The translations under genes were made by a program, and so were the position numbers. This document shows, one piece after another, positions 1 through 64,000 of a stretch of 64,000 nucleotides of DNA. How positions within the stretch are numbered: position 1 is the first letter of the stretch; each line of letters opens with the position of its first letter. The notes under the pieces are model-generated. The model did not search any database. It was not told the DNA's origin and worked only from the letters and a program-made list of their open reading frames with translations. The DNA is from Rhizophlyctis rosea. Taxonomy: Eukaryota > Chytridiomycota > Chytridiomycetes > Rhizophlyctidales > Rhizophlyctidaceae. Location of the stretch: contig JADGJC010000008.1 in NCBI GenBank assembly GCA_027596075.1, positions 216,842 through 280,841 of the forward strand, written 5' to 3'.

Positions 1-740
1 CAAAACTCTTGCCCGAAGGCAAACCGTTTTGGGCCGATTGCGCTATATACCGTGGGTGTTGTGTTGTTTTCCATATCGGTGAAAAGTGAGCAGGTTGCTG
101 ACTAGGTCCACATGCAGTGGAATGGCATCATCATCCTCTTTGCGGCCATTTACGCATTGCGTACTAGGAAAGTGCAGTCGGGTGGGTGTTTGGCGTTGCA
201 TACAACTCTCGCAGACAGCGATTCATAAGTCTCCAAATTTAGCCTACAATGAAAACATCTTCACTGTAGCTGCGATAGCTCTCATCTCCGTCATGTCGAT
301 TGTCATTGTGCCAGTCCTGTCAGCCATCGAGTCACCAAAAGCAGTGTAAGTGCCCAAATGCTTGTCGATCTGCCAGGCGTAGAGCTTTCCTCATTCATCA
401 TAAAAATCGTTGCAAAAACAGCTTCATCTTGGTCGCCTTGGGTACAGTGGTCGGCACCATTACATCCGTCCTTGTCTTCGCAGTTCCAAAGTTGATGCTA
501 GCATACGGACTTGTCACTTTCAAGGAAAGTCGGGCAAGTTGGACTCCGAGCAATTTCATTAGAACGCATAGTGAAGAAAGAGTTGCGACACCTACGGGGG
601 CCAAGATTACAGATCCTTCTGGACCGGCAACGGCCGCGGTTAAGAGCACACCGGGTCCAACTCAGAGCCAGAAAAGTAGGCGCATAGAGGAAAGACTAGC
701 TGATTCAGAAAATCCGTTACGCGCTGATGAGGATGCATAG
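1..740 (+). CDS. Class C (family 3) GPCR, 3' end only
   Basis: This is the C-terminal part of a seven-transmembrane receptor that begins outside the window. Exons read 1-78, 118-181, 243-345 and 422-740; the junctions keep the frame and each piece matches the receptor at 38641-45209. Exon 1 carries a QNSCPK loop motif followed by a membrane helix. Exon 2 gives WNGIIILFAAIYA (membrane segment). Exon 3 begins AYNENIFTVAAI and is another helix. Exon 4 starts with the last helix (around FAVPKL) and ends in a Ser/Thr/Pro-rich cytoplasmic tail with a TGA-free run to the TAG at 738-740. The first intron would be only 39 bases. Homology to the second receptor is seen directly; the ligand is unknown. 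The receptor would act at the plasma membrane, coupling to heterotrimeric G proteins by family analogy. Confidence 0.85.
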
Positions 741-800
741 ATCGGGGATTTCGCATATTGTGAAGTTCATTTTGTATATAGAATCTGTGATATGGACGGT

Positions 801-854
801 GGACCAATTGGAAGCCGCCATGTCCCTGATAGTCACCTCGACTTCAATTGGTCC
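801..854. repeat. Imperfect inverted repeat after the GPCR stop
   Basis: GGACCAATTGGAAG at 801-814 pairs with CTTCAATTGGTCC at 842-854, with one bulged base and a loop of about 27 bases. It lies 60-115 bases past the stop codon, so it is probably in the 3' untranslated region or just beyond. No function can be assigned. Confidence 0.5.
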
Positions 855-1353
855 ATATTTTCCTGCAAAGTTTCTCATTAAATAACTGGTACAAGGGCGA
901 TGTGGCCTGAGAAGTAAGTACTTCAGGAGGGTGCCGATAGTAATCTTTGTGAATCAAATCGAGAGAACCAAGCACTTCAGGATTGAGATTGGGATAAGAG
1001 GCAAGTGACGACCTTGAGAAGTTATCATGGTGCAATCATATTTCGACAACATGTCAATACTACACAAAGATTACAAGTCACTACTGGAATCACTACTACT
1101 ACTGCAGACTTATATTGTTTGCGGTGCTAGTCCTTCGAAACCCTAGTATGGGAAAGACCTGCCGAAGCAGTCAGCGTGATGTTCCCATTACGGACTTCCA
1201 CAACCATGCCCAGCTCATCCCTTCTGGCCACCTTTGCGACTCGATCACCATCCCCCAAGCTACCCGCTGAGGCTGGCTGGACCACTCAACTCAACAGGGC
1301 GGGCAATGGATTACGGTACAGACCAAGGAGTGACCGCGCTCGCGATGATCCCA

Positions 1354-1445
1354 GCGACTCGATCCACATGGGGCTTCACGGTGCAGACCTGGGACATCCA
1401 TTCCGGCGACTCGATTCACCACATGCTTCACGGTGCAGACCCGGG
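1354..1445. repeat. Two imperfect 40-base units, 52-base period
   Basis: Units at 1354-1393 and 1406-1445 share GCGACTCGAT near the start and CTTCACGGTGCAGACC near the end. A shorter third match to the start (GCGACTCGATCACCA) lies at 1236-1250. The stretch 741-1868 otherwise shows no convincing gene; open frames over the repeat lack homology or splice support. Confidence 0.6.
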
Positions 1446-1868
1446 GTCGGTAGCTGAAGGGTACAGGAGGAGAGTTTTGCATCAGAGACATACCTTGAAC
1501 GATCTTGACGTGAATGGAAACTGTTGTGAACGAGAGGATGAAAATGGGAGAAGTGCATGGAGCGATCTAAAATGGAAGGAGAATTTGTGGGAAGAAAGTG
1601 GGGAGGTGTGTCTTTTTAAATGCCATCGCTTAGCTATCCTAGCTCAGTTACTTGAAAATAGCAATCTCGACGCGTAACGCCATGCCATGGCCACGGGGTG
1701 GACCCAAACCTTCGTTCCAACTTCCCACTCACCTGAATTCTTTCACTCACCTTCAGAGTCCAAATTCTAACGTCTGAAGTTATTACCAACACCTTGGGTG
1801 AACTGACTATAAGCGCACCCTTCGAGTCGTGGTTATTATCAAAGTTAAATACTCCGCTTACCGCAAGT

Positions 1869-4057
1869 ATGGGGGGCCTAGCCTCCCGCTCCCCCACACC
1901 AGTTCAACCGCCGGACCCTGAAAGTGGCACACCCAATAATCCATATGTCCCGCCAACAACAGCCCCGTCTGCCCGCTCCATCTTCACGGAAGCCTCCGGT
2001 ACATACTTCGGACCGCACTTTGTTATTGACCCCGGAAGAGTGAGGGCAGTGCTTCCAGGAGGGGCCGACGTACCTGCTGGTGCTGGGGGAATTATAAGCA
2101 CTTTTTGGAGCGAAATCCGGCTATTTTTGTCTGGTAGTGGGGGCGGTACGGTTGGTGCAGACCTTGATCCGTATGCTGGCGTCAAGCTCGGGGACGCGGA
2201 GGTGGAGGCACTTGCTCGAATACGGGGCAACGCGGCTGCTCCTGCTTCTGAGGTGGGTTTCTGTATTTGGTGAGGCAAGGGAAGGAAATGGGGCATGGGG
2301 CGGTGACAGAGGAACAGTGAGATGGGCTGAAGGGTGGTGGCACTTCAGCGTGTCATTCAATTCGATCTTGGTCTGGTATTTTGCCAACATTCATTAACAT
2401 CATTTGTTCCCGGCAGACACCATCACAGACCGCACAACAAACAACTACCCTACAACTTCTCGTGAACCTAAAGAAGAACACTATCCGCCTTGTCCGAGTG
2501 CCTGTGGCAGCAGTAAATGGTTCACTTCCGGAGGCTTCTTCACCCTCATCATCAAAAACCATATCTCCCTCGTACCATCACCGCCTGGAATTCCGTTTTG
2601 ATGCAACAACGGAATGTCGGATACGGGTCCATTATCTAATCAAGGAAGTTATGACCGTTGGTGGAGAGGGGGGAGGCAGACGGATTTTGTAAGTCTTTGT
2701 TTCTTCCCTACCCGGAAGAGGAGATCGTTCCATTCATCAAAAACCTTTTCAACGCCGTCCACAGATACCGCTCCAAGGACAATTCAGAACCTAAAACATT
2801 GACATTCGGTCCATTCCCACCTGGTTTGAACCAGTCATTTCAATTGCCAAATGAGCACTTGCTGGATGCGCGGACATTCAAACCAGAGGACTTTGTTGGT
2901 GTGGAAGTGCATTCAGAAGAGGGAACTCATGAGCGAGAAGAAAGTGGCGGAGGGGAGGGCAGCGGGCCGGCGGTGCGCGGTGGGGCAAATGAGGGGGCGG
3001 GACAGGCTGCAGAGGGTGCAGGGTCAGCGGGAAGAACAGGAGGAGGGAACGAAAATACAACATCAGGGAACCCGGCAAACGATTCCGAGGGGAGGTGGAG
3101 GTTAGCGGGACCGATCGTATACCCAGTGGTTGTCGTTTTGGAGGCGGTACAGGATCAGGAATCAGGTAAATTTCAAGGACTCCCCTGCATCAGGGCTGGA
3201 TCCCTCCTTTTTATTTGCCTGCAAAGCAACATGTTTACTGGGCTGTTCGAACATTGTTTACTGATTGCTTTGTATCTGTCACAGAATCTGATCCAGCACC
3301 CTCCCCATCACCCTTCAACTCACAATCAACATTTGCTACGCTCGTGCCGGGGTCTGATGGCGCTTTGGAGTTGAAGGTTGTGAAACAGAAAGCAATAGTA
3401 AGTCACTCTGCGTTCATCAGTCTCCTCTGCCTATGAACCTATCCTCAAAACTCGCAACTTCCCAACACCCAACACTGACACCCCCCCCTTCAAACACCCA
3501 CTCACCACACCCCAACCACCCCCAGATGGACAGCACACCCTTCCTCCTCCAAGAAATATACGGGTTCACAGATCCCACCTCTGAGCCCACATTACCTGGG
3601 CAAGAAGAAGACTTGCAAGCGATGAGGGATTGTGTAGTGTGCATGTCAGAGCCGCGAGATACGACAGTGTTGCCCTGTCGGCATTTATGTCTGTGTCGGG
3701 AGTGTGCAGATGTGTTGAGGAGTCGTGGGGCGGGAGGGGATAGAGGGACGGTGGGGCCGGAGGGGGTGGAGGTTAGGGGGAGGGGTGGGCCGCCTAGGTG
3801 TCCGATTTGTCGGCAGGGTGAGTTTGGGGGAGGAATGGGCAATTGGAGCAAGCAAGTTCAAGGATGTTGGTCTTGTTCTCACCAGGACCTCTTTTGTATT
3901 TTCAGTGTTCCATTCCCTGTTGCAAATCAATCTGCCGAAAGGGTTCAGAAGAACTGGGTCGGTGCGGAGTGTGCGAAGCGGACGGAGTAGGAGGTCTGTT
4001 GTGCAGGTTGAAGAAGTGCCGGCAATGGATCGGCCACCGTCGCTTACTGCCGTTTGA
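1869..4057 (+). CDS. MGRN1/RNF157/LOG2-type RING E3 ubiquitin ligase
   Basis: Six exons (1869-2252, 2417-2688, 2765-3165, 3285-3397, 3526-3817, 3906-4057) give 537 residues. The chosen start gives MGGLASRS, an N-myristoylation-type terminus as in animal MGRN1/RNF157 and plant LOG2. Exon 2 carries the family's LVNLKKNTIRLVR and HRLEFRFD motifs (the domain N-terminal to the RING). Exon 4-5 joins give the LLQEIYG motif just before the RING. RING cysteines follow from about residue 426: CVVC, LPCRH, LCRECA and CPIC, followed by LLQINL as in MGRN1 (LLQIR). The protein should be an E3 that ubiquitinates membrane or endosomal cargo, by family knowledge. Odd points: about 20 extra Gly/Arg-rich residues sit inside the RING before CPIC, and a Gly/Glu-rich insertion interrupts the region around residues 260-320. 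Confidence 0.93.
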
Positions 4058-4496
4058 ACTTTGGGAGCATAAACTGCTAAGCTTGAAGCTTTTGGTGGAT
4101 GGTCTGCTGAGGGGCGATAGATCCCTACCAGGCTACTCAATTGGGTATAAGCACCCTTCATGTATATTTTGTAACATTGTTTTGTGTGTATGCATCCAAT
4201 TTTGCGAGTTGAATGCTGGCTCTGTAGCATCGATGATAGAAAGGACGACGGGAGAAGCCCTCCGATTCAATGTCGCTCATAGTGAGTGTTAGGAAATGTT
4301 GCTGCGTGAAGGAAGGTATTGAGCATCAAGCCTCTTTACTGCCAACTTTCTTGCGGGAAATCATGAGCAATTACATCTTCCCAACCTCCCTTATGCTATT
4401 GGTTTCTAATTCCTACCCACAGGACTTGAGCAATCGTGCTTCTCTGTATTGCTTGCCCGGTCTGGCTAATGCCGGTTTTCACAACCACCAAGCTAC

Positions 4497-5588
4497 CTAT
4501 GGAACCCTTCGGCTACCCTTCACTTTCAATGCCGGCCGCTCACGCAGAGTCACCATGAACCGCACCCGTACCGAGGTAGATGATCGTTTGAGCAACCGCC
4601 CTATGTGTGCCCACCCTGCACCCTTGCCTCTTTCGCGCACTATGATTGCATCTTCCTCTTGACTGAAGGCTCCATGATTCAATCCCGGATCAAGACACTG
4701 AATCCACCTACTTCTGACTTGCTGTGTTGCCCGCCCTATAGCACGCCCAACAATTGACCAATCGACTCGTCGCTGTTCATTCTTGGCCGTTGTCACTTCC
4801 TGCTTGATGCAATCGTCTTCAGAAGTGCTGAACTTCCCCAATTTTATATGAGGATGCAAAATTTGCAACCATCTCTTGCATAGCTGATTTGGGGACCGTC
4901 TCAGCTGTTTCCCTAAGTCCCTCCAGTGCGGTCTCCCTCGTGCGCAGGCTGCCCTCTTTGCTTCTTTGAGAATGGAGATATCCTCAAGCCTTGTCCACCA
5001 ACCACGCCTGACCTTTGGATCTAATTGATTGATCCAGCGCTCCCGAACGCTTTCTCCAGAGCGATGCAGCACCCTTCCTATTCTGGTCCAGGGTACACGT
5101 TGAGCCACTGGCAACCGACTCAGTTCATCTCGAAGGATAGTGTCCTCAGCTGCGGTCCAAGGTCCCTTCTTCCAATCAACACAGAGAAATCGCCCACGGT
5201 TGTATACGCAAGAGTATGATCGGTGAAGTCTAAGAGCTATTTACTTCCACCGCACCTTCCGACGCTCCCGCTTTGCCTGCTCAATTTCTGACAATAAGAC
5301 AGTGTCTTCTCCCGGCGTCCATTTCCGTTTGAGCATCACGGAAGGCACTGGTGCAGTGATATCAGCAGGCAATACCAGCTTGGCTTTAGTACCTCTAACC
5401 CTCGCTTGTGTTTTAAGAACTTGAATTATTGAGGACGTTGAGGTCGCGAAATGTGGAGGCGCTGAGGTGAGGGTGCGTTGAAGGCATTGTATGTTGTTGT
5501 ACTTCACGATTTTTGGAAGACGAAGTGTTTCTGTGTAGGCTCTTGGGAACATATTTTCGAAGTGAAGGCGGAAAGCTTTTATGAGCAC
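4497..5588 (-). CDS. Myb/SANT protein with five repeats, interrupted by an in-frame TAA
   Basis: Read on the minus strand from an ATG at 5588 (or 5552). Five Myb-type repeats can be traced: one starting KRKWTPGEDTVLL, then KKGPWTAAED, RRGWWTRLED, LGKFSTSEDD and HGAFSQEED. Each is followed by a W-x-x-(I/V/L)-G helix and an RW-like third helix ending near LDP. Such proteins bind DNA (c-Myb/SNAPc4-like) in the nucleus. In repeat 1 the frame stays the same on both sides of a TAA at 5243-5241, directly inside the second helix, and the usual third-helix Trp is missing. Either the gene is a decayed copy, or the damaged half-repeat is spliced out: a GTGCGG donor to a GGAAG acceptor just before KGPWT would keep the frame. 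The domain call is firm; which protein is made is not. Confidence 0.72.
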
Positions 5589-5699
5589 TCAGATGGAAAC
5601 GACTATCAATTGGGGCGCTGTGCTGTTTGTGCGTGGGATAAGCGGGTGTCGCCAGTTTGCTTGTGATCCGCTTTTGCATAAAAAATGAATGAGAGTGAA

Positions 5700-6526
5700 G
5701 GGAATCTGGTGGGAAAATCGGCGTACTTATGTCACAGGTGAGCCCTTGGGTAGGGTGGTGGACTGAAACCGAAATCGTACCTTACGTAATCACATACTGT
5801 GCCACAGCAGCCAATTAACTTCTCTACAACTTCCTCGGATGGCGAAAGGTGTCTGGCTAGATAACGAACCCGGCCGTGTAATGGCCATCAATAGTGTCAT
5901 TCCTATCTATAATCAGATAGAGCCCACTGGCAATATTACTTTTTGAATTTGCTGTTCTGCTGATGGGAGGCCGGGGAGGCATTGATTGCGCCTCAGGGTC
6001 GAGGAGTCGCGCCACTAACAAGTGTTCTCTCCTCCAGTTGGAAAACTCATACGGAGTGTATGGCAATGGCAGTGCATCATGATTTTCACATTGCAAAACT
6101 GTAAGTGGACCGCGTGAGTGAAAAAGGGGATGTGCACAGTCTGGTGATCCTCGGAGGGTGGGTTGATTGATTGACATGCTATGAGATCAATCGCCAAGAA
6201 TTGCGCTCGAGGCGGGCCATGTTTACGCTGCGCTGATCTTGTACACGTTGAGCTGCGTCATTGCAGTGCCATCTTGTTGGTCATTTCTTGGCACCGGATT
6301 GGCAGGAGGACAGTTATAAATTGGTCGCTGCCCTTCTTCTTCCCTCCAAATTTTTTCAGGCCAGAGTTCTCCATCCACTATTTGCTTCACATAAGAAACT
6401 TCCTCACATACAAGTTATCCTTACATACAAGTCGGTCTCACATACAAGTCAACCATCATCGTCTTACATCAAAGTCATCTACACACACGCGCTCTCTCTC
6501 TCCCATCACCAACAACAAAAAAAACA
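5700..6526. other. Intergenic region between the Myb gene and the secreted-protein gene
   Basis: No frame here shows homology or convincing splice structure. The 150 bases before 6527 are rich in repeated CATACAAGT and CA tracts and end in an A-rich leader just before the ATG, as expected for a promoter and 5' leader of the next gene. Confidence 0.4.
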
Positions 6527-7215
6527 ATGCCCACCCTCACAAAAGCCCTCCTCCTCGCCATCCTCACCCTGACCTTCCTCACCCTCACATTCGCCAATCC
6601 CGTCCCGGCCGACGTGACGCTCACCCTCCTCCCACCCCTCGCCCGCGAATGCCCGCAATCCTACCTCAAAGGCAAGAACGCGACCGACTACTTCAGCGTC
6701 CCGACCATCAACGCGACGTACGCGCCCGGCAGCAACCAGAGTGTGTGGTTCTACTTCCCGGCTGGCGCGAGGGTGACGAGTATCCAGAATGTGACGATTG
6801 TGGGGTTGTTGGAGACGAGTATCATTCAGCAGGAGGTTCTTTACCAGGTTTGTTGTTGTCTTGCTCTTCGCGTTGGTTTGCCTTTCGCTTGCATGCAGCA
6901 CACATTGCTCACTCCATCATTGTATGATCTATACACACACAGGTCTACCCAGAAGTCCGCACCCCACACCTCCCCTACGGCATCCCCGACTCCATCGCGA
7001 ACGCAACGACCGACAGCGTGGGTCAAATCCAAGTCACCCTTCCGGATGCCACCGTCCTCCCTCCCAAGGCGCTGTACCGCTTCGCGTTGAACGTGGAGCT
7101 GGACACGGGAAGGACCAACAAGCCGAAGACTGTTGACTGCTTGGTGTATGGGAAGGGGTGGTTTGATGTTTTGTTGGCTGGGAAGACTGGGAAGAGTACT
7201 AAGTCTAGGTCTTGA
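6527..7215 (+). CDS. Small secreted protein of unknown function
   Basis: Two exons (6527-6847 and 6943-7215) give 197 residues. The start ATG follows an A-rich leader. Residues 1-23 form a clear signal peptide with a hydrophobic core (LLLAILTLTFLTLTF) and a likely cleavage after AFA/TFA-like residues before NPVP. The rest is a beta-rich sequence with several N-glycosylation sequons (NAT, NQS, NVT) and only two cysteines. The layout loosely recalls ML-type lipid-transfer proteins, but the conserved cysteines of that family are absent, so no family is assigned. It should be exported or retained in the wall. It lies just upstream of, and on the same strand as, the MEKHLA gene. Confidence 0.78.
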
Positions 7216-7585
7216 AGTCGGGGGGTGGCGGGGTGCGTTCGGGAGTGGGAGGGGTTTCTTGGACTGTGGTTTGGTAACAGAAGTGTACATTTCGGACGTG
7301 TAGTTCAGTAGTTGGGAGTTGGGGTTTCTTTGCATGTATAGTTTTTTTAGGTTGTATTGTTGTAAAAAGAAGTACTGGTTGTTCGGTTCAAGTTATACAT
7401 GTGCACCATGTGGTTTCCTTACTTTGGGGGATCCACAGGACCCTTGTTCATCTCCAACCTGTCAACTTTTGAAGCCACCACCAGCCACAGGCAACCTGGT
7501 GTTTCATGCCCTCCCTTTGCATTTCCTGTCCCAGATTCCCATCCCCTCACGTTCCTTACCGCCTTTCCTCCCTTCCAACCTCAAG

Positions 7586-8116
7586 ATGCCACCCTCACCC
7601 TACAAAGCCCCCACAGACCTAAAAAGAATCTACAACATCCTCCGCTCCTACACCCACCACTTCAGCACCCCCCTCCTCCCCTCCACGCCCCTCCCTCTGC
7701 ACCCCACAACCCAAGATCTCCACACCCTCTCCACAGCCCTCTGGACTTCCCCACGCGCCGTCCTAGCCCACAACGGCACGCCCAATTCCCCTTCCCAGCC
7801 TGTATTCAACTTCGTCAACCTCCGCGCGCTCGAAACGTTCCAATATCCCCTAGACGAATTCCTTACACTTGAGTCACACCTGTCGGCACGGGAGGGAGAT
7901 CGCGGGGAGAGGGATAAGTTTTTGAGGGATGTGGAGAGTAAGGGGTGGAGTAGGGAATATCGGGGGGTTAGGATAAGGAAGGATGGGACGGTGTTTCGGG
8001 GGATGTGTAGGGATGTTTGGAATGTTTTGGAGTTTGAGGGGGAGAGGGTTGGGGGTGTTGTTGGACAGGCTGCTACGATTGAGGTTTTGGAGGAGGGGGA
8101 TGGGAGTGGGGTTTGA
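7586..8116 (+). CDS. Stand-alone MEKHLA-domain (PAS-like) protein
   Basis: One exon, 176 residues, start MPPSPYK. Most of the protein matches the MEKHLA domain: VLAHNG, then VFNFVNLRALETFQ, then a RLTA-like SHLSARE, then YRGVRIRKDGTVFR, DVWNVLE and a closing VGQAATIEVLE. MEKHLA is a PAS-related sensory fold known as the C-terminus of plant class III HD-Zip factors and as a free-standing domain in bacteria and algae. Here it stands alone, with no DNA-binding partner. The ligand is unknown; a small-molecule or redox sensing role is inference. The base composition shifts from C-rich to G-rich midway, which is also seen in neighbouring genes. Confidence 0.85.
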   Translation: MPPSPYKAPTDLKRIYNILRSYTHHFSTPLLPSTPLPLHPTTQDLHTLSTALWTSPRAVLAHNGTPNSPSQPVFNFVNLRALETFQYPLDEFLTLESHLSAREGDRGERDKFLRDVESKGWSREYRGVRIRKDGTVFRGMCRDVWNVLEFEGERVGGVVGQAATIEVLEEGDGSGV

Positions 8117-8410
8117 GAGGTGTAGATTTGGTTGGTGTGTGTTTCGTATTTGCTGACGGAAGAGACGAATGGGAGGATGATACGCATATGGCAATAGTCG
8201 AATGGATAAGACAATCAAACGGACAACCATTAATGATGAGTGAAATGTGTACACACTGGTTGCAAAAATTACATATTTACAAAGATCGAGGACGTCTAAT
8301 TGGTCCCAGATTGATGCTTTTGCGATAGACTGAGCCGACAAGCACTCTTTGACGCCCATGAGACGAATGCGCGCTTGATACGTCCCTTCATCTCCCCCCC
8401 CCCCCCTTCC

Positions 8411-9571
8411 TCAACTTCCAACAAACTCCACCTTGTAATCCCTCCCACCCTCTCCCACCCGGCTGATCCGTACAAAGCGCACCCCAACCCCCTCCAACCC
8501 CCCACCACCCCCCCTCACCATCACACTCCGCACCCCCCTTCTAACCCTCTCAACCAACTCCCCATGCTCCTCCTTCCACAAAACAAACACAACCTCCATC
8601 CGCAACCCCTCCCACCCCAACTCACTCCAATACTCCGCCACCTGCATCACCGCCTCCCTCCACCGCGTTATGAGCTTAATTTCGTAGAGGGTGGAGGAGG
8701 TGAGGAATGTTAGGTATGCTTTGGGTGTTTCGTCGGGGTCTAGCCAGGCTTCTAGGAGGGCTTTTTTGGAGAGGTGGGTGTGGAGGTAGTGGAGGGTTAG
8801 GAGTTCGGTGAGGCGGAGGGGGATGGTGCGGAGGGGGGGTTGATGGGTGTGACGGGGGAGGGTTGGGGGGATGGAGAGGATTTGGGAGGGGGTGTAGATT
8901 GCGGGGTTGGTGGTGGTTAGGGTCCCTGGTGTGGGGAATTTGTTAGAGGTGCTGAGGTTGCCTGTGTGAGATATTCTGGCTTCCAACATACCACTCAAGT
9001 CCAGCTCGTGCACGTGGGGCATGTCCAAATCGATTGTTTCCACCATTATCTTGTCATTCATGTCGGTGTCAGGTTGTGGAATCTGCAACCGGCCGGTATC
9101 CTCCCTCAGCGCGTCCCGCATTTGTTCCCACACCGCTGGATTGATCCACCATTTGTCGTTTGTGTCGTCTCGACATAGGACGTGTTCAAGTTTCTGGAGC
9201 GTGCATTCCTTCCGCTTGCAGGGGTATCCCTTCTCGCCAAATGCGTAGGCGTATGATCGGATCTGTTGAATGATTGATTGCCGTTTGGTGTCATGATGAA
9301 TGTCTGATGGGTCATTGCGGAGGATGCTGTTATGCCAGATCTCGTATATTTCTTTGTGAGAGAGACCGCGTCGGTTGCCGTCGTGGCAGAAGACGTCGAT
9401 GATGATTTTGGCGTAGGTGACGACACCTTTCAGTTGGAGGATGGAGAGGATATGGTTGTAACAGCTCTGGTAGAGAGACTTGTGGGTTACCCTCCCCTTC
9501 TTACGGCCGTTGCCATATGATGAATCTGATGAAACGGTGCTTGCCGAAGGTGTCATTCCTGGGGTGTCCAT
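8411..9571 (-). CDS. Unknown protein, possible helix-turn-helix N-terminal half
   Basis: One exon, 386 residues from the ATG at 9571 (context CCGCCATGG); an in-frame ATG at 9697 would add 42 residues made partly from a promoter repeat, so it was not preferred. After a Ser/Thr-rich start the region around residues 25-150 is conserved-looking: a helix-rich part with GRVTHKSLYQ, GLSHKEIYEIW and KWWINPAVWEQM, and two cysteines spaced like a small metal or disulphide site (CKRKEC). The pattern resembles a winged-helix or similar DNA-binding unit, but this is a guess. The C-terminal half is Pro/Thr-rich and then strongly charged. It converges with the MEKHLA gene. Next to its stop lies a run of 11 C. 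Confidence 0.65.
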   Translation of the reverse strand: MDTPGMTPSASTVSSDSSYGNGRKKGRVTHKSLYQSCYNHILSILQLKGVVTYAKIIIDVFCHDGNRRGLSHKEIYEIWHNSILRNDPSDIHHDTKRQSIIQQIRSYAYAFGEKGYPCKRKECTLQKLEHVLCRDDTNDKWWINPAVWEQMRDALREDTGRLQIPQPDTDMNDKIMVETIDLDMPHVHELDLSGMLEARISHTGNLSTSNKFPTPGTLTTTNPAIYTPSQILSIPPTLPRHTHQPPLRTIPLRLTELLTLHYLHTHLSKKALLEAWLDPDETPKAYLTFLTSSTLYEIKLITRWREAVMQVAEYWSELGWEGLRMEVVFVLWKEEHGELVERVRRGVRSVMVRGGGGGLEGVGVRFVRISRVGEGGRDYKVEFVGS

Positions 9572-9645
9572 GGCGGGTAAGGTTTCGGGTATCGGAGCCA
9601 AGGGGTAGTGAAAGGGATTAGGGCGTGGAAGTTTGGATTTAAAGG

Positions 9646-9689
9646 TTTGAGACACGCGCACGTTGCACGTTTGAGACACGCGCACGTTG
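9646..9689. repeat. Direct repeat of 20 bases, 24-base period
   Basis: GTTTGAGACACGCGCACGTT occurs at 9646-9665 and again at 9670-9689, about 75-120 bases upstream of the ATG at 9571 of the minus-strand gene. It could be a doubled regulatory site. Confidence 0.6.
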
Positions 9690-9699
9690 GCATCCACCT

Positions 9700-10814
9700 A
9701 TCCACCGATCATGAGGATTGAGTCTTTGGTAAGGGGTCCGAAGGGGCAGAATTTGGCTGAATTTCTTCTTTGCATGCCAAGGGGTGGATAAGAGAAGCTT
9801 CTATTGAATCTCTTCAATGAACCCGTGGCTTTTGGTGTGCTCCGAAGATGATCAGGAAAGGTGGAGATGAATGCAATTGACTGGGTATACCTCCGACTCT
9901 GTTCCGACTTGGCACATTCATAGAGCTCCGTTCTCGATCACCGACAAGCGCCATTCAGTGAAAATTTCATTATTTACGCAATGAGCGGTCATCCCAATTT
10001 TGTCTTTCAAGTGCTGCACGATTGGTGATCGGATGCGTACAAGGGGGGATGTACTGATTTTGACGACTTGCGGATCTCAAATAGGGAGCCATCGTATAGA
10101 GGACAGGTCTAACTGAAGCATTTGAGTAACTCTTACTGGTCGCTGTAATTGATGGCATCAGTCATACTATGCCATTATGAAAGCGTCAATTTGTTAACAC
10201 GTCATCTATAGGACCCTTGGCCCCACGCGTGCTTTGAGTGAGTCATGTCATGTCATCGCATGCACGTACCCCATGACTTGACCACCGCCACGCCACACAT
10301 TCCATTCAAACCTGGTGACTTCTCGGCCGTTCCTCCTTTGCTTGACCCCCCTTCCTCACTCCAACACCACTTCCTCATCCCCATCAGCACTAGGGTAGCT
10401 TGTTAGCTCGGAGGGTTCCCACGCTGTGGCAAGTCACTCAACGGGGAGATAGACCAACAACGAGCGGCATCGCAAACACATCAACATTACACAGCTGACT
10501 TGGCGCGCTGCAAACTGACAAATCACATACTCTCAGTCACAGCCATAAACAACTTCTCAAATCCCAAACTGTCTCTGAACCTTCTGTGAATATATCAATA
10601 TAAGGGTTGTCGACAGAATTCCACCACAAAGGCATACCACCGGGTCAGCACCCTTGTTTGTCTCGCTCGCCTCATACATACACTTACGTTTCCCGAGCGT
10701 GGGAAAGTCGCTTTTCGCGGTGGGAAAGACTGGGGAGGTGATAACCATCAACACGACTAAAACGAATCTCACTCTCGCTCGATTCGCTCAATCGGCGATA
10801 AACAAAACTTTGCC
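9700..10814. other. Intergenic region upstream of Dcp2
   Basis: No gene is supported here. The region should hold divergent promoters for the unknown gene (minus) and Dcp2 (plus). It holds one copy of an ATAGGACCCT-type motif (10208) that recurs elsewhere in intergenic DNA of this window. The last 60 bases before the Dcp2 ATG are a GC-poor leader without a clear TATA box. Confidence 0.4.
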
Positions 10815-13672
10815 ATGTCGTTCACAAATATGAGCTTCGAAGAGGTTTTAGACGACCTCCAAAGGTACACTTTGGTGAACTCTATCCGTCCTACTTCCCA
10901 TTGTAATAACACCTGTCCCGCAACAGCCGCTTCATCATCAACATCCCGGAAGAAGAGCTTTCATCCGTCGAGCGCATCTGCTTTCAAATCGAACAAGCAC
11001 ACTGGTTCTACGAGGACTTTGTCCGCGAGGAGAATCCGCGTCTTCCATCCTTTTCCCTCAAACACTTTTCCGCGCGATTCTTCCGGCATTGTCCGTTACT
11101 GCATCGATGGGCGCACGATCATGAGAAGGCTTTCTCAACATTCATGGAGTACAAAGTTCGGGTACCGGTGTGTGGAGCGATCATCTTGAACGAGGCGATG
11201 GATAAGGTGATATTCCAATGCAGTGTTGCTGCAGTCAGCACGATCTTAACATGTTGTGTTGCCCTTATCAGGTACTCCTAGTGAAAGGATGGAAACAAAG
11301 TTCCGGATGGGGTTTTCCGAAGGGAAAGATTAACAAGGATGAACCAGAAGCTCCTTGTGCGATTCGGGAGGTTCGTAGCATACTTTTATTTAGATGGTTC
11401 GGTATGCAGTGGGCTCAATGGCGATCTCTTCTTTGAATGAAGGTTAAGGAAGAGACGGGGTTTGACATTGGCCCCAACTTGCATGAAAACGAATATGTGG
11501 AGCGAACGATGAAGGATCAGAGGATCCGATTGTACATACTTACTGGCATACCCGAAACGACTGTGTTCGCACCTCAGACAAGGAAGGAAATTGGGGTGAG
11601 TGGCAATACACCTTGAGTGTCAATTTTTCGTCGATTCACAAAGTATCTTTTGATTGTTGCAGGCAATCAAATGGCACAAACTATCGGATCTTCCAGGATG
11701 GAACAAGGATGATTACGGCGTCCCTCGCGAAGGACGACACAAATTCTATATGGTTACGGCATTTGTGAGTGGACTAAGACAGTGGCTGATTCGATATCGG
11801 AAGGCGAAACGACAGGGGAAGGGGCGAAATGGGCGGAATCTCTCGGTTGTAATGGGTTACAAAACGGCAACAGATAGTGAAGGAGAAGGAGCCATATCGG
11901 ACTACGGACGGGTGTCGGATTATGGGAGGAGAGGTGGGAACGTATCTGAAGGGCACGGGGCGTTGGAAATTGGACAGAAACCGTTGGCGGAAATTACGGC
12001 AAACATGGCGCCTGTCAATGACTCGGCGGAGGCTACCGCCATGTCCATCAAGGCCTTGATTGGTATCGGCGGGTCGGGCCCGAATGGGCAAGTAGCACCT
12101 CCAGGAGCAACAATACAAGCGGCGAGCTATGCAGTACCAAACAGCGCACCCCTACCACCCAATCAAATACATGAGATTCACATTACTCCGCAACATCCCA
12201 TGAGCGGTCAGGAACTGCACGCGTCTATCGGATTTCAGCCTGCACAGGTTCCTCACGGATATCCTCCGCCGCATCCAATTCACCACCCAATGCCACCACC
12301 ACCACACGGTCCTTTGCCTTACCCGTCTACGCTACCACACTATCCACCTCAACCGGCGCAGTTCCCGCATCCACCAGAGCCACACATCATGCACCTGCCC
12401 CCGACTCCCCAACCGGTACCACAACCTCCCTCGCCACCACCACCACCGCAGCCAGTACCCATCGCCGCCGCATCACAAAACCGAGAAGCTCATCGCGCTA
12501 CATTGATGAACATCCTGGCCAACGGACCAGCAGCTCAGGGCGCGGCAACGATCCCTGTTCCGATGGGAATGGCGGGACCGGCTCCACCACCTCTTCCTCC
12601 TCCCCCACACGGACCGCCAATGGGATTGCCCATGGCGATGCCACCAGGTTCGGGACCACTCCAGTCACATCACGAAACCTCATCCCCGCCTTTTGTTCCA
12701 TCTGTGGTGCAGAATGCGCATGCACCGGTTTCTGCTCAGTCCCCGGCACAACCGGTTCGGAGTCCGTTTACAGTGGAAGGGAAGCAGAAGATGTTGATGG
12801 ATATTTTGAGGGGTGGTGGTGGTGCAGGTGCGGGAAGTGAATTTGGGAATGGGGGTTTGGATGGACGGAGCCGGTCGGCGTCGGTTTCAACGGCTGGGTA
12901 TGTGAGTGATGACGATGCATTGAAGAAGATGTTGGGGATTCCCATTGGTGGTGGGCAGGGACTGGTGGATGGGGATCATCATTTGCAGCAGCAGCAGCAG
13001 CAGCAGGGTGTCACGTCTCGGCAGTTGAGTTTGAGCCCGAGGACTGTTCCGGGGGTTCCGACGGCTTTGAGAGAGAGGAATGGGTCGGTGGGCAAGAGGG
13101 GGGACAGGGGTGATTTGGTGTTGGGTGTTGGTGGGGAGGTGGGGAGGAGTGTGCAGCAGGCTACTGGAGGAGGGGCGACCATGATTAGGAGTCCTAGGCC
13201 TAAGAAGCCGAAGGCGGCGGAGGGTGGTGCGTGGATTATTCCTCCGACGACTCAGGGGCAGGGTGTGGGTGGGGTTCCGGTGACAGATGGTATGGGCGGG
13301 AAGAAGGCGGATGGTGTTGGGATCGAGAGACCGTTGTCGGCGTCACGTGTCGGACCTGGCAGACCTTCATCACGTGGACAGAAGGTGTCGAAGGCTTCGG
13401 GGAGCAGGAATGGAAAAACTCCGTCCCCGGCACCAGTCCAAATCTTGAAACCGGTTGTTGGGAAGGTGGATAACGGGATTGTGGATGGTGTTGGGGATGG
13501 TGGGAAGGAGAGGGTGAAAGAGAAGGAGAAGGAGAAAGAAAGCCCGGTTTCTGCGCTCAGTGAACGGAGTGTTAGTTCGACCAAGTTGGGAGTTGCGAGG
13601 CAGAGGAGTTTCCCGTTGTTGAATTTCTCGTTTGATGTGGATAAGATCATGGAGGCTTTTTCGCAGGCTTGA
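10815..13672 (+). CDS. DCP2: mRNA-decapping enzyme subunit 2 (Dcp2, Nudix hydrolase)
   Basis: Five exons (10815-10864, 10927-11206, 11272-11370, 11443-11595, 11663-13672) give 863 residues. Residues 1-95 are the Dcp2 regulatory domain ([17 protein letters not shown], then [14 protein letters not shown]), which binds Dcp1. The Nudix box is at about 128-150: G-x5-E-x7-REVKEETGF, with Glu143, Glu146 and Glu147 as metal ligands. Box B follows with KWHKL, then FYMVTAFV. The enzyme hydrolyses the m7G cap, releasing m7GDP and committing mRNA to 5'-3' decay in cytoplasmic P-bodies. The remaining 600 residues are disordered: Pro/His-rich, then Gly-rich, a short Gln run (CAG repeats near 12985), and short hydrophobic motifs ([24 protein letters not shown]) of the kind that bind Edc3/Pat1 in yeasts. 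Confidence 0.97.
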
Positions 13673-14091
13673 TGGGTGCGGGTGTTAGTTTCAGTGCAGA
13701 TTTGGTTTTAGTGGTGTGGGTGTTTTTGCAAAGTTGGGTAGGGAGAGTATGTTAATAGTGAGATGGGGCTTTTTTGGGTTGGGTTGAGGGGGTTTGTGCT
13801 TGGTGGGGTAGGTTTGCGAAGGAGATGTAACAGAGTTGTTGTGACTGTTGCGTGAAATTTTGAAAGCAGGGAATTGCAGAGTGACTTTGTTGATTGTGAC
13901 GGTAGTGATGTGTGCTTCCGTCAATTGAAGCATGTAATTGTTGGTACCGAAATCAATCTATCAGAGCCACGATCAGGATCATTGCGGCCTAGTCATGCTA
14001 TTCCTAAATCACCTTACCACAAACAACGACGCTTTCCCATACCATAGCATGGCTTAACCTCATTTGAATGTCCCTCATCATCGTATTCGAC

Positions 14092-14099
14092 TATAAAAT
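14092..14099 (+). promoter_or_regulatory. TATA-like box for array gene A
   Basis: TATAAAA lies about 60 bases upstream of the ATG at 14154, in an otherwise mixed sequence; spacing fits a TATA box with a short leader. Confidence 0.45.
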
Positions 14100-14153
14100 C
14101 AGCCATGAGTCCTGATCGCTGCCTGCACTTTGTTTAGCAATCAACAAAGCATA

Positions 14154-14903
14154 ATGTCCAAACAGCTAGAAAGATGGCTTGAGGCCCAGCACCCGTATTT
14201 TTGGCAAAAACAACTGGAAAGGACGGCTCGTGAGACGGGTGTGCCTGAGTTGGCCGAGTCTTCCACAACATCACATACCGGCAACTATAAGGTCGATGTG
14301 CCTCCTCCTCCCTCCTCCTCCTTGAACGCGAAAACCCCTGCCGTATGGTCCTCTTTTGAGGATGAAATCGGACCCTCCACATCGGCTCATGTACCACCCC
14401 GAACCACCACGGCGACTCCGGATCCTGCACTTCTCAGTGATGACGTTCAGCAGTTCATTGAATCGATCATCACACAATCCTCCCTCGACCTTGCAAATGC
14501 GCGGGCAGAGCTTGCAACCAAGCAGAGGGAGATTGATATGCTAAGGCGGAGGGTGGCGGAGTTAGAGGGTGGTAGTGGTGGGAAGGGAAAAGAGAGGGTA
14601 TATGAGAGCGAGGATTTTGCGATGGAAAGTAGGAATGATATGACTCAAGATTTGGTTCGCGTATCAGAACGGCTGGAGGTCGACCATTCTCTTGGGACAA
14701 AGTTGACGGGATACACGTTGGGATATGTAGCGCAACTGAGTTATGAGACGATGGGGAGGGAGGAGATGAAGCGGTGGGTCGAGATCTTGATTGAGAGGTG
14801 TAGGGATTTGGAGGGAGTTAATGAGAGGTTGAGGATGGGTGGCGGGGAAGATGGGAGGGGTGCAACTGGTGGGGGAGAAGGGGAATGTTACGGCGGCGAT
14901 TGA
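14154..14903 (+). CDS. Array gene A: coiled-coil protein, short member of a four-gene tandem family
   Basis: One exon, 249 residues, start MSKQLERWLEAQ. After a Pro/Ser/Thr-rich region, residues about 105-145 form a coiled coil starting VQQFIESIITQSS (shared with the other members as xxQxxIDSIxAxS). A second conserved block follows: YVAQLSYET, then KRWVEILIERCRDLEGVNERLR. This block is repeated in genes B, C and D downstream and defines the family. Gene A lacks the UIM-like and acidic C-terminal exon of the other three and ends in a Gly-rich tail, so it is either a shortened copy or a distinct form. No known family is recognised. The function is unknown. Confidence 0.75.
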   Translation: MSKQLERWLEAQHPYFWQKQLERTARETGVPELAESSTTSHTGNYKVDVPPPPSSSLNAKTPAVWSSFEDEIGPSTSAHVPPRTTTATPDPALLSDDVQQFIESIITQSSLDLANARAELATKQREIDMLRRRVAELEGGSGGKGKERVYESEDFAMESRNDMTQDLVRVSERLEVDHSLGTKLTGYTLGYVAQLSYETMGREEMKRWVEILIERCRDLEGVNERLRMGGGEDGRGATGGGEGECYGGD

Positions 14904-15446
14904 TGATTTGGCGGTGGTGATTGGCGATAATGAATGGGATCAAATGGCTACTTTGCGGAGAACAGTTTGCAGTGGTGAGGGGTGAGAGTCTCCAAACTTG
15001 ACAGCCATAGCCACGTATGAATACAGCCGTATCTTAGAAATCGATAGAATTGTAACGCTGACTGCAACCGTTCGCACAGCTACCCTTCCCATTTTGATTC
15101 AACAACACTGCCAATCGTGTAACGCACTTCGTATCCAAGTTTTTTTTTTTGATTGCAGCATTATCTGTATAGCAAAGTTTGTAACAAATCATGAAAAAGG
15201 GGTATCGCCAGAGCTCGCGAGCAAAGTGTTTCGGCGCATTTGAAAAGTTTGGGGGGTTGAGCCGGACGTGCCCAAAGAGTTTGCGTAATCTGAAGCATAT
15301 TTGCGACGTCCGGGGCAGTACATACATTCAACCATCTTGAACACATAATTGATTGATGTACGTGTGTGTTGCATACCAAAAGCATGCAGGAATATCAAAT
15401 GTATCAAAGCACACCAACCCACAAGCCTGACACGTCTTCCACGATG

Positions 15447-15482
15447 GTGTGGCTTGGGATTCGCGTTTCGAATGACTGTGCC
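15447..15482 (+). promoter_or_regulatory. Conserved 36-base element upstream of array gene B
   Basis: Reads TGTGGCTT, six free bases, CGCGT, six free bases, TGACTGTGCCA; all fixed blocks and the spacing are identical at 18362 and 21214. It lies about 95-130 bases before the gene B ATG, beside the 3' end of gene A. A shared regulatory site is the simplest reading. Confidence 0.65.
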
Positions 15483-15575
15483 ACCATCGGATTGCCCATC
15501 CATTCTGGAGCACAAAAACCCCTAAAAACAATAAACAGGACAAACCACCACCTTGTCAATCATCCTCCACAAACC

Positions 15576-17742
15576 ATGGCCCACCCTCCTTCGGACGACG
15601 AAAAATGGCTGTCTGACGATGAAAATGTATTTGTTACTTCACCCACTACCTGGCGCCAGGAGCAGCCCGTCCGTTCGGCGCCGCTGTCGTTGTCGACTGC
15701 GAAAAATGTTGTAAGGCTCAAAAGACCAGGGGATACGGATCCGGCGTTGGCTATGAGGCCTGTGGATTTCACTCAGAGTGGTTCGGTGATGCCATTGGGG
15801 GAGGGAAGACAGCCTGGCGAGCCGCGCATGTTGGAGATGGGGCGTGAGGCCAGGCCGGGACGGCGTTTTGGCCAGGGTCCGAAACGTAAGCTTGATGATA
15901 GCGTGGAAGATGTTTCGAACCTTCCAGGTACTCTCGGGCAAGAAGAATCACAGGCGGATGAAAGGTGAGTTGTTTGAGTGGCTATTTTGACATCGAAGGG
16001 CATCGCAGTGTTTAATTCATCGCTCACTTCGTGAAGCAGGATCGAATCTCCAGATTCTCGTTTGCCAGCTGCCTCAAACACAAAACAAATTGATGAACCA
16101 CCAACCACATCACCCGAGCCTCCCTCCGGAATCCAGCCTGAAGAAATAGCCGAGATCTCCGAAGAGGCAGAAGCGTCTCCTACCACTGCCACAATAGATC
16201 CTGACGCCGACACTTTCCCAGAAACCATACCTCCCAAGTTCGTCCCCCACCCCCCACCCCCAACCTCGCGAACCTGACCGCAGCCCACATCGCAGACGAC
16301 ACCCAAACCCTCATCGACTCCATCTTCGCCGAATCCGCGCGTCAGAGCGCTGACGCCGAACGCCGTATGGCAACGGTGGTACGAAAGTTGGCGGAGTCGG
16401 AGAAGTGGAGGTATATACTCCAAGACCGGTGTAGGGAGGTGGAGAAGACGAATGAGAGGTTGAGGGAGGAGTTGAGGGTTTGTCAGGCAAGGTTGATGAG
16501 GTGTTATGAAATGGTGAGGGGTGGTGGCACGAAGGAAGATTTGGTGGAGGAGTTCAGGAGATTGAGAGGACTTGAGGTGTGGGGTGGTGGGGACTGCGAT
16601 GGTCAAGGTAGTTGATTGTGATTGTTGAGTTGTATCACGTCTCATCACCCTCTCATCCTGATTCCTGTCTTACTTCTGCTGAAAAAGGTACCAAACCTCC
16701 TGAACCTTCTGCTGAAGTTGCGGCACCGAGGAGGGATATGAGGCCAAAGGTAAGTGGTGAAGTGGAATCGACCCACTGCTTTGTGTACAAAGTGTCTTTG
16801 ACGCCACTGTTGGTTTAGCCGGTTTCCGAGCTTTCGGAAGAAGAGCAATTACTACTGGCGTTGGCGGCTTCGGTGGAACAGAAGGATGAGGGTGTAAAGA
16901 ATCAGGACAAGCAGCGGGGGGAGGATGCGCAAGATGGTGCTGATCCAGAGATGGACGCTGAAGTGATGAAAGATGTGATCGCTCTGTCGTTGAAAGCAGA
17001 TGAAGATGACGGCAAACCGACTGCTCCTTCCCGGATTGACACCTTACCCAGCAATGTCAACCAGATCGACCGAACAATGAATGAAAAGAAGAAAACTGCA
17101 CCCCCTGTTCGTCGAGTCACTCCTCCCATTCCTCCAACGCACCTCAATCACCTCAATCCAATCCAGGCCGGAAATGAGGCCCTCGCCGCTCTCCGAAGGC
17201 TACATCCCCGGCGCAGCATATCACCACCACCAAAACTACCACCAACGTCCGTTCCCTTCATATCCCCATCTCGATTCCCAAAACAACCCGTACAAGCAGT
17301 ACCGCCGCCTGTACCAGTTCTGACGTCCCTGCAACCGGATTGTGTCTTCCACCCACAATTCGGATGGATTCCACTTCCCGCAGAGTGGAATTCACCTCCA
17401 TCCGCCACCCCGCCCACGCCTTCATCCTCAACTGCCACCGCGCTTTCGCCTTCACCTTCAACCACAACCGAGATGTCGTCAGCTCCTAGCCATGGGTACA
17501 CGTATACGTCTCCGATTGATCTTGTTATCCCGATCAAGTGCCATGATAACACGCAGAAGCCGCTGAATCTGCGAAAAGGAGATAATGTGTGGGAGGTGAC
17601 GAAGGGATTTGTTGGTGATTATAGGAGGAGAGTGTTGGGAAATATGTGCAGGAGTATGTATGATATGGTTTGTGAAAAACTTGAGGAGGCGGTGAGAGAA
17701 GAGCGTAAGGCGGCGGAGGAGGGGCGGATGGGGAGGGTGTAG
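15576..17742 (+). CDS. Array gene B: coiled-coil protein with two UIM-like motifs and a long C-terminal extension
   Basis: Exons 15576-15964, 16040-16607, 16688-16749 and 16819-17742, about 647 residues. The middle carries the family block: ADDTQTLIDSIFAES, then EKWRYILQDRCREVEKTNERLR. The last exon starts VSELSEEEQLLLALAAS, a textbook ubiquitin-interacting motif (acidic run, Leu, Ala, then Ser), and a second candidate follows (DVIALSLKADED). After a Pro-rich stretch the C-terminus ends in a charged helical segment (residues about 560-647) not found in C or D. The frame breaks by one base within C-rich sequence near 16241-16260: upstream the frame is open to a TGA at 16275, downstream the family block reads in another frame with no intron to bridge them. 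That is a homopolymer base error or a real lesion. Binding of ubiquitin is inferred from motif only. Confidence 0.72.
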
Positions 17743-18968
17743 TTTTGGAGTTTGGTTCGGTCTTGATCGGTGGGCTGGAACGCGATTTTGGAAAGAGCGG
17801 TTTGCTGGGGAATTCGTAGGGTACGTGTGGGAGGGAAGTGTCCGCGATGTGACCATGTTTTACGGCGGATGTAAATATTTCAGTTTGGAGCCGCACATGC
17901 AATTCATCTTACACAAATATTACTTCGACCATTTCTCAGTTCCTTGTGAACAACTACGGTGGGGTAGGTATGTAACTTGCGATTTGAATGGGATCATCAA
18001 GTTTTGTGCAGATGGGATCTCGTATGCAAAACGGTCCTGGGGGCTTGGTTTCCTTATAAAACATTTGTTTTTCCGCCCATGAAGAATGAAGAGTGTCGTT
18101 CAAAACCATTGTCTTGAACGCATTTTCTTTTCACTTTGTCGTTCGCAGGTGCCCTTTGAGACCGCACAAGGTGAATGAACATCCGAACCTTGCAAGCGAC
18201 ATGCAGTCACCAGCGAGTGAACCAGCTTAAGTGACTGAGAAACAAAGTACCAAAGTTTATGATCGTATCAAGATGTGAGCTTTACAACATTTAGGTGCGA
18301 GAGGGGTGGACCTAACTGGCATGCCACAAGTCCCTGACCAGACGGAACGCTTTCCTCACCCTGTGGCTTGTAAGACGCGTCACGAGTGACTGTGCCACGA
18401 GCTATCGCTCTTTTGCCAATGAGGAGCCGAGTACTGAGTGCCATCTTTGGTATGTGCATCAATTGACTACATCCAGCGACAATTTGCTAAACCAAGCGGT
18501 GACGCGTGTCATGGGTGGACTCTAGTCTCTACTGCTGTCTCCAAGGAACGGGGATGAGTAGTACCGACAGGCACCAAGCCAATTAGGGCAGCGATACGAC
18601 GATCTTCAAGTAATGCGGGCATGAAGTAAACAGAAACAAATAATGGAGTCAAAGGACACTGTCTCACTCGATGGATCGTCAAGTGAGAAATGATGGGAGG
18701 AGAGGAGTCCAATCATTGATATCCCGCTTACTGAATACAGTGTCGTGTCTGGTGTGCCTTCGTCATCACAAGCTGGCGAACTAGCAGGAAAACTGTTCAT
18801 GTTATTGATATTTGATCAAATCACTTTGCACTATATTTTAGCGGATTGCGCAACGCACCTTGCTCGACGCTCTGCGTCCCATAAGCTATAAGCGGGTCAG
18901 GCAGCCATTCTACAGCAATCAGACTCGTATTGTCCTCTACACCAGACACTCAAATCCTCGCCACCAGT
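17743..18968. other. Intergenic region between array genes B and C
   Basis: No supported gene. It holds the second copy of the conserved 36-base element (18362-18397) and a TATA-like CTATAAG near 18885, about 80 bases before the gene C ATG. Confidence 0.4.
18362..18397 (+). promoter_or_regulatory. Conserved 36-base element upstream of array gene C
   Basis: Same three fixed blocks and spacing as the element before gene B (TGTGGCTT, CGCGT, TGACTGTGCCA). It lies about 570-600 bases before the gene C ATG. Confidence 0.65.
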
Positions 18969-20681
18969 ATGCCTCACCCAAGTCCAGAAGAGAACTCACT
19001 CTCCAAAAACAACTTGGAGAGTTTGTTCGGCGGCGTCAGTCGAAGCACCAGGTATGAAGCAGCTTCCTGTCCTTCATCGCCCGCGTTATCATCATTGACA
19101 TCCAAGCTTAGACGTCATCAAATACCTCACGAGGCCCTACGCGCTTTCAGGAAAATCCGACCTCCCTCCCCATCTCGCCAAGACACACCAAAATCGCCCA
19201 ACAACACCAGCCAGCCGCCCTACTATCACATCCCAGGTCCCATTCACAGCGAGCCGTCCAAAGCGGATCCGGAGAAGCCCGACATGCTGCTCTATCTGCA
19301 GGATTCCGAGGTCCCCAAAGCTGCAGAGAAGGAAACAAATGCACCAAGGTTCAGGGCCTCCAGGATTCGCTCCCAAGGTTTATGGGACATGTGTTCGAAG
19401 CCCGACCATGACAACATCCCGGCATCATTCCACTCACTCTCGTCACCCCTACCGGCTGAGAAGACCTCTAGTCTGGCGAAGGAAGTCGCTCCTCCTCAAT
19501 ACAACAGTATCGACACTGCACCAAGGCCGTTATCACCTTCCTTCGATTTCCTCGAAAGTAGCGTTCCCATTACCACCTCCGTCCAAACCTATCCCTCGCA
19601 CATCCCTGCCAACCCCGAACAACTCATTGACTCCATGCTCGCGCAATGGTCTTTCGAGTCTTCAAATACCGCGAAGATCCTCGCCACTAAAGACGCCCAA
19701 CTGGCGCAGAAGGAAGTCGAGACCGGACATTTGAAGGCTATGTTGAGGGAGTTGGGGTTGTCGGGTGACGTTGGGTCACCTGGAGAAGATGAGAGTACGG
19801 ACAAGCAAGAAGGAAGTCCCGGCTCCTTGGGCGTACCACCTTCATCCGACTCCACAATCAAAACTCGCTGGCGTAATGATGATACATCGGACTACACGTC
19901 TGCTTACATGTCCCAATTGAGCTTTGAAACCTCTACCTCAGAAGAGGGGAAGAGGTGGAAGGAGATGTTGTTGAAGCGCTGTGATGATCTGGAGAAGGCC
20001 AATAGGGAGTTGAAGAGGGTGGTGGCGCAGCGTGATGCGGAAATGCGGGAACTTCGGGATAAGGTGAAGGGTGGGAAGGGGTTTGATGGTGGGAATGGGA
20101 CGTTTGAGGCGGATGAGAGGGGTTTTACGGCATGGGGAAGGGGTGATGGGTCAGAAGCTGTAAGGAAGAGTGAGAGGCATTTGGTAACTATTCTGAAACT
20201 ATGTCAGTATTGACGTCACAATAACAGTAACGATTCACCACCTACTATTTTGTAGAAAGTTTCGGAACTGTCGGAGGATGAACAACTGCAACTCGCACTA
20301 GCGGCCTCTCAAGGACAACTCAACATCCAGTCCAGCAAATGCAGCCAGCCGATGGACGACGACGAGTTGGGGGCAGAAAATGATTCGGATGAGGCAATGG
20401 TGGGAAGCGAGGTTGGCGAACTGGAGGATGATGCCGACAACTACAAAGACGACAAAACGGTGACGGACGAAGAAGAAGACTTCTCCCAAATAAAAGACCA
20501 ACACCGCATTCGTCCTATACACCTCCAACAATCATCCGCCAGCCTTACATTTGGTCCTGCCCATACCCAAAGCGACGACGACGATGAATTGTACACTACT
20601 ATCTCAGAGTCGGAAGTCAAAAGCTACGGATCCTCTATGGCTGACTGGCGTGATTCTGAGGACGAAGAATGGGGCTTTTGA
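18969..20681 (+). CDS. Array gene C: coiled-coil protein with UIM-like motif and acidic tail
   Basis: Two exons (18969-20183 and 20256-20681) give 546 residues; this is the cleanest member of the array. The first 210 residues are Ser/Pro-rich and disordered. Then come NPEQLIDSMLAQ with a short coiled coil, and the family block YMSQLSFET, KRWKEMLLKRCDDLEKANREL followed by a long charged helix. The second exon opens KVSELSEDEQLQLALAAS, matching the ubiquitin-interacting motif at every key position. It then runs into an acidic region and ends WRDSEDEEWGF. The intron sits exactly where gene D has one (after a Leu codon, before Lys-Val-Ser-Glu-Leu). A ubiquitin-binding adaptor role is inference. 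A second possible intron (GTATGA at 19052) cannot be excluded. Confidence 0.82.
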
Positions 20682-21909
20682 GGAGCGGGTTGATCGTGTG
20701 GTGTTGCAGGGGGGAACTAGGCGGTCAGCTGTGGTGGTAGTGCGGCGGTAGTCTTTGTGTGGCTGGTTATAGATGGTTGGGGAGAGAGAGGGGAGGATTC
20801 TGGTGTCAGTGATTGATGCATTCTCCTCTTTCGCATACGTTTTGAACGTATCGTTCTGTCTTGTAAGTTTTATCTCCTGCTTCGTTGCTCCTGCTCTTTT
20901 CGGCGTGATTTCCTTTGCTCTGAGCATGGGCTCTTGTGTTTTACTACGAGGGTATACCTGCGGGTTGAATCAAATTGTTTCTTTATCGTGCAATTCTTAT
21001 TTTGCATGGCACGTTTTGGATGTGAGCGAGGCTGCACCTGATTCGAAGCTCAAATGGGCATTTTTGCCTTGAGACCCGCTCGACCCTCAATGAGTATCGT
21101 TGATCTTTTGGGATTATTTTCAAAAGTGACTAGTGCCGATTCAGGTACTTCAGCAGTAAGAAGCACGGAATGTACTTGAGCAGCGTCTCAAATGTCGAGT
21201 CAAGATGGTGGGATGTGGCTTATGCATCGCGTTTCTTATGACTGTGCCATTTGTGCCACAAACAAACTTCGTTTTCATCCGGCGGCCCAGAAGGAAATAA
21301 AGTAAACAATGAAGCCCATCATGTCCATCTGCTTGGAAGAGAATCTGTTGACGCCACATTGTGCGTAGTCAGCGTCATCTGAGACTGCATGTATTGAGGC
21401 GCGGGTATTTCGAACTTATATTTGGGAACACCAACCATCAGTGGGGAAGTAGTGCTGAGCATTGTGGGTCTCATGACCATGTCGCGGGGTAGGTCCCACT
21501 AGAGGTCCCACATCTTCCCACGCGTCGCGATAGCAATGACGGGCAATAGTGAAACAGGAACAACTTTCGGGAAGCGAAGCGAAATTAGTTTGGTGAATGT
21601 GAGGTTAAGTGATCATCATGTAATTGTTTGTGTCAAAGTTCCCGAGTTTGCGCAGTGACTGCTTTCGTGGTGCGCTTTCCCATCACATGCCAGCATAGTA
21701 GGTTATTCATGAGACCAACGGTGCCATCTGTGCTGATTGATTTCATTTATCTGTACTGATCGCCTACTCCCCATACTTCTCATCCTACTCCATCGAGCAC
21801 CATCCGCTGGATTAACTATAACGTTTTCAGAGCGACTGTCACGCACTTAAACGACAGTAAAATCAAGTCTCATCGTCTTCTTCCGCAAAGGAGCAGAAAA
21901 TCTATCAAT
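20682..21909. other. Intergenic region between array genes C and D
   Basis: No supported gene; short frames here lack homology. It holds the third copy of the conserved element (21214-21249). Confidence 0.4.
21214..21249 (+). promoter_or_regulatory. Conserved 36-base element upstream of array gene D
   Basis: Third copy with the same fixed blocks and spacing (TGTGGCTT, CGCGT, TGACTGTGCCA). It lies about 660-695 bases before the gene D ATG. Between the first two blocks it carries the palindrome ATGCAT. Confidence 0.65.
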
Positions 21910-23485
21910 ATGTCTCGTCCAATCGGAGGAAGGTCTTACTCACCTCACGACACCTCGGAAGGTGAGCCCGACCTTCACCCCATCCGGCGTCAACCACCGG
22001 CTCCATCGCCACCGTCCGCAGCGACAACGTCCACGAACAATCTTCAAATGAGGACGGAAGCTGGAGCTCCAACCACCTCTCGGTCTCGCCAAGAAATCAT
22101 GAACGACCCCGTCGACCCCATCGCCCCCCGCTTCTATCCCATCTCAGGCCACATCTACGCTCAACCGCCCCGCTGTGGTCCTGAACTACTGCACTTCGTC
22201 AAGGCCTCCACACTCCGCAAGGCTGCAAAAACAGAAGGGAAAAGGGCTCAAAAGGTGAGTGTGATTACTTGCAACTTGAGATTGAAAGCGACGTTGAATC
22301 AAACCACATGTTGTCTCTTCGCTTGAAGCAGAGCACCTCACACTCTGAGCACGAGGTCATCTCTACGTCGGACCATCATCACAACCGCAGCAACAGCACT
22401 GCATCGGCGTCGTCGTCAACGTCTCCGGACACATCCAACTCCCCTGACACTGTGTTTCCCACCACCGCCCCAACCCAACTCCCCTACATCCCTGACCACC
22501 CCGAAGAGTTCGTCGACGGTGATCGCAGAATGTTCGATTCAGTGCAAAATTCTTGAGGACCAGATCGCCGCCAAAGACGCTGAGAATGAGAAATTGAGAA
22601 CCTTTATGAAGAAAATGGGCATCATGTATGTCCCTCAGACTGACGAAAGCACCGTGAAGAGAGAAGAATCTCCTGCCACTACGGAGAGCGGCGAAACAAC
22701 GTCGTCCTCGGACAATCCACCCACCTCCAGTTCCACCACCACTTCCATCTGGGCCGACAACGACACCAACTTCACAGCCGCTTACATGGCTCAATTGAGC
22801 CTTGAGACGGAGAATGCGGAGGTATCGACGCGGTGGAAGGATTTGCTGGTGAAGCACTGTCGGTGGCTTGAAGGGATGAACGAGGACTTGAGGAGGAAGG
22901 TGGCGGAGCGGGATGTGGAGTTGCGGGAGTGCCGTGAGCAGTTGAGGCGTGGGAAGGGCGTTGATGGTGGGGTTGGGGCATGTGAGGAAGAGGATGATGA
23001 GGGATATTTGGTGGGTGTGGTGTGGAGGCGGTTGATGTGGCGGGGGTTTTGAAGAAGATTGATATGAAGGTGGTAAGTATGGAGAAGAAACTCCTCAGCA
23101 GGTCGCAGATTGAAAACCCGTCATTCACATCTACGGAAACTTGTAGAAGGTCTCCGAACTCACGGAAAATGAACAAATCATTCTCGCTACGGAGATCCAG
23201 GGCTCATCAATCAACAAGAGGTCTGGCCAGCAGCGGACGGATGATGATTTCACGGGAGCGAGTGAGTCGGATGAGGGATCGATGGGAAGCGACGTTGATG
23301 AAGTGGAGGGTGACGGTGATGAAGAGGTGACCGACGAAGATGAAACCTCGTCACAAAAGGAGACGCAGCGCTCCTTCAGTCCCTTCCATCACTCGCAATC
23401 ATCCTATGACTTTACATCCGACCGCGTCGAGTCACCGAGCGAGTGTGACGACGTCGAGTGGAGTGATTTGGAAGACGAGGAATGA
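21910..23485 (+). CDS. Array gene D: coiled-coil family member with degenerate UIM and a frame break
   Basis: Exons 21910-22254, 22332-23010 and 23147-23485, about 453 residues if the break is ignored. The start gives MSRPIGGRS. The family blocks are HPEEFVD then VIAECSIQC with a coiled coil, and YMAQLSLET, TRWKDLLVKHCRWLEGMNEDLR with a charged helix. The last exon opens KVSELTENEQIILATEI, where the Ser of the UIM consensus is lost, and ends in an acidic region with VEWSDLEDEE, matching the tail of gene C. The frame shifts by one base near 22517 between FVD and VIAEC, directly adjacent in the family alignment, so no intron can explain it. It may be a pseudogene, or the base is wrong in the assembly. 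Confidence 0.68.
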
Positions 23486-24347
23486 GAAATGTGTGTTTTG
23501 ATGTGGGATGGTGAGGGAGCGAAGGTGTTGAGTTGGGGTGGGGGGCGGTTGTGCGGAGGTGTGGGTAGTATCTTGGTAGCCCTATTTGCAAAATGCTGTT
23601 TTGTTTGTGACAAGCTTTGTATATGTTTTCGTCGTCCGGCATTTGCATTTGTTGTGCTAGCGTAGTATCCGGTTATTCTTTTCCTTCGCTGCTGCCTGCT
23701 TTTGCTGTTGCTCAACTTCTGTATCCACAAGAATATATTGGAGGAATTGAGTATTGCCATCTTAGTTTTGGTGCCGATGTTGATTGGACACCCATATGCA
23801 TCATGAGAGCTTTGAGGAAAGGCTGTTTGGAAAGTGGAGCAGATAGTAGAGCTGGTGGATCAACAATGCGTGTTTTGGGCATAAAGTGTGTTGACGCTAA
23901 GGGGTCTTTGAAAGATTAGGACCCTCATGACGTAGTCCCTGCATGAACTTCGAAAACGGAAAAGACCCTTTCTGCCCCGCATTAACCATGTTCAAGGACA
24001 TGGTCAATCAGGCCCTTCGACGGCCGCCAGTCACCACATGGCTGGCATTGTGAATCTTGCATAATAACTAAGTGAAACATACCGCACCCACGAAAGCGCT
24101 CTAGTCCCGGACCCGCCTCCATTCCAAAAATTGTTTCAGACCGCTTGCTGTTCTTGCTCGGATCACTCATTCCAAGTAGCAAAGTCAATTGGAATGCTGT
24201 CAGGCTAGATATGTGAGACAAGTACCCACAGCAGGCTCTTGTTCATAATAAACTTCTCACTCCGCTCTCCCTGCTCCGCTTGTTCTCCTTTGTAAATTGT
24301 ATTGCGTCCCAAGCGTGAAAATCAAATTGAATCTTAATCTGCGCAAG

Positions 24348-25374
24348 ATGGTCCGAAATAAGCAGACCGCACGGAAATCAATAGGCGGTAAGGAAGCATT
24401 GTTGATGTCTGAATGCCGATGACGTTTTGATCAGGGAACGCTTGTGTACAGGCAAGGCCCCCATAAAACAACTGGCTGTACGAGCTGCACTACGAGTTCC
24501 ACCTCCGGCCGGGCTCTTCTCGTTCCTTAACCCTCTTATGCGTCTTCCCACGGAACTTCGCATCGACATCATGGATCAAGTGAGAGACTACTTGTTGTCT
24601 TGCGCAAGCACTACCGGCGGAACAGGCAACTTGCTGGCCATCTTGCTGGCCGACAGGTTCTTCAACACGTGTTGCCAGAGCATCCTAGGGGACGTTGAAA
24701 CAGCTCAAGCGCAGTTTGTCGAGGAGAGATTGAAGTTAGTATCAGGATCATATTGACCTTGCTTCACCGGTGCATGTATAGCTGATTTTTGTAATCCCAT
24801 CGCTCAGAACCCTGAAGCCGACTATCAGCAACAACAATACCACACCCACCGTTATCAACTTCCCAGCAGACCTCGAATACTACCTCCTCCCACAATTGCG
24901 CATCCTCGAAAACCCAGCGTTCGATGTTGGACCACACCTGCGTCATATCTACAATGCGTGCAACCAGCAACACCAATTACATGTTCAAACCGCCTTTCGT
25001 CTGTTTCCCCACCTGGAGTTTAGCAAGCACAACCACCTACCATCATGTCAAGTCGCTTGGGCGACGCTATTTCGCGGGAAGCTTGGGACGAAGAGATGGA
25101 TGGAGACAAGGGGAATCTTGAGTGGGAAGGGGAAAGGGAGGCCGCAAAATCATGGAGCGTGCAGGAACCTCTCAGGCGTTCACGCTTTATGAGGGTGTTG
25201 CGGAACCCACGTGTGTGCGTCGATCAGGATCATGTTATTGGTGGATTGGGTCTCAGTGCAGACGAGATTGAGAGTACAAGTTGGGATTGGGCATTTGTGA
25301 GTGGGTTTGATGGGCGCATTCATTTGGGGAAGAGGAATGGTGAGGGGGTGGTTGGGCGTTATTTGGCGTTGTGA
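24348..25374 (+). CDS. Histone H3 N-terminal tail mimic joined to an F-box-like protein
   Basis: Exon 1 (24348-24387) and exon 2 (24452-24734) are joined by a 64-base GTAAGG...ACAG intron; exon 3 starts at 24807. The spliced start reads MVRNKQTARKSIGG then KAPIKQLAVRAA. It follows the first 26 residues of histone H3 with 18 or more identities and no gaps, keeping Arg2, Lys4, Arg8, Lys9, Ser10, Lys14 and Lys18; Lys23 is Arg and position 27 is again basic. The histone fold is absent. Instead the frame continues into LMRLPTELRIDIMDQV, which resembles the start of an F-box helix, and a Leu-rich helical region. The C-terminal end is unsettled: one frame stops at 25192, another coding-looking frame runs from about 25045 to 25374, and a weak GTCGCT donor (25052) to a TGCAG acceptor would join them. 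H3-like modification or reader binding of the tail is inference. Confidence 0.7.
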
Positions 25375-25717
25375 AGCATATGAATTAGCAATTTTGTACA
25401 TCTTTCGAGCAACAGAGCACATGATTTTCTGAATTGTCTTTGATTGTGATGGTGATAGGGGGTTGCGATATCAAAAGACTTTCCATATGTATTTCCCTGT
25501 GAATGGATCACCAGTACAGAATGTAGATTCCAAGCGAACAACTGCAAGAAGAAGGGCTGTGCCATAAGACTGAAAACAATACATCATATTGCCAAGAACT
25601 TCTGAGTTCACGAGAAATCCACCAGCCGCCGCATCATCCTATGAACTAAGCCAAATCCCCGCGCTAAAAAATCTACGTCAGTTTGGCTTTCGACATGCAA
25701 ACTTCAAACTGTTTACC

Positions 25718-26190
25718 CTAGAGATATTTACGGTGGTTGATGTAGGAACAACCCTCGTCAATCTTCTTCACGGTGGAGGCAATGGCGTCGAGGGAGGCAT
25801 CGTTCTTGGTCATGAAGACGGTGGCGATGTACAAAATGGCGCAGCAGGCGATGGATACGAGGATGAGGGGGACGATTGTCTACATTGGAGTATAGTCAGT
25901 GCCTCAATAACTTTCCCCGATCCCAATACCATCAAAATCACAATATGGAGGGACAGATATCCTACCGCAACGAATACGAACAACTTCGTCTTCATCGGCA
26001 TAACAGCATCGGGCGGCAGCTGCACCACCGGGGCGGGAGTATCAGGATGGTCGGTGATGATGGGTTCGATGGATGTGAGGAAGTGTTTACGCTCCCTTGC
26101 GCTCATACGGGAGGCAAGGACCAGCGCGAGGGTTTTGGGGTCGGCGACGAGGGTGTTAGCAAGACTATCAGTGGATTTGCTGGTGGTCAT
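25718..26190 (-). CDS. Small single-pass membrane protein, unknown
   Basis: Two exons on the minus strand (26190-25966 and 25879-25718) give 128 residues, start MTTSKSTDSLANTL. The first 65 residues are soluble and helical, with an RMSARERKHFL stretch. The splice joins KTKLFVFVA to TIVPLILVSIACCAILYIATVF, forming one long membrane helix of about 28 residues. A short lysine-containing C-terminus follows. The layout fits a tail-anchored or type II protein of an internal membrane. No family is recognised; the exon join restores one continuous hydrophobic segment, which supports the model. Confidence 0.65.
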
Positions 26191-26334
26191 GATGCAGAAT
26201 CTGATTGAGTTTGTATTTGGAGGATGTTGTGAGGTTCTCAAGCAAGGCGGTGGCATGCGGTTTGAACAGCTCATGAAGACTATATAGAGACGAAGGGGGG
26301 CTCGACAACCTCGCGAAACCCCCTTCATGGGCAT

Positions 26335-27003
26335 GGTGTCAGATCATTGAGGATGTGAAAGAATGTTGCGGCGTGAGGCTCAGGTGTCAGACCCAAACCT
26401 TGACAGCCAGTTTCGCGTTTTGAAACTCATACCTATTGGGATTTGCGTATGAGAAAAAGAAAAGAACGTGGCAAAGGGCATGGTGTTTATCAGTTTCAAT
26501 GTCTTGATGAACCTAGTTCTTCAGAATAGGAGCACTCCCAATTCATCTCTTCATTTCCAGACACATTCTATTAGAGAGATGCGAGTTCGTAATGAGTCGT
26601 GATATTGGGAACCAGTGGTTGGGCTGCTTGCCCATCGAGGGCAAATGTGGACTCCAAACTGGACTGCAATAAGTGCAATAAGGAAACAAATCTTTAGGTT
26701 CGGCTGCTGCTACTAGGACCCTCAGACCCTCGGTGTCTTTCCATGAACCCTGTTGTATACTGGGTGGCAGAGCAAAATTGCCGGTGGCTGGTGCCAGTGC
26801 CACTTGGCCCGCGCGGCGTTTTACAGTTTGTCAGTTTTTGGCATTTCAAGTTTTATACAACTCGCGACTTTGATTCTTCCACATCATTTTAAAATATCTG
26901 TTGTCAATATAAGATACCTACCATCGTGCGAGAGATCTGCTTTAGTACTAGGGCGGGAAATACATTGACGAATTCAACCACCTTCAAAGGCATATCCAAC
27001 AAA
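26335..27003. other. Intergenic region before the large membrane protein gene
   Basis: No gene seen. It should carry the divergent promoters of the small membrane protein (minus) and the gene at 27004 (plus). Confidence 0.4.
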
Positions 27004-29031
27004 ATGCACTCTCTCATCTTCGAAAAGCTATGGATCGTACAAATCGCGGCGATGCTCTCAACCTCAGCGATAGTGCTCAGCGTAGTGACCATCCTTCGAT
27101 CGCCGTTCTGGAGAAGAGGTGACCTCGGCAGTGCTCATTGGATCGGTGCCAGCTACGAACACTCTATATCCGCCATCCGTCGATTCTACTACACGCGCCA
27201 ATGGCGGTGGTTCTTCATTTCACTGTGTACTGTCGTATTACCGGCGTTGGGGTTGATAGAGACGGGTATAATGGCGTTGATTCGTACGGACTCTATACTC
27301 TCAGATAGATTAGATAGTGTCACTGTTGGATGGAATATTAGCGGTGTAACTACGCATTTGTACAATTCCCCACAACTGAACTTCTCGGAAGATGTCATCA
27401 CAAATAGCTTCATCAAGAACATTTGTCGGGTTGGATCTATTTGCAATAGCATCAACGGCACAAGTGTAGGCATAGCAGGTAGAACGGAGCGAGCACAAGC
27501 ACTCAACGACCTGAGCTTGACATACAACACCACCATCAACGCGACATATATCTCCTCACCTTCCTTCCCATCGCTTCGCTTTCACCTCCCCGGCAGCTAC
27601 TTCATCAATTGGAACGACCTGCCGTGCATGCGCAATCCCGCAACTGGAACACGGCGTCACTGTATGAACGAATCCGCCCTAGTCTCTGTCCATTCGACCC
27701 CAAAATCCCGGTTTGAGGCATACCGCTCTAATGGAATTCGTATCGACATGGACGATAAGCGATACGACGTCATCGGATGGCAGACACTCGTAGAAGATTA
27801 TACTACCATCTTTGGGTACGATGCCACCACTGATGGAGGGGATACATTTGTTGGCGGGTCATTGCTGGTAAATTTGGATGATGGGCAACGCTTGTTAGTC
27901 AGCTTCACTCAAGAATATACCATTCGTACGTCACGCAATACGACGGTGACTGCTCCGCCGGAATCGATTATGTCACACCTTCAGCAAGCGGCATTCATGA
28001 CGGACGCGGAGCGGGCTGCAGCGGAACGGACGATGGCAGGGTTGTCGAATCGGTCTGGGATGATCAAGGTGTTTACTGTGGAGGTGGGATCGGTGGGGAG
28101 GAGGGATACAATGCGATGGGCACAATGCGAAGCTAATTCAAACGATTTCCGGACGGGCGGAACGGGCGGCGTAGATGATGATGTGGAAACCTATGCACAC
28201 TGGTCCAGATGCAAGAAGACGGAGATGAAGATCCATCAATTGAAGCCAGCCTTCCTCAACAACGACTCCAACATCCAAAAGAATTGCACGATACCCACAC
28301 CACTCAAAGCAGCAGACCTCTCCAACGCCGGCATAACCTGTTTCCCTTTCACATTCAACACCAAGCCCGACACAGCCCAAAACCCGCTTCTCGACTTTCT
28401 AAATGCCCAATCTCACAACTTCACCGTCACCTCCCTCATCCGCGTCACAGCCGGAGCAGACACACACAGCACACCATTCCTGATCGACATTTCCAACATG
28501 TTTGAAGGCATTGACTCCTCCCTAAACCACACCTACAACCCCTCGTGGGCCACAACCGCCAAGCAACAGTTCATGAGCTTCGCAGATAGCCTCGCGACCG
28601 CCGTAGACGATACCACAGGAATAACAATCTCCGGCCCGGCATACAAGGTCCTCTACGTCGCCCCGGCATGGCCCGTTATCGCAATTGCTGTTATAGCCAG
28701 CCTTCTGACGATAGCGGCAATGTACGTGCGCTTTACAACTCCAGCGATATACCTTGCACATTGGACGGAGTGTTTGATAGCTGCTACGCGGGAGAAGGGA
28801 GGGATGGAGAGGGGGCGGAACCCGGGGGAGGAGGTGGAGGTGGATGTCAAGGTCCAGCTATTGGGGGAACATGAACTGGGATCAGAAGAACGGTTTGAAG
28901 ATAGAAAAGAAGCACGGTGGGCGCTTCTAGCCAATGGAGAGGTGATTCAGGCAGATTTCGATAACAACCCCATCCTCCGAGAGACTTGGGGTGGAAAGGA
29001 AAAGGATGCGAAAGAAAAACTGGTTGGATAG
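27004..29031 (+). CDS. Large glycosylated membrane protein, unknown
   Basis: One uninterrupted exon, 675 residues, start MHSLIFEKLW. Two N-terminal membrane segments (about residues 8-30 and 66-90) are followed by an ectodomain of about 470 residues with many N-glycosylation sequons (NIS, NFS, NGT, NTT, NAT, NES, NRS, NDS, NCT, NHT) and paired cysteines. A third membrane helix (about 565-592, rich in Ala/Ile/Val) leads to a charged cytoplasmic tail of about 80 residues. The layout recalls fungal plasma-membrane proteins of unknown function. The absence of introns contrasts with most neighbours. Confidence 0.8.
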   Translation: MHSLIFEKLWIVQIAAMLSTSAIVLSVVTILRSPFWRRGDLGSAHWIGASYEHSISAIRRFYYTRQWRWFFISLCTVVLPALGLIETGIMALIRTDSILSDRLDSVTVGWNISGVTTHLYNSPQLNFSEDVITNSFIKNICRVGSICNSINGTSVGIAGRTERAQALNDLSLTYNTTINATYISSPSFPSLRFHLPGSYFINWNDLPCMRNPATGTRRHCMNESALVSVHSTPKSRFEAYRSNGIRIDMDDKRYDVIGWQTLVEDYTTIFGYDATTDGGDTFVGGSLLVNLDDGQRLLVSFTQEYTIRTSRNTTVTAPPESIMSHLQQAAFMTDAERAAAERTMAGLSNRSGMIKVFTVEVGSVGRRDTMRWAQCEANSNDFRTGGTGGVDDDVETYAHWSRCKKTEMKIHQLKPAFLNNDSNIQKNCTIPTPLKAADLSNAGITCFPFTFNTKPDTAQNPLLDFLNAQSHNFTVTSLIRVTAGADTHSTPFLIDISNMFEGIDSSLNHTYNPSWATTAKQQFMSFADSLATAVDDTTGITISGPAYKVLYVAPAWPVIAIAVIASLLTIAAMYVRFTTPAIYLAHWTECLIAATREKGGMERGRNPGEEVEVDVKVQLLGEHELGSEERFEDRKEARWALLANGEVIQADFDNNPILRETWGGKEKDAKEKLVG

Positions 29032-29370
29032 CAGTGGAAAATGCAAAATACTGGATCACTTATAAACATATAATATATGAACAAAATCAACCACGATGGC
29101 GAAACCTCCCACCCAATTGCTAAAATTTGATCATCTGGTATATTGTTTTAAAAAAATGAACAAAAAGGGAAATCAGAAAAGTAAAAGAAGGAAAAATGGG
29201 TCCATCCCTGTTTATAGGGAATTTGCTGACTCGGTATCGCTACGTTTGGTACAAAAAGACAGACTCGATTTGTTTTTTTTTCCATTCTTAAGTGGACCTG
29301 GACGCTTCGCGATGCAAAATATGAGGATGCATTCTGCGCCAAAATTAATGGAAATAGAGTCCTCACCATA

Positions 29371-32300
29371 TTATCCACATGTGCCTTCATTACACGCCAC
29401 CACACCACCCCCACCGCTCAAATCCGGACGACTCTCCTGGTTTGCCCCACCTCCACTGGACGTTACGATACCCTCAGTAGCTACTCTATCCGTCAGGAAC
29501 GATTGCTGAGATGCTGCTGTTGGGAGTGCGGGTGGAGTGGCGAATGCCGGTTCATTCTCCGTAGACTGTTCACTGGGCGGTTGGGTATGCAAATCTTGTC
29601 GGGAAGCGCGATTGGAAGTTCCAGTCGCGCGGGGGATTTGAGACGTGGAACCGGTACGGGCGGGGAGATTTGTGGTGGATGCGGTGCGTGATGTGGTAGT
29701 AGGGGCGGGTGGTGGCGGAGGTTTGAATTCTTCTTGGTATGATGTTGTGCCGGTGGATGAGATGTCCTTTGTGGATCCGGTTCGTGAGCTCGGGTGCAGT
29801 TGAGGTTGGGAGGGTTGTTTTGTGGGCTGCTGTTCTGCCAATTTAGCGGCTGAAGCTGTACGGGAGGCTGCACGTAGTTCAGGCTGTGAAGCTTGTTTTA
29901 CGGCTTGTTGTTCGACCAACTTAGCGGCTGAAGCTGTACGTGAGGCTGGACGAAGCTCAGGTTGCGAAGGTTGTTTTGTCGGCTGTTGTTCAGTCAATTT
30001 GGCAACTGAGACTGTGCGCGATGTGGGACGTAGTTCAGGTTGCGAAGGTTCTTTAGCGGGCTGTTGTTCCGCCAATCTAGCAGTGGAGCCAGCACGTGAA
30101 CTTGAGGTCAACTCGGGTTGCGAGGAACGTACTGTCGGCTGCTGTTCCGCCAACTTAGCATTCGAGCGTGCACGTGAGGATGAACGTATTTCAGGTTGTG
30201 ACGACTGTGCTGATGGCTTTTCCGCAAGTTTCATTGTTGAACCCGAACGCGACGTTGAACTTAATTGAGGTTGTGAAGCTCGCACTGTGGACTGTTCTAC
30301 CAATTTAGCTGCAGACCCTGCCCGCGATGCAGGACGTAACTCCGGTTGGGAAGACCGCACCCCAGTTTGCTCAGCCAATCTGGTATTTGATGCTGTCCGT
30401 GATGCAGAACGTACATCAGCTTGGGATGACTGCATCCCAGTTTGTTGTTCTATCAATCTCGCTGACGATCCCGCCCTTGACGCCGGTCCCTCCCCACCAG
30501 ACGCTTGAGATACATCCCTTTGCGATTGCCTTTGTGCTTCCTGCGACTGGCCAGCGGACGCGGTACCTGATGCGGGACGAAGATCTCGCTGAGAGGAATG
30601 GAAGGGTTGTGATGTTGTAGTGGTTGCAGATTCGGGTAGGGGTACTTGAGGCTGGTGCAAATCGGTCTTAGATTGGGAATGTGACGCGTGACGAGCGAGG
30701 TCCTTTTGAGACTGGGACATTGCATTCTGCTGGCCTGTTGCTGATGGAGGACGAACCAGATTGCTCTGTGACCCTTGCAGTGACGACGGAACCGATCTTT
30801 GAGTCTGGCGTGGCGGCTCTGCTGGGCCGTGGGTCAAGTCTTGCTCTCCTAAGTTGGATCTGGATCCTGTGCGGGATGAAGGCCGGAGATTTTGTTGGCT
30901 AGTTCGTGGGGATTGAGTTGCTATATGGTCTTGTGGCGGGATGGGCGACGGAGAAGGCTGGTCATGTTGGGGTGGCTCTGGTAATTGCTGTGGCTGCAGT
31001 TGAGAGGTGGAGGCTGCCCGCGCGGTAGGACCTTGCTGCAATTGACCAGTGGACGCCGTCCGTGATGCGAAACCTTGTTGCAACTGAGTAGTGGAGGCAG
31101 CGCGCGATGCAGGACCTTGCTGCAATTGAGAAGTGGAGCCAGTGCGCGATGCGGGGCCTTGCTGCAATTGAGCAGTGGAGGCAGTGCGCGATGTTGGACC
31201 TTGCTGCAATTGAGCAGTGGAGGCAGTGCGCGATGCTGGACCTTGCTGCAATTGAGCAGTGGAGGCAGTACGGGATGCAGGATGTGAACCGCGAACGGGA
31301 GCGGAACCTGCACTGGCTTCTATTTGAGGTGTTGACGTTGCGGCGGCAGCTGATGATTGCTCCGTTGCTCCCGCCTTCTCACCACCAACATTCACTAAAC
31401 TTCCCTCCTTCCCACCACCCACTCGCTCACCCAAACCCCTCGCTCCAACCCTAGACATAGCACCTTCCCCACTCTCCACTCCAGGCTCCCCAAACACTCC
31501 AGACTGACTTCCCCCACCCCCACCATACCGAAAGAACCGCGCATCCTCAATCCCCGCAAAAATCTCCGTCTGACTAGCCTCACGCGCAGTAGCAGGACCT
31601 ATATATCCTTCCTCCAAAATCCGACTCCCAGCCTTACTCTGTCCCATACTCGTAGACCCCTTGATGCCATGCGGTCCGGCAGTCCGTGCCATGGCTCGTT
31701 CACCGTACTCTGCTCCTGTCGGGAATTCTGTAGAAGGCGAGACTGGGTAATTAATGTAGCGGGCGTCTTCGTCACCGGCGAAGATTTGGGAATGAGTTGC
31801 TGGTGGGAGGGGTTGAGGTTGAGGAGCGGGATGAGAAGCAGTTCTCTCTTCTTCGAGGATTTGACTTCCTGCGCGAGTTTGACCCATACTTCTGGAGCCT
31901 TTGATACTTGTAGAACCTTTGATGCCCTGAGGTCCTGCAGTGCGCGACATGGCTCTCTCTCCGTACTCAGGACCTGAAGGGAACTCTGTGGAGGCCGAGA
32001 CGGGATAGTTGGTGTATCGAGCGTCTTCGTCGCCAGCAAATATTTGAGATTGGGTTGCTGGTTGGAGTGGTTGTTGCGACTCGGCTTGGGTTGGAGGCTC
32101 AGTTTGGGGCTGAGACCCTCCTCCCTCTACCAAAATCCGACTTCCAGTCCTCGTGCTCCGTCCCATGCTCGACGATCCCTTCACACCTTGCGGCCCTCCA
32201 GTCCGTGACATGGCCCTCTCGCCAAATTCTGTGCTTGGGAAGTCGGTTGACGCGGACACTGGATAGTTTGTGTACCGGGCATCCTCGTCTCCAGCGAAAA

Positions 32301-34628
32301 TTTGAGATTGTGTGGCGGGTGGGACGGATTCAGGAGCTGTACTTCCACCACTTCCTTCTTCTAGTATCCGACTTCCAGCCCTAGTACTCCGTCCCATACT
32401 CGACGACCCCTTTACTCCCTGCGGTTCTCCAGTCCGCGACATTGCCCTCTCCCCAAACTCCGTACTCGGGAAGTCTGTCGAAGCCGACACTGGATAGTTT
32501 GTGTACCGCGCATCCTCGTCCCCAGCAAAAATCTGGGATTGTGTTGCGGGTGGAATGGTTGGAGGAGCCGCACTTACACCTGCTTCCTCATCCAATATGC
32601 GACTTCCCGCCCGAGTTGATTTTCCCATACTGGACGATCCCTTCACACCGACACCATGGGGCCCAGCAGTCCGCGACATCGCCCTTTCGCCGTACTCTGT
32701 GGCTGGGAAGTCTGTTGAGGACGAAACGGGGTAATTGACGTATCGGGCATCTTCATCACCGGCAAAGATTTGAGATTGTGTTGCGGGGGGAAGGGGTGGT
32801 TGTTGGGGTTCCGGTGCCTCCTCCTGAGCGGGAGGCTGCTCCTCCTGCTCTGGTTGAGGTTCACGAGTTGGGTCAGCATATGCTACTTGATAAGTCGTTG
32901 CTGGTTCTGGTTGCGGTTCTTGCTGTACCGGTGGTTGTTCAATTTCTTCTTGATGTTCCTGCACTAGCTGAGGTTCCACTTCTGATTGAGCAGGTTCCGG
33001 TTCAACTTGCTCGGCAACGGGAATTTGTTGGGTCGCCTCCTCGGCTGGTTGACCAGGAGCTGCAAAGTCTTGTTGATAGGTGGTGAGTTCCCGTGGTTCT
33101 TCAGCTGTTTGCTCTTCCGGCAGAGGAACCATTTCTTGAGTCTCTGCAGGTTGTGGCGCTTCCTCCTGCTGCACAGGAACCTCTTCGGCTTGCGGATCTT
33201 CCTGAGGTGGCATGGATTGCTCTTGCTCCGCTTGCAACTCTGCCAGCTCATCACCACCTTCCTCCAACGCCCCAGGCGGAGGCAAATCACTCTGCTCAAC
33301 ATCCTTCTCAGCCATTTCTCCACTCTCTTCACCCTCAACAACACTCCCATCCTCCTCATCAGCCATCTCTTCCGCCGTCCCCTTGAAGCCACTTCCACGT
33401 CTCGTGACAGGCCGCCCGTCAACTTCAACCCCCTCTTCCTCCTCGGCACCAGATGCATCACCCCGGTCTGATTCGTCGCCTGCTTCGGATACCTTGCGTG
33501 ATGTTGGAGCAGACATGGAGAATAGAGCGGCTGCTGCTTCATCTGGTATGACGCCTAGTTCGCGGTAATATGGGAGCGGGTATTGAGCTATGTTGGCGAG
33601 ATAGGAAAGGGACTTGTGGCGGTCTTCGAGCCACTTTCGGCGGTCGTAGTAGGGTGCTTTGTCTTCGATTCTCTGCAGAATTGTCTATTGTGGGCAAGTA
33701 TGTCAGTTAGTTGTTGAGCTCAGTATTCCCAGTTGCCATTCCACAGAACTGTGGCGGCGGGAACATTATCACTAAGGACTCACCAGATTCTCACTCTGGA
33801 TCTTCTCCCAATCTTTTCTCCTCTTCGGGCCGTTCAAAGTCCCAGCGGCCTTCCAATGCCCCCCAAGTTCGGTTTCTACTTGCTTCATGCGACGGGCTTG
33901 CTCAAGGTCCGATACTTGGGATGCATTGGATATTTGAAAAGCGATGCGGTCTAGTAGAATATGGTTGTTTTTTTCGATCTCGTATAGTCGCTCTATGGGG
34001 AGTTGCGATGGATTAGATACAGAAGTCATGGAGGTTTGGATCAGGAGTGTCTCAGGTCGTATGACTGCTACCTCCCGTCCCCATGCGTGACTCTCCTTAT
34101 CATAGAAGGTCTTTGATTCAAGATCGCAAAAGATATTTACCCACCTTCCTCATTCTGCAATCTTTTCAACCTCATCTCCAAATGTGGATACCGTCTTGGT
34201 ACCTTGTTATCCACACTAGGTCGTGCCTCTTTCAGTTTCCTCAAATGCAGGTTTTTGACATGTTCTTCCCATCGTCTCGACAGAAGCTTATTGCACGTTG
34301 GGTGAATAGTTGGGTAATGGCGGTGCTCCCAAAGATCTTTTTGACGCGGAACAGAGAGCACTGCAGACGGAACAAGGCGTTTTTGAGAGGAGGTTGGTCG
34401 CAGTTTTGTAGATGATGTTGCGTTTGGAAGATCATCGGTTGTTGATGGTTCTCGTGGGGGTCGAGGGCCTCCTGCGCGTGTCTGTGGTCGTTCAGGGGGA
34501 GCTGAAGTCGAATGGGTGTTGGAAAAAGATATACTGCGGCGAACGACGTCGGTGCGTGTTACATGTTCAGTCGTGCGTTTGCCCGCAGCATCACGGCCTG
34601 GAAGGGCGGGGAGTGGGGCGGTTGACAT
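29371..34628 (-). CDS. CFAP97-domain (Hemingway-type) flagellar protein with long repeat-rich C-terminus
   Basis: Three exons on the minus strand (34628-34145, 33992-33784, 33684-29371) give 1,668 residues. The exon 1-2 junction falls inside the conserved CFAP97 motif: ARPSVDNKVPRRYPHLEMRL, then KRLQNEE joined to ERLYEIEKNNHILLDRI. In animals this motif marks cilium and sperm-flagellum proteins. Here a basal body or zoospore axoneme role is inferred. After an acidic Glu/Gln/Pro-rich region come three repeat families: six units of 75-87 residues with TQSQIFAGDEDARY and FGERAMSR; about seven units of 14 residues around SRTASTAQLQQGP; and about eleven units of 22-23 residues around SQPELRPASRTASAAKL. 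The R-x-x-S sites in the last two resemble basophilic kinase targets. The C-terminal expansion is far longer than typical family members. Confidence 0.88.
29806..30505 (-). repeat. Coding repeat array, 66-69-base period (about 11 units)
   Basis: Encodes the SQPELRPASRTASAAKLAEQ-type units of the CFAP97 protein. Units vary at several positions but keep the Arg-x-x-Ser core and the Gln-Pro-Glu-Leu start. Confidence 0.85.
31000..31290 (-). repeat. Coding repeat array, 42-base period (about 7 units)
   Basis: Encodes the QGPASRTASTAQLQ units of the CFAP97 protein. Adjacent units are nearly identical at the DNA level, which indicates recent unequal exchange. Confidence 0.85.
31545..32795 (-). repeat. 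Coding repeat array, 224-262-base period (six units)
   Basis: Unit cores (QSQIFAGDEDAR) lie near 32763, 32525, 32301, 32039, 31785 and 31558. Five are close copies; the last (at the low-coordinate end) has diverged to SQTEIFAGIEDARF. Each unit also carries GERAMSR and a Gly/Ser/Arg-rich GSSSMGRSTRAGSRIL stretch. Confidence 0.85.
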
Positions 34629-36228
34629 GGCTCAAGTATGCAGATTTGTTTGGACGCAGAAACGTTTTGATTTGTGGGCGAGATGGACTCGAGGAAGCGT
34701 TTGTTTGTGGTCAACCCGTTTCGACTGCCCGAAATACAGGATGGTAACACTTTACGACTTTGCTATTCTCCTGTCGTTCTAATCTCAAGCTAACCACAAT
34801 ACCATTCTTGCCCGCTCTTCCAACAACGTTCCGCTCAACTTGCGTAGGCACGGAAAAGGAGGTCAAGACAAGGCCAGTGGATATCGTCACTACCCTTGCA
34901 CAGCTGCAGCACCTTTTGCCCATGTGCGAGCGTCGTTAGGGGGTTATGAATGGAGCTCGTAACTAGCAACAGGGCGGTTGGTTGGTACAGTTGGATGAAC
35001 GATCATAGCATGATCAAGATGCGGTCCGGACAGGATTACAGCTGGGTAGCGCAGAGCGTAACCCGTTCCTCAGATGTGCATATTTTCGGACGGATTACCC
35101 GCTTTTTTGTTGGATCCACCTTTTATTTTCAGTTCGGACATGCGGAGGATGGTGATTCGTCAGATTTGATTGAGTAGGTTGAGCTTATAGGACTTTTTGA
35201 ATAGGGAGGTTGGATTGATCGATCATAACTCGAGGGGTTATGGCTGATAGGACCCTCGCGCCACGTCTTGCGTGCCACTCTCGCTGCTTACTCATTATTT
35301 TTGGGATGCCGAATGGTTCAACCTCATATTGACAAAAATAGCCACATGAACTATTCAGCACAATCCATTGCAGAGCTCAAGATAACCAAGACCGGTACCC
35401 TATCCATTGGGTGACAATGGGGAAATACAAAATGTTTCAAAATGACATTCTATTACATCACAACACACCACGAGTCATTCCTGCGACCCGACCACCCGTC
35501 AGAGAGCAGGAATTTTGAATAGCCCGAAACCCAACACCTTCTCCCACAACATGACTTGTTCACCTGCCTGACGCAGGACGGTGTTCCGTTTCAACCCTGA
35601 TACCGTGATCGGGTCGCTATCTACCATTGGACTTGGCGAAAACTCTATCATGGTTTCACCCCGCCGCATCATTGACAGTGATACCAACGTGCTGAGTGCA
35701 TTGGCATTGGACCACCTCGTGAGCCCTCGCTATAAGTAAGCTCTTATGCACAGGTGGATCAAGTGACATTGATCAGTCAGAAACCTGCGAGGCGAGGATC
35801 CAGGCCCGAGTGCCCCCCACACTTCACCGGGCACATGCCCATCATCACCATGTCAAGACATTACCACCCAGTCCCAAAATGAAAAGGATAAATTTCTTGC
35901 ATTAGAGCTTATCTTCAAGCATATAAATACTCCTGTGTAAAACTGGACCGACCTTTAGCAGTCTCTTTGACATTCAGAGCTCATTCTCCTCGTATCGCGC
36001 CGTCGACACTGTACCTCAATATCATCTTCAATCATAAAGAATCCTCGCTATTGGGTCCCCCATTGAGTAAGTGCATGAGGTGCTCATCCATCTTACATGC
36101 GTCCGAAGCCATTGGAGAGAATGAAATCGACCTCAACTGAGATGATTTCGCATGCAGCATCATCCGATTCGAGACTACTCATTCTGTCCCAACCCAGGTT
36201 CTACTCTATTCGGAATCAACCCCAAACG
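34629..36228. other. Intergenic region between CFAP97 and CBS genes
   Basis: No gene is supported. It holds one ATAGGACCCT-type motif (35246), the TATA-like box at 35922, and what looks like a 5' leader intron of the CBS gene (GTAAGTG at 36068 to AACCCAG ending at 36198). Confidence 0.45.
35922..35929 (+). promoter_or_regulatory. TATA-like box for the CBS gene
   Basis: TATAAATA lies about 300 bases before the start codon; with a 5' leader intron removed, the leader would be about 150 bases. Confidence 0.45.
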
Positions 36229-38351
36229 ATGTCCTCCTCTACTGAACAGGCATCAGGCACGCCAGACCTCCCTCCGCTTATCGTTGCGGAAAAAATGACG
36301 GGGACCAGCGATGCAGCTCCGTCCGCAGCTCCCATCACAGCATCACCTGGCGAAGCAATCTCCTCAATCGACAAGGAATGCAAGTCTGAACCGACGGCTA
36401 CGGAGGAAGCGTTGAACACTCCGCCCTACCCGACGGACCTTCTCCGCCAGGCAACCATCCATGCCGTGCTCAGGTCGCGCGAGGAGCAGGGTGGGAGGCC
36501 GACTGGAGAGCTGGTTGACCTTTGGGAGGGAGTTACGATTGAAGAGGTATGTTTGTTTGTCGCATGCTACCTGGTCCGTTCGGTGGGGAGCAAAGCCCAA
36601 TGGTCTGAGGACAGCAGTATTCCCTGACTATATACATCCAACTACCAGGCCTTGGACACACTCGCAAAGCACCACATCAGCGCTGTCCCTGTCTACAAGA
36701 AGAGCGAAGACGGGACGCAGAAGACGCATTATGCGGTGGTGGGTGTGGAAGAGTTGTTGGATTATGCTGTTTTCCAGGTAAGCCTTGTTGATCAACCCAA
36801 TCGAGGGCTGTTTGGCCATGCGGGGTGAGATGTTAAATGCCATTCATACACTGAATAACAGCATATCTTCGACAAAACCGACTTCACGTGTTGTACGCCC
36901 GAAGACCCCAACACCCAACTCAGCGAATCTGAAAAAGAGAAATGCATCGCCTCGATGCGTGGCAAAGAAGACTACTTCAAGGTGAATACTCTCTGGATTT
37001 CACGTCTCCCACGTCACTCTTACTTAACCACCATTTCCTCCCATTAGCACACCCTCCAAACTCTCCTCGCAACCAGCGCTCCCTCCGAAGCCTTCACCAC
37101 ATACACTCCGACGACGCCGCTTATCAACGTCGTCACGCTCTTCAGTAGCGGGATTCAGAGGGCGTTCGTGGCGGGCAAGGGGGGCGCGGAGGGAACCGAT
37201 GTTGAGAGTGTGATTACGCAGGGGGATTTGGTGAGGTTCTTGTGGGAGCAGTGTGGGGAGATGGGAGGCGTCTATGAGAAGGGTGTTGAAGGGGTTGATG
37301 AGGGTGCTTTGGAGAAGGTATGTATGGATCACCGTTGATATGTGTTTGGGTTGTGCAAGTGTTGATGTTTGTTGACTCTTGTAGGTCATTGAAGAGCAGG
37401 ACGTCGGCAAGCTTCCGGAACCGGTTGGGGACCATCATGTGAAGTAAGTGGTCACTACGTCTCCAACTTATTCTCCGCCCTACGTGTGAGGCATTCTTTA
37501 TGACGCTACATTCATTTCTCTCATACAGGTACGCACTCAAACTCCCAACCACAACCCCACTCCTCACCCTCTACCGAACCCTCACCCACTACCACACCCG
37601 CTCCATTGCCCTCTACGACCCGACGGACCCAAGCCACCACATTACCACAACCGTCTCCCTCACCGACTTCCTCTCCACCCGCCCTGAAACCCTCGCGGAC
37701 CTCGTGCGCTTGACTGGCGGCGAACTGGTCACGAAACAAGAAGAGAAGAAGGGGTTGCGGGCGAAAGCAAAGGCTTTGGTCGTTAAGGCAGGGGAGAAGG
37801 TTGGGAACGTCATGAGGAGGTTCGTGGAGGGAGGGAAGAATGTGGCGAAAGAAGAGGAAGAGAGGGATGAAGGACCCACGGGCATTGGTACTCGCGGTGT
37901 GTGGATCGTCTCCACCACTACCATCACAGACGACGACAACAACACCGTCGAAGAAGAACACCTCATCAGGAAGATCACCTACACCGAACTTCTCTCATAC
38001 TGCATCCCCACGCACGATGACTCCTCCACTGCCAGCATCAAATCTGTTCCTGCTGAAAAACCCAGCATGGCAACTCGCGCGGAGGCGATGATGAAGGAGG
38101 GCGAGACGAGGGCTATGGAGGGTTTCACGAAGCTTGTGGAGGGGGCGAGCAAGCTTAGTGTGCAGGCTAGTGAGGGGTTGGGGAGGATGATGGAGGGTGT
38201 TTTTGGAGCTGTGACTGGGAAGAAGTCTGGTGGTGAGGCGGGAGTGGGACAGAGGGAGGAGGAGGGAGTGAAGCCAGAAGAGGGGATGATTGAGGACGAC
38301 GTGGTTCCGCAGCCGGCGGAGCCGCGTGAGGCGGAGAAAATGTGGTTGTAG
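36229..38351 (+). CDS. CBS-domain protein
   Basis: Six exons (36229-36546, 36649-36777, 36862-36981, 37048-37317, 37385-37443, 37529-38351) give 572 residues from MSSSTEQ; the upstream ATG at 36097 lies in a probable 5' leader intron. Three CBS-like units can be seen: VTIEEALDTLAKHHISAVPVY with VVGVEELLDY; then TPTTPLINVVTLFSSGIQRAFV with VITQGDLVRFL; then LPTTTPLLTLYRTLTHYHTRSI with TVSLTDFL. CBS units pair to bind adenine nucleotides, as in AMPK gamma and Sds23. The C-terminal 170 residues are charged and Lys/Glu-rich with amphipathic helices (MATRAEAMMKEGETRAMEGF) and no known domain. No catalytic domain is attached, so a regulatory or sensor role is inferred. Confidence 0.85.
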
Positions 38352-38640
38352 TTGTTTGATGCTGAATGCATCGTGCGTTTACCGGAGGGTTGTCTTTTGA
38401 GGATGAGATAGTGTAGTTGTTCCCTGCAGAAGCGTCTTGCTTGTTTGATGTGCCTTTGCTAGCGTCCTTTGCGAAGTTCTGCTGTTTTGTATGCTTATTT
38501 TTATATGTATATTGGCAGTGTTTGTTTGCAGTCATTGTGTAAATCAGAATAAAATTGAACTACCCAATCAACGAGAAACTTCATCCTAGAATCTCCCTCC
38601 TTGACGTCAAAAACGCAACACATATCTTGCCCTTCCCTCA

Positions 38641-41600
38641 TCAAACCATCTTCCCAGCACTGGCAGTGCCACTGCTACCACCAGCAGAACTAGTCGCATG
38701 GATGTCCGCCGTTGTACTCTTTCTAACTGTTGACTTGGCAGAAGGCGGGGCAGAAACTGGTCTCACGGAGGCTTGAGGCGACGTGGAGGAACCCATGGTC
38801 GCTGTCCCAATCCTGGACGCTATGGTTGAATTGCCAATCTTGGTCACCGCCTCCTGTATGGAGTACACCTCGTATGCGATGGCGAGTTTCGGGACGGCAA
38901 AGACGACTGTGGAGGCGAATGTGCCGAGGATGGTGCCGAGGGAGACCATCAGGAAGCTATTGACGCATGGGAAGGGGCGGAGTGAGTTGAAATAAGACTC
39001 GAAGACATGAGAGAGAATCGATCAAAAAAGTACATTGCATTAGGGTTGGTGATGATTGACAGCACGGGCACAATGATGATTGATATGACAGAGATGAGAA
39101 CGATAGCGGCAACCGTGAATTTGTTTTCGTTGAAGTCTATGGTGAGAATGTATTGGAGACAACATTAGCGTGAACATCTGCGACATTTTTGGTAGTTCTA
39201 AATCACTTTTGAACAACGTACCAGAGTTGACGTTCTTCGTTCGGAAGGCGTAGATCGCGGCCAGCAGAATAATGAAACCATTCCACTGAGGGCACGGATT
39301 CGCGATGATGCATGTCAGTTGATCTGTGATGTGGACAAAAGAGAACTGCAGATCTACTTACGGCATAAAGCAACCCAGGTCCAATTGATGACGACTTGGG
39401 ACAGGCATCTTGAGCTACATACGTCTCGGTCAGCGGAATTTGGATGTACTGTTTGTACGAGGGATCGTCCAGCTTGAATTGCAGCACCTGCCAAATTGAG
39501 GACGACCGCCAAAGACATTAAATCGTCAGCGAAACAATGCTAAATTTCCATAAGACCAATGCAAAGGAGACATACCAGCAAGAAAGCCACTTCAACAAGA
39601 ATGATGAACACGACATAGGCCAGCAACAATATATCGGGAAGTTTGAATCCCATCTTCTTGTTTCGGAAGATGCGGTCCACTCGGTAGGTCTTGACGAGGA
39701 GAGACCCCATAACCAATCCGTAACCAATGGCAAAGAACCAATCTGGAGAGTGGTGACGGAGAATCAAAACCCTACTCCAATGGAATGGGTAATTGTCGAC
39801 GGCTGGGATATAAAGACTCACATGTTCCAAAACATTGAGGCCACCCGACTTTTTCGACCCCGGAAATGCGAGCGATCACACTTGCCAAGGTAACTTCGCC
39901 GCCTGAGTGTGAGCAAAAAGTACGAAATGAGTTGAAAACGCACCATGATAGCTGCTGTCTGTAACTCTCAAATCATATAAGCTCCTTCATGTACTTACCG
40001 AACAAAATCAAAAAACTGAACAGTCTCGATGCGGCTCTCATGACTTTAGTGTCGCGCTTATGGAAGAACATCAAAATGAAGATGAGCAGAATCGCCATGC
40101 ACGCAGCAGCAAGGCCCGTCATGGCTTTGACAAGACCACTGTCGGTGGACAGATATGCTGTTGGGACGGCCGCGACGAGAGGCGCGGGGATCGCAGCTGC
40201 GTTCGGGAGTGTTTCATTACAGTCCTGGAAAATGGAAGATAACAAACCAGTCGTAAGTCTGTCGCATATTCATTCCTAATGTATCGAATTTACCACCACC
40301 CTCCCTTTAGGCGAGACATACCCGAACGTCTTTCCACCGATACATGAGCGTGGCGCTATTTTTCACGGGATCATCGACCAGATAAGGTTCCATGTCGGCC
40401 CTGCTGCATGGTGGTTTCGTCAAGAAGTTGATGATCTAGTTGCAGAGTTGATTATGAGAGAGAAGAAAAGGTGTGAGGACCTCAAATTATAACAACATAA
40501 CGCTTGTCGTTTTGTGATAGACCCCAAACGTCACATCACCCTTTCCCAATCGGAAACCAAAGGAACACGTACCGTGCATGACCGATTCAGCGCCGTTGCG
40601 ATGTCAGCATTCTAGAGAAATTTAGCATCCGGATCCGTACATTTCTTGAGAAGTTCAACATTTGGTACCTTGTACAATATGTCATTGAGCGCCACTTGGA
40701 AGGGATCATATGTAGAAATCCGTCCGTAGGACATGGACTGAGCCGCCGGCTCACCAACCGCCATCGCGTGATCTTTTACGAAAGTTATAAGAAACTTCGT
40801 AAAATGTGGAGCAAATTGATCAAGAAATCCTTACCCAACATCCCGTCATAGAACGCCTTCTTGGTAGACTGCGTGCATACAAGGCCGGTAAGTGGCAACC
40901 ACGCCAACTGGGAGGCATTTTCTCGTGAAATCAACTCACCAGCCATTCAGGTATATTGGGCGCCGCAAGGTAACCCGACACTCCGCCAGCATTATTGGTA
41001 TTGAGCGAGGGGCAATTCACCTGGAAGTTGTTGTTGCGGGCAAAAGCCTCCATCAGGACTTTGAACGCCAGGGTTGCGTTTCGGGTTTGATTCGCGATTC
41101 CCAACAACTTGGGCATAACGGCCGCAGCTCCCGTCGGCGGAAAGATTTTCATCTGTTGATTTTTTGGAAATGTTGAAAAAAGAGAATCCTTTTCAGTTGG
41201 TGTCGGTTGCAAAATGTTTTGCAGCGTGGGAAGGTCTATCCCATTCCCCAAATCAAAAACTACGAGAACATTGAATTGGAGAATGTACCAAAGAATAACC
41301 ACTAACGAGAGCAAACCCCGGCTGCCAGGGTATTCTGGGAACAGGTGTATTAGTGTCGAAAGCAGTACCCCAGTTAAAGATGGGCTCGTCAAAAGGATTG
41401 TCCTTCATCGATGAATTCATCCATGTAGTAAAGTTCTTGGGTTCGTTGTACCGGCCTCGCCATTGGAGGTAACCAGGCTTGGTTCTGAATGTGGTATACG
41501 TTAAATCTCCGAGGGACCAGTCCGTCAGATTTCGCCACTTGACGAGCGTGTGGTTGAGTGCTTGGACCATCTTGTCGTTGAGACCGCACCTACGTGATAA

Positions 41601-44600
41601 TTTGGAAGGAGATGGAAGCGGGAGGAGGTTTTGTTGTGAGAATACTTTGTAGATGACGGGGAATACGGCAAAACAAATTGCCCATACCTTCCGTCTGCGC
41701 TGAGGACAGTGGCTGAAATACACGGGAATGCAATGGAATACATCTTCAGGAGAAACCCACGATCACAAAAAGAAACTCTCATCAAACCCACCTCCGAACG
41801 GAAAACCGAGAAAAGTCCCATAGCGCGTGGTACCCGTCGTGTCGGACGGCAATGGCACGATATAACTATGACCTGCAAAAATTCGTGGCGGAACAGGAAA
41901 AAGAGGGTGGGGGATCAAAAAGAACAAAGCATTTTAGAATGTAAAAAGTGCCAACCGTTAATGCGAAACAACCATACCGGCATTATACATAGCATCGACA
42001 TATGCCGAAAACGTGGTGATGTTCCATGTATCCCACCAAGCTTTTCCCCAATAATCCTGCGTTGCTTGGGATCCTGCATTTTACATCCCAAGTCTTAGAT
42101 GATGTGGTCATTTGCTCATCCAGAAAAAAACGGGTTTGCCCCTCTCCCTACCGTTCGGGGGATAGGGTAAATTCAGATTGAGTAGAGTGGTTTTGTTTAC
42201 TGTCCATCTTTGAAAGGAAGCAGGGGGAAAGAAGATTAATGATTCGGAACTAGAAATGCTTTCGCAAGGAGTGGGAGGGGGACTTCCGACAGTGTATTGG
42301 CAAAATGTCCTTGGTACTTACGGCTCAAACATAAGTGCGAACGGCATAGCGTAGTTTTGACCATTGTACACAGTGTACTTTCGGACGACTGGGTGAATCT
42401 TTTTTTGAAGGGTTGAAGAAAGACGTTATCAGCGACAAAGGCAAAAGCGTTGTTGTTTTCTGGCAGGGTTTGTAAAGAGGTAGACTCAATGAACTGCTCT
42501 CACCTCCATGGACGCCTTGATGCTGTAAAGTTGGAAAAGAAACGCATTAAAACCTTAGTAACGGAAGCGAAAAATGGGGGGGAGTTCCAAGTCAAAACCA
42601 ACCCCGTGTTCTCAAAGTACGCCAACTCAAGATCGTCAAGGGAGCGCAACATGTTTCTCCCATCCTTCAAGTAGGACAACTGGTAATCTTGGAATAGAAT
42701 ATGGTCCGGACACTCCCAGATGGGTGCAGAAGCCGAGCAGTTGAAGGTTGCTCGTTGAATCCATGGATAATCTGATCAAAACAAAAAAACCGCAGGTATG
42801 AAAATGCAATTCTTAGTCATTACAAGTTCTATTCGGTTCTTGCCCGGGAAGAAAAAAGGGGGCCCGGTGGACAACTCACCCATTCCGATCGATGCGGGAT
42901 TCGGCCGAACTCGGATGTGAACCGCCATGGTGTCCATACCATTGGCATCACGCGTCTTTCTGATGTACGTAGCGTACGCAGCTATCATGTGCGTAATGTC
43001 CCAGTATAACTCCGGGGCCCATACAGCAAGGGTATTGTTTCGGCCTTGGGGGTATGGGCAATTGAGAAAACTTAACATTTAGTGGTCGCTTCCCGTGGTG
43101 ACAGGTTTCAACGGGCTGCTCAAGCTTTGAGGGGCTCAAGACTCACCAACAAGCGTAGTGTTCCCAATCTCAAAGTAATCCGCATTATGCATGCCGCAAA
43201 CGAGCGCTGGGTGAGGGTAGAGCGTGGCATCGTACGTTATGGTCTGAAGCGGCGGACGTTTTCCTTTAAGATAATGACCAACACATGCGTGGCAAAAGTG
43301 CAATTCTGGGACAATGCGGAGAGGGGGGGCACGTACACTGTAAATACCGGGAATAGTCGCAATTCCATTTGTGATGGTCATGCCTTGCGAAACGTTCATG
43401 GGGAGCGGGATTCCGACGTCGGTGCTGAAATGTCATTGGAAATGATGAGTACAACTGAAAAACTGGCTGCTAATGGACCGTCCATCAACATACTCTCGCC
43501 ATGCTTGGATGTTCACATCTTTCAGTTCGGGGACTGGAATACCAGAAAGGGTGGGTGGAATGAGTCAAGAGAAACACATTAGAGACACTGAGGACTCACA
43601 TGCGACAGTGGGCGGGGTCGGTGGGCACAGGTATTGAGGAGTGGTTCCCGAATCGTAGCCCTTCATGACGTATAGACCAAATCATCGCGTTAAAACAATG
43701 GCCATGGTAATTTACGACTTGTCTCAGACTCACCGCAATCGATTGTTTGAAGGTGATAAAATTGTAGGGCTGGTCGATGGTGACATTCGGTGTGACCGGT
43801 AGAGCCGGAGGCGGATCATTCGAGCCGTCCGGCTTTTCAAATGAAAGAAACACCAATGCTTGTTAGCCGCCGCGTGGGGGGGGGGGGGGGGGGGGTTTGA
43901 TATCGCACAAAAAAAATGTTGTAGAAGNNNNNNNNNNCGCCTCTCTCGCGGGCGCGGGGGGGCGGGGGGGCGGGGCCCGCGTCCTTGTGTGTTCGCGCAA
44001 CTGAAAGAGGGCGGAGGAGAAGTCCAGCAGTGAAAGACTCACGTTCCCATAGAAGCCGGCGAACAAAACAGGCGCCGTGGTCTATGGGAAGGGGTCGAAC
44101 GGAAGTGGGGTCAGCGATGTAATTGGATGCTTTAGGCAGGGTATTGCAGCTTACGGTATTGAGGAATTGGATGTTCAGGATATCGTACACGCCGTACCAG
44201 GTTTTGGTGGGGATCGTGTACTGCGAAAGCAATGTGTCCATATATCAGGTATATGGGCAAGGGGTGCAATGCAATGCAGGCCTTCTAGCATATGGTACAT
44301 ACTTTGGTCCAACTGCCAATTGTTGACGTATTCACACCGGCTATTTGAGACAGGACAAAGGTCTTGGACGTAGCGGTCACCGTGGGAGGGTTGATCCACC
44401 AGTTGATTGTTGTATCACTCGCTTGCATGTACAGTCCAATCTTGTCAGGCGTGATTGTGACGTTTTGCATACAGGTGTTACACGACTTTCTACAGCTTTT
44501 GAGAAGCAATGCTGAGTGTTTCACGGAAGGAGATTGGTTCGACGCCTTCTGCAGTTGATACATACTAGCCCTGCATCCAGCTTTGACCACAATTGCCCCA

Positions 44601-45209
44601 TGCGGCTTGGTTGACACATCCTCCTGTATCACCGGGCACTGGGACATCTGAACAGGGTGGTGCTACTCCTGCCTAAGGTTATCAGGGTGTAGTCAGCATT
44701 AAGTCCTCGAATTGCGTCTCTCCCAGCACTCCGGGGGTTTGTTTTGGCGCACCTGAATGAACAACATGAGATACGGGTACTTTGTAAAACTAGCATACTG
44801 GAAAGAATGCAAGAATCGTGAACATTTGGCCCAATGTGCTAGGCGATTTTGTAATGGAAGCACAACGTACCACCATGGGGCCCGAAATCTTCCGCCAGCA
44901 CAAGACTGTGGAAGTGGGGCTCTTGATAAATTGTGTCGTGTACAACCATTCGAAACCAGTTGGAGCGCTGATGGTAAACACAAGGTTACTCGCATTTCAT
45001 CTAAGGTTCCGTTGGGATCTCACTTACGGAGTAGAAGCAGTAACATCAGTGCTTCCCGTCGCGTCACATTCGTTCACGTCAATTGAAGGGTCATACTGGT
45101 TTGTAGTGACTCTTCTCAACTGCCATCTGTCCGCAGTAGATGGACGAAGGATCGTCAAGAGTAGAGCCAGCAAAGCCAGCTGCAGCGGTATTTTGCTGGG
45201 GGATTTCAT
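38641..45209 (-). CDS. Class C GPCR with a periplasmic-binding-like ectodomain and Cys-rich module
   Basis: Many-exon gene on the minus strand. Exon 1 (45209-45028) starts MKSPSKIPLQLALLALLLTI, a signal peptide. Exon 2 is 44967-44799. Exons 44672-44566 and 44495 onward encode a six-Cys module (CVNQAAWGNCGQSWM, then YCRKSCNTC). The next exons carry a long ectodomain with segments such as YNGQNYAMPFALMF and YWGKAWWDTW, which resemble sugar-type extracellular solute-binding proteins. The membrane part runs from about 40.2 kb: AMTGLAAACMAILLIFIL, FFHKRDTKVMRAASR, then LVKTYRVDRIFRNKK (family 3 hallmark), WNGFIILLAAIYAFRTK, FTVAAIVLISVISIIIV, and the last exon 38956-38641 with FAVPKLAIAYEVY and a Ser/Thr tail. 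It is a paralogue of the receptor at 1-740. Several internal exon borders, and the gap at 43928, are unresolved. Ligand unknown. Confidence 0.85.
43928..43937. other. Assembly gap (10 N) in G-rich sequence
   Basis: Ten N lie between runs of G and GC-rich sequence (43876-43892 and 43954-43980), inside what should be an intron of the GPCR gene. The true length is unknown. Confidence 0.99.
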
Positions 45210-46110
45210 CTTTGAGAGAGGTGAAGCCTGATAGAATAAGGTGTATGGACCAAAAGATCCATCCAAAATGCGCTCAAGACTGCTTATGTAGAAATCAGGG
45301 CAAAAGGAGGTCAGTTGCGCAGGGCATAATTGACGCGCTAGGCCCATATATGTCAGTACCTTCCAAAGGCGGTCTTTGCGCGAACTCTGCTACGAGGCGA
45401 TCAATCTCAATACGAACAGACCTCGCCATCCCTTGTGATTGCTGCAATCACATTCACCACCCACGACTGTAACGTTTGGGTTGCTGACGTATGTTAATGT
45501 CAATGTGGACATTAGTGATTAATCATTGTTTAACTTGTGGCCTACTAGTATTGAAACCTTGCACAACGACGTCATTTTGAGGGGAGATGTGCGATCCCCA
45601 CTACCTGATGACCCCTCGGATACCTCATTGGGACAAACAACAATAGCAGAGGATGCAACGTATGAAAGATGTTTGGCACTACAACAGGAGCAAATTTTGC
45701 CCAATGGTTCCAGTGAATCTCTTGGGCGGATGGGATGCAGGAATACCGGTGGGAAGGTGTTAAGTAGTGCTTCGCGTCTGCGTTTCGTCCGCCATGGATT
45801 CTCATTCATGGAATCGGTGTATTATCTATTTATCAGATCAAATGATAACGTATTTTGATGGAAGGGTGGATGAATCCAAAGGAGGCAACTCAGGCAAGGA
45901 CCCTAAAATGTGGCTTATGATGTTTGGTGGCATGGGCATATGCCGTAGTTCAGCCATCCGCCACTCAGGTTGGTGACTGGCTGGGGAAGTGTCATTGGAG
46001 TCCAATTGGATGGAGTCCATATCTGACTACCGGACTACAGCAGCCTTCAAAAACATTATCCATGTCAACACTGCACCTCAAATCTTTCACTTCGAACGAC
46101 GATCAACCCA
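45210..46110. other. Intergenic region between the GPCR and Csl4 genes
   Basis: No supported gene. It should hold divergent promoters for the GPCR (minus) and Csl4 (plus). Frames on both strands lack homology. Confidence 0.4.
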
Positions 46111-47053
46111 ATGTCGATCAAGATTGTAACCCCAGGAGAGCGTATTGCTCACGCAGCAGACTTTGAAGGTACTTGCTTGTCCCAGTGCATCCCCATAGTA
46201 CTCGTACTAATTCGATAGCAACTTGACTCCCAGCGTCCTCGGGAACATATCAACGGTATGTGTCTTTGTGTATGACCGCCAACACCCGGCAAATTTGACG
46301 TTCAGACAAAGTCACTAACTTGCTTTCGAAAAATTCACCCAGCGACGAATACATTTACGCTTCAGTAGTTGGCGAAAAGCGCGAACTACCACCACCCACA
46401 ACTGGAAAGGTTACCACTCGCCTCGATTCCAGAACTCGCCACTTACAAAGAAACTGACTCAATCCTACTCCAGCGCCCTCTCCTCCAAGTACACCGCCGC
46501 AAAGAAGTTTCTGCTATTCCAGAAACTCACAGTATAGTGACGGGCAAAGTTGTGCGCGTAAAGCCCCGCGAAGCGACTGTCAGCATCCTAGTAGTTGGCA
46601 ACGTTCCCGTCCGCGAAAGTTTCCAAGGAATAATCCGGTTACAGGATGTACGAGCTACTGAGAGGGATAAAGTGCAGATGTATAAGAGTTTCAGACCGGG
46701 AGATATTGTTAGGTTTGTTGATTTGCAAGGGCAAGGAATATGAAAAGATACTGAATGTTTCCTCACTGGTCGAACACTTGAATAGGGCACAAGTAATCTC
46801 GCTTGGTGACGCACGATCATATTACCTTTCCACTGCGCAAAATGAGCTGGGCGTCATCTTTGCGCAGAGTTTAGCGGGGCATACAATGATTCCAATTTCA
46901 TGGGAGGAGATGGTGTGTCCGAAATCGAAGGTACGTATGCCGCCGTGTGGTGTACATTCTGGTTTTGATTTTGTTGTCGATGAGGCTCAATTGGTGCGTT
47001 CGTTCTATTGCCAGGTTATCGAGTTCCGCAAATGCGCAAAACCCACCGCATAA
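46111..47053 (+). CDS. CSL4: Exosome complex subunit Csl4 (EXOSC1)
   Basis: Six exons (46111-46168, 46234-46255, 46343-46409, 46474-46712, 46786-46930, 47015-47053) give 189 residues. Start [14 protein letters not shown] is the conserved N-terminal domain, and [15 protein letters not shown] follows across a 22-base exon. The S1 domain reads [62 protein letters not shown] and NELGVIF. The family's C-terminal end follows ([13 protein letters not shown], then EFRKCAKP). Csl4 is a cap subunit of the RNA exosome that guides RNA into the 3'-5' nuclease core in nucleus and cytoplasm. All introns are 64-89 bases. An apparent frame break after SVVGEK is explained by the 64-base intron 46410-46473. Confidence 0.95.
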
Positions 47054-47098
47054 GCATTGGCGATATACACTCCTTCTGTACCATAAGTTCTAATTTTC

Positions 47099-48041
47099 AT
47101 GTTGTATATAGCTCATTGTCAATCACAATCTTTGCAAGTCAAACGCCGGATCTTCCTTCATATTTCGTCAACAACCCACTTCAAACTTCATAGCAATCAT
47201 CTGTCACATACCGGCTCACTGGGCTGCATTGCCGCCAAGTGGACGACTCGTAGTCACGTGCTTTTGTTTGTTTATTCAACAATTTTACCAAATACGGCAA
47301 TTGCGCAGTCGGCGGTATTGAAGGACCTTTTCGGGAGTAGTAGCGGGGGTGCTGTTCTCTCCCTTCCATCCAAACTCAAGAATATTGCTTCCCATGAGGC
47401 AGGCAGGATCATTGAAGGCACCCGGAACGCTGCCATTCGCCCGAGCTCCTCTCCTTCTTACAAGTATCGCCCAATTCTCTCCGTCAGCGCAACCCTTGAT
47501 GGTGACATAACGATCTCCCTCACAACTAGTTCGATCAACCCCGCTATCCCATCCCTTATTTGCTCCTCCGATGGTCACTGCACATTCTCCTTCTTCTACC
47601 TCTGGACGCACTGGGCATCTACATTCCATCTGGCTTCATATCCTTTGAGTGTCTATTCCGTAGCATCTGAAACAACCATGATGTGTCCGACGCCGCCCAT
47701 ACCAGGCTTTACCCGCCTTGCCTAACTCATCAAAACATCCAACAAGTTGCTGTATGTCTTCATGGCTCTGCAATAGTAACATGTGAGGGTTCTGTCAAGC
47801 CAAATTTCGGAGACGCCATGCGCCAAAACATCTTCGACTCACAATATATGAAGACCACGCGTCGAAGATAGCAAATCACGGGCAGAGTTGTATGTACAAG
47901 ATTGCCATGACGAGCTATGAGGTGCGCCAGCAGATGGAAAATGTCAAAGGTCGGATGATCAATTGGGCGCTTTCCGCCAGCTGGAGCGGGACCGAATACC
48001 TATTCACACTGTATGAAGGATTGATCGTTCGACCTCCGTAA
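47099..48041 (+). other. Possible unknown gene or gene remnant
   Basis: A frame open from about 47099 to 47725 contains a hydrophobic stretch (HVLLFVYSTILPNTAIA) followed by a Ser/Thr-rich region with Cys residues. Two short coding-like frames follow (ending 47871, and 47899-48041 with EYLFTLYEGLIVRPP before a GTAAGT). No start codon with a good context and no family match could be found, so this is only a candidate. From 48050 to 48900 nothing is supported. Confidence 0.25.
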
Positions 48042-48919
48042 GTAAATTCAGTAGCGGAAATTTGATTGCGTCGCAGTTTCTAAACCCACCCGAAACAGAC
48101 TGGATTCCACGGATCCCCGCTTTATAAAGGCTGTGACCTTCATAGGTTCAACCTCAGTCTCAGCTTTGTGGAGACGGCGGCAAACCATTAGCTTGCACTG
48201 TTGCAGGGGGCTCAGTTTGCATAGAAGCAAAGGAACGCGAGGCAGAGGGACGAGGGCATCAAAATGATGGCGGTGTTTGAGGGGTTGTGTAGAATTGAAG
48301 AGAAATGTGTTTTGAGCCAACGACCGCCGGTATTTTGCCGTTCTGGTGTTGGCCCAACAATCCCTGTGGCATGAGACGGAGAAAAAAGCACATCGGGGGA
48401 CACTTTCCAAGCATATTAGCCAAGTGACCACCCCCAGCGATTTCAACTTATTGTCCAATCAATCTCACCGCATGACGTTTTCTTAGCCTTCGCACGACGT
48501 CCATGTCAACATTGCACTGAATCTCAGATAGGAGAGCAGTTCTGTGAAAGGAGAGAGTGGAGAAAGTGGCGGCAGAGGTTGACATCAGCATTCCAAGTTT
48601 GACACGTAATGGGATGAGATACTATGGAGACCTGCAGAATTGCTCCACAGCAAAACATGTACTTCCATATTTTCTCGCCAACAGTTATCTTAGTCATCTT
48701 CCATGCCTTATTCAGGATGCCCAGTGAATAGTTGTGACAGTTTTAGGGTGTTAAATTCATTGCATCTGAACTATTCCCTTGATGTCACACAATTTCTCAT
48801 CCCCATACTCCCTCATGTCTATATAAACGCTCTTAGACAAATTGGGGTAGGTTTTGTTGGGAGAAACTAGCTTGCACGCATACCCTCATCGTAGAATGCT
48901 GACATTTGTCCTCGCGCAG

Positions 48920-49396
48920 GATTGAAGACGGGAATTCAACAAAAACGGAGGGCACTGCAAAAGGTGACGAAAACAATTTGAATGCTGAAGGTAGGAGCCT
49001 TGGCCGCGAGTTCAACCTATATGAAGAAACTGATTGCGTACAACTACGCTTTTGTTGTTAGAGCAAGTCCACAATGAAGCTGCATGCAGCATCAAGAGAC
49101 GCAAACGCGATGCCGCTGACCTGAACGACGACGACCACAACAACGACAATAACCATGGTGTCGAAGCCGAGATGCCCCATTCCAAAGTACAGATCGACCA
49201 ACCTTCGGTCGGCCAACAAACACAACCAGCCCCCGCAATGGCTGTCCACCGTGACTGGAGGTTCTGTGCTTGTAAAGCACTGTTGATCATGGGGATTTAT
49301 GTCGCCGGTTTTGGCGCTGGGGTAGCATTCATGTTAGCTAGGGAAGATGTACAAGCTTTCATGTATCATTTATTGTATCTGTGGAGGCCCTCATGA
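48920..49396 (+). pseudogene. Tandem membrane-tail family, copy 1 (3' part only)
   Basis: Two joined exons (48920-48990 and 49062-49396) read through without a break: an Asn/Glu-rich start, then SIKRRKRDAADL, an Asp/Asn-rich stretch, and QPAPAMAVHRDWR leading to a C-terminal membrane helix (LIMGIYVAGFGAGVAFML). Intron phases match copy 2 (phase 2 before the first exon, phase 1 between the two). No exon for the N-terminal domain of copies 2 and 3 was found upstream, although a TATA-like TATATAAA lies at 48828. It is therefore probably a 5'-truncated copy. Confidence 0.5.
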
Positions 49397-50394
49397 GCAC
49401 TTGGGTCTGATCAGCGGTGCTCAGAGCTGGAAGAAGGCAAGATCACGCAGATTTAGTTTAGCAGATTGGCGGTTATTTCATGTATAACGTATCAACAGCT
49501 GATCGCATCAGTCTTGAACAGCTTTGAACTTTTGGAAGCTGACCCTACTTGCAAAATCTCGGACAAGCTGTGCCACCACGCCAGCGTCCTATGCCATAAC
49601 ACGTTTTCAATGAAGCGCAACCTCCAAGCAGGTGCCGTCTCCGCAACCACATTGGCTCATATAAAAAGCATATGGAAAGAGCGGCGCAAATTTTGGTCGA
49701 TTGTTTCCCAGGCGCACTGCCAAAAATTGTCGCTGGGATTGCGCGAAGAAAACATTTGAGGGAAGGTCAGTGATACGCAAACTCGCACATCCTGGAAGGT
49801 CATGTGGCATATTGACGGTGTTTGTCGGAACCTCAAGCCAAGTATAAGAATTTGCAAATGCTATTATGCATCTTTGCGTGACCCACCTAAACGCGAGAGG
49901 CAAATTCTGATGATCTCATGCGATGCGATATGCAGCGATCGCGCTGCAGAACTTGCGGAGCGGAATCAGATGCTCGGGATCGCTTCGCGGCTCTTATTGT
50001 GCCACTGAACCTGGACCACTCAATTTAATGGATAATGCCCCTTCTGCCTTGGACAGCGCATCTCATGTGATCATCCACAAATATTTGAAAGAGCGTTCAA
50101 TAATTTGGGCAATCATATCCAGTCTTTGGGAAGGGGGGATTACCGTGTTGCGCTGAACCTAACAAAAGGATTCGATCCTCGCAAGGTCAGAGCCTTTTCA
50201 AGATTCGCGCAATCCTGATACAATAAGAGGAAAGCGGACTGAAGGCTGCAAACACCCCGCTGCATTCAGACAGTACATTCCAAGCGGCATTAACTCTGTC
50301 CACTTCCCACGGGCAATTCAGTCATACTGATAGTGGAGTTAGTGGAAGTATATCGTTCAGGCAAACACGTTGCCTTCCTGATATAAGCAAAGAA
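49397..50394. other. Intergenic region between copies 1 and 2
   Basis: No gene supported. It contains the segment near 49569 that matches one near 51624 downstream of copy 2 (see repeats). Confidence 0.4.
49569..49594. repeat. Segment shared with 51624-51649
   Basis: AGCTGTGCCAC, two variable bases, CGCCAG, one variable base, GTCCTATG occurs here and at 51624 with ungapped spacing. Both lie about 140-180 bases downstream of the stop codons of copies 1 and 2, so the duplicated unit includes 3' flanking DNA. Confidence 0.6.
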
Positions 50395-51489
50395 ATGTCG
50401 ATTGGTATGGTAGAGAGCCGCTCCTCTTATTTTGGGGGCGAAGGAACCGAAATGGGTATGTAAAACTGATTATTCTGTGTTTAATATATACAACTAGAAT
50501 GCAAATTGAGACTGAATCAACCTGAACTATTCAACTTGCAGGTGTATTGACATACCACTCCATCAAGCGCCGCCAACAGCTCATACAAGCAAACTTCTCA
50601 GAATTCCGGCAATACGCCGATGAGATCGCATTCGACAGCGCAACCGACCAGACGAAATCCAGCAATGCGCAGCTCCTCGCGCTCTTCTCTTTGCATCAGT
50701 TCAAAACTGTGCCGGCAGACAGCCTTCAGTCCTTCTTCGGCGACTGGAACATGTTGGATTGGGCCATTCAATACCCAGCACTTGAGGAAAACGATGGATT
50801 TCCCGGTTCTGAGCTTCTCATTCCGTTCTTTACCATCTTCCCGGAGATGATGTATACCCAAGGGGAGGGTGAGACGTGGGAGTTCGTTCTGGCTTACCCG
50901 ATGGCTGATGCTTTGAACGACCTGTTAATGAATTTGGAGTTGGACGAGTAGGTTATAATGAGTGTAAATGTGCTTTTATTTGCGGCAATTTTAGAGTGTT
51001 CTCTTTCTTTAAATGAATGGATCGAAAACGGGGATGAACTCTTGCCACAAGTCATTAGAAAGCATCAAGAAGACGAATTGTTCACGAAAGGTAATACAAC
51101 GTTCTCCTTGTTCAAAAAACCAACTAAAACCCATCGCCTCATATTCATTGCAGTCTCGTCGCGCAAACAAATGAGCCCTGGAGGTCCCAGCAGTCCTACA
51201 TCGCGTAAGCGGGATGCCGCCCACCTGGAGAATGACAGCCACACGCTCAACGAAACTGCAGCAAAGAGACTCCAGACCGATCAAGTTCCAGACCAACCCT
51301 CCCCCGCTCAGAATCCGCAAGTACTCGCCCATTGCTGTCGGTCGTGGATGGAGGCATCGTGCCCGTAGGGCGGTTCCTTACGTGTGTACCTTTGCCGCCG
51401 GCGTTGGAGCGGGGCTCGCCTCAATGGTCGTTGAGCATCCATCTGCTGGTGATTGGTTGGAAAGCTGTTTCAAAGCAGTTGGGTGTTAG
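50395..51489 (+). CDS. Tandem membrane-tail family, copy 2 (frame-shifted near the end)
   Basis: Exons 50395-50455, 50542-50949, about 51059-51090, and 51154 onward. The first two encode a helical domain (MSIGMVESRSSYFG, then YHSIKRRQQLIQANFSEF, SSNAQLLALFSLHQF). This weakly matches copy 3 (YAD, then SSNxxxxxLL). The third, a 32-base exon, joins GA to AAAGCATC in phase. The last encodes SRKRDAAHLENDSHTLNE and DQPSPAQ, then breaks frame near 51310; the next frame gives SPIAVGRGWR and the membrane helix YVCTFAAGVGAGLASMV, as in copy 1. If the shift is real, the membrane tail is lost. A soluble form ending at 50951 is also possible. No known family. Confidence 0.5.
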
Positions 51490-52210
51490 CGAGAGTGTCA
51501 ACACGGGGAAAGGTGGAGACTGGGGAATTGTCATAAGTTTAGCACTTATCCGATGTATAATCTGTCAACAACTTGTTGAACAAAAACCATTTTGGATGGT
51601 CGGAGCAAGTGATGGCATGATAGCTGTGCCACTGCGCCAGGGTCCTATGGTGACTCGCAACTTCGCAGGACGGAAAAAGCATGCTGGGCACTGCTGGATC
51701 GGTTTCAGGCCGAGCTCACAAGCTTTGCCTTTCCTCAGGTTACACGTCTGAAACTATTTGGCAAGCATATGAAAAGAAGAAACCAGACCGTCGACAATCT
51801 AATGCCCCATATGCCGTGAAGGTCCAAATTACCAGATCACTTTGCACATCGCTGTGTTTCTGACCCAAAATCGTGCTCACGGCGACAAGGCCGGGAACTC
51901 ACATGATGGCACCCGACTATTGCAGCACAGGTAGAAATCTCCTCAAAATACAAGATTTATACTACCGGTGTCATGTGACAATATTCCCAGGCACATTCCG
52001 GATAATGATGATATTGACCGACGGGTGGGACGCGATATGAAACAAAATTTGATTGATTCAGACCTTGTCTCATCCCATGCCTCCCTCATACGCGGTCGCT
52101 GTCCAATTGACATAAAAAGCCGACACGCTAACCATAATACCTCACCCGCTTCTTCACAATCCTTTCTCGTGTGTATCCCATTCATTGCCCAAAGCAACTC
52201 ACCCTATACC

Positions 52211-53477
52211 ATGGATGGAACGTCATCTCCTATAGTGTCGGAACGAAGCCATAAGCGTTGGTCTCCATCCCCATCTCCAGCTGAAAAAGAGGATCAGCCC
52301 TCACCAAGCGAGAGCAGCACCGCTGAGACCGTTCTTGCAAACTCGCTGCGAAGACCAGGTACGATATATTTGGTGTGCAATTGCAATGACCAACATGAAG
52401 TGTCCTGTCTTTCCGAAGCTGACTCGGCTATACTTTCAGACAGAGCTCTTCCACGCTATGAATATCTTGTCAAACTCAATTTCAAGAAACTCCACCCTCA
52501 CGCCGCCAGCTACGCTGACTTCCTCGAACTTGAGGCCGAAATCCTTTCATCCAACTGTCGCCAGCCTATCGTCACACTTTTGGCAATCATCCTTCGCATG
52601 GGCAACAGCGGAATGGAGAGCTTGGAAGGATTGATATACGAAGCTGCGGAACACTTGCGCTTGAATGGGTGTGAGGAGGTGGAATTTGACGAAGGGATGA
52701 GGGAGGCTCACTCAACTCTTGTTCGTATGTTTCCTTCGGGTATGTTGTTGGAAGATAACGGCACGGGGTGTATTGGTTTGGAAGTTGACGCAGCTGGGAA
52801 GCTATTGATGCCCTTCAGCGGGTATATGAAGAAGAAACGGTAAGAACATAATTGGTTATGTCAGAAATGATGGCTGGCATGACCATGGCATAAACTGATA
52901 TGTAAACTGATATGTCCTCATCAAGATCCGACGCGATGAAATACGCAACCAAACTCGGCGAAGTATCTGTCGAAGAGGCTGTTGAAGGTATGGTTTTGTA
53001 AGGTATTGATTAAGAGCGCCAGGAAGTCTTCCAGTGACATCCAACTTGACCATCATTTCTGGTGTCATTTCTCCAGATGCCGATATCGATTGGCTGGAGA
53101 GTGTGCAGGACTTGCTCAACATGACTCCACACTTCGATTTTGAGCAGGCCGTTTTTGTCGGGGCTGAGCGCCTTCCCAAGCGCAAAGTCGAGACTCTTCT
53201 CTACGAGCGCTCAACCAACACCACTGAATGGCAACCAGATGACCAACCTCGTCCCAAGAAGCCTCGCTGTGAACCACTCCAACCTTCTCAACCCTATCTG
53301 GACCCCGATTTGCTCACTCCTGCGGTTCCTACCCCTCTTTCTCTAGACCACTCCTGCTGGAAGAACACTGTCGCCGACATTGCTCGCCACGGAGGGAAAA
53401 CGGCATTGCTTGGCGCTGGTGCTGTGATGAGTTTTGGATTGGGGTGGGCGATGGGAAGCGCGATGGGTGGTTTATAG
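52211..53477 (+). CDS. Tandem membrane-tail family, copy 3 (intact)
   Basis: Three exons (52211-52839, 52926-52987, 53035-53477) give 377 residues; start MDGTSSPIVS has context ACCATGG. A 60-base stretch from 52358 (GTACGA to CCGAAG) could be a further in-frame intron. Residues about 80-205 form a helical domain (FKKLHPHAASYADFLEL, SSNCRQPIVTLLAIILRMG). Then come a short linker exon and a Lys/Arg/Pro-rich region (RPKKPRCEP). The protein ends in a glycine-rich helix (TALLGAGAVMSFGLGWAMGSAMGGL, beginning at residue about 352), a glycine-zipper-like membrane segment. Intron phases (2, then 1) match copy 2. The order of domain, basic stretch and C-terminal helix suggests a tail-anchored protein. 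Function unknown. Confidence 0.68.
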
Positions 53478-53782
53478 TCAATATCAACCCAGCAACTAGG
53501 CAGTTCGAGATTACATTAGCTTGGTATAGGAGTTTTGTATTGAATGGGAAGTGTATGTGGCGGCGTAAGAAGACGGCAAATTGTATTCAATATCCAGTTC
53601 GGAATGTTGCAATATACTTCTTCATGCACACGATCCGCTGCAAAATATCGGCTTGAAGTAGTGCGGTCTATGTTACAGAGTAACACTCACGAAAACAAAT
53701 TTAGTGCAACAAGCGGTAGGACCACCGGTTATTGGAACTCCACTTTTCCTTGGGATTCCTCGTTATACTTGGCATCTGAGGA

Positions 53783-54838
53783 TCATTTTTCGGTCAACAA
53801 CCACGCAACACCCTCCACGACATCTTCCTTCCTCTTCCTACTGGCCTCCAGCAGCGGATACTTCCTCCACCAACAATGTGGCAACCCGATATACAAGTCT
53901 ATCCGCGTCTGCACACCACACTCCTCCCTCAAGACCTTCTCATAAATCAAAGTATCATCCCTCAATGGGTCCATCCCACAAGCCTGAAAATACACTTTGG
54001 GCAATCCCACCAAATGCTCCACAGGGGCAGCTGCCAGCTCCCAGATGGCTCTATCAACATCAGGTTTAAATGCATCGCGGAACAAGATCCAGAAATGGCG
54101 GTTGAGGATTGGCGCGGAGGCGTTTTGGGAAAGGGAGAGGTACATGTGGTTGTAACGTTCTGGGATGCGGGTGTCGTCGAGGAACGAGCCGGCACAGAGA
54201 AGTTGGCCAGTGATGGGTGGGAAAAGGTGGGCATCGCGGGCGAGAGGGCAAATTCGGGCGGCCAAGCTTGCGCCGGCGGATGTACCACCGACTATGAAGC
54301 CGACGATTGGGTCCGTTTGAGATGCTAAAATGGGATGGGTAGGATCATGGGGAGTTGTAGCCTCTTTCGCGAGGTACTGCAGGATGGCCCATGCATCGTC
54401 GATGGCGGCCGGGAAAGGGTCTTCTGGGGCTAGACGGTATGAGGGGAGAACAACAGTGGCGTTGTGGGCAGTGACTATGGCACGAGCAGTGGAAAATTCA
54501 AGTTCGGGGAAGCCAACGCAAAACCCTCCGCCATGAAAGAGGACGATCAATGGGGAAGGTTCGGGTGATTGGGTAGCGGGATGACAAACGACCAGACGAG
54601 ATGAGATGCCGTCACCTAAGGAGATTGTGTGCTCAGTTTCGGTGATGTTGGCGGGTTTGGTGGAAGCACAGTAAGTTTGCATTGCAGGTAAGCTGCGTTG
54701 CACAGTCTGTTTGAAGCGTCCAATGTCGGTGGGGAGAGATTGGTCACCGTCTTGTTTGTAGACCTTTGCAAACTCGGCATCCACGATGCCTGAGGCGAGG
54801 ATGTCGTCTTGTGTGATGGGAAGATCTGTCGCGGTCAT
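53783..54838 (-). CDS. Alpha/beta-hydrolase, hormone-sensitive-lipase family
   Basis: One exon, 351 residues. The oxyanion-hole motif HGGGF is at 102-106. The nucleophile elbow is G-T-S-A-G with Ser187. The acid is Asp290 (in GMDPLRDD) and the base His321 (in GLPHCWW). This order and spacing define the HSL-type (bacterial family IV-like) carboxylesterases, common in fungi as xenobiotic or lipid esterases and as lactone or toxin-ester degraders. No signal peptide or membrane segment is visible, so it should be cytosolic. The substrate cannot be told from sequence. It lies head-to-tail with the methyltransferase upstream, with a gap of 690 bases. Confidence 0.92.
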   Translation of the reverse strand: MTATDLPITQDDILASGIVDAEFAKVYKQDGDQSLPTDIGRFKQTVQRSLPAMQTYCASTKPANITETEHTISLGDGISSRLVVCHPATQSPEPSPLIVLFHGGGFCVGFPELEFSTARAIVTAHNATVVLPSYRLAPEDPFPAAIDDAWAILQYLAKEATTPHDPTHPILASQTDPIVGFIVGGTSAGASLAARICPLARDAHLFPPITGQLLCAGSFLDDTRIPERYNHMYLSLSQNASAPILNRHFWILFRDAFKPDVDRAIWELAAAPVEHLVGLPKVYFQACGMDPLRDDTLIYEKVLREECGVQTRIDLYIGLPHCWWRKYPLLEASRKRKEDVVEGVAWLLTEK

Positions 54839-55527
54839 TGGATCGAAAGTAACACTACTGGGGCTGAACAGAAAATGGGGATATAGACTGAATGAAGGCG
54901 AAAGAATGTTCTAAAGAATGCGTTGAATTACAGTTAGACACGTCAACCCCAAATAAATACTCTGGTTCACTTGCTTCAAAATGACCCACGAAAGGAAACA
55001 AGTCTCCACATTCCCCAGTGGTTAAGTCTCGCAAAAGCAAGCAAGCCATTGAACGTGGGCTCTGTGGAGTCTGTGGGCCAAATGGAAGCACAATAATGGC
55101 TGAGGTGAAGTTTCGCAATGTTTGTAAACAAAAACCACATAACCATCCATTGCAAACGGCTCTCACAATTCTTTCATACTACTCGACCATAGCAAAAGCA
55201 CATCAGCACATGCCAATCGATTTCTAGTTCGCTTCCAAAATTGCGACCTCCGGATCTGATGCTGCAGCAGTTGCAGCCTTTTCATCCGCAATCGCGGTGG
55301 ACCTGCAAATTGCAGCGGATTCAGCGTGGTCACAAGATCGTTGATATAGAACCGATTATTGATATCTGACAATTGTCTAAAATGTCAAGGACGGCGTCAG
55401 ACGCCTGGTGTCTATGAGGTTCCGTGTATTTCTCTTTTCATGGCGGTTTTCCTCTTCTTTCCGCTAATTCATACGATACTTCTAAACTTCTATCTGCAAA
55501 CGTCCAGCGCGTTGCCACACAAAATCC
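54839..55527. other. Intergenic region between hydrolase and methyltransferase genes
   Basis: No supported gene; it includes the hydrolase promoter (minus strand) and the 3' flank of the methyltransferase. Confidence 0.4.
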
Positions 55528-56699
55528 CTACCCCTCCTTAACACCCACCTCTCTCCTCCTCGCAAAACACCTAGTCCAATAAACCGTATGATCACCCTCC
55601 AAAACCTCCCTAATATGCCCCCTAACCAAATCCTCATACTCCTCCTCCCTACAAACTCCCTTCGCGACCAGCGCGGCTTTAATGCCCATCAACAAATACG
55701 TCATGTCGCCCCCGAAGAGTTTAGCGACCCGCACGGCTTCGGCGTCCGAGGGGTCTGGTGTTGTTTTGAGGGCGCGAGTGACTTCCTGGACGTCGGTGAG
55801 AAGGGGGCAGGAGGACATGTGGGTGGAGAGTTTGGATGCGATGTTTATGTCGCAGCCGCGGGATACTAGGCCTTGGTTTACTGGTGGGTGGACGTTTTTG
55901 TGATCAGTTAGGAAGCGGCTTATGGAATGTCGATACCTAATGGCCAAAATGCGTGCAACTCACAAATATACAACAAATTCGGATACCTCCCGCCCTTCGG
56001 CGGCCCTTGCATGGGACTTCCCGGTTCCATCAACTCGATGTACCCTCCAGGTTATACGATCCTCGCCAGCTCGTTGATAAGCGTCGGCCAATAGTCTGCC
56101 CGCAGACCTGCGATGAGGAACCGCATGTATATAAAGTCGAAGGATGCGTCTTCGAATGGTAGTGGGAGGGTCGTCAAATCTCCTGTGATGAACTTGACGT
56201 TGGCGGGCTTGACGGTGGAAGGTTGGACGGGGGAAATGTCCATGCCGGTTATTTTGGCCGCGGGGTATTGTGTTCCGGTCTGAATGGAGGGCATTGAGGT
56301 GTAGGGATCGGAAACTGCCATGGTTTTATCATGAAGCGTAATAAATACCTCAAAACACCAAATCCCACTCCCGCACCCCAAATCCAACACCTTCGCCTCC
56401 TTCCCCTTCTCCTTCCTCCTCAATACCGAATTAACAGGCGCACTAAAGTTGCCCAAGAACATCAACCGAACAATGTAATGCTGCAAATGAAGACGATCCA
56501 TTTCCTCGTCATCGTTTGGGAGACTGTAAAGCTTGTCCGACGAGACAGTGTCTTCGGAAAGCGGGGTCAGGTCCGCGTGCAGGCGGCGGCCAGAGGGGTC
56601 ATATTTGAAAGCGCCGTCACGAGAGGACATCGGTGGAGTTTTTGGTTCGGATGACTGGCAGATGCCCATGGTGGATGGGATGGTGGAGGGAGGTTGCAT
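55528..56699 (-). CDS. SAM-dependent methyltransferase (class I), interrupted by an in-frame TAA
   Basis: Two exons on the minus strand (56699-55964 and 55880-55528), 362 codons from MQPPSTIP; a second start gives MGICQSS, a possible myristoylation site. The SAM-binding motif I reads VLDLGCGSGIWCFEV. Motif II is ITGMDISPVQP, followed by VKFITGDLTTLPLPFEDASFDFIYMR. This is the fold of LaeA-like and Umta-like fungal methyltransferases. The next conserved motif, PGGYIELMEPG, is in the same frame but directly preceded by TAA (56054-56052), where family members have Lys, Arg or Gln. No intron can remove it without removing PGGYIEL. It is a nonsense mutation or a base error. The second exon, after the GTGAGT intron, keeps a good frame (MTYLLMGIKAALVAKG, YWTRCFARR). 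Confidence 0.75.
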
Positions 56700-57344
56700 C
56701 GGTCCAATGTGAAGAGGGTGTAACTTGGGGATTCAAGGTTTGTGGGTTGCTTATATGTAAGTTTTTTTGTGTTTTGGCGACCAGGTCATCGAGGGTCTCC
56801 TTCGGCGAAACTGGCGAACGCGTTGGGGGAGTTGCCCAACACTCTGACCTCCGCTTCCTCCGCTCCGAGGGTGCATCGCCTCTTTTCCATTTTGCAATTT
56901 GCCTAAAATCCTCCATGCGCAGCATGCAGAAGTCCCTTTGGTGCGACCCTGCACACTTTGCCACCCAATCCCAAATGTTCGAAACGGGCTTGCGGCTACC
57001 TGTTCTGATGAGATGCATGAGTTAGGTGAGGCTGAGCGAGGTATCACCCAACGGAATGCCTCTGGGCGAGCATTGATCTGCGCAAACAAAGTGTTTGGCA
57101 AGTACTGGCATTTGTCGGTGGAGGTTCTATCAATTCTTGTTAGTAAACAAGGTTGTGTTGAATATTGTTAGTAAACAAAAGCTGATGGCATGATTGAGCG
57201 ACGCCTGATCTGAACAGCTAATAACCCCTTCACCATTACCGGATTTCTGGATAACACATCATAAATACTATATGATTCAGAGGAATACTATCTATCACTA
57301 CAAAATCCCAAAGAAAGAACAGTAATCTACGCTGACTATGATAT

Positions 57345-59334
<1,990 letters not shown>

Positions 59335-59895
59335 GTTTTCAGCCTTGTTCAGCAAGAATGGTGAGATTAGCTCATAGTTTGCGGCACATGAAATGATCCA
59401 TTGTAGTACATACGGGGATATTCACACGTAGATCTACAGTTATCAAGTGAGAATTGTCAAAGGGTGCAAGACTGCCAGTCGCCAACTCTCCAATTTTCCC
59501 CACCCCACAACTTTTGGCCCAGTCCAGACTCTGGCAGACTGGCGGCCCGCGGGGTTCACCGAAGCAAGCCACCTCGCTGTCACAAGTCTCACAACATGCA
59601 ATTCAATAATTCCAAGTCACTTGGCTTCCTACTTCTCGTTTTGTTGACTTCTCAATTGGACCTCCACACTGTAAATTGCACATTCAGTGCTGACGACCTG
59701 CAGCTGTCTCCACTCTTTGACCTCAAGCTTTGCCCGTGACTGTGCCCGTTGGTGTGCCATCCCCAACCGAACTGGTAAGGAAGCCGTCAACCACAGGTCT
59801 TCTCCTAGGTAGTCATAGCCTGAGAGATCGATCGCTTTTGCCTTAAGTTGCTCTCCATTCAGCACCGAAAGTCCGGTCGCAATTCATTTGCTGGC
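59335..59895. other. Divergent intergenic region, SerRS and BTB gene 1
   Basis: No gene supported. It should serve as promoter for both flanking genes. A GTGACTGTGCC stretch at 59733 partly matches the last block of the 36-base element of the coiled-coil array, but the other blocks are missing. Confidence 0.4.
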
Positions 59896-61134
59896 ATGGA
59901 CTGGCAGGACTATCTTCGCGCCTTTTCTACGGAAGACGACACTGAGGAAGACTTATTTCTCGATCAAAGCCTATTACCGAAGACGGCGGCTCAGTGTCGA
60001 GAGTTATTCTCAGGAAGGCAATTCACTCCGCAAACGGCGCCACAACATCGAGAGCCAATCTCTGTCAGCCAGTCCACCTCAATCACCACATCCGTGCATC
60101 TCAAATGTCTTCGGCGACTGAATTGTACCGTCCGCCCAAGTCGAGAAGGGGACTTCAAACCAGATCGGCCCCACTTGTACTTCACCCATCATTGTCCCTC
60201 AAACCTATGCGGGCGGGACCCAGACCTCTTGCTTCTATTCGTCAAATTTTTCGACCCTGTTGCCATGAGTCTCACGTACGCCAGAGTACTTCACATCGGA
60301 GCTCACGATCGGCTGTCAAACCATCTGTTTACAATTCGCCAATTGTTGGGGTCGCGGGGAAGGGAGGACGGGCTGCGATTTTGGGAGGACGTGAAGGGGA
60401 AAATGGTCCTGCCCGTCAATGTAAACACGACCTGCAAAGCCTTAGAGCTAGAGTGTGGAGACATCCTAGTTGTACAGAAGGCATCAGATGATTTGCTGTA
60501 TGGCGACACGTACAGCACCTTTCCGGTCGTAAACAATTGGAAAGCGGCTGTTCCAGCAAAGAAGACGATGCACACACTATCAGATCATGTGAAAGCACTT
60601 TGGAAGACTCAAGCCTGTGCGGACGTCGCCATCACATACGGAAACAATCAACGCAAATGCCACCGCGCAATCCTACTGCGAGCGCCATACTTCGACCGAC
60701 TTTTCAAAAACAATGCCTTTGCAATGGTTAGCGACACCGTTTCCCTACCCGACGAATTCCCTCCGTATGCGATTGGAGCGGCCTTACAATACCTTTACCT
60801 AGACAATCTCGACACCATATCCCGCATGCATTGCAGCTTCCTCCTGGCAGTCATGCGGGTTTTCGACTTTCTGTGCTTGACGGAGGAAGTGCAGTATCTT
60901 TCGTCGTCGATTACATTTGCTGACTGCTCTGCGGATACGCTGATTGAGGCCCTAGAGATGCGAGTGACATGTTCGTCAGGTGGTGGGCTGGTGGTGGCGG
61001 TTGCCGGCTTTCTGGCAGGAAACATTGGCCTTCTCCATGAGGCGGGACCATTGCAGGACTACCTATTTGAGGAACCGGAAATGTATCGGTTGTTGATGAA
61101 GGAGGTGGACAAGCATTTGGAGAAGCTGAATTGA
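59896..61134 (+). CDS. USP7-type ubiquitin-like domain fused to BTB/POZ domain, gene 1
   Basis: One exon, 412 residues, start MDWQDYLRAF. Residues about 113-198 match the C-terminal ubiquitin-like (ICP0-binding type) domain of USP7/UBP12: LLFVKFFDPVAMSLTYARVL, then LFTIRQLLG, LRFWEDVKGKMV and LECGDILVVQKA. Residues about 230-330 are a BTB domain: CADVAITYGNNQRKCHRAIL, RAPYFDRLF, VSLPDEFPPYAIGAALQYLYLDN. A BACK-like helical part follows (VFDFLCLTEEV and onward). In other eukaryotes the UBL sits in the deubiquitinase; here the protease domain is absent and a Cullin-3 adaptor-type domain takes its place. The role as a Cul3 substrate adaptor is inference. The N-terminal 110 residues contain a short conserved motif (LLPKTAAQCRELF) kept in gene 2. 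Confidence 0.85.
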   Translation: MDWQDYLRAFSTEDDTEEDLFLDQSLLPKTAAQCRELFSGRQFTPQTAPQHREPISVSQSTSITTSVHLKCLRRLNCTVRPSREGDFKPDRPHLYFTHHCPSNLCGRDPDLLLLFVKFFDPVAMSLTYARVLHIGAHDRLSNHLFTIRQLLGSRGREDGLRFWEDVKGKMVLPVNVNTTCKALELECGDILVVQKASDDLLYGDTYSTFPVVNNWKAAVPAKKTMHTLSDHVKALWKTQACADVAITYGNNQRKCHRAILLRAPYFDRLFKNNAFAMVSDTVSLPDEFPPYAIGAALQYLYLDNLDTISRMHCSFLLAVMRVFDFLCLTEEVQYLSSSITFADCSADTLIEALEMRVTCSSGGGLVVAVAGFLAGNIGLLHEAGPLQDYLFEEPEMYRLLMKEVDKHLEKLN

Positions 61135-62152
61135 GTGGGGGGTAACGGCCGGCTAGGAAGCGCATCGGGGGAAGGAATTGTAGAGTTGCAGGCCAAGAGA
61201 GACGGATTTCGTGGTGATTTGATAGTGGCGGTGGCGGTTGCCGTATGTACTTGCATATGGGATGGCCAGGAGTTCCCTAAAAAATAGCTGAACGTATTTT
61301 GACGAATGAGAGGTCTCGACAGGGGTGTGAAATATGAGGCATACTTGTGGGGCAATATTGTTTCCATGTTTTGGTGAGACCAGGAGACCACGCAGCCGGC
61401 CGAATGTCCAACCGATGGGACATGAGGTGGCGTTTGCGCACCCAAAGGGGCGTCAACAGAGTTGCAAAGCGATGCAAAAGCGATGGGCATGATGTGAAGG
61501 TATGTATGTTAGTCGACAATCACAATAGGCTTCACAATCGTTCCACACCATATTCACCAAACTCCACAGATCGCATCGTTGATCTGTAATAAGCCGACAG
61601 TATCTCACCAAACCAAGACGTACAAAAAAGTGGACAGTTGTCGATTTGAAGGCATGGCCCTGCTATACTCTGCACCGGAGCCAAAAAGTCCTCAACGGTG
61701 GGAAGAAATGCACTATGTTGACTTTTTTGCAAAAGCCCATTCGTCTTGCCGACGAATCTAGGGTCCCAGGACCCTTCCTGTCTACTCCCTGTGCCACGAA
61801 GCCACCGATAAAGCCATAAATCGCGAAGCTGAAGTTTGGCGCTGCTCTCTTTCAACAATCCATCATTCCCATCTCCTTCCCGAACAACCCAATCCATCTT
61901 GTGCCAACCATCTGGTGCGGCCCCGCTTGTTGACCGCCGCGACCTCAACGCTTCTCAAGTTGCTACCATTGCCGCTGTTGAACTGTAGACGACCACTGTC
62001 AAGCGTTCAAGTTGTCGCTGGCGACTGCTTGCACAACCCGTTGCGAACAGGTTGGTAACTAAAGCCGTTCATCAATCTATCCTACTGGTTCATAGCGTTC
62101 GAGTTGACGGCTGCTTGCTAAAGTTCTCTCCGACAATATTCCAAGTAACGGG
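61135..62152. other. Intergenic region between the two BTB genes
   Basis: No supported gene. Near its end a GCGTTCAAGTTG and GGCGACTGCTTGC pair at 62003-62031 recurs in slightly changed form at 62096-62120, a small direct repeat upstream of gene 2. Confidence 0.4.
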
Positions 62153-63384
62153 ATGACATACAGCCACGTACTTCTTGCACTCACGATGAACACGAATACC
62201 AACACAAGCCTACCCTATGTCGTTGACGAAAGCGCGCTACCAAGGATAGCATCTCAATGCCGAGAGTTATTCGCGGAAAGCGATTTCAAGTTGCAAGCGA
62301 GTCCGCCTTCACCGGCAAATCAACCGACCGCAGTCAACTCGCTCGTTCAAATCATATGTGCACGACGACACAACCAGACCCTCCGACCAAGCTTGACGGT
62401 GACTTCAAGGTTTCTGGTCGACTCTACTACCTCAACCATCATTGTCCTTCAAATCTTTGCGGACAAGATCCGAAGCCTTCACTGGTTTTCCTCAAATTCT
62501 TTAACGCGGCGACCATGACTCTCACGTATGTCGGGTCGCTTCACGTCCAGCCTGAGGACATCTTTTCCACCCATCTCCCTACGATCCGTCAATTGTTGGG
62601 ACCATGGGGGGCAGGCCATGAACTGCGATTCTGGGAGGACATTCACGAACAAAGGCTCAGCCGGATTGACACGAACCGAACCTGCGATAGATTAGCATTG
62701 GAAACTGGGGATATCATCGTCATTCAGAACGCATCAGAGGAGGTGATATATCCACAGGTGTGCCTGAAGTTCAAAGCGACAGACGGTCCAATGATGACGG
62801 TTGCGAAGAAGTGGCCAGTATCGGACTATTTGGCAACACTTTGGAAAGACCAAATCGGTGCCGACGTCACCGTCACGTACGGGGACGAATCACACAACTG
62901 TCACCGACTCATCCTGTCAAGGGCGCCATACTTCAACACCCTCTTCACCACCACAGGCTTCGCAAACATCGGCAACACAATTTCCTTGCCTGACGAACTC
63001 GACCCACATGCCGTCGAACTGGTCCTTGAATACCTGTACATCAACGACTTTGACAAATTGTTCCATCTTGATAGCGACTCCACGCTAGCCGTCATACGGG
63101 TTTTGGATTTCCTTTGCATGATGGAGGAAGTTCGTCTACTTGCGCCGTCAGTTGCGTTGGTTGGATGCTCGGAGGAGACGTTGATCGATGCGTTGGAGTT
63201 GGGGAGTAAATGCTTGGCGGGGGGTGCGCTACTGAAGAGTGTGGCTGTGTACATGGCGGACAATTCTGATGTGGTGGAAGGGAAGGGGTTGTTTGCGGAG
63301 TATCTGGCGTCGGAACCGAACACTTACTCGGTCTTGATTGAGGAGGTGCAGAAGGAGTTTCCGACGAAGAAGATCAAGAAATGA
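62153..63384 (+). CDS. USP7-type ubiquitin-like domain fused to BTB/POZ domain, gene 2 (frame break)
   Basis: Tandem paralogue of gene 1 starting MTYSHVLLAL. The N-terminal motif ALPRIASQCRELF and the stretch ending NQTLRPS read in one frame; DGDFKV and everything after read in another. The two parts are adjacent in the alignment with gene 1, with one base fewer near 62391, so no intron fits. The rest is complete: VFLKFFNAATMTLTYVGSL, then LRFWEDIHEQRL and LETGDIIVIQNA (ubiquitin-like domain), and GADVTVTYGDESHNCHRLIL, RAPYFNTLF, YLYINDFDKL (BTB), then VLDFLCMMEEV. Either a one-base assembly error or a recent lesion that leaves a shorter protein starting at a later ATG (62514 or nearby, which would still hold UBL and BTB). 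Confidence 0.78.
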
Positions 63385-64000
63385 CTTGGAAGGTCTTTAT
63401 CAAGGATGTCCGCCCATGGGAGAAGGGGGAGCATGCAGAATGTATGTCTCTGTGAAAAGGAAAAACCAATAGAAGAGTGTCGTTGCGCACAGAACGCGGT
63501 GAGGTGTCATCAGTCAGGAATGAAGTCCGCACGCTTCAATGGGATGAGGTTGGGCACGTTGGGGTGGAGGGATGCGCAAAAACAACATTATAAAAGTTGC
63601 CGTGCTAGAACCTGTGGCCCTTGAGAGGTTTGTTTACAAACAAGCCGAGATTGCAGCCGCAGTGCGCCAACCACCCGCAAAGGCATTGCCCCGCGCTACT
63701 ACTTCTAATTCAATGGGTCGCTTATTGTGCTCAATGTCATTTCGCGCACAATAGAATGCCCCGCCATTGCACCCAACCTTCAACACAAGTTTTCGTGATG
63801 AGGCTTGACACTGGACTGGATCCGGTGTCGGAGATGGGTGACACAAGTAGATGAAAGCCCCAACAGACCAAAGTCACCAGACACCAACATCCCCAACCAG
63901 ACAACCAGCTCCACCAATTCCCCCTTCTTCCCAACAACATTCCACTAACGAGCAGCCGAAGCACACACCCACACTGCCCCCTGGACTCATCAACCAAACC
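63385..64000. other. Region after BTB gene 2
   Basis: No gene supported up to the end of the window; frames on both strands lack homology or splice support. Confidence 0.4.

What the first reader, a model, noticed from the sequence alone, without database searches (positions are those of the whole stretch)
24348..24560. Histone H3 N-terminal tail copied onto an F-box-like protein
After removal of a 64-base intron the protein begins with a sequence that follows histone H3 residues 1-26 without gaps and keeps Arg2, Lys4, Arg8, Lys9, Ser10, Lys14 and Lys18 (core KQTARKS), but has no histone fold; it runs into LMRLPTELRIDIMDQV, an F-box-like helix. H3-tail mimics are known in a few proteins (for example, short mimics in G9a), but a near full-length tail at the true N-terminus of an F-box-like protein is, as far as I know, not described. 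The phase-1 intron inside the Gly-Gly pair hints at exon capture from an H3 gene. If methylated or acetylated like H3, the tail could draw chromatin readers to an SCF ligase or titrate them.
Basis: partly seen in the sequence, partly recalled or inferred. Interest (0 to 1): 0.88.

Follow-up and report, generated by a model that had tools for sequence, protein, structure and literature searches.

The report
Histone H3 tail on F-box-like protein
In one eukaryotic genome the start of a histone H3-type gene is joined to a gene of an F-box-like family, and the copied tail still spells most of the H3 tail although its DNA has changed at nearly every silent site, so the protein may imitate histone H3; whether it is made and works is not yet shown.

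Summary
ATG 24348, a 64-base intron (24388-24451) and exon 2 give MVRNKQTARKSIG|GKAPIKQLAVRAAL..., matching 17 of 21 residues of this genome's own H3 tail. The intron sits at the same codon and phase (Gly13, phase 1) as in two of three H3 genes and a CENP-A-like gene, so the tail descends from an H3-type gene. High identity stops at Ala21, where the three H3 genes have another intron. Residues 1-21 differ at nearly all synonymous sites (13.5-15 of about 17) but few nonsynonymous ones (4.5-5 of about 46); 0 of 285,000 neutral simulations reproduce this. The tail diverged under protein-level selection, though some may predate the fusion. The downstream part belongs to a family (22 six-frame matches) that is F-box-like only by weak, sub-threshold profile matches; the 17 other members whose leaders were read show no H3 tail. 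Against function: the family's C-terminal motif is in another frame; no transcript data; no relative found. A second locus (C238) carries a perfect H3 tail 1-36 without a histone fold. Most likely a real H3-derived tail mimic; a decaying chimera is the main rival.

The parts
24348..24387 (+). exon 1: Met + H3-like residues 1-12 and the first base of Gly13 (M VRNKQTARKSIG G-)
   Evidence: identity counts
24388..24451 (+). 64-nt GT-AG intron, phase 1 in the Gly13 codon; same position and phase as intron 1 of H3 genes C46 and C502 and the first intron of the CENP-A-like gene C112
   Evidence: splice sites read by eye
24452..24477 (+). rest of the well-conserved tail, H3-like residues 13-21 (G KAPIKQLA)
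24478..24513 (+). weakly H3-like stretch, residues 22-33 (VRAALRVPPPAG), 4 of 12 identical; follows the place where H3 intron 2 lies in the three own H3 genes; homology uncertain
24514..24734 (+). F-box-like region (LFSFLNPLMRLPTELRIDIMDQV...FVEERLK), in the same exon as residues 14-33; member of an expanded family
   Evidence: weak Pfam F-box-like matches of relatives
24735..24807 (+). inferred second intron (GTTAGT...CTCAG, 73 nt)
   Evidence: read by eye; relatives also change frame here
24808..25192 (+). inferred exon 3 (LL..RIL.NPAFD family motif), frame ends at a stop at 25190-25192
25024..25374 (+). open frame holding the family's C-terminal motif (FMRVLRNP...), out of frame with exon 3; no intron joining them was found by eye

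Best explanation
SHOWN: a gene whose predicted N-terminus is the tail of an H3-type gene (two exons with the H3 intron between them), joined in one exon to a member of a large F-box-like family. SHOWN within this genome: residues 1-21 changed under strong protein-level constraint while synonymous sites were replaced almost completely. INFERRED: after removal of Met the protein shows a free H3-like tail (V-R-N-K-Q-T-A-R-K-S-I-G-G-K-A-P-I-K-Q-L-A). The kept blocks QTARKS and GGKAP are, from established knowledge (recalled), the contact stretches of H3K9 methyltransferases/HP1 chromodomains and of Gcn5-type acetyltransferases. INFERRED: H3-tail enzymes or readers bind or modify it, which either brings them to a Skp1-cullin-type ligase as substrates or sequesters them. 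Confidence: H3-derived fusion about 0.9; tail functional as a mimic about 0.45; ligase-adapter mechanism about 0.25.
For: Intron at Gly13 phase 1 shared with two own H3 genes and the CENP-A-like gene. 17 of 21 residues identical. Residues 1-21 against C46, C502, C312: 14.5, 15, 13.5 synonymous differences over 16.6-16.8 sites, but 4.5-5 nonsynonymous over about 46; no neutral run of 285,000 kept 17 residues with as many synonymous codon changes. Residues 22-32 show 11 nonsynonymous differences over about 22 sites (Fisher 17/21 against 4/12 for residues 22-33, p = 0.010, post hoc). The 17 other family members whose leaders were read show no H3 tail. The genome has chromodomain and Pre-SET matches 110 bases apart on C551 (50847-50963 and 51073-51372), the make-up of Clr4/SUV39 H3K9 methyltransferases, with a SET-like NHSCDPN read by eye, so a plausible writer exists. 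Precedents: PAF15, Sgo1.
Against: C-terminal family motif out of frame. F-box profile: no match for this protein, best relative 22.7 bits against a cut-off of 24.3, and no F-box protein among five PDB matches of the family profile at E <= 10. No relative carrying the fusion was found: 397 candidates, none at E <= 1; 2 candidates, none at E <= 10; how far that database covers this organism's kin is unknown. Part of the selection may date from when the tail belonged to a complete H3 variant. A1V and T3N touch the residues that tail-end readers use. The genome also holds histone-tail scraps that look like relics (C17, C614).
Confidence: 0.5

Rival explanations
1. A decaying chimera: an H3 gene fragment landed before an F-box-like gene, and the whole is now a pseudogene; the signs of selection were inherited from a former complete H3 variant.
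For: C-terminal motif out of frame; of six relatives read through that part, C427 has an in-frame stop and C236 ends early, while four keep one frame. Other histone-tail fragments without a readable fusion exist: C17 (tandem pieces of H3 exons) and C614 (H4 tail in a frame other than the long open one). V1 and I11 are shared with the CENP-A-like gene C112 (MVR...NTARKSIKG), so a divergent H3 variant could be the source.
Against: C17 is still DNA-similar to the H3 genes, as expected of a young neutral copy; here blastn finds no similarity to them at E <= 0.01 while the protein is kept. The inferred exons 1-3 have no stop before 25190.
Confidence: 0.3
2. The tail serves only as a nuclear import signal (H3 tails are importin ligands), without reader or enzyme mimicry.
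For: The tail is basic; nuclear import by H3 tails is known (recalled, not from a call).
Against: An import signal needs charge rather than the exact order VR.KQTARKS.GGKAP.KQLA, including uncharged Q5, T6, A7, S10, G12, G13, A15, P16, Q19, L20, A21, all kept.
Confidence: 0.15
3. The H3-like exon 1 is not spliced to exon 2, and the F-box-like protein starts further down (for example at Met 24538).
For: No transcript data; in relatives an in-frame Met often lies about 6-30 residues before the LP motif.
Against: The splice is canonical and at the H3 intron position; residues 14-21 are in the same exon as the F-box-like part and constrained like 1-13; the NP before the LP motif, shared by many relatives, lies upstream of that Met.
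Confidence: 0.05

Closest known systems
PAF15 (PCLAF), H3-like N-terminus read by UHRF1
   Same: H3-like sequence at the true N-terminus of a non-histone; its N-terminus is VRTK and binds the UHRF1 PHD finger as ARTK of H3 does (passages of PMC8034647; PMC7060239; PMC11187062); here VRNK. A ubiquitin ligase is involved in both pictures.
   Different: PAF15 is a substrate of the ligase; here the tail would sit on the ligase adapter. The resemblance here (17 of 21) includes QTARKS and GGKAP, and it comes from an H3-type gene by its intron.
[quoted passage not shown]
   Same: Free N-terminal H3-like end on a non-histone (abstract and other passages of PMC9253516).
   Different: Four residues (AKER) described in the passages seen; no H3 gene origin is claimed there.
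Internal H3K9 mimics (WIZ, LIG1, ATF7IP; G9a site recalled)
   Same: ARKS-type motif methylated by H3K9 enzymes (passages of PMC10611923; PMC6172828 on ATF7IP seen only in the search listing).
   Different: Short motifs inside proteins, not an H3-gene-derived N-terminal tail (recalled).
CENP-A and other H3 variants
   Same: H3-type N-terminus; shared Gly13 intron; V1 and I11 also in the CENP-A-like C112.
   Different: They keep the histone fold; this protein has none detected.

Membership tests
Histone H3-tail mimic | H3 tail sequence with modifiable residues kept | tested here: met
   17 of 21 residues; R2, K4, R8, K9, S10, K14, K18 kept; T3, T11, R17 lost
Histone H3-tail mimic | Not itself a histone | tested here: met
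   no histone match listed in the window; no Pfam match in the protein
Histone H3-tail mimic | Bound or modified by H3-tail readers or enzymes | not testable with these tools
   needs peptide binding or mass spectrometry
Histone H3 / H3 variant | Histone fold | tested here: not met
Histone H3 gene origin | Intron position shared with H3-type genes of the same genome | tested here: met
   Gly13 phase 1 in C46, C502, C112; absent in C312. The A21 intron of the three H3 genes is absent here.
F-box protein | Profile match to an F-box family over the curated cut-off | tested here: not met
   this protein: none; family: 7 of 17 segments match PF12937 at E <= 1, best 8.3e-5, 22.7 bits against 24.3; no F-box protein among five PDB matches of the family profile
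F-box protein | F-box fold; binding to Skp1 | not testable with these tools

The most novel reading that the evidence does not exclude
This organism repeatedly builds H3-tail proteins by joining whole H3 tail exons to other genes at H3 exon borders (Ala21 here; Lys36 at C238), and selection keeps them: a genome-encoded set of nucleosome-free H3 tails, one of them on a ubiquitin-ligase adapter, that compete with or redirect the enzymes and readers of the histone code.
Probability: 0.22. Interest if true: 0.88.

Novelty: new variant of a known kind. Interest (0 to 1): 0.62.

Why it matters
Known histone mimics are mostly short motifs (recalled). A tail taken with its intron from an H3-type gene, kept for about 21 residues and placed on a possible ligase adapter, would be a direct evolutionary route from histone to mimic. 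It would also let one ask which tail residues matter outside the nucleosome: the changed ones (A1, T3, T11, R17) against the kept ones. Among the titles and abstract starts listed I saw no such fusion; several lists were capped, and only open-licence papers are held, so a description elsewhere cannot be excluded.

Tried and rejected
Convergence: rejected because of the shared intron. Chance: rejected. Young copy of an H3 gene: rejected, since a DNA search with 411 bases finds only itself and blastn finds no similarity to the H3 genes at E <= 0.01. Direct origin from CENP-A C112: shared V1, I11 and intron position, but different codons and a different tail; left open as a hint. Relatives elsewhere: searches gave none; a family profile found one short relative without an H3 tail (P0001). 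PDB profile search: five matches, none an F-box protein; the best, a repeat protein (7rdr, E 6.3e-7) with no stretch passing on its own, I take as an artefact. Literature: a search on chytrid F-box expansion gave nothing used. An intron that would bring the C-terminal motif into frame was looked for by eye and not found. The C238 gene model after its second exon could not be settled (a stop or an unusual intron). The taxon was not established. A first neutral simulation used a codon threshold stricter than observed (17 changed codons against 16 observed); one search repeats it with the observed values.

Full report
WHAT IS THERE. The window is G000:C613:216842-280841 of a 44.1 Mb assembly. From ATG 24348, exon 1 (24348-24387), a 64-nt GT-AG intron (24388-24451) and exon 2 (24452-24734) read MVRNKQTARKSIGGKAPIKQLAVRAALRVPPPAGLFSFLNPLMRLPTELRIDIMDQV.... 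The stretch from residue 14 into the F-box-like part is one open frame, so the join of residues 14-33 and the domain does not depend on splicing; only residues 1-13 do. No other ATG of the window comes near (10 of 13 against 5; 30 shuffled tails reach 6 at most).

DESCENT FROM AN H3-TYPE GENE. The genome has three H3 genes with the standard tail, C312, C46 and C502, and a CENP-A-like gene, C112. C46, C502 and C112 have a phase-1 intron in the Gly13 codon, where the candidate has it; C312 lacks it. The three H3 genes have a further intron in the Ala21 codon, which the candidate lacks. The candidate matches H3 at 17 of 21 residues up to Ala21 and at 4 of 12 beyond. So high identity ends at an H3 exon border. 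This fits a fusion of H3 exons 1-2 to the other gene, though weak similarity beyond residue 21 may be real.

SELECTION. Over residues 1-21 the candidate and C46, C502, C312 differ by 14.5, 15 and 13.5 synonymous changes over 16.6-16.8 sites, and by 4.5-5 nonsynonymous changes over about 46 sites; over residues 22-32 by 11 nonsynonymous over about 22. In neutral simulations of 10 to 60 substitutions, none of 95,000 runs per H3 gene (285,000 in all) kept 17 residues together with as many synonymous codon changes; keeping 17 residues alone is common with few substitutions (for instance 3,099 of 20,000 runs with 10). A first version with a threshold of 16 residues and 17 changed codons also gave none (24,000 runs). 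The contrast 17/21 against 4/12 (p = 0.010) was chosen after seeing the data. The H3 genes are closer to each other (dS 0.31-0.77 over residues 1-32), partly perhaps through codon bias. The limit of the test: it cannot say how much of the constraint acted before the fusion.

THE DOWNSTREAM PART. It belongs to a family with 22 six-frame matches at E <= 1 for one member (the query itself and the candidate are among them, and several are weak). Of 21 other members fetched, the leaders of 17 were read (7, 10 of the 14; the other 4 gave no frame that passed my motif filter). None of the 17 shows an H3 tail; for several the true start is not settled. Seventeen segments including the candidate were aligned. 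The pattern is roughly NPF..LP.E(L/I/V)...IF......LLLVNK.FN. Seven of 17 match Pfam F-box-like at E <= 1, best 8.3e-5 and 22.7 bits, under the cut-off of 24.3; the candidate matches none. The family profile finds no F-box protein in the PDB at E <= 10. I read it as F-box-like, not as a proven F-box. Exon 3 carries the family motif LL..RIL.NPAFD, but the C-terminal motif FMRVLRNP lies in a different frame (25024-25374). Of six relatives read through that part, four keep both in one frame (C609, C65, two on C3), C427 has an in-frame stop and C236 ends early. The candidate protein would thus end about 50 residues after the break with unrelated sequence, unless the assembly is wrong there.

OTHER H3 TAILS IN THE GENOME. 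The pattern for KQTARK has 10 sites against 2 for the reversed control; of the 10, five are H3-type tails (C46, C238, C312, C502 and the candidate), one is C620, and four look like chance. GKAPRKQ has 5 against 0; the TKAARKS pattern has 7 against 3. C238 encodes a perfect H3 tail 1-36, then GRSIAESLENISSEDEEE, with no histone-fold match listed on that contig. Its tail DNA differs from C312 at 9 bases in 8 codons with no amino-acid change; 0 of 20,000 neutral runs do that, with the same caveat on timing. Its junction lies at Lys36, where C46 and C502 have an intron. The non-tail part has no other match in the genome. C17 holds tandem pieces of H3 tail exons that look like a relic. C620 holds an internal [11 protein letters not shown] in a lysine/proline-rich frame. 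A control with H4 shows an isolated H4 tail piece at C614, in a different frame from the long open frame there. So partial histone copies arise in this genome and can decay, which is why the relic reading keeps 0.3.

HOW IT MAY WORK. Kept: R2, K4-S10, G12-P16, K18-A21. Changed: A1V, T3N, T11I, R17I. QTARKS and GGKAP are known contact stretches for H3K9 enzymes/HP1 and for Gcn5 (recalled). The genome has chromodomain and Pre-SET matches 110 bases apart on C551, as in Clr4/SUV39 enzymes; a Pfam scan of that stretch failed for stops, and many of the 38 chromodomain hits may be transposon-borne (inference). A valine at position 1 is compatible with PHD binding in PAF15 (VRTK; passages of PMC8034647 and PMC11187062); a change at T3 may weaken it (T87A weakens human DPPA3; passages of PMC11187062). 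The most likely use is therefore as a K9/K14-type mimic, with the ligase-adapter role inferred from the F-box-like part.

LITERATURE. Passages on Sgo1 (PMC9253516), H3K9 mimicry (PMC10611923), PAF15 (PMC7060239; PMC8034647), DPPA3 (PMC11187062) and the abstract of PMC5663869 were seen. The listings of searches show no H3-tail/F-box fusion; several were capped, and only open-licence papers are held.

VERDICT. A real and unusual H3-derived tail on a non-histone, with in-genome evidence of protein-level selection and a second case at C238; expression and function are open, and the frame break keeps the relic rival alive.

Noticed in passing
G000:C238, about 17092-16600 minus (L032, L051, L054): Perfect H3 tail 1-36 ([37 protein letters not shown]) followed by an acidic non-histone sequence and no histone fold; 9 base changes and no amino-acid change against H3 gene C312. 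The gene model further down is unsettled.
   Followed up: partly
G000:C17, about 87306-87680 + (L056, L057): Tandem partial copies of H3 tail exons, apparently a relic.
   Followed up: partly
G000:C620, about 78080 minus (L045): Internal H3-like motif [18 protein letters not shown] in a frame with KSPVV/KSPAA repeats.
   Followed up: partly
G000:C614:136913-136987 minus (L091): Isolated H4 tail piece ([23 protein letters not shown]), in a frame other than the long open frame of the place.
   Followed up: partly
G000:C482, about 110006-110331 minus (L050): Second CENP-A-like sequence with a degenerate N-terminus.
   Followed up: no
G000:C27, about 68486-68680 + (L049): H3 core fragment ([30 protein letters not shown]...) overlapping a long open frame in another frame; possibly a further relic.
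   Followed up: no
G000:C3, C42, C235, C611, C630: Expanded, clustered family of F-box-like genes, many with leader motif (S/T)NPF..LP.E; one short relative in the protein database (P0001).
   Followed up: partly
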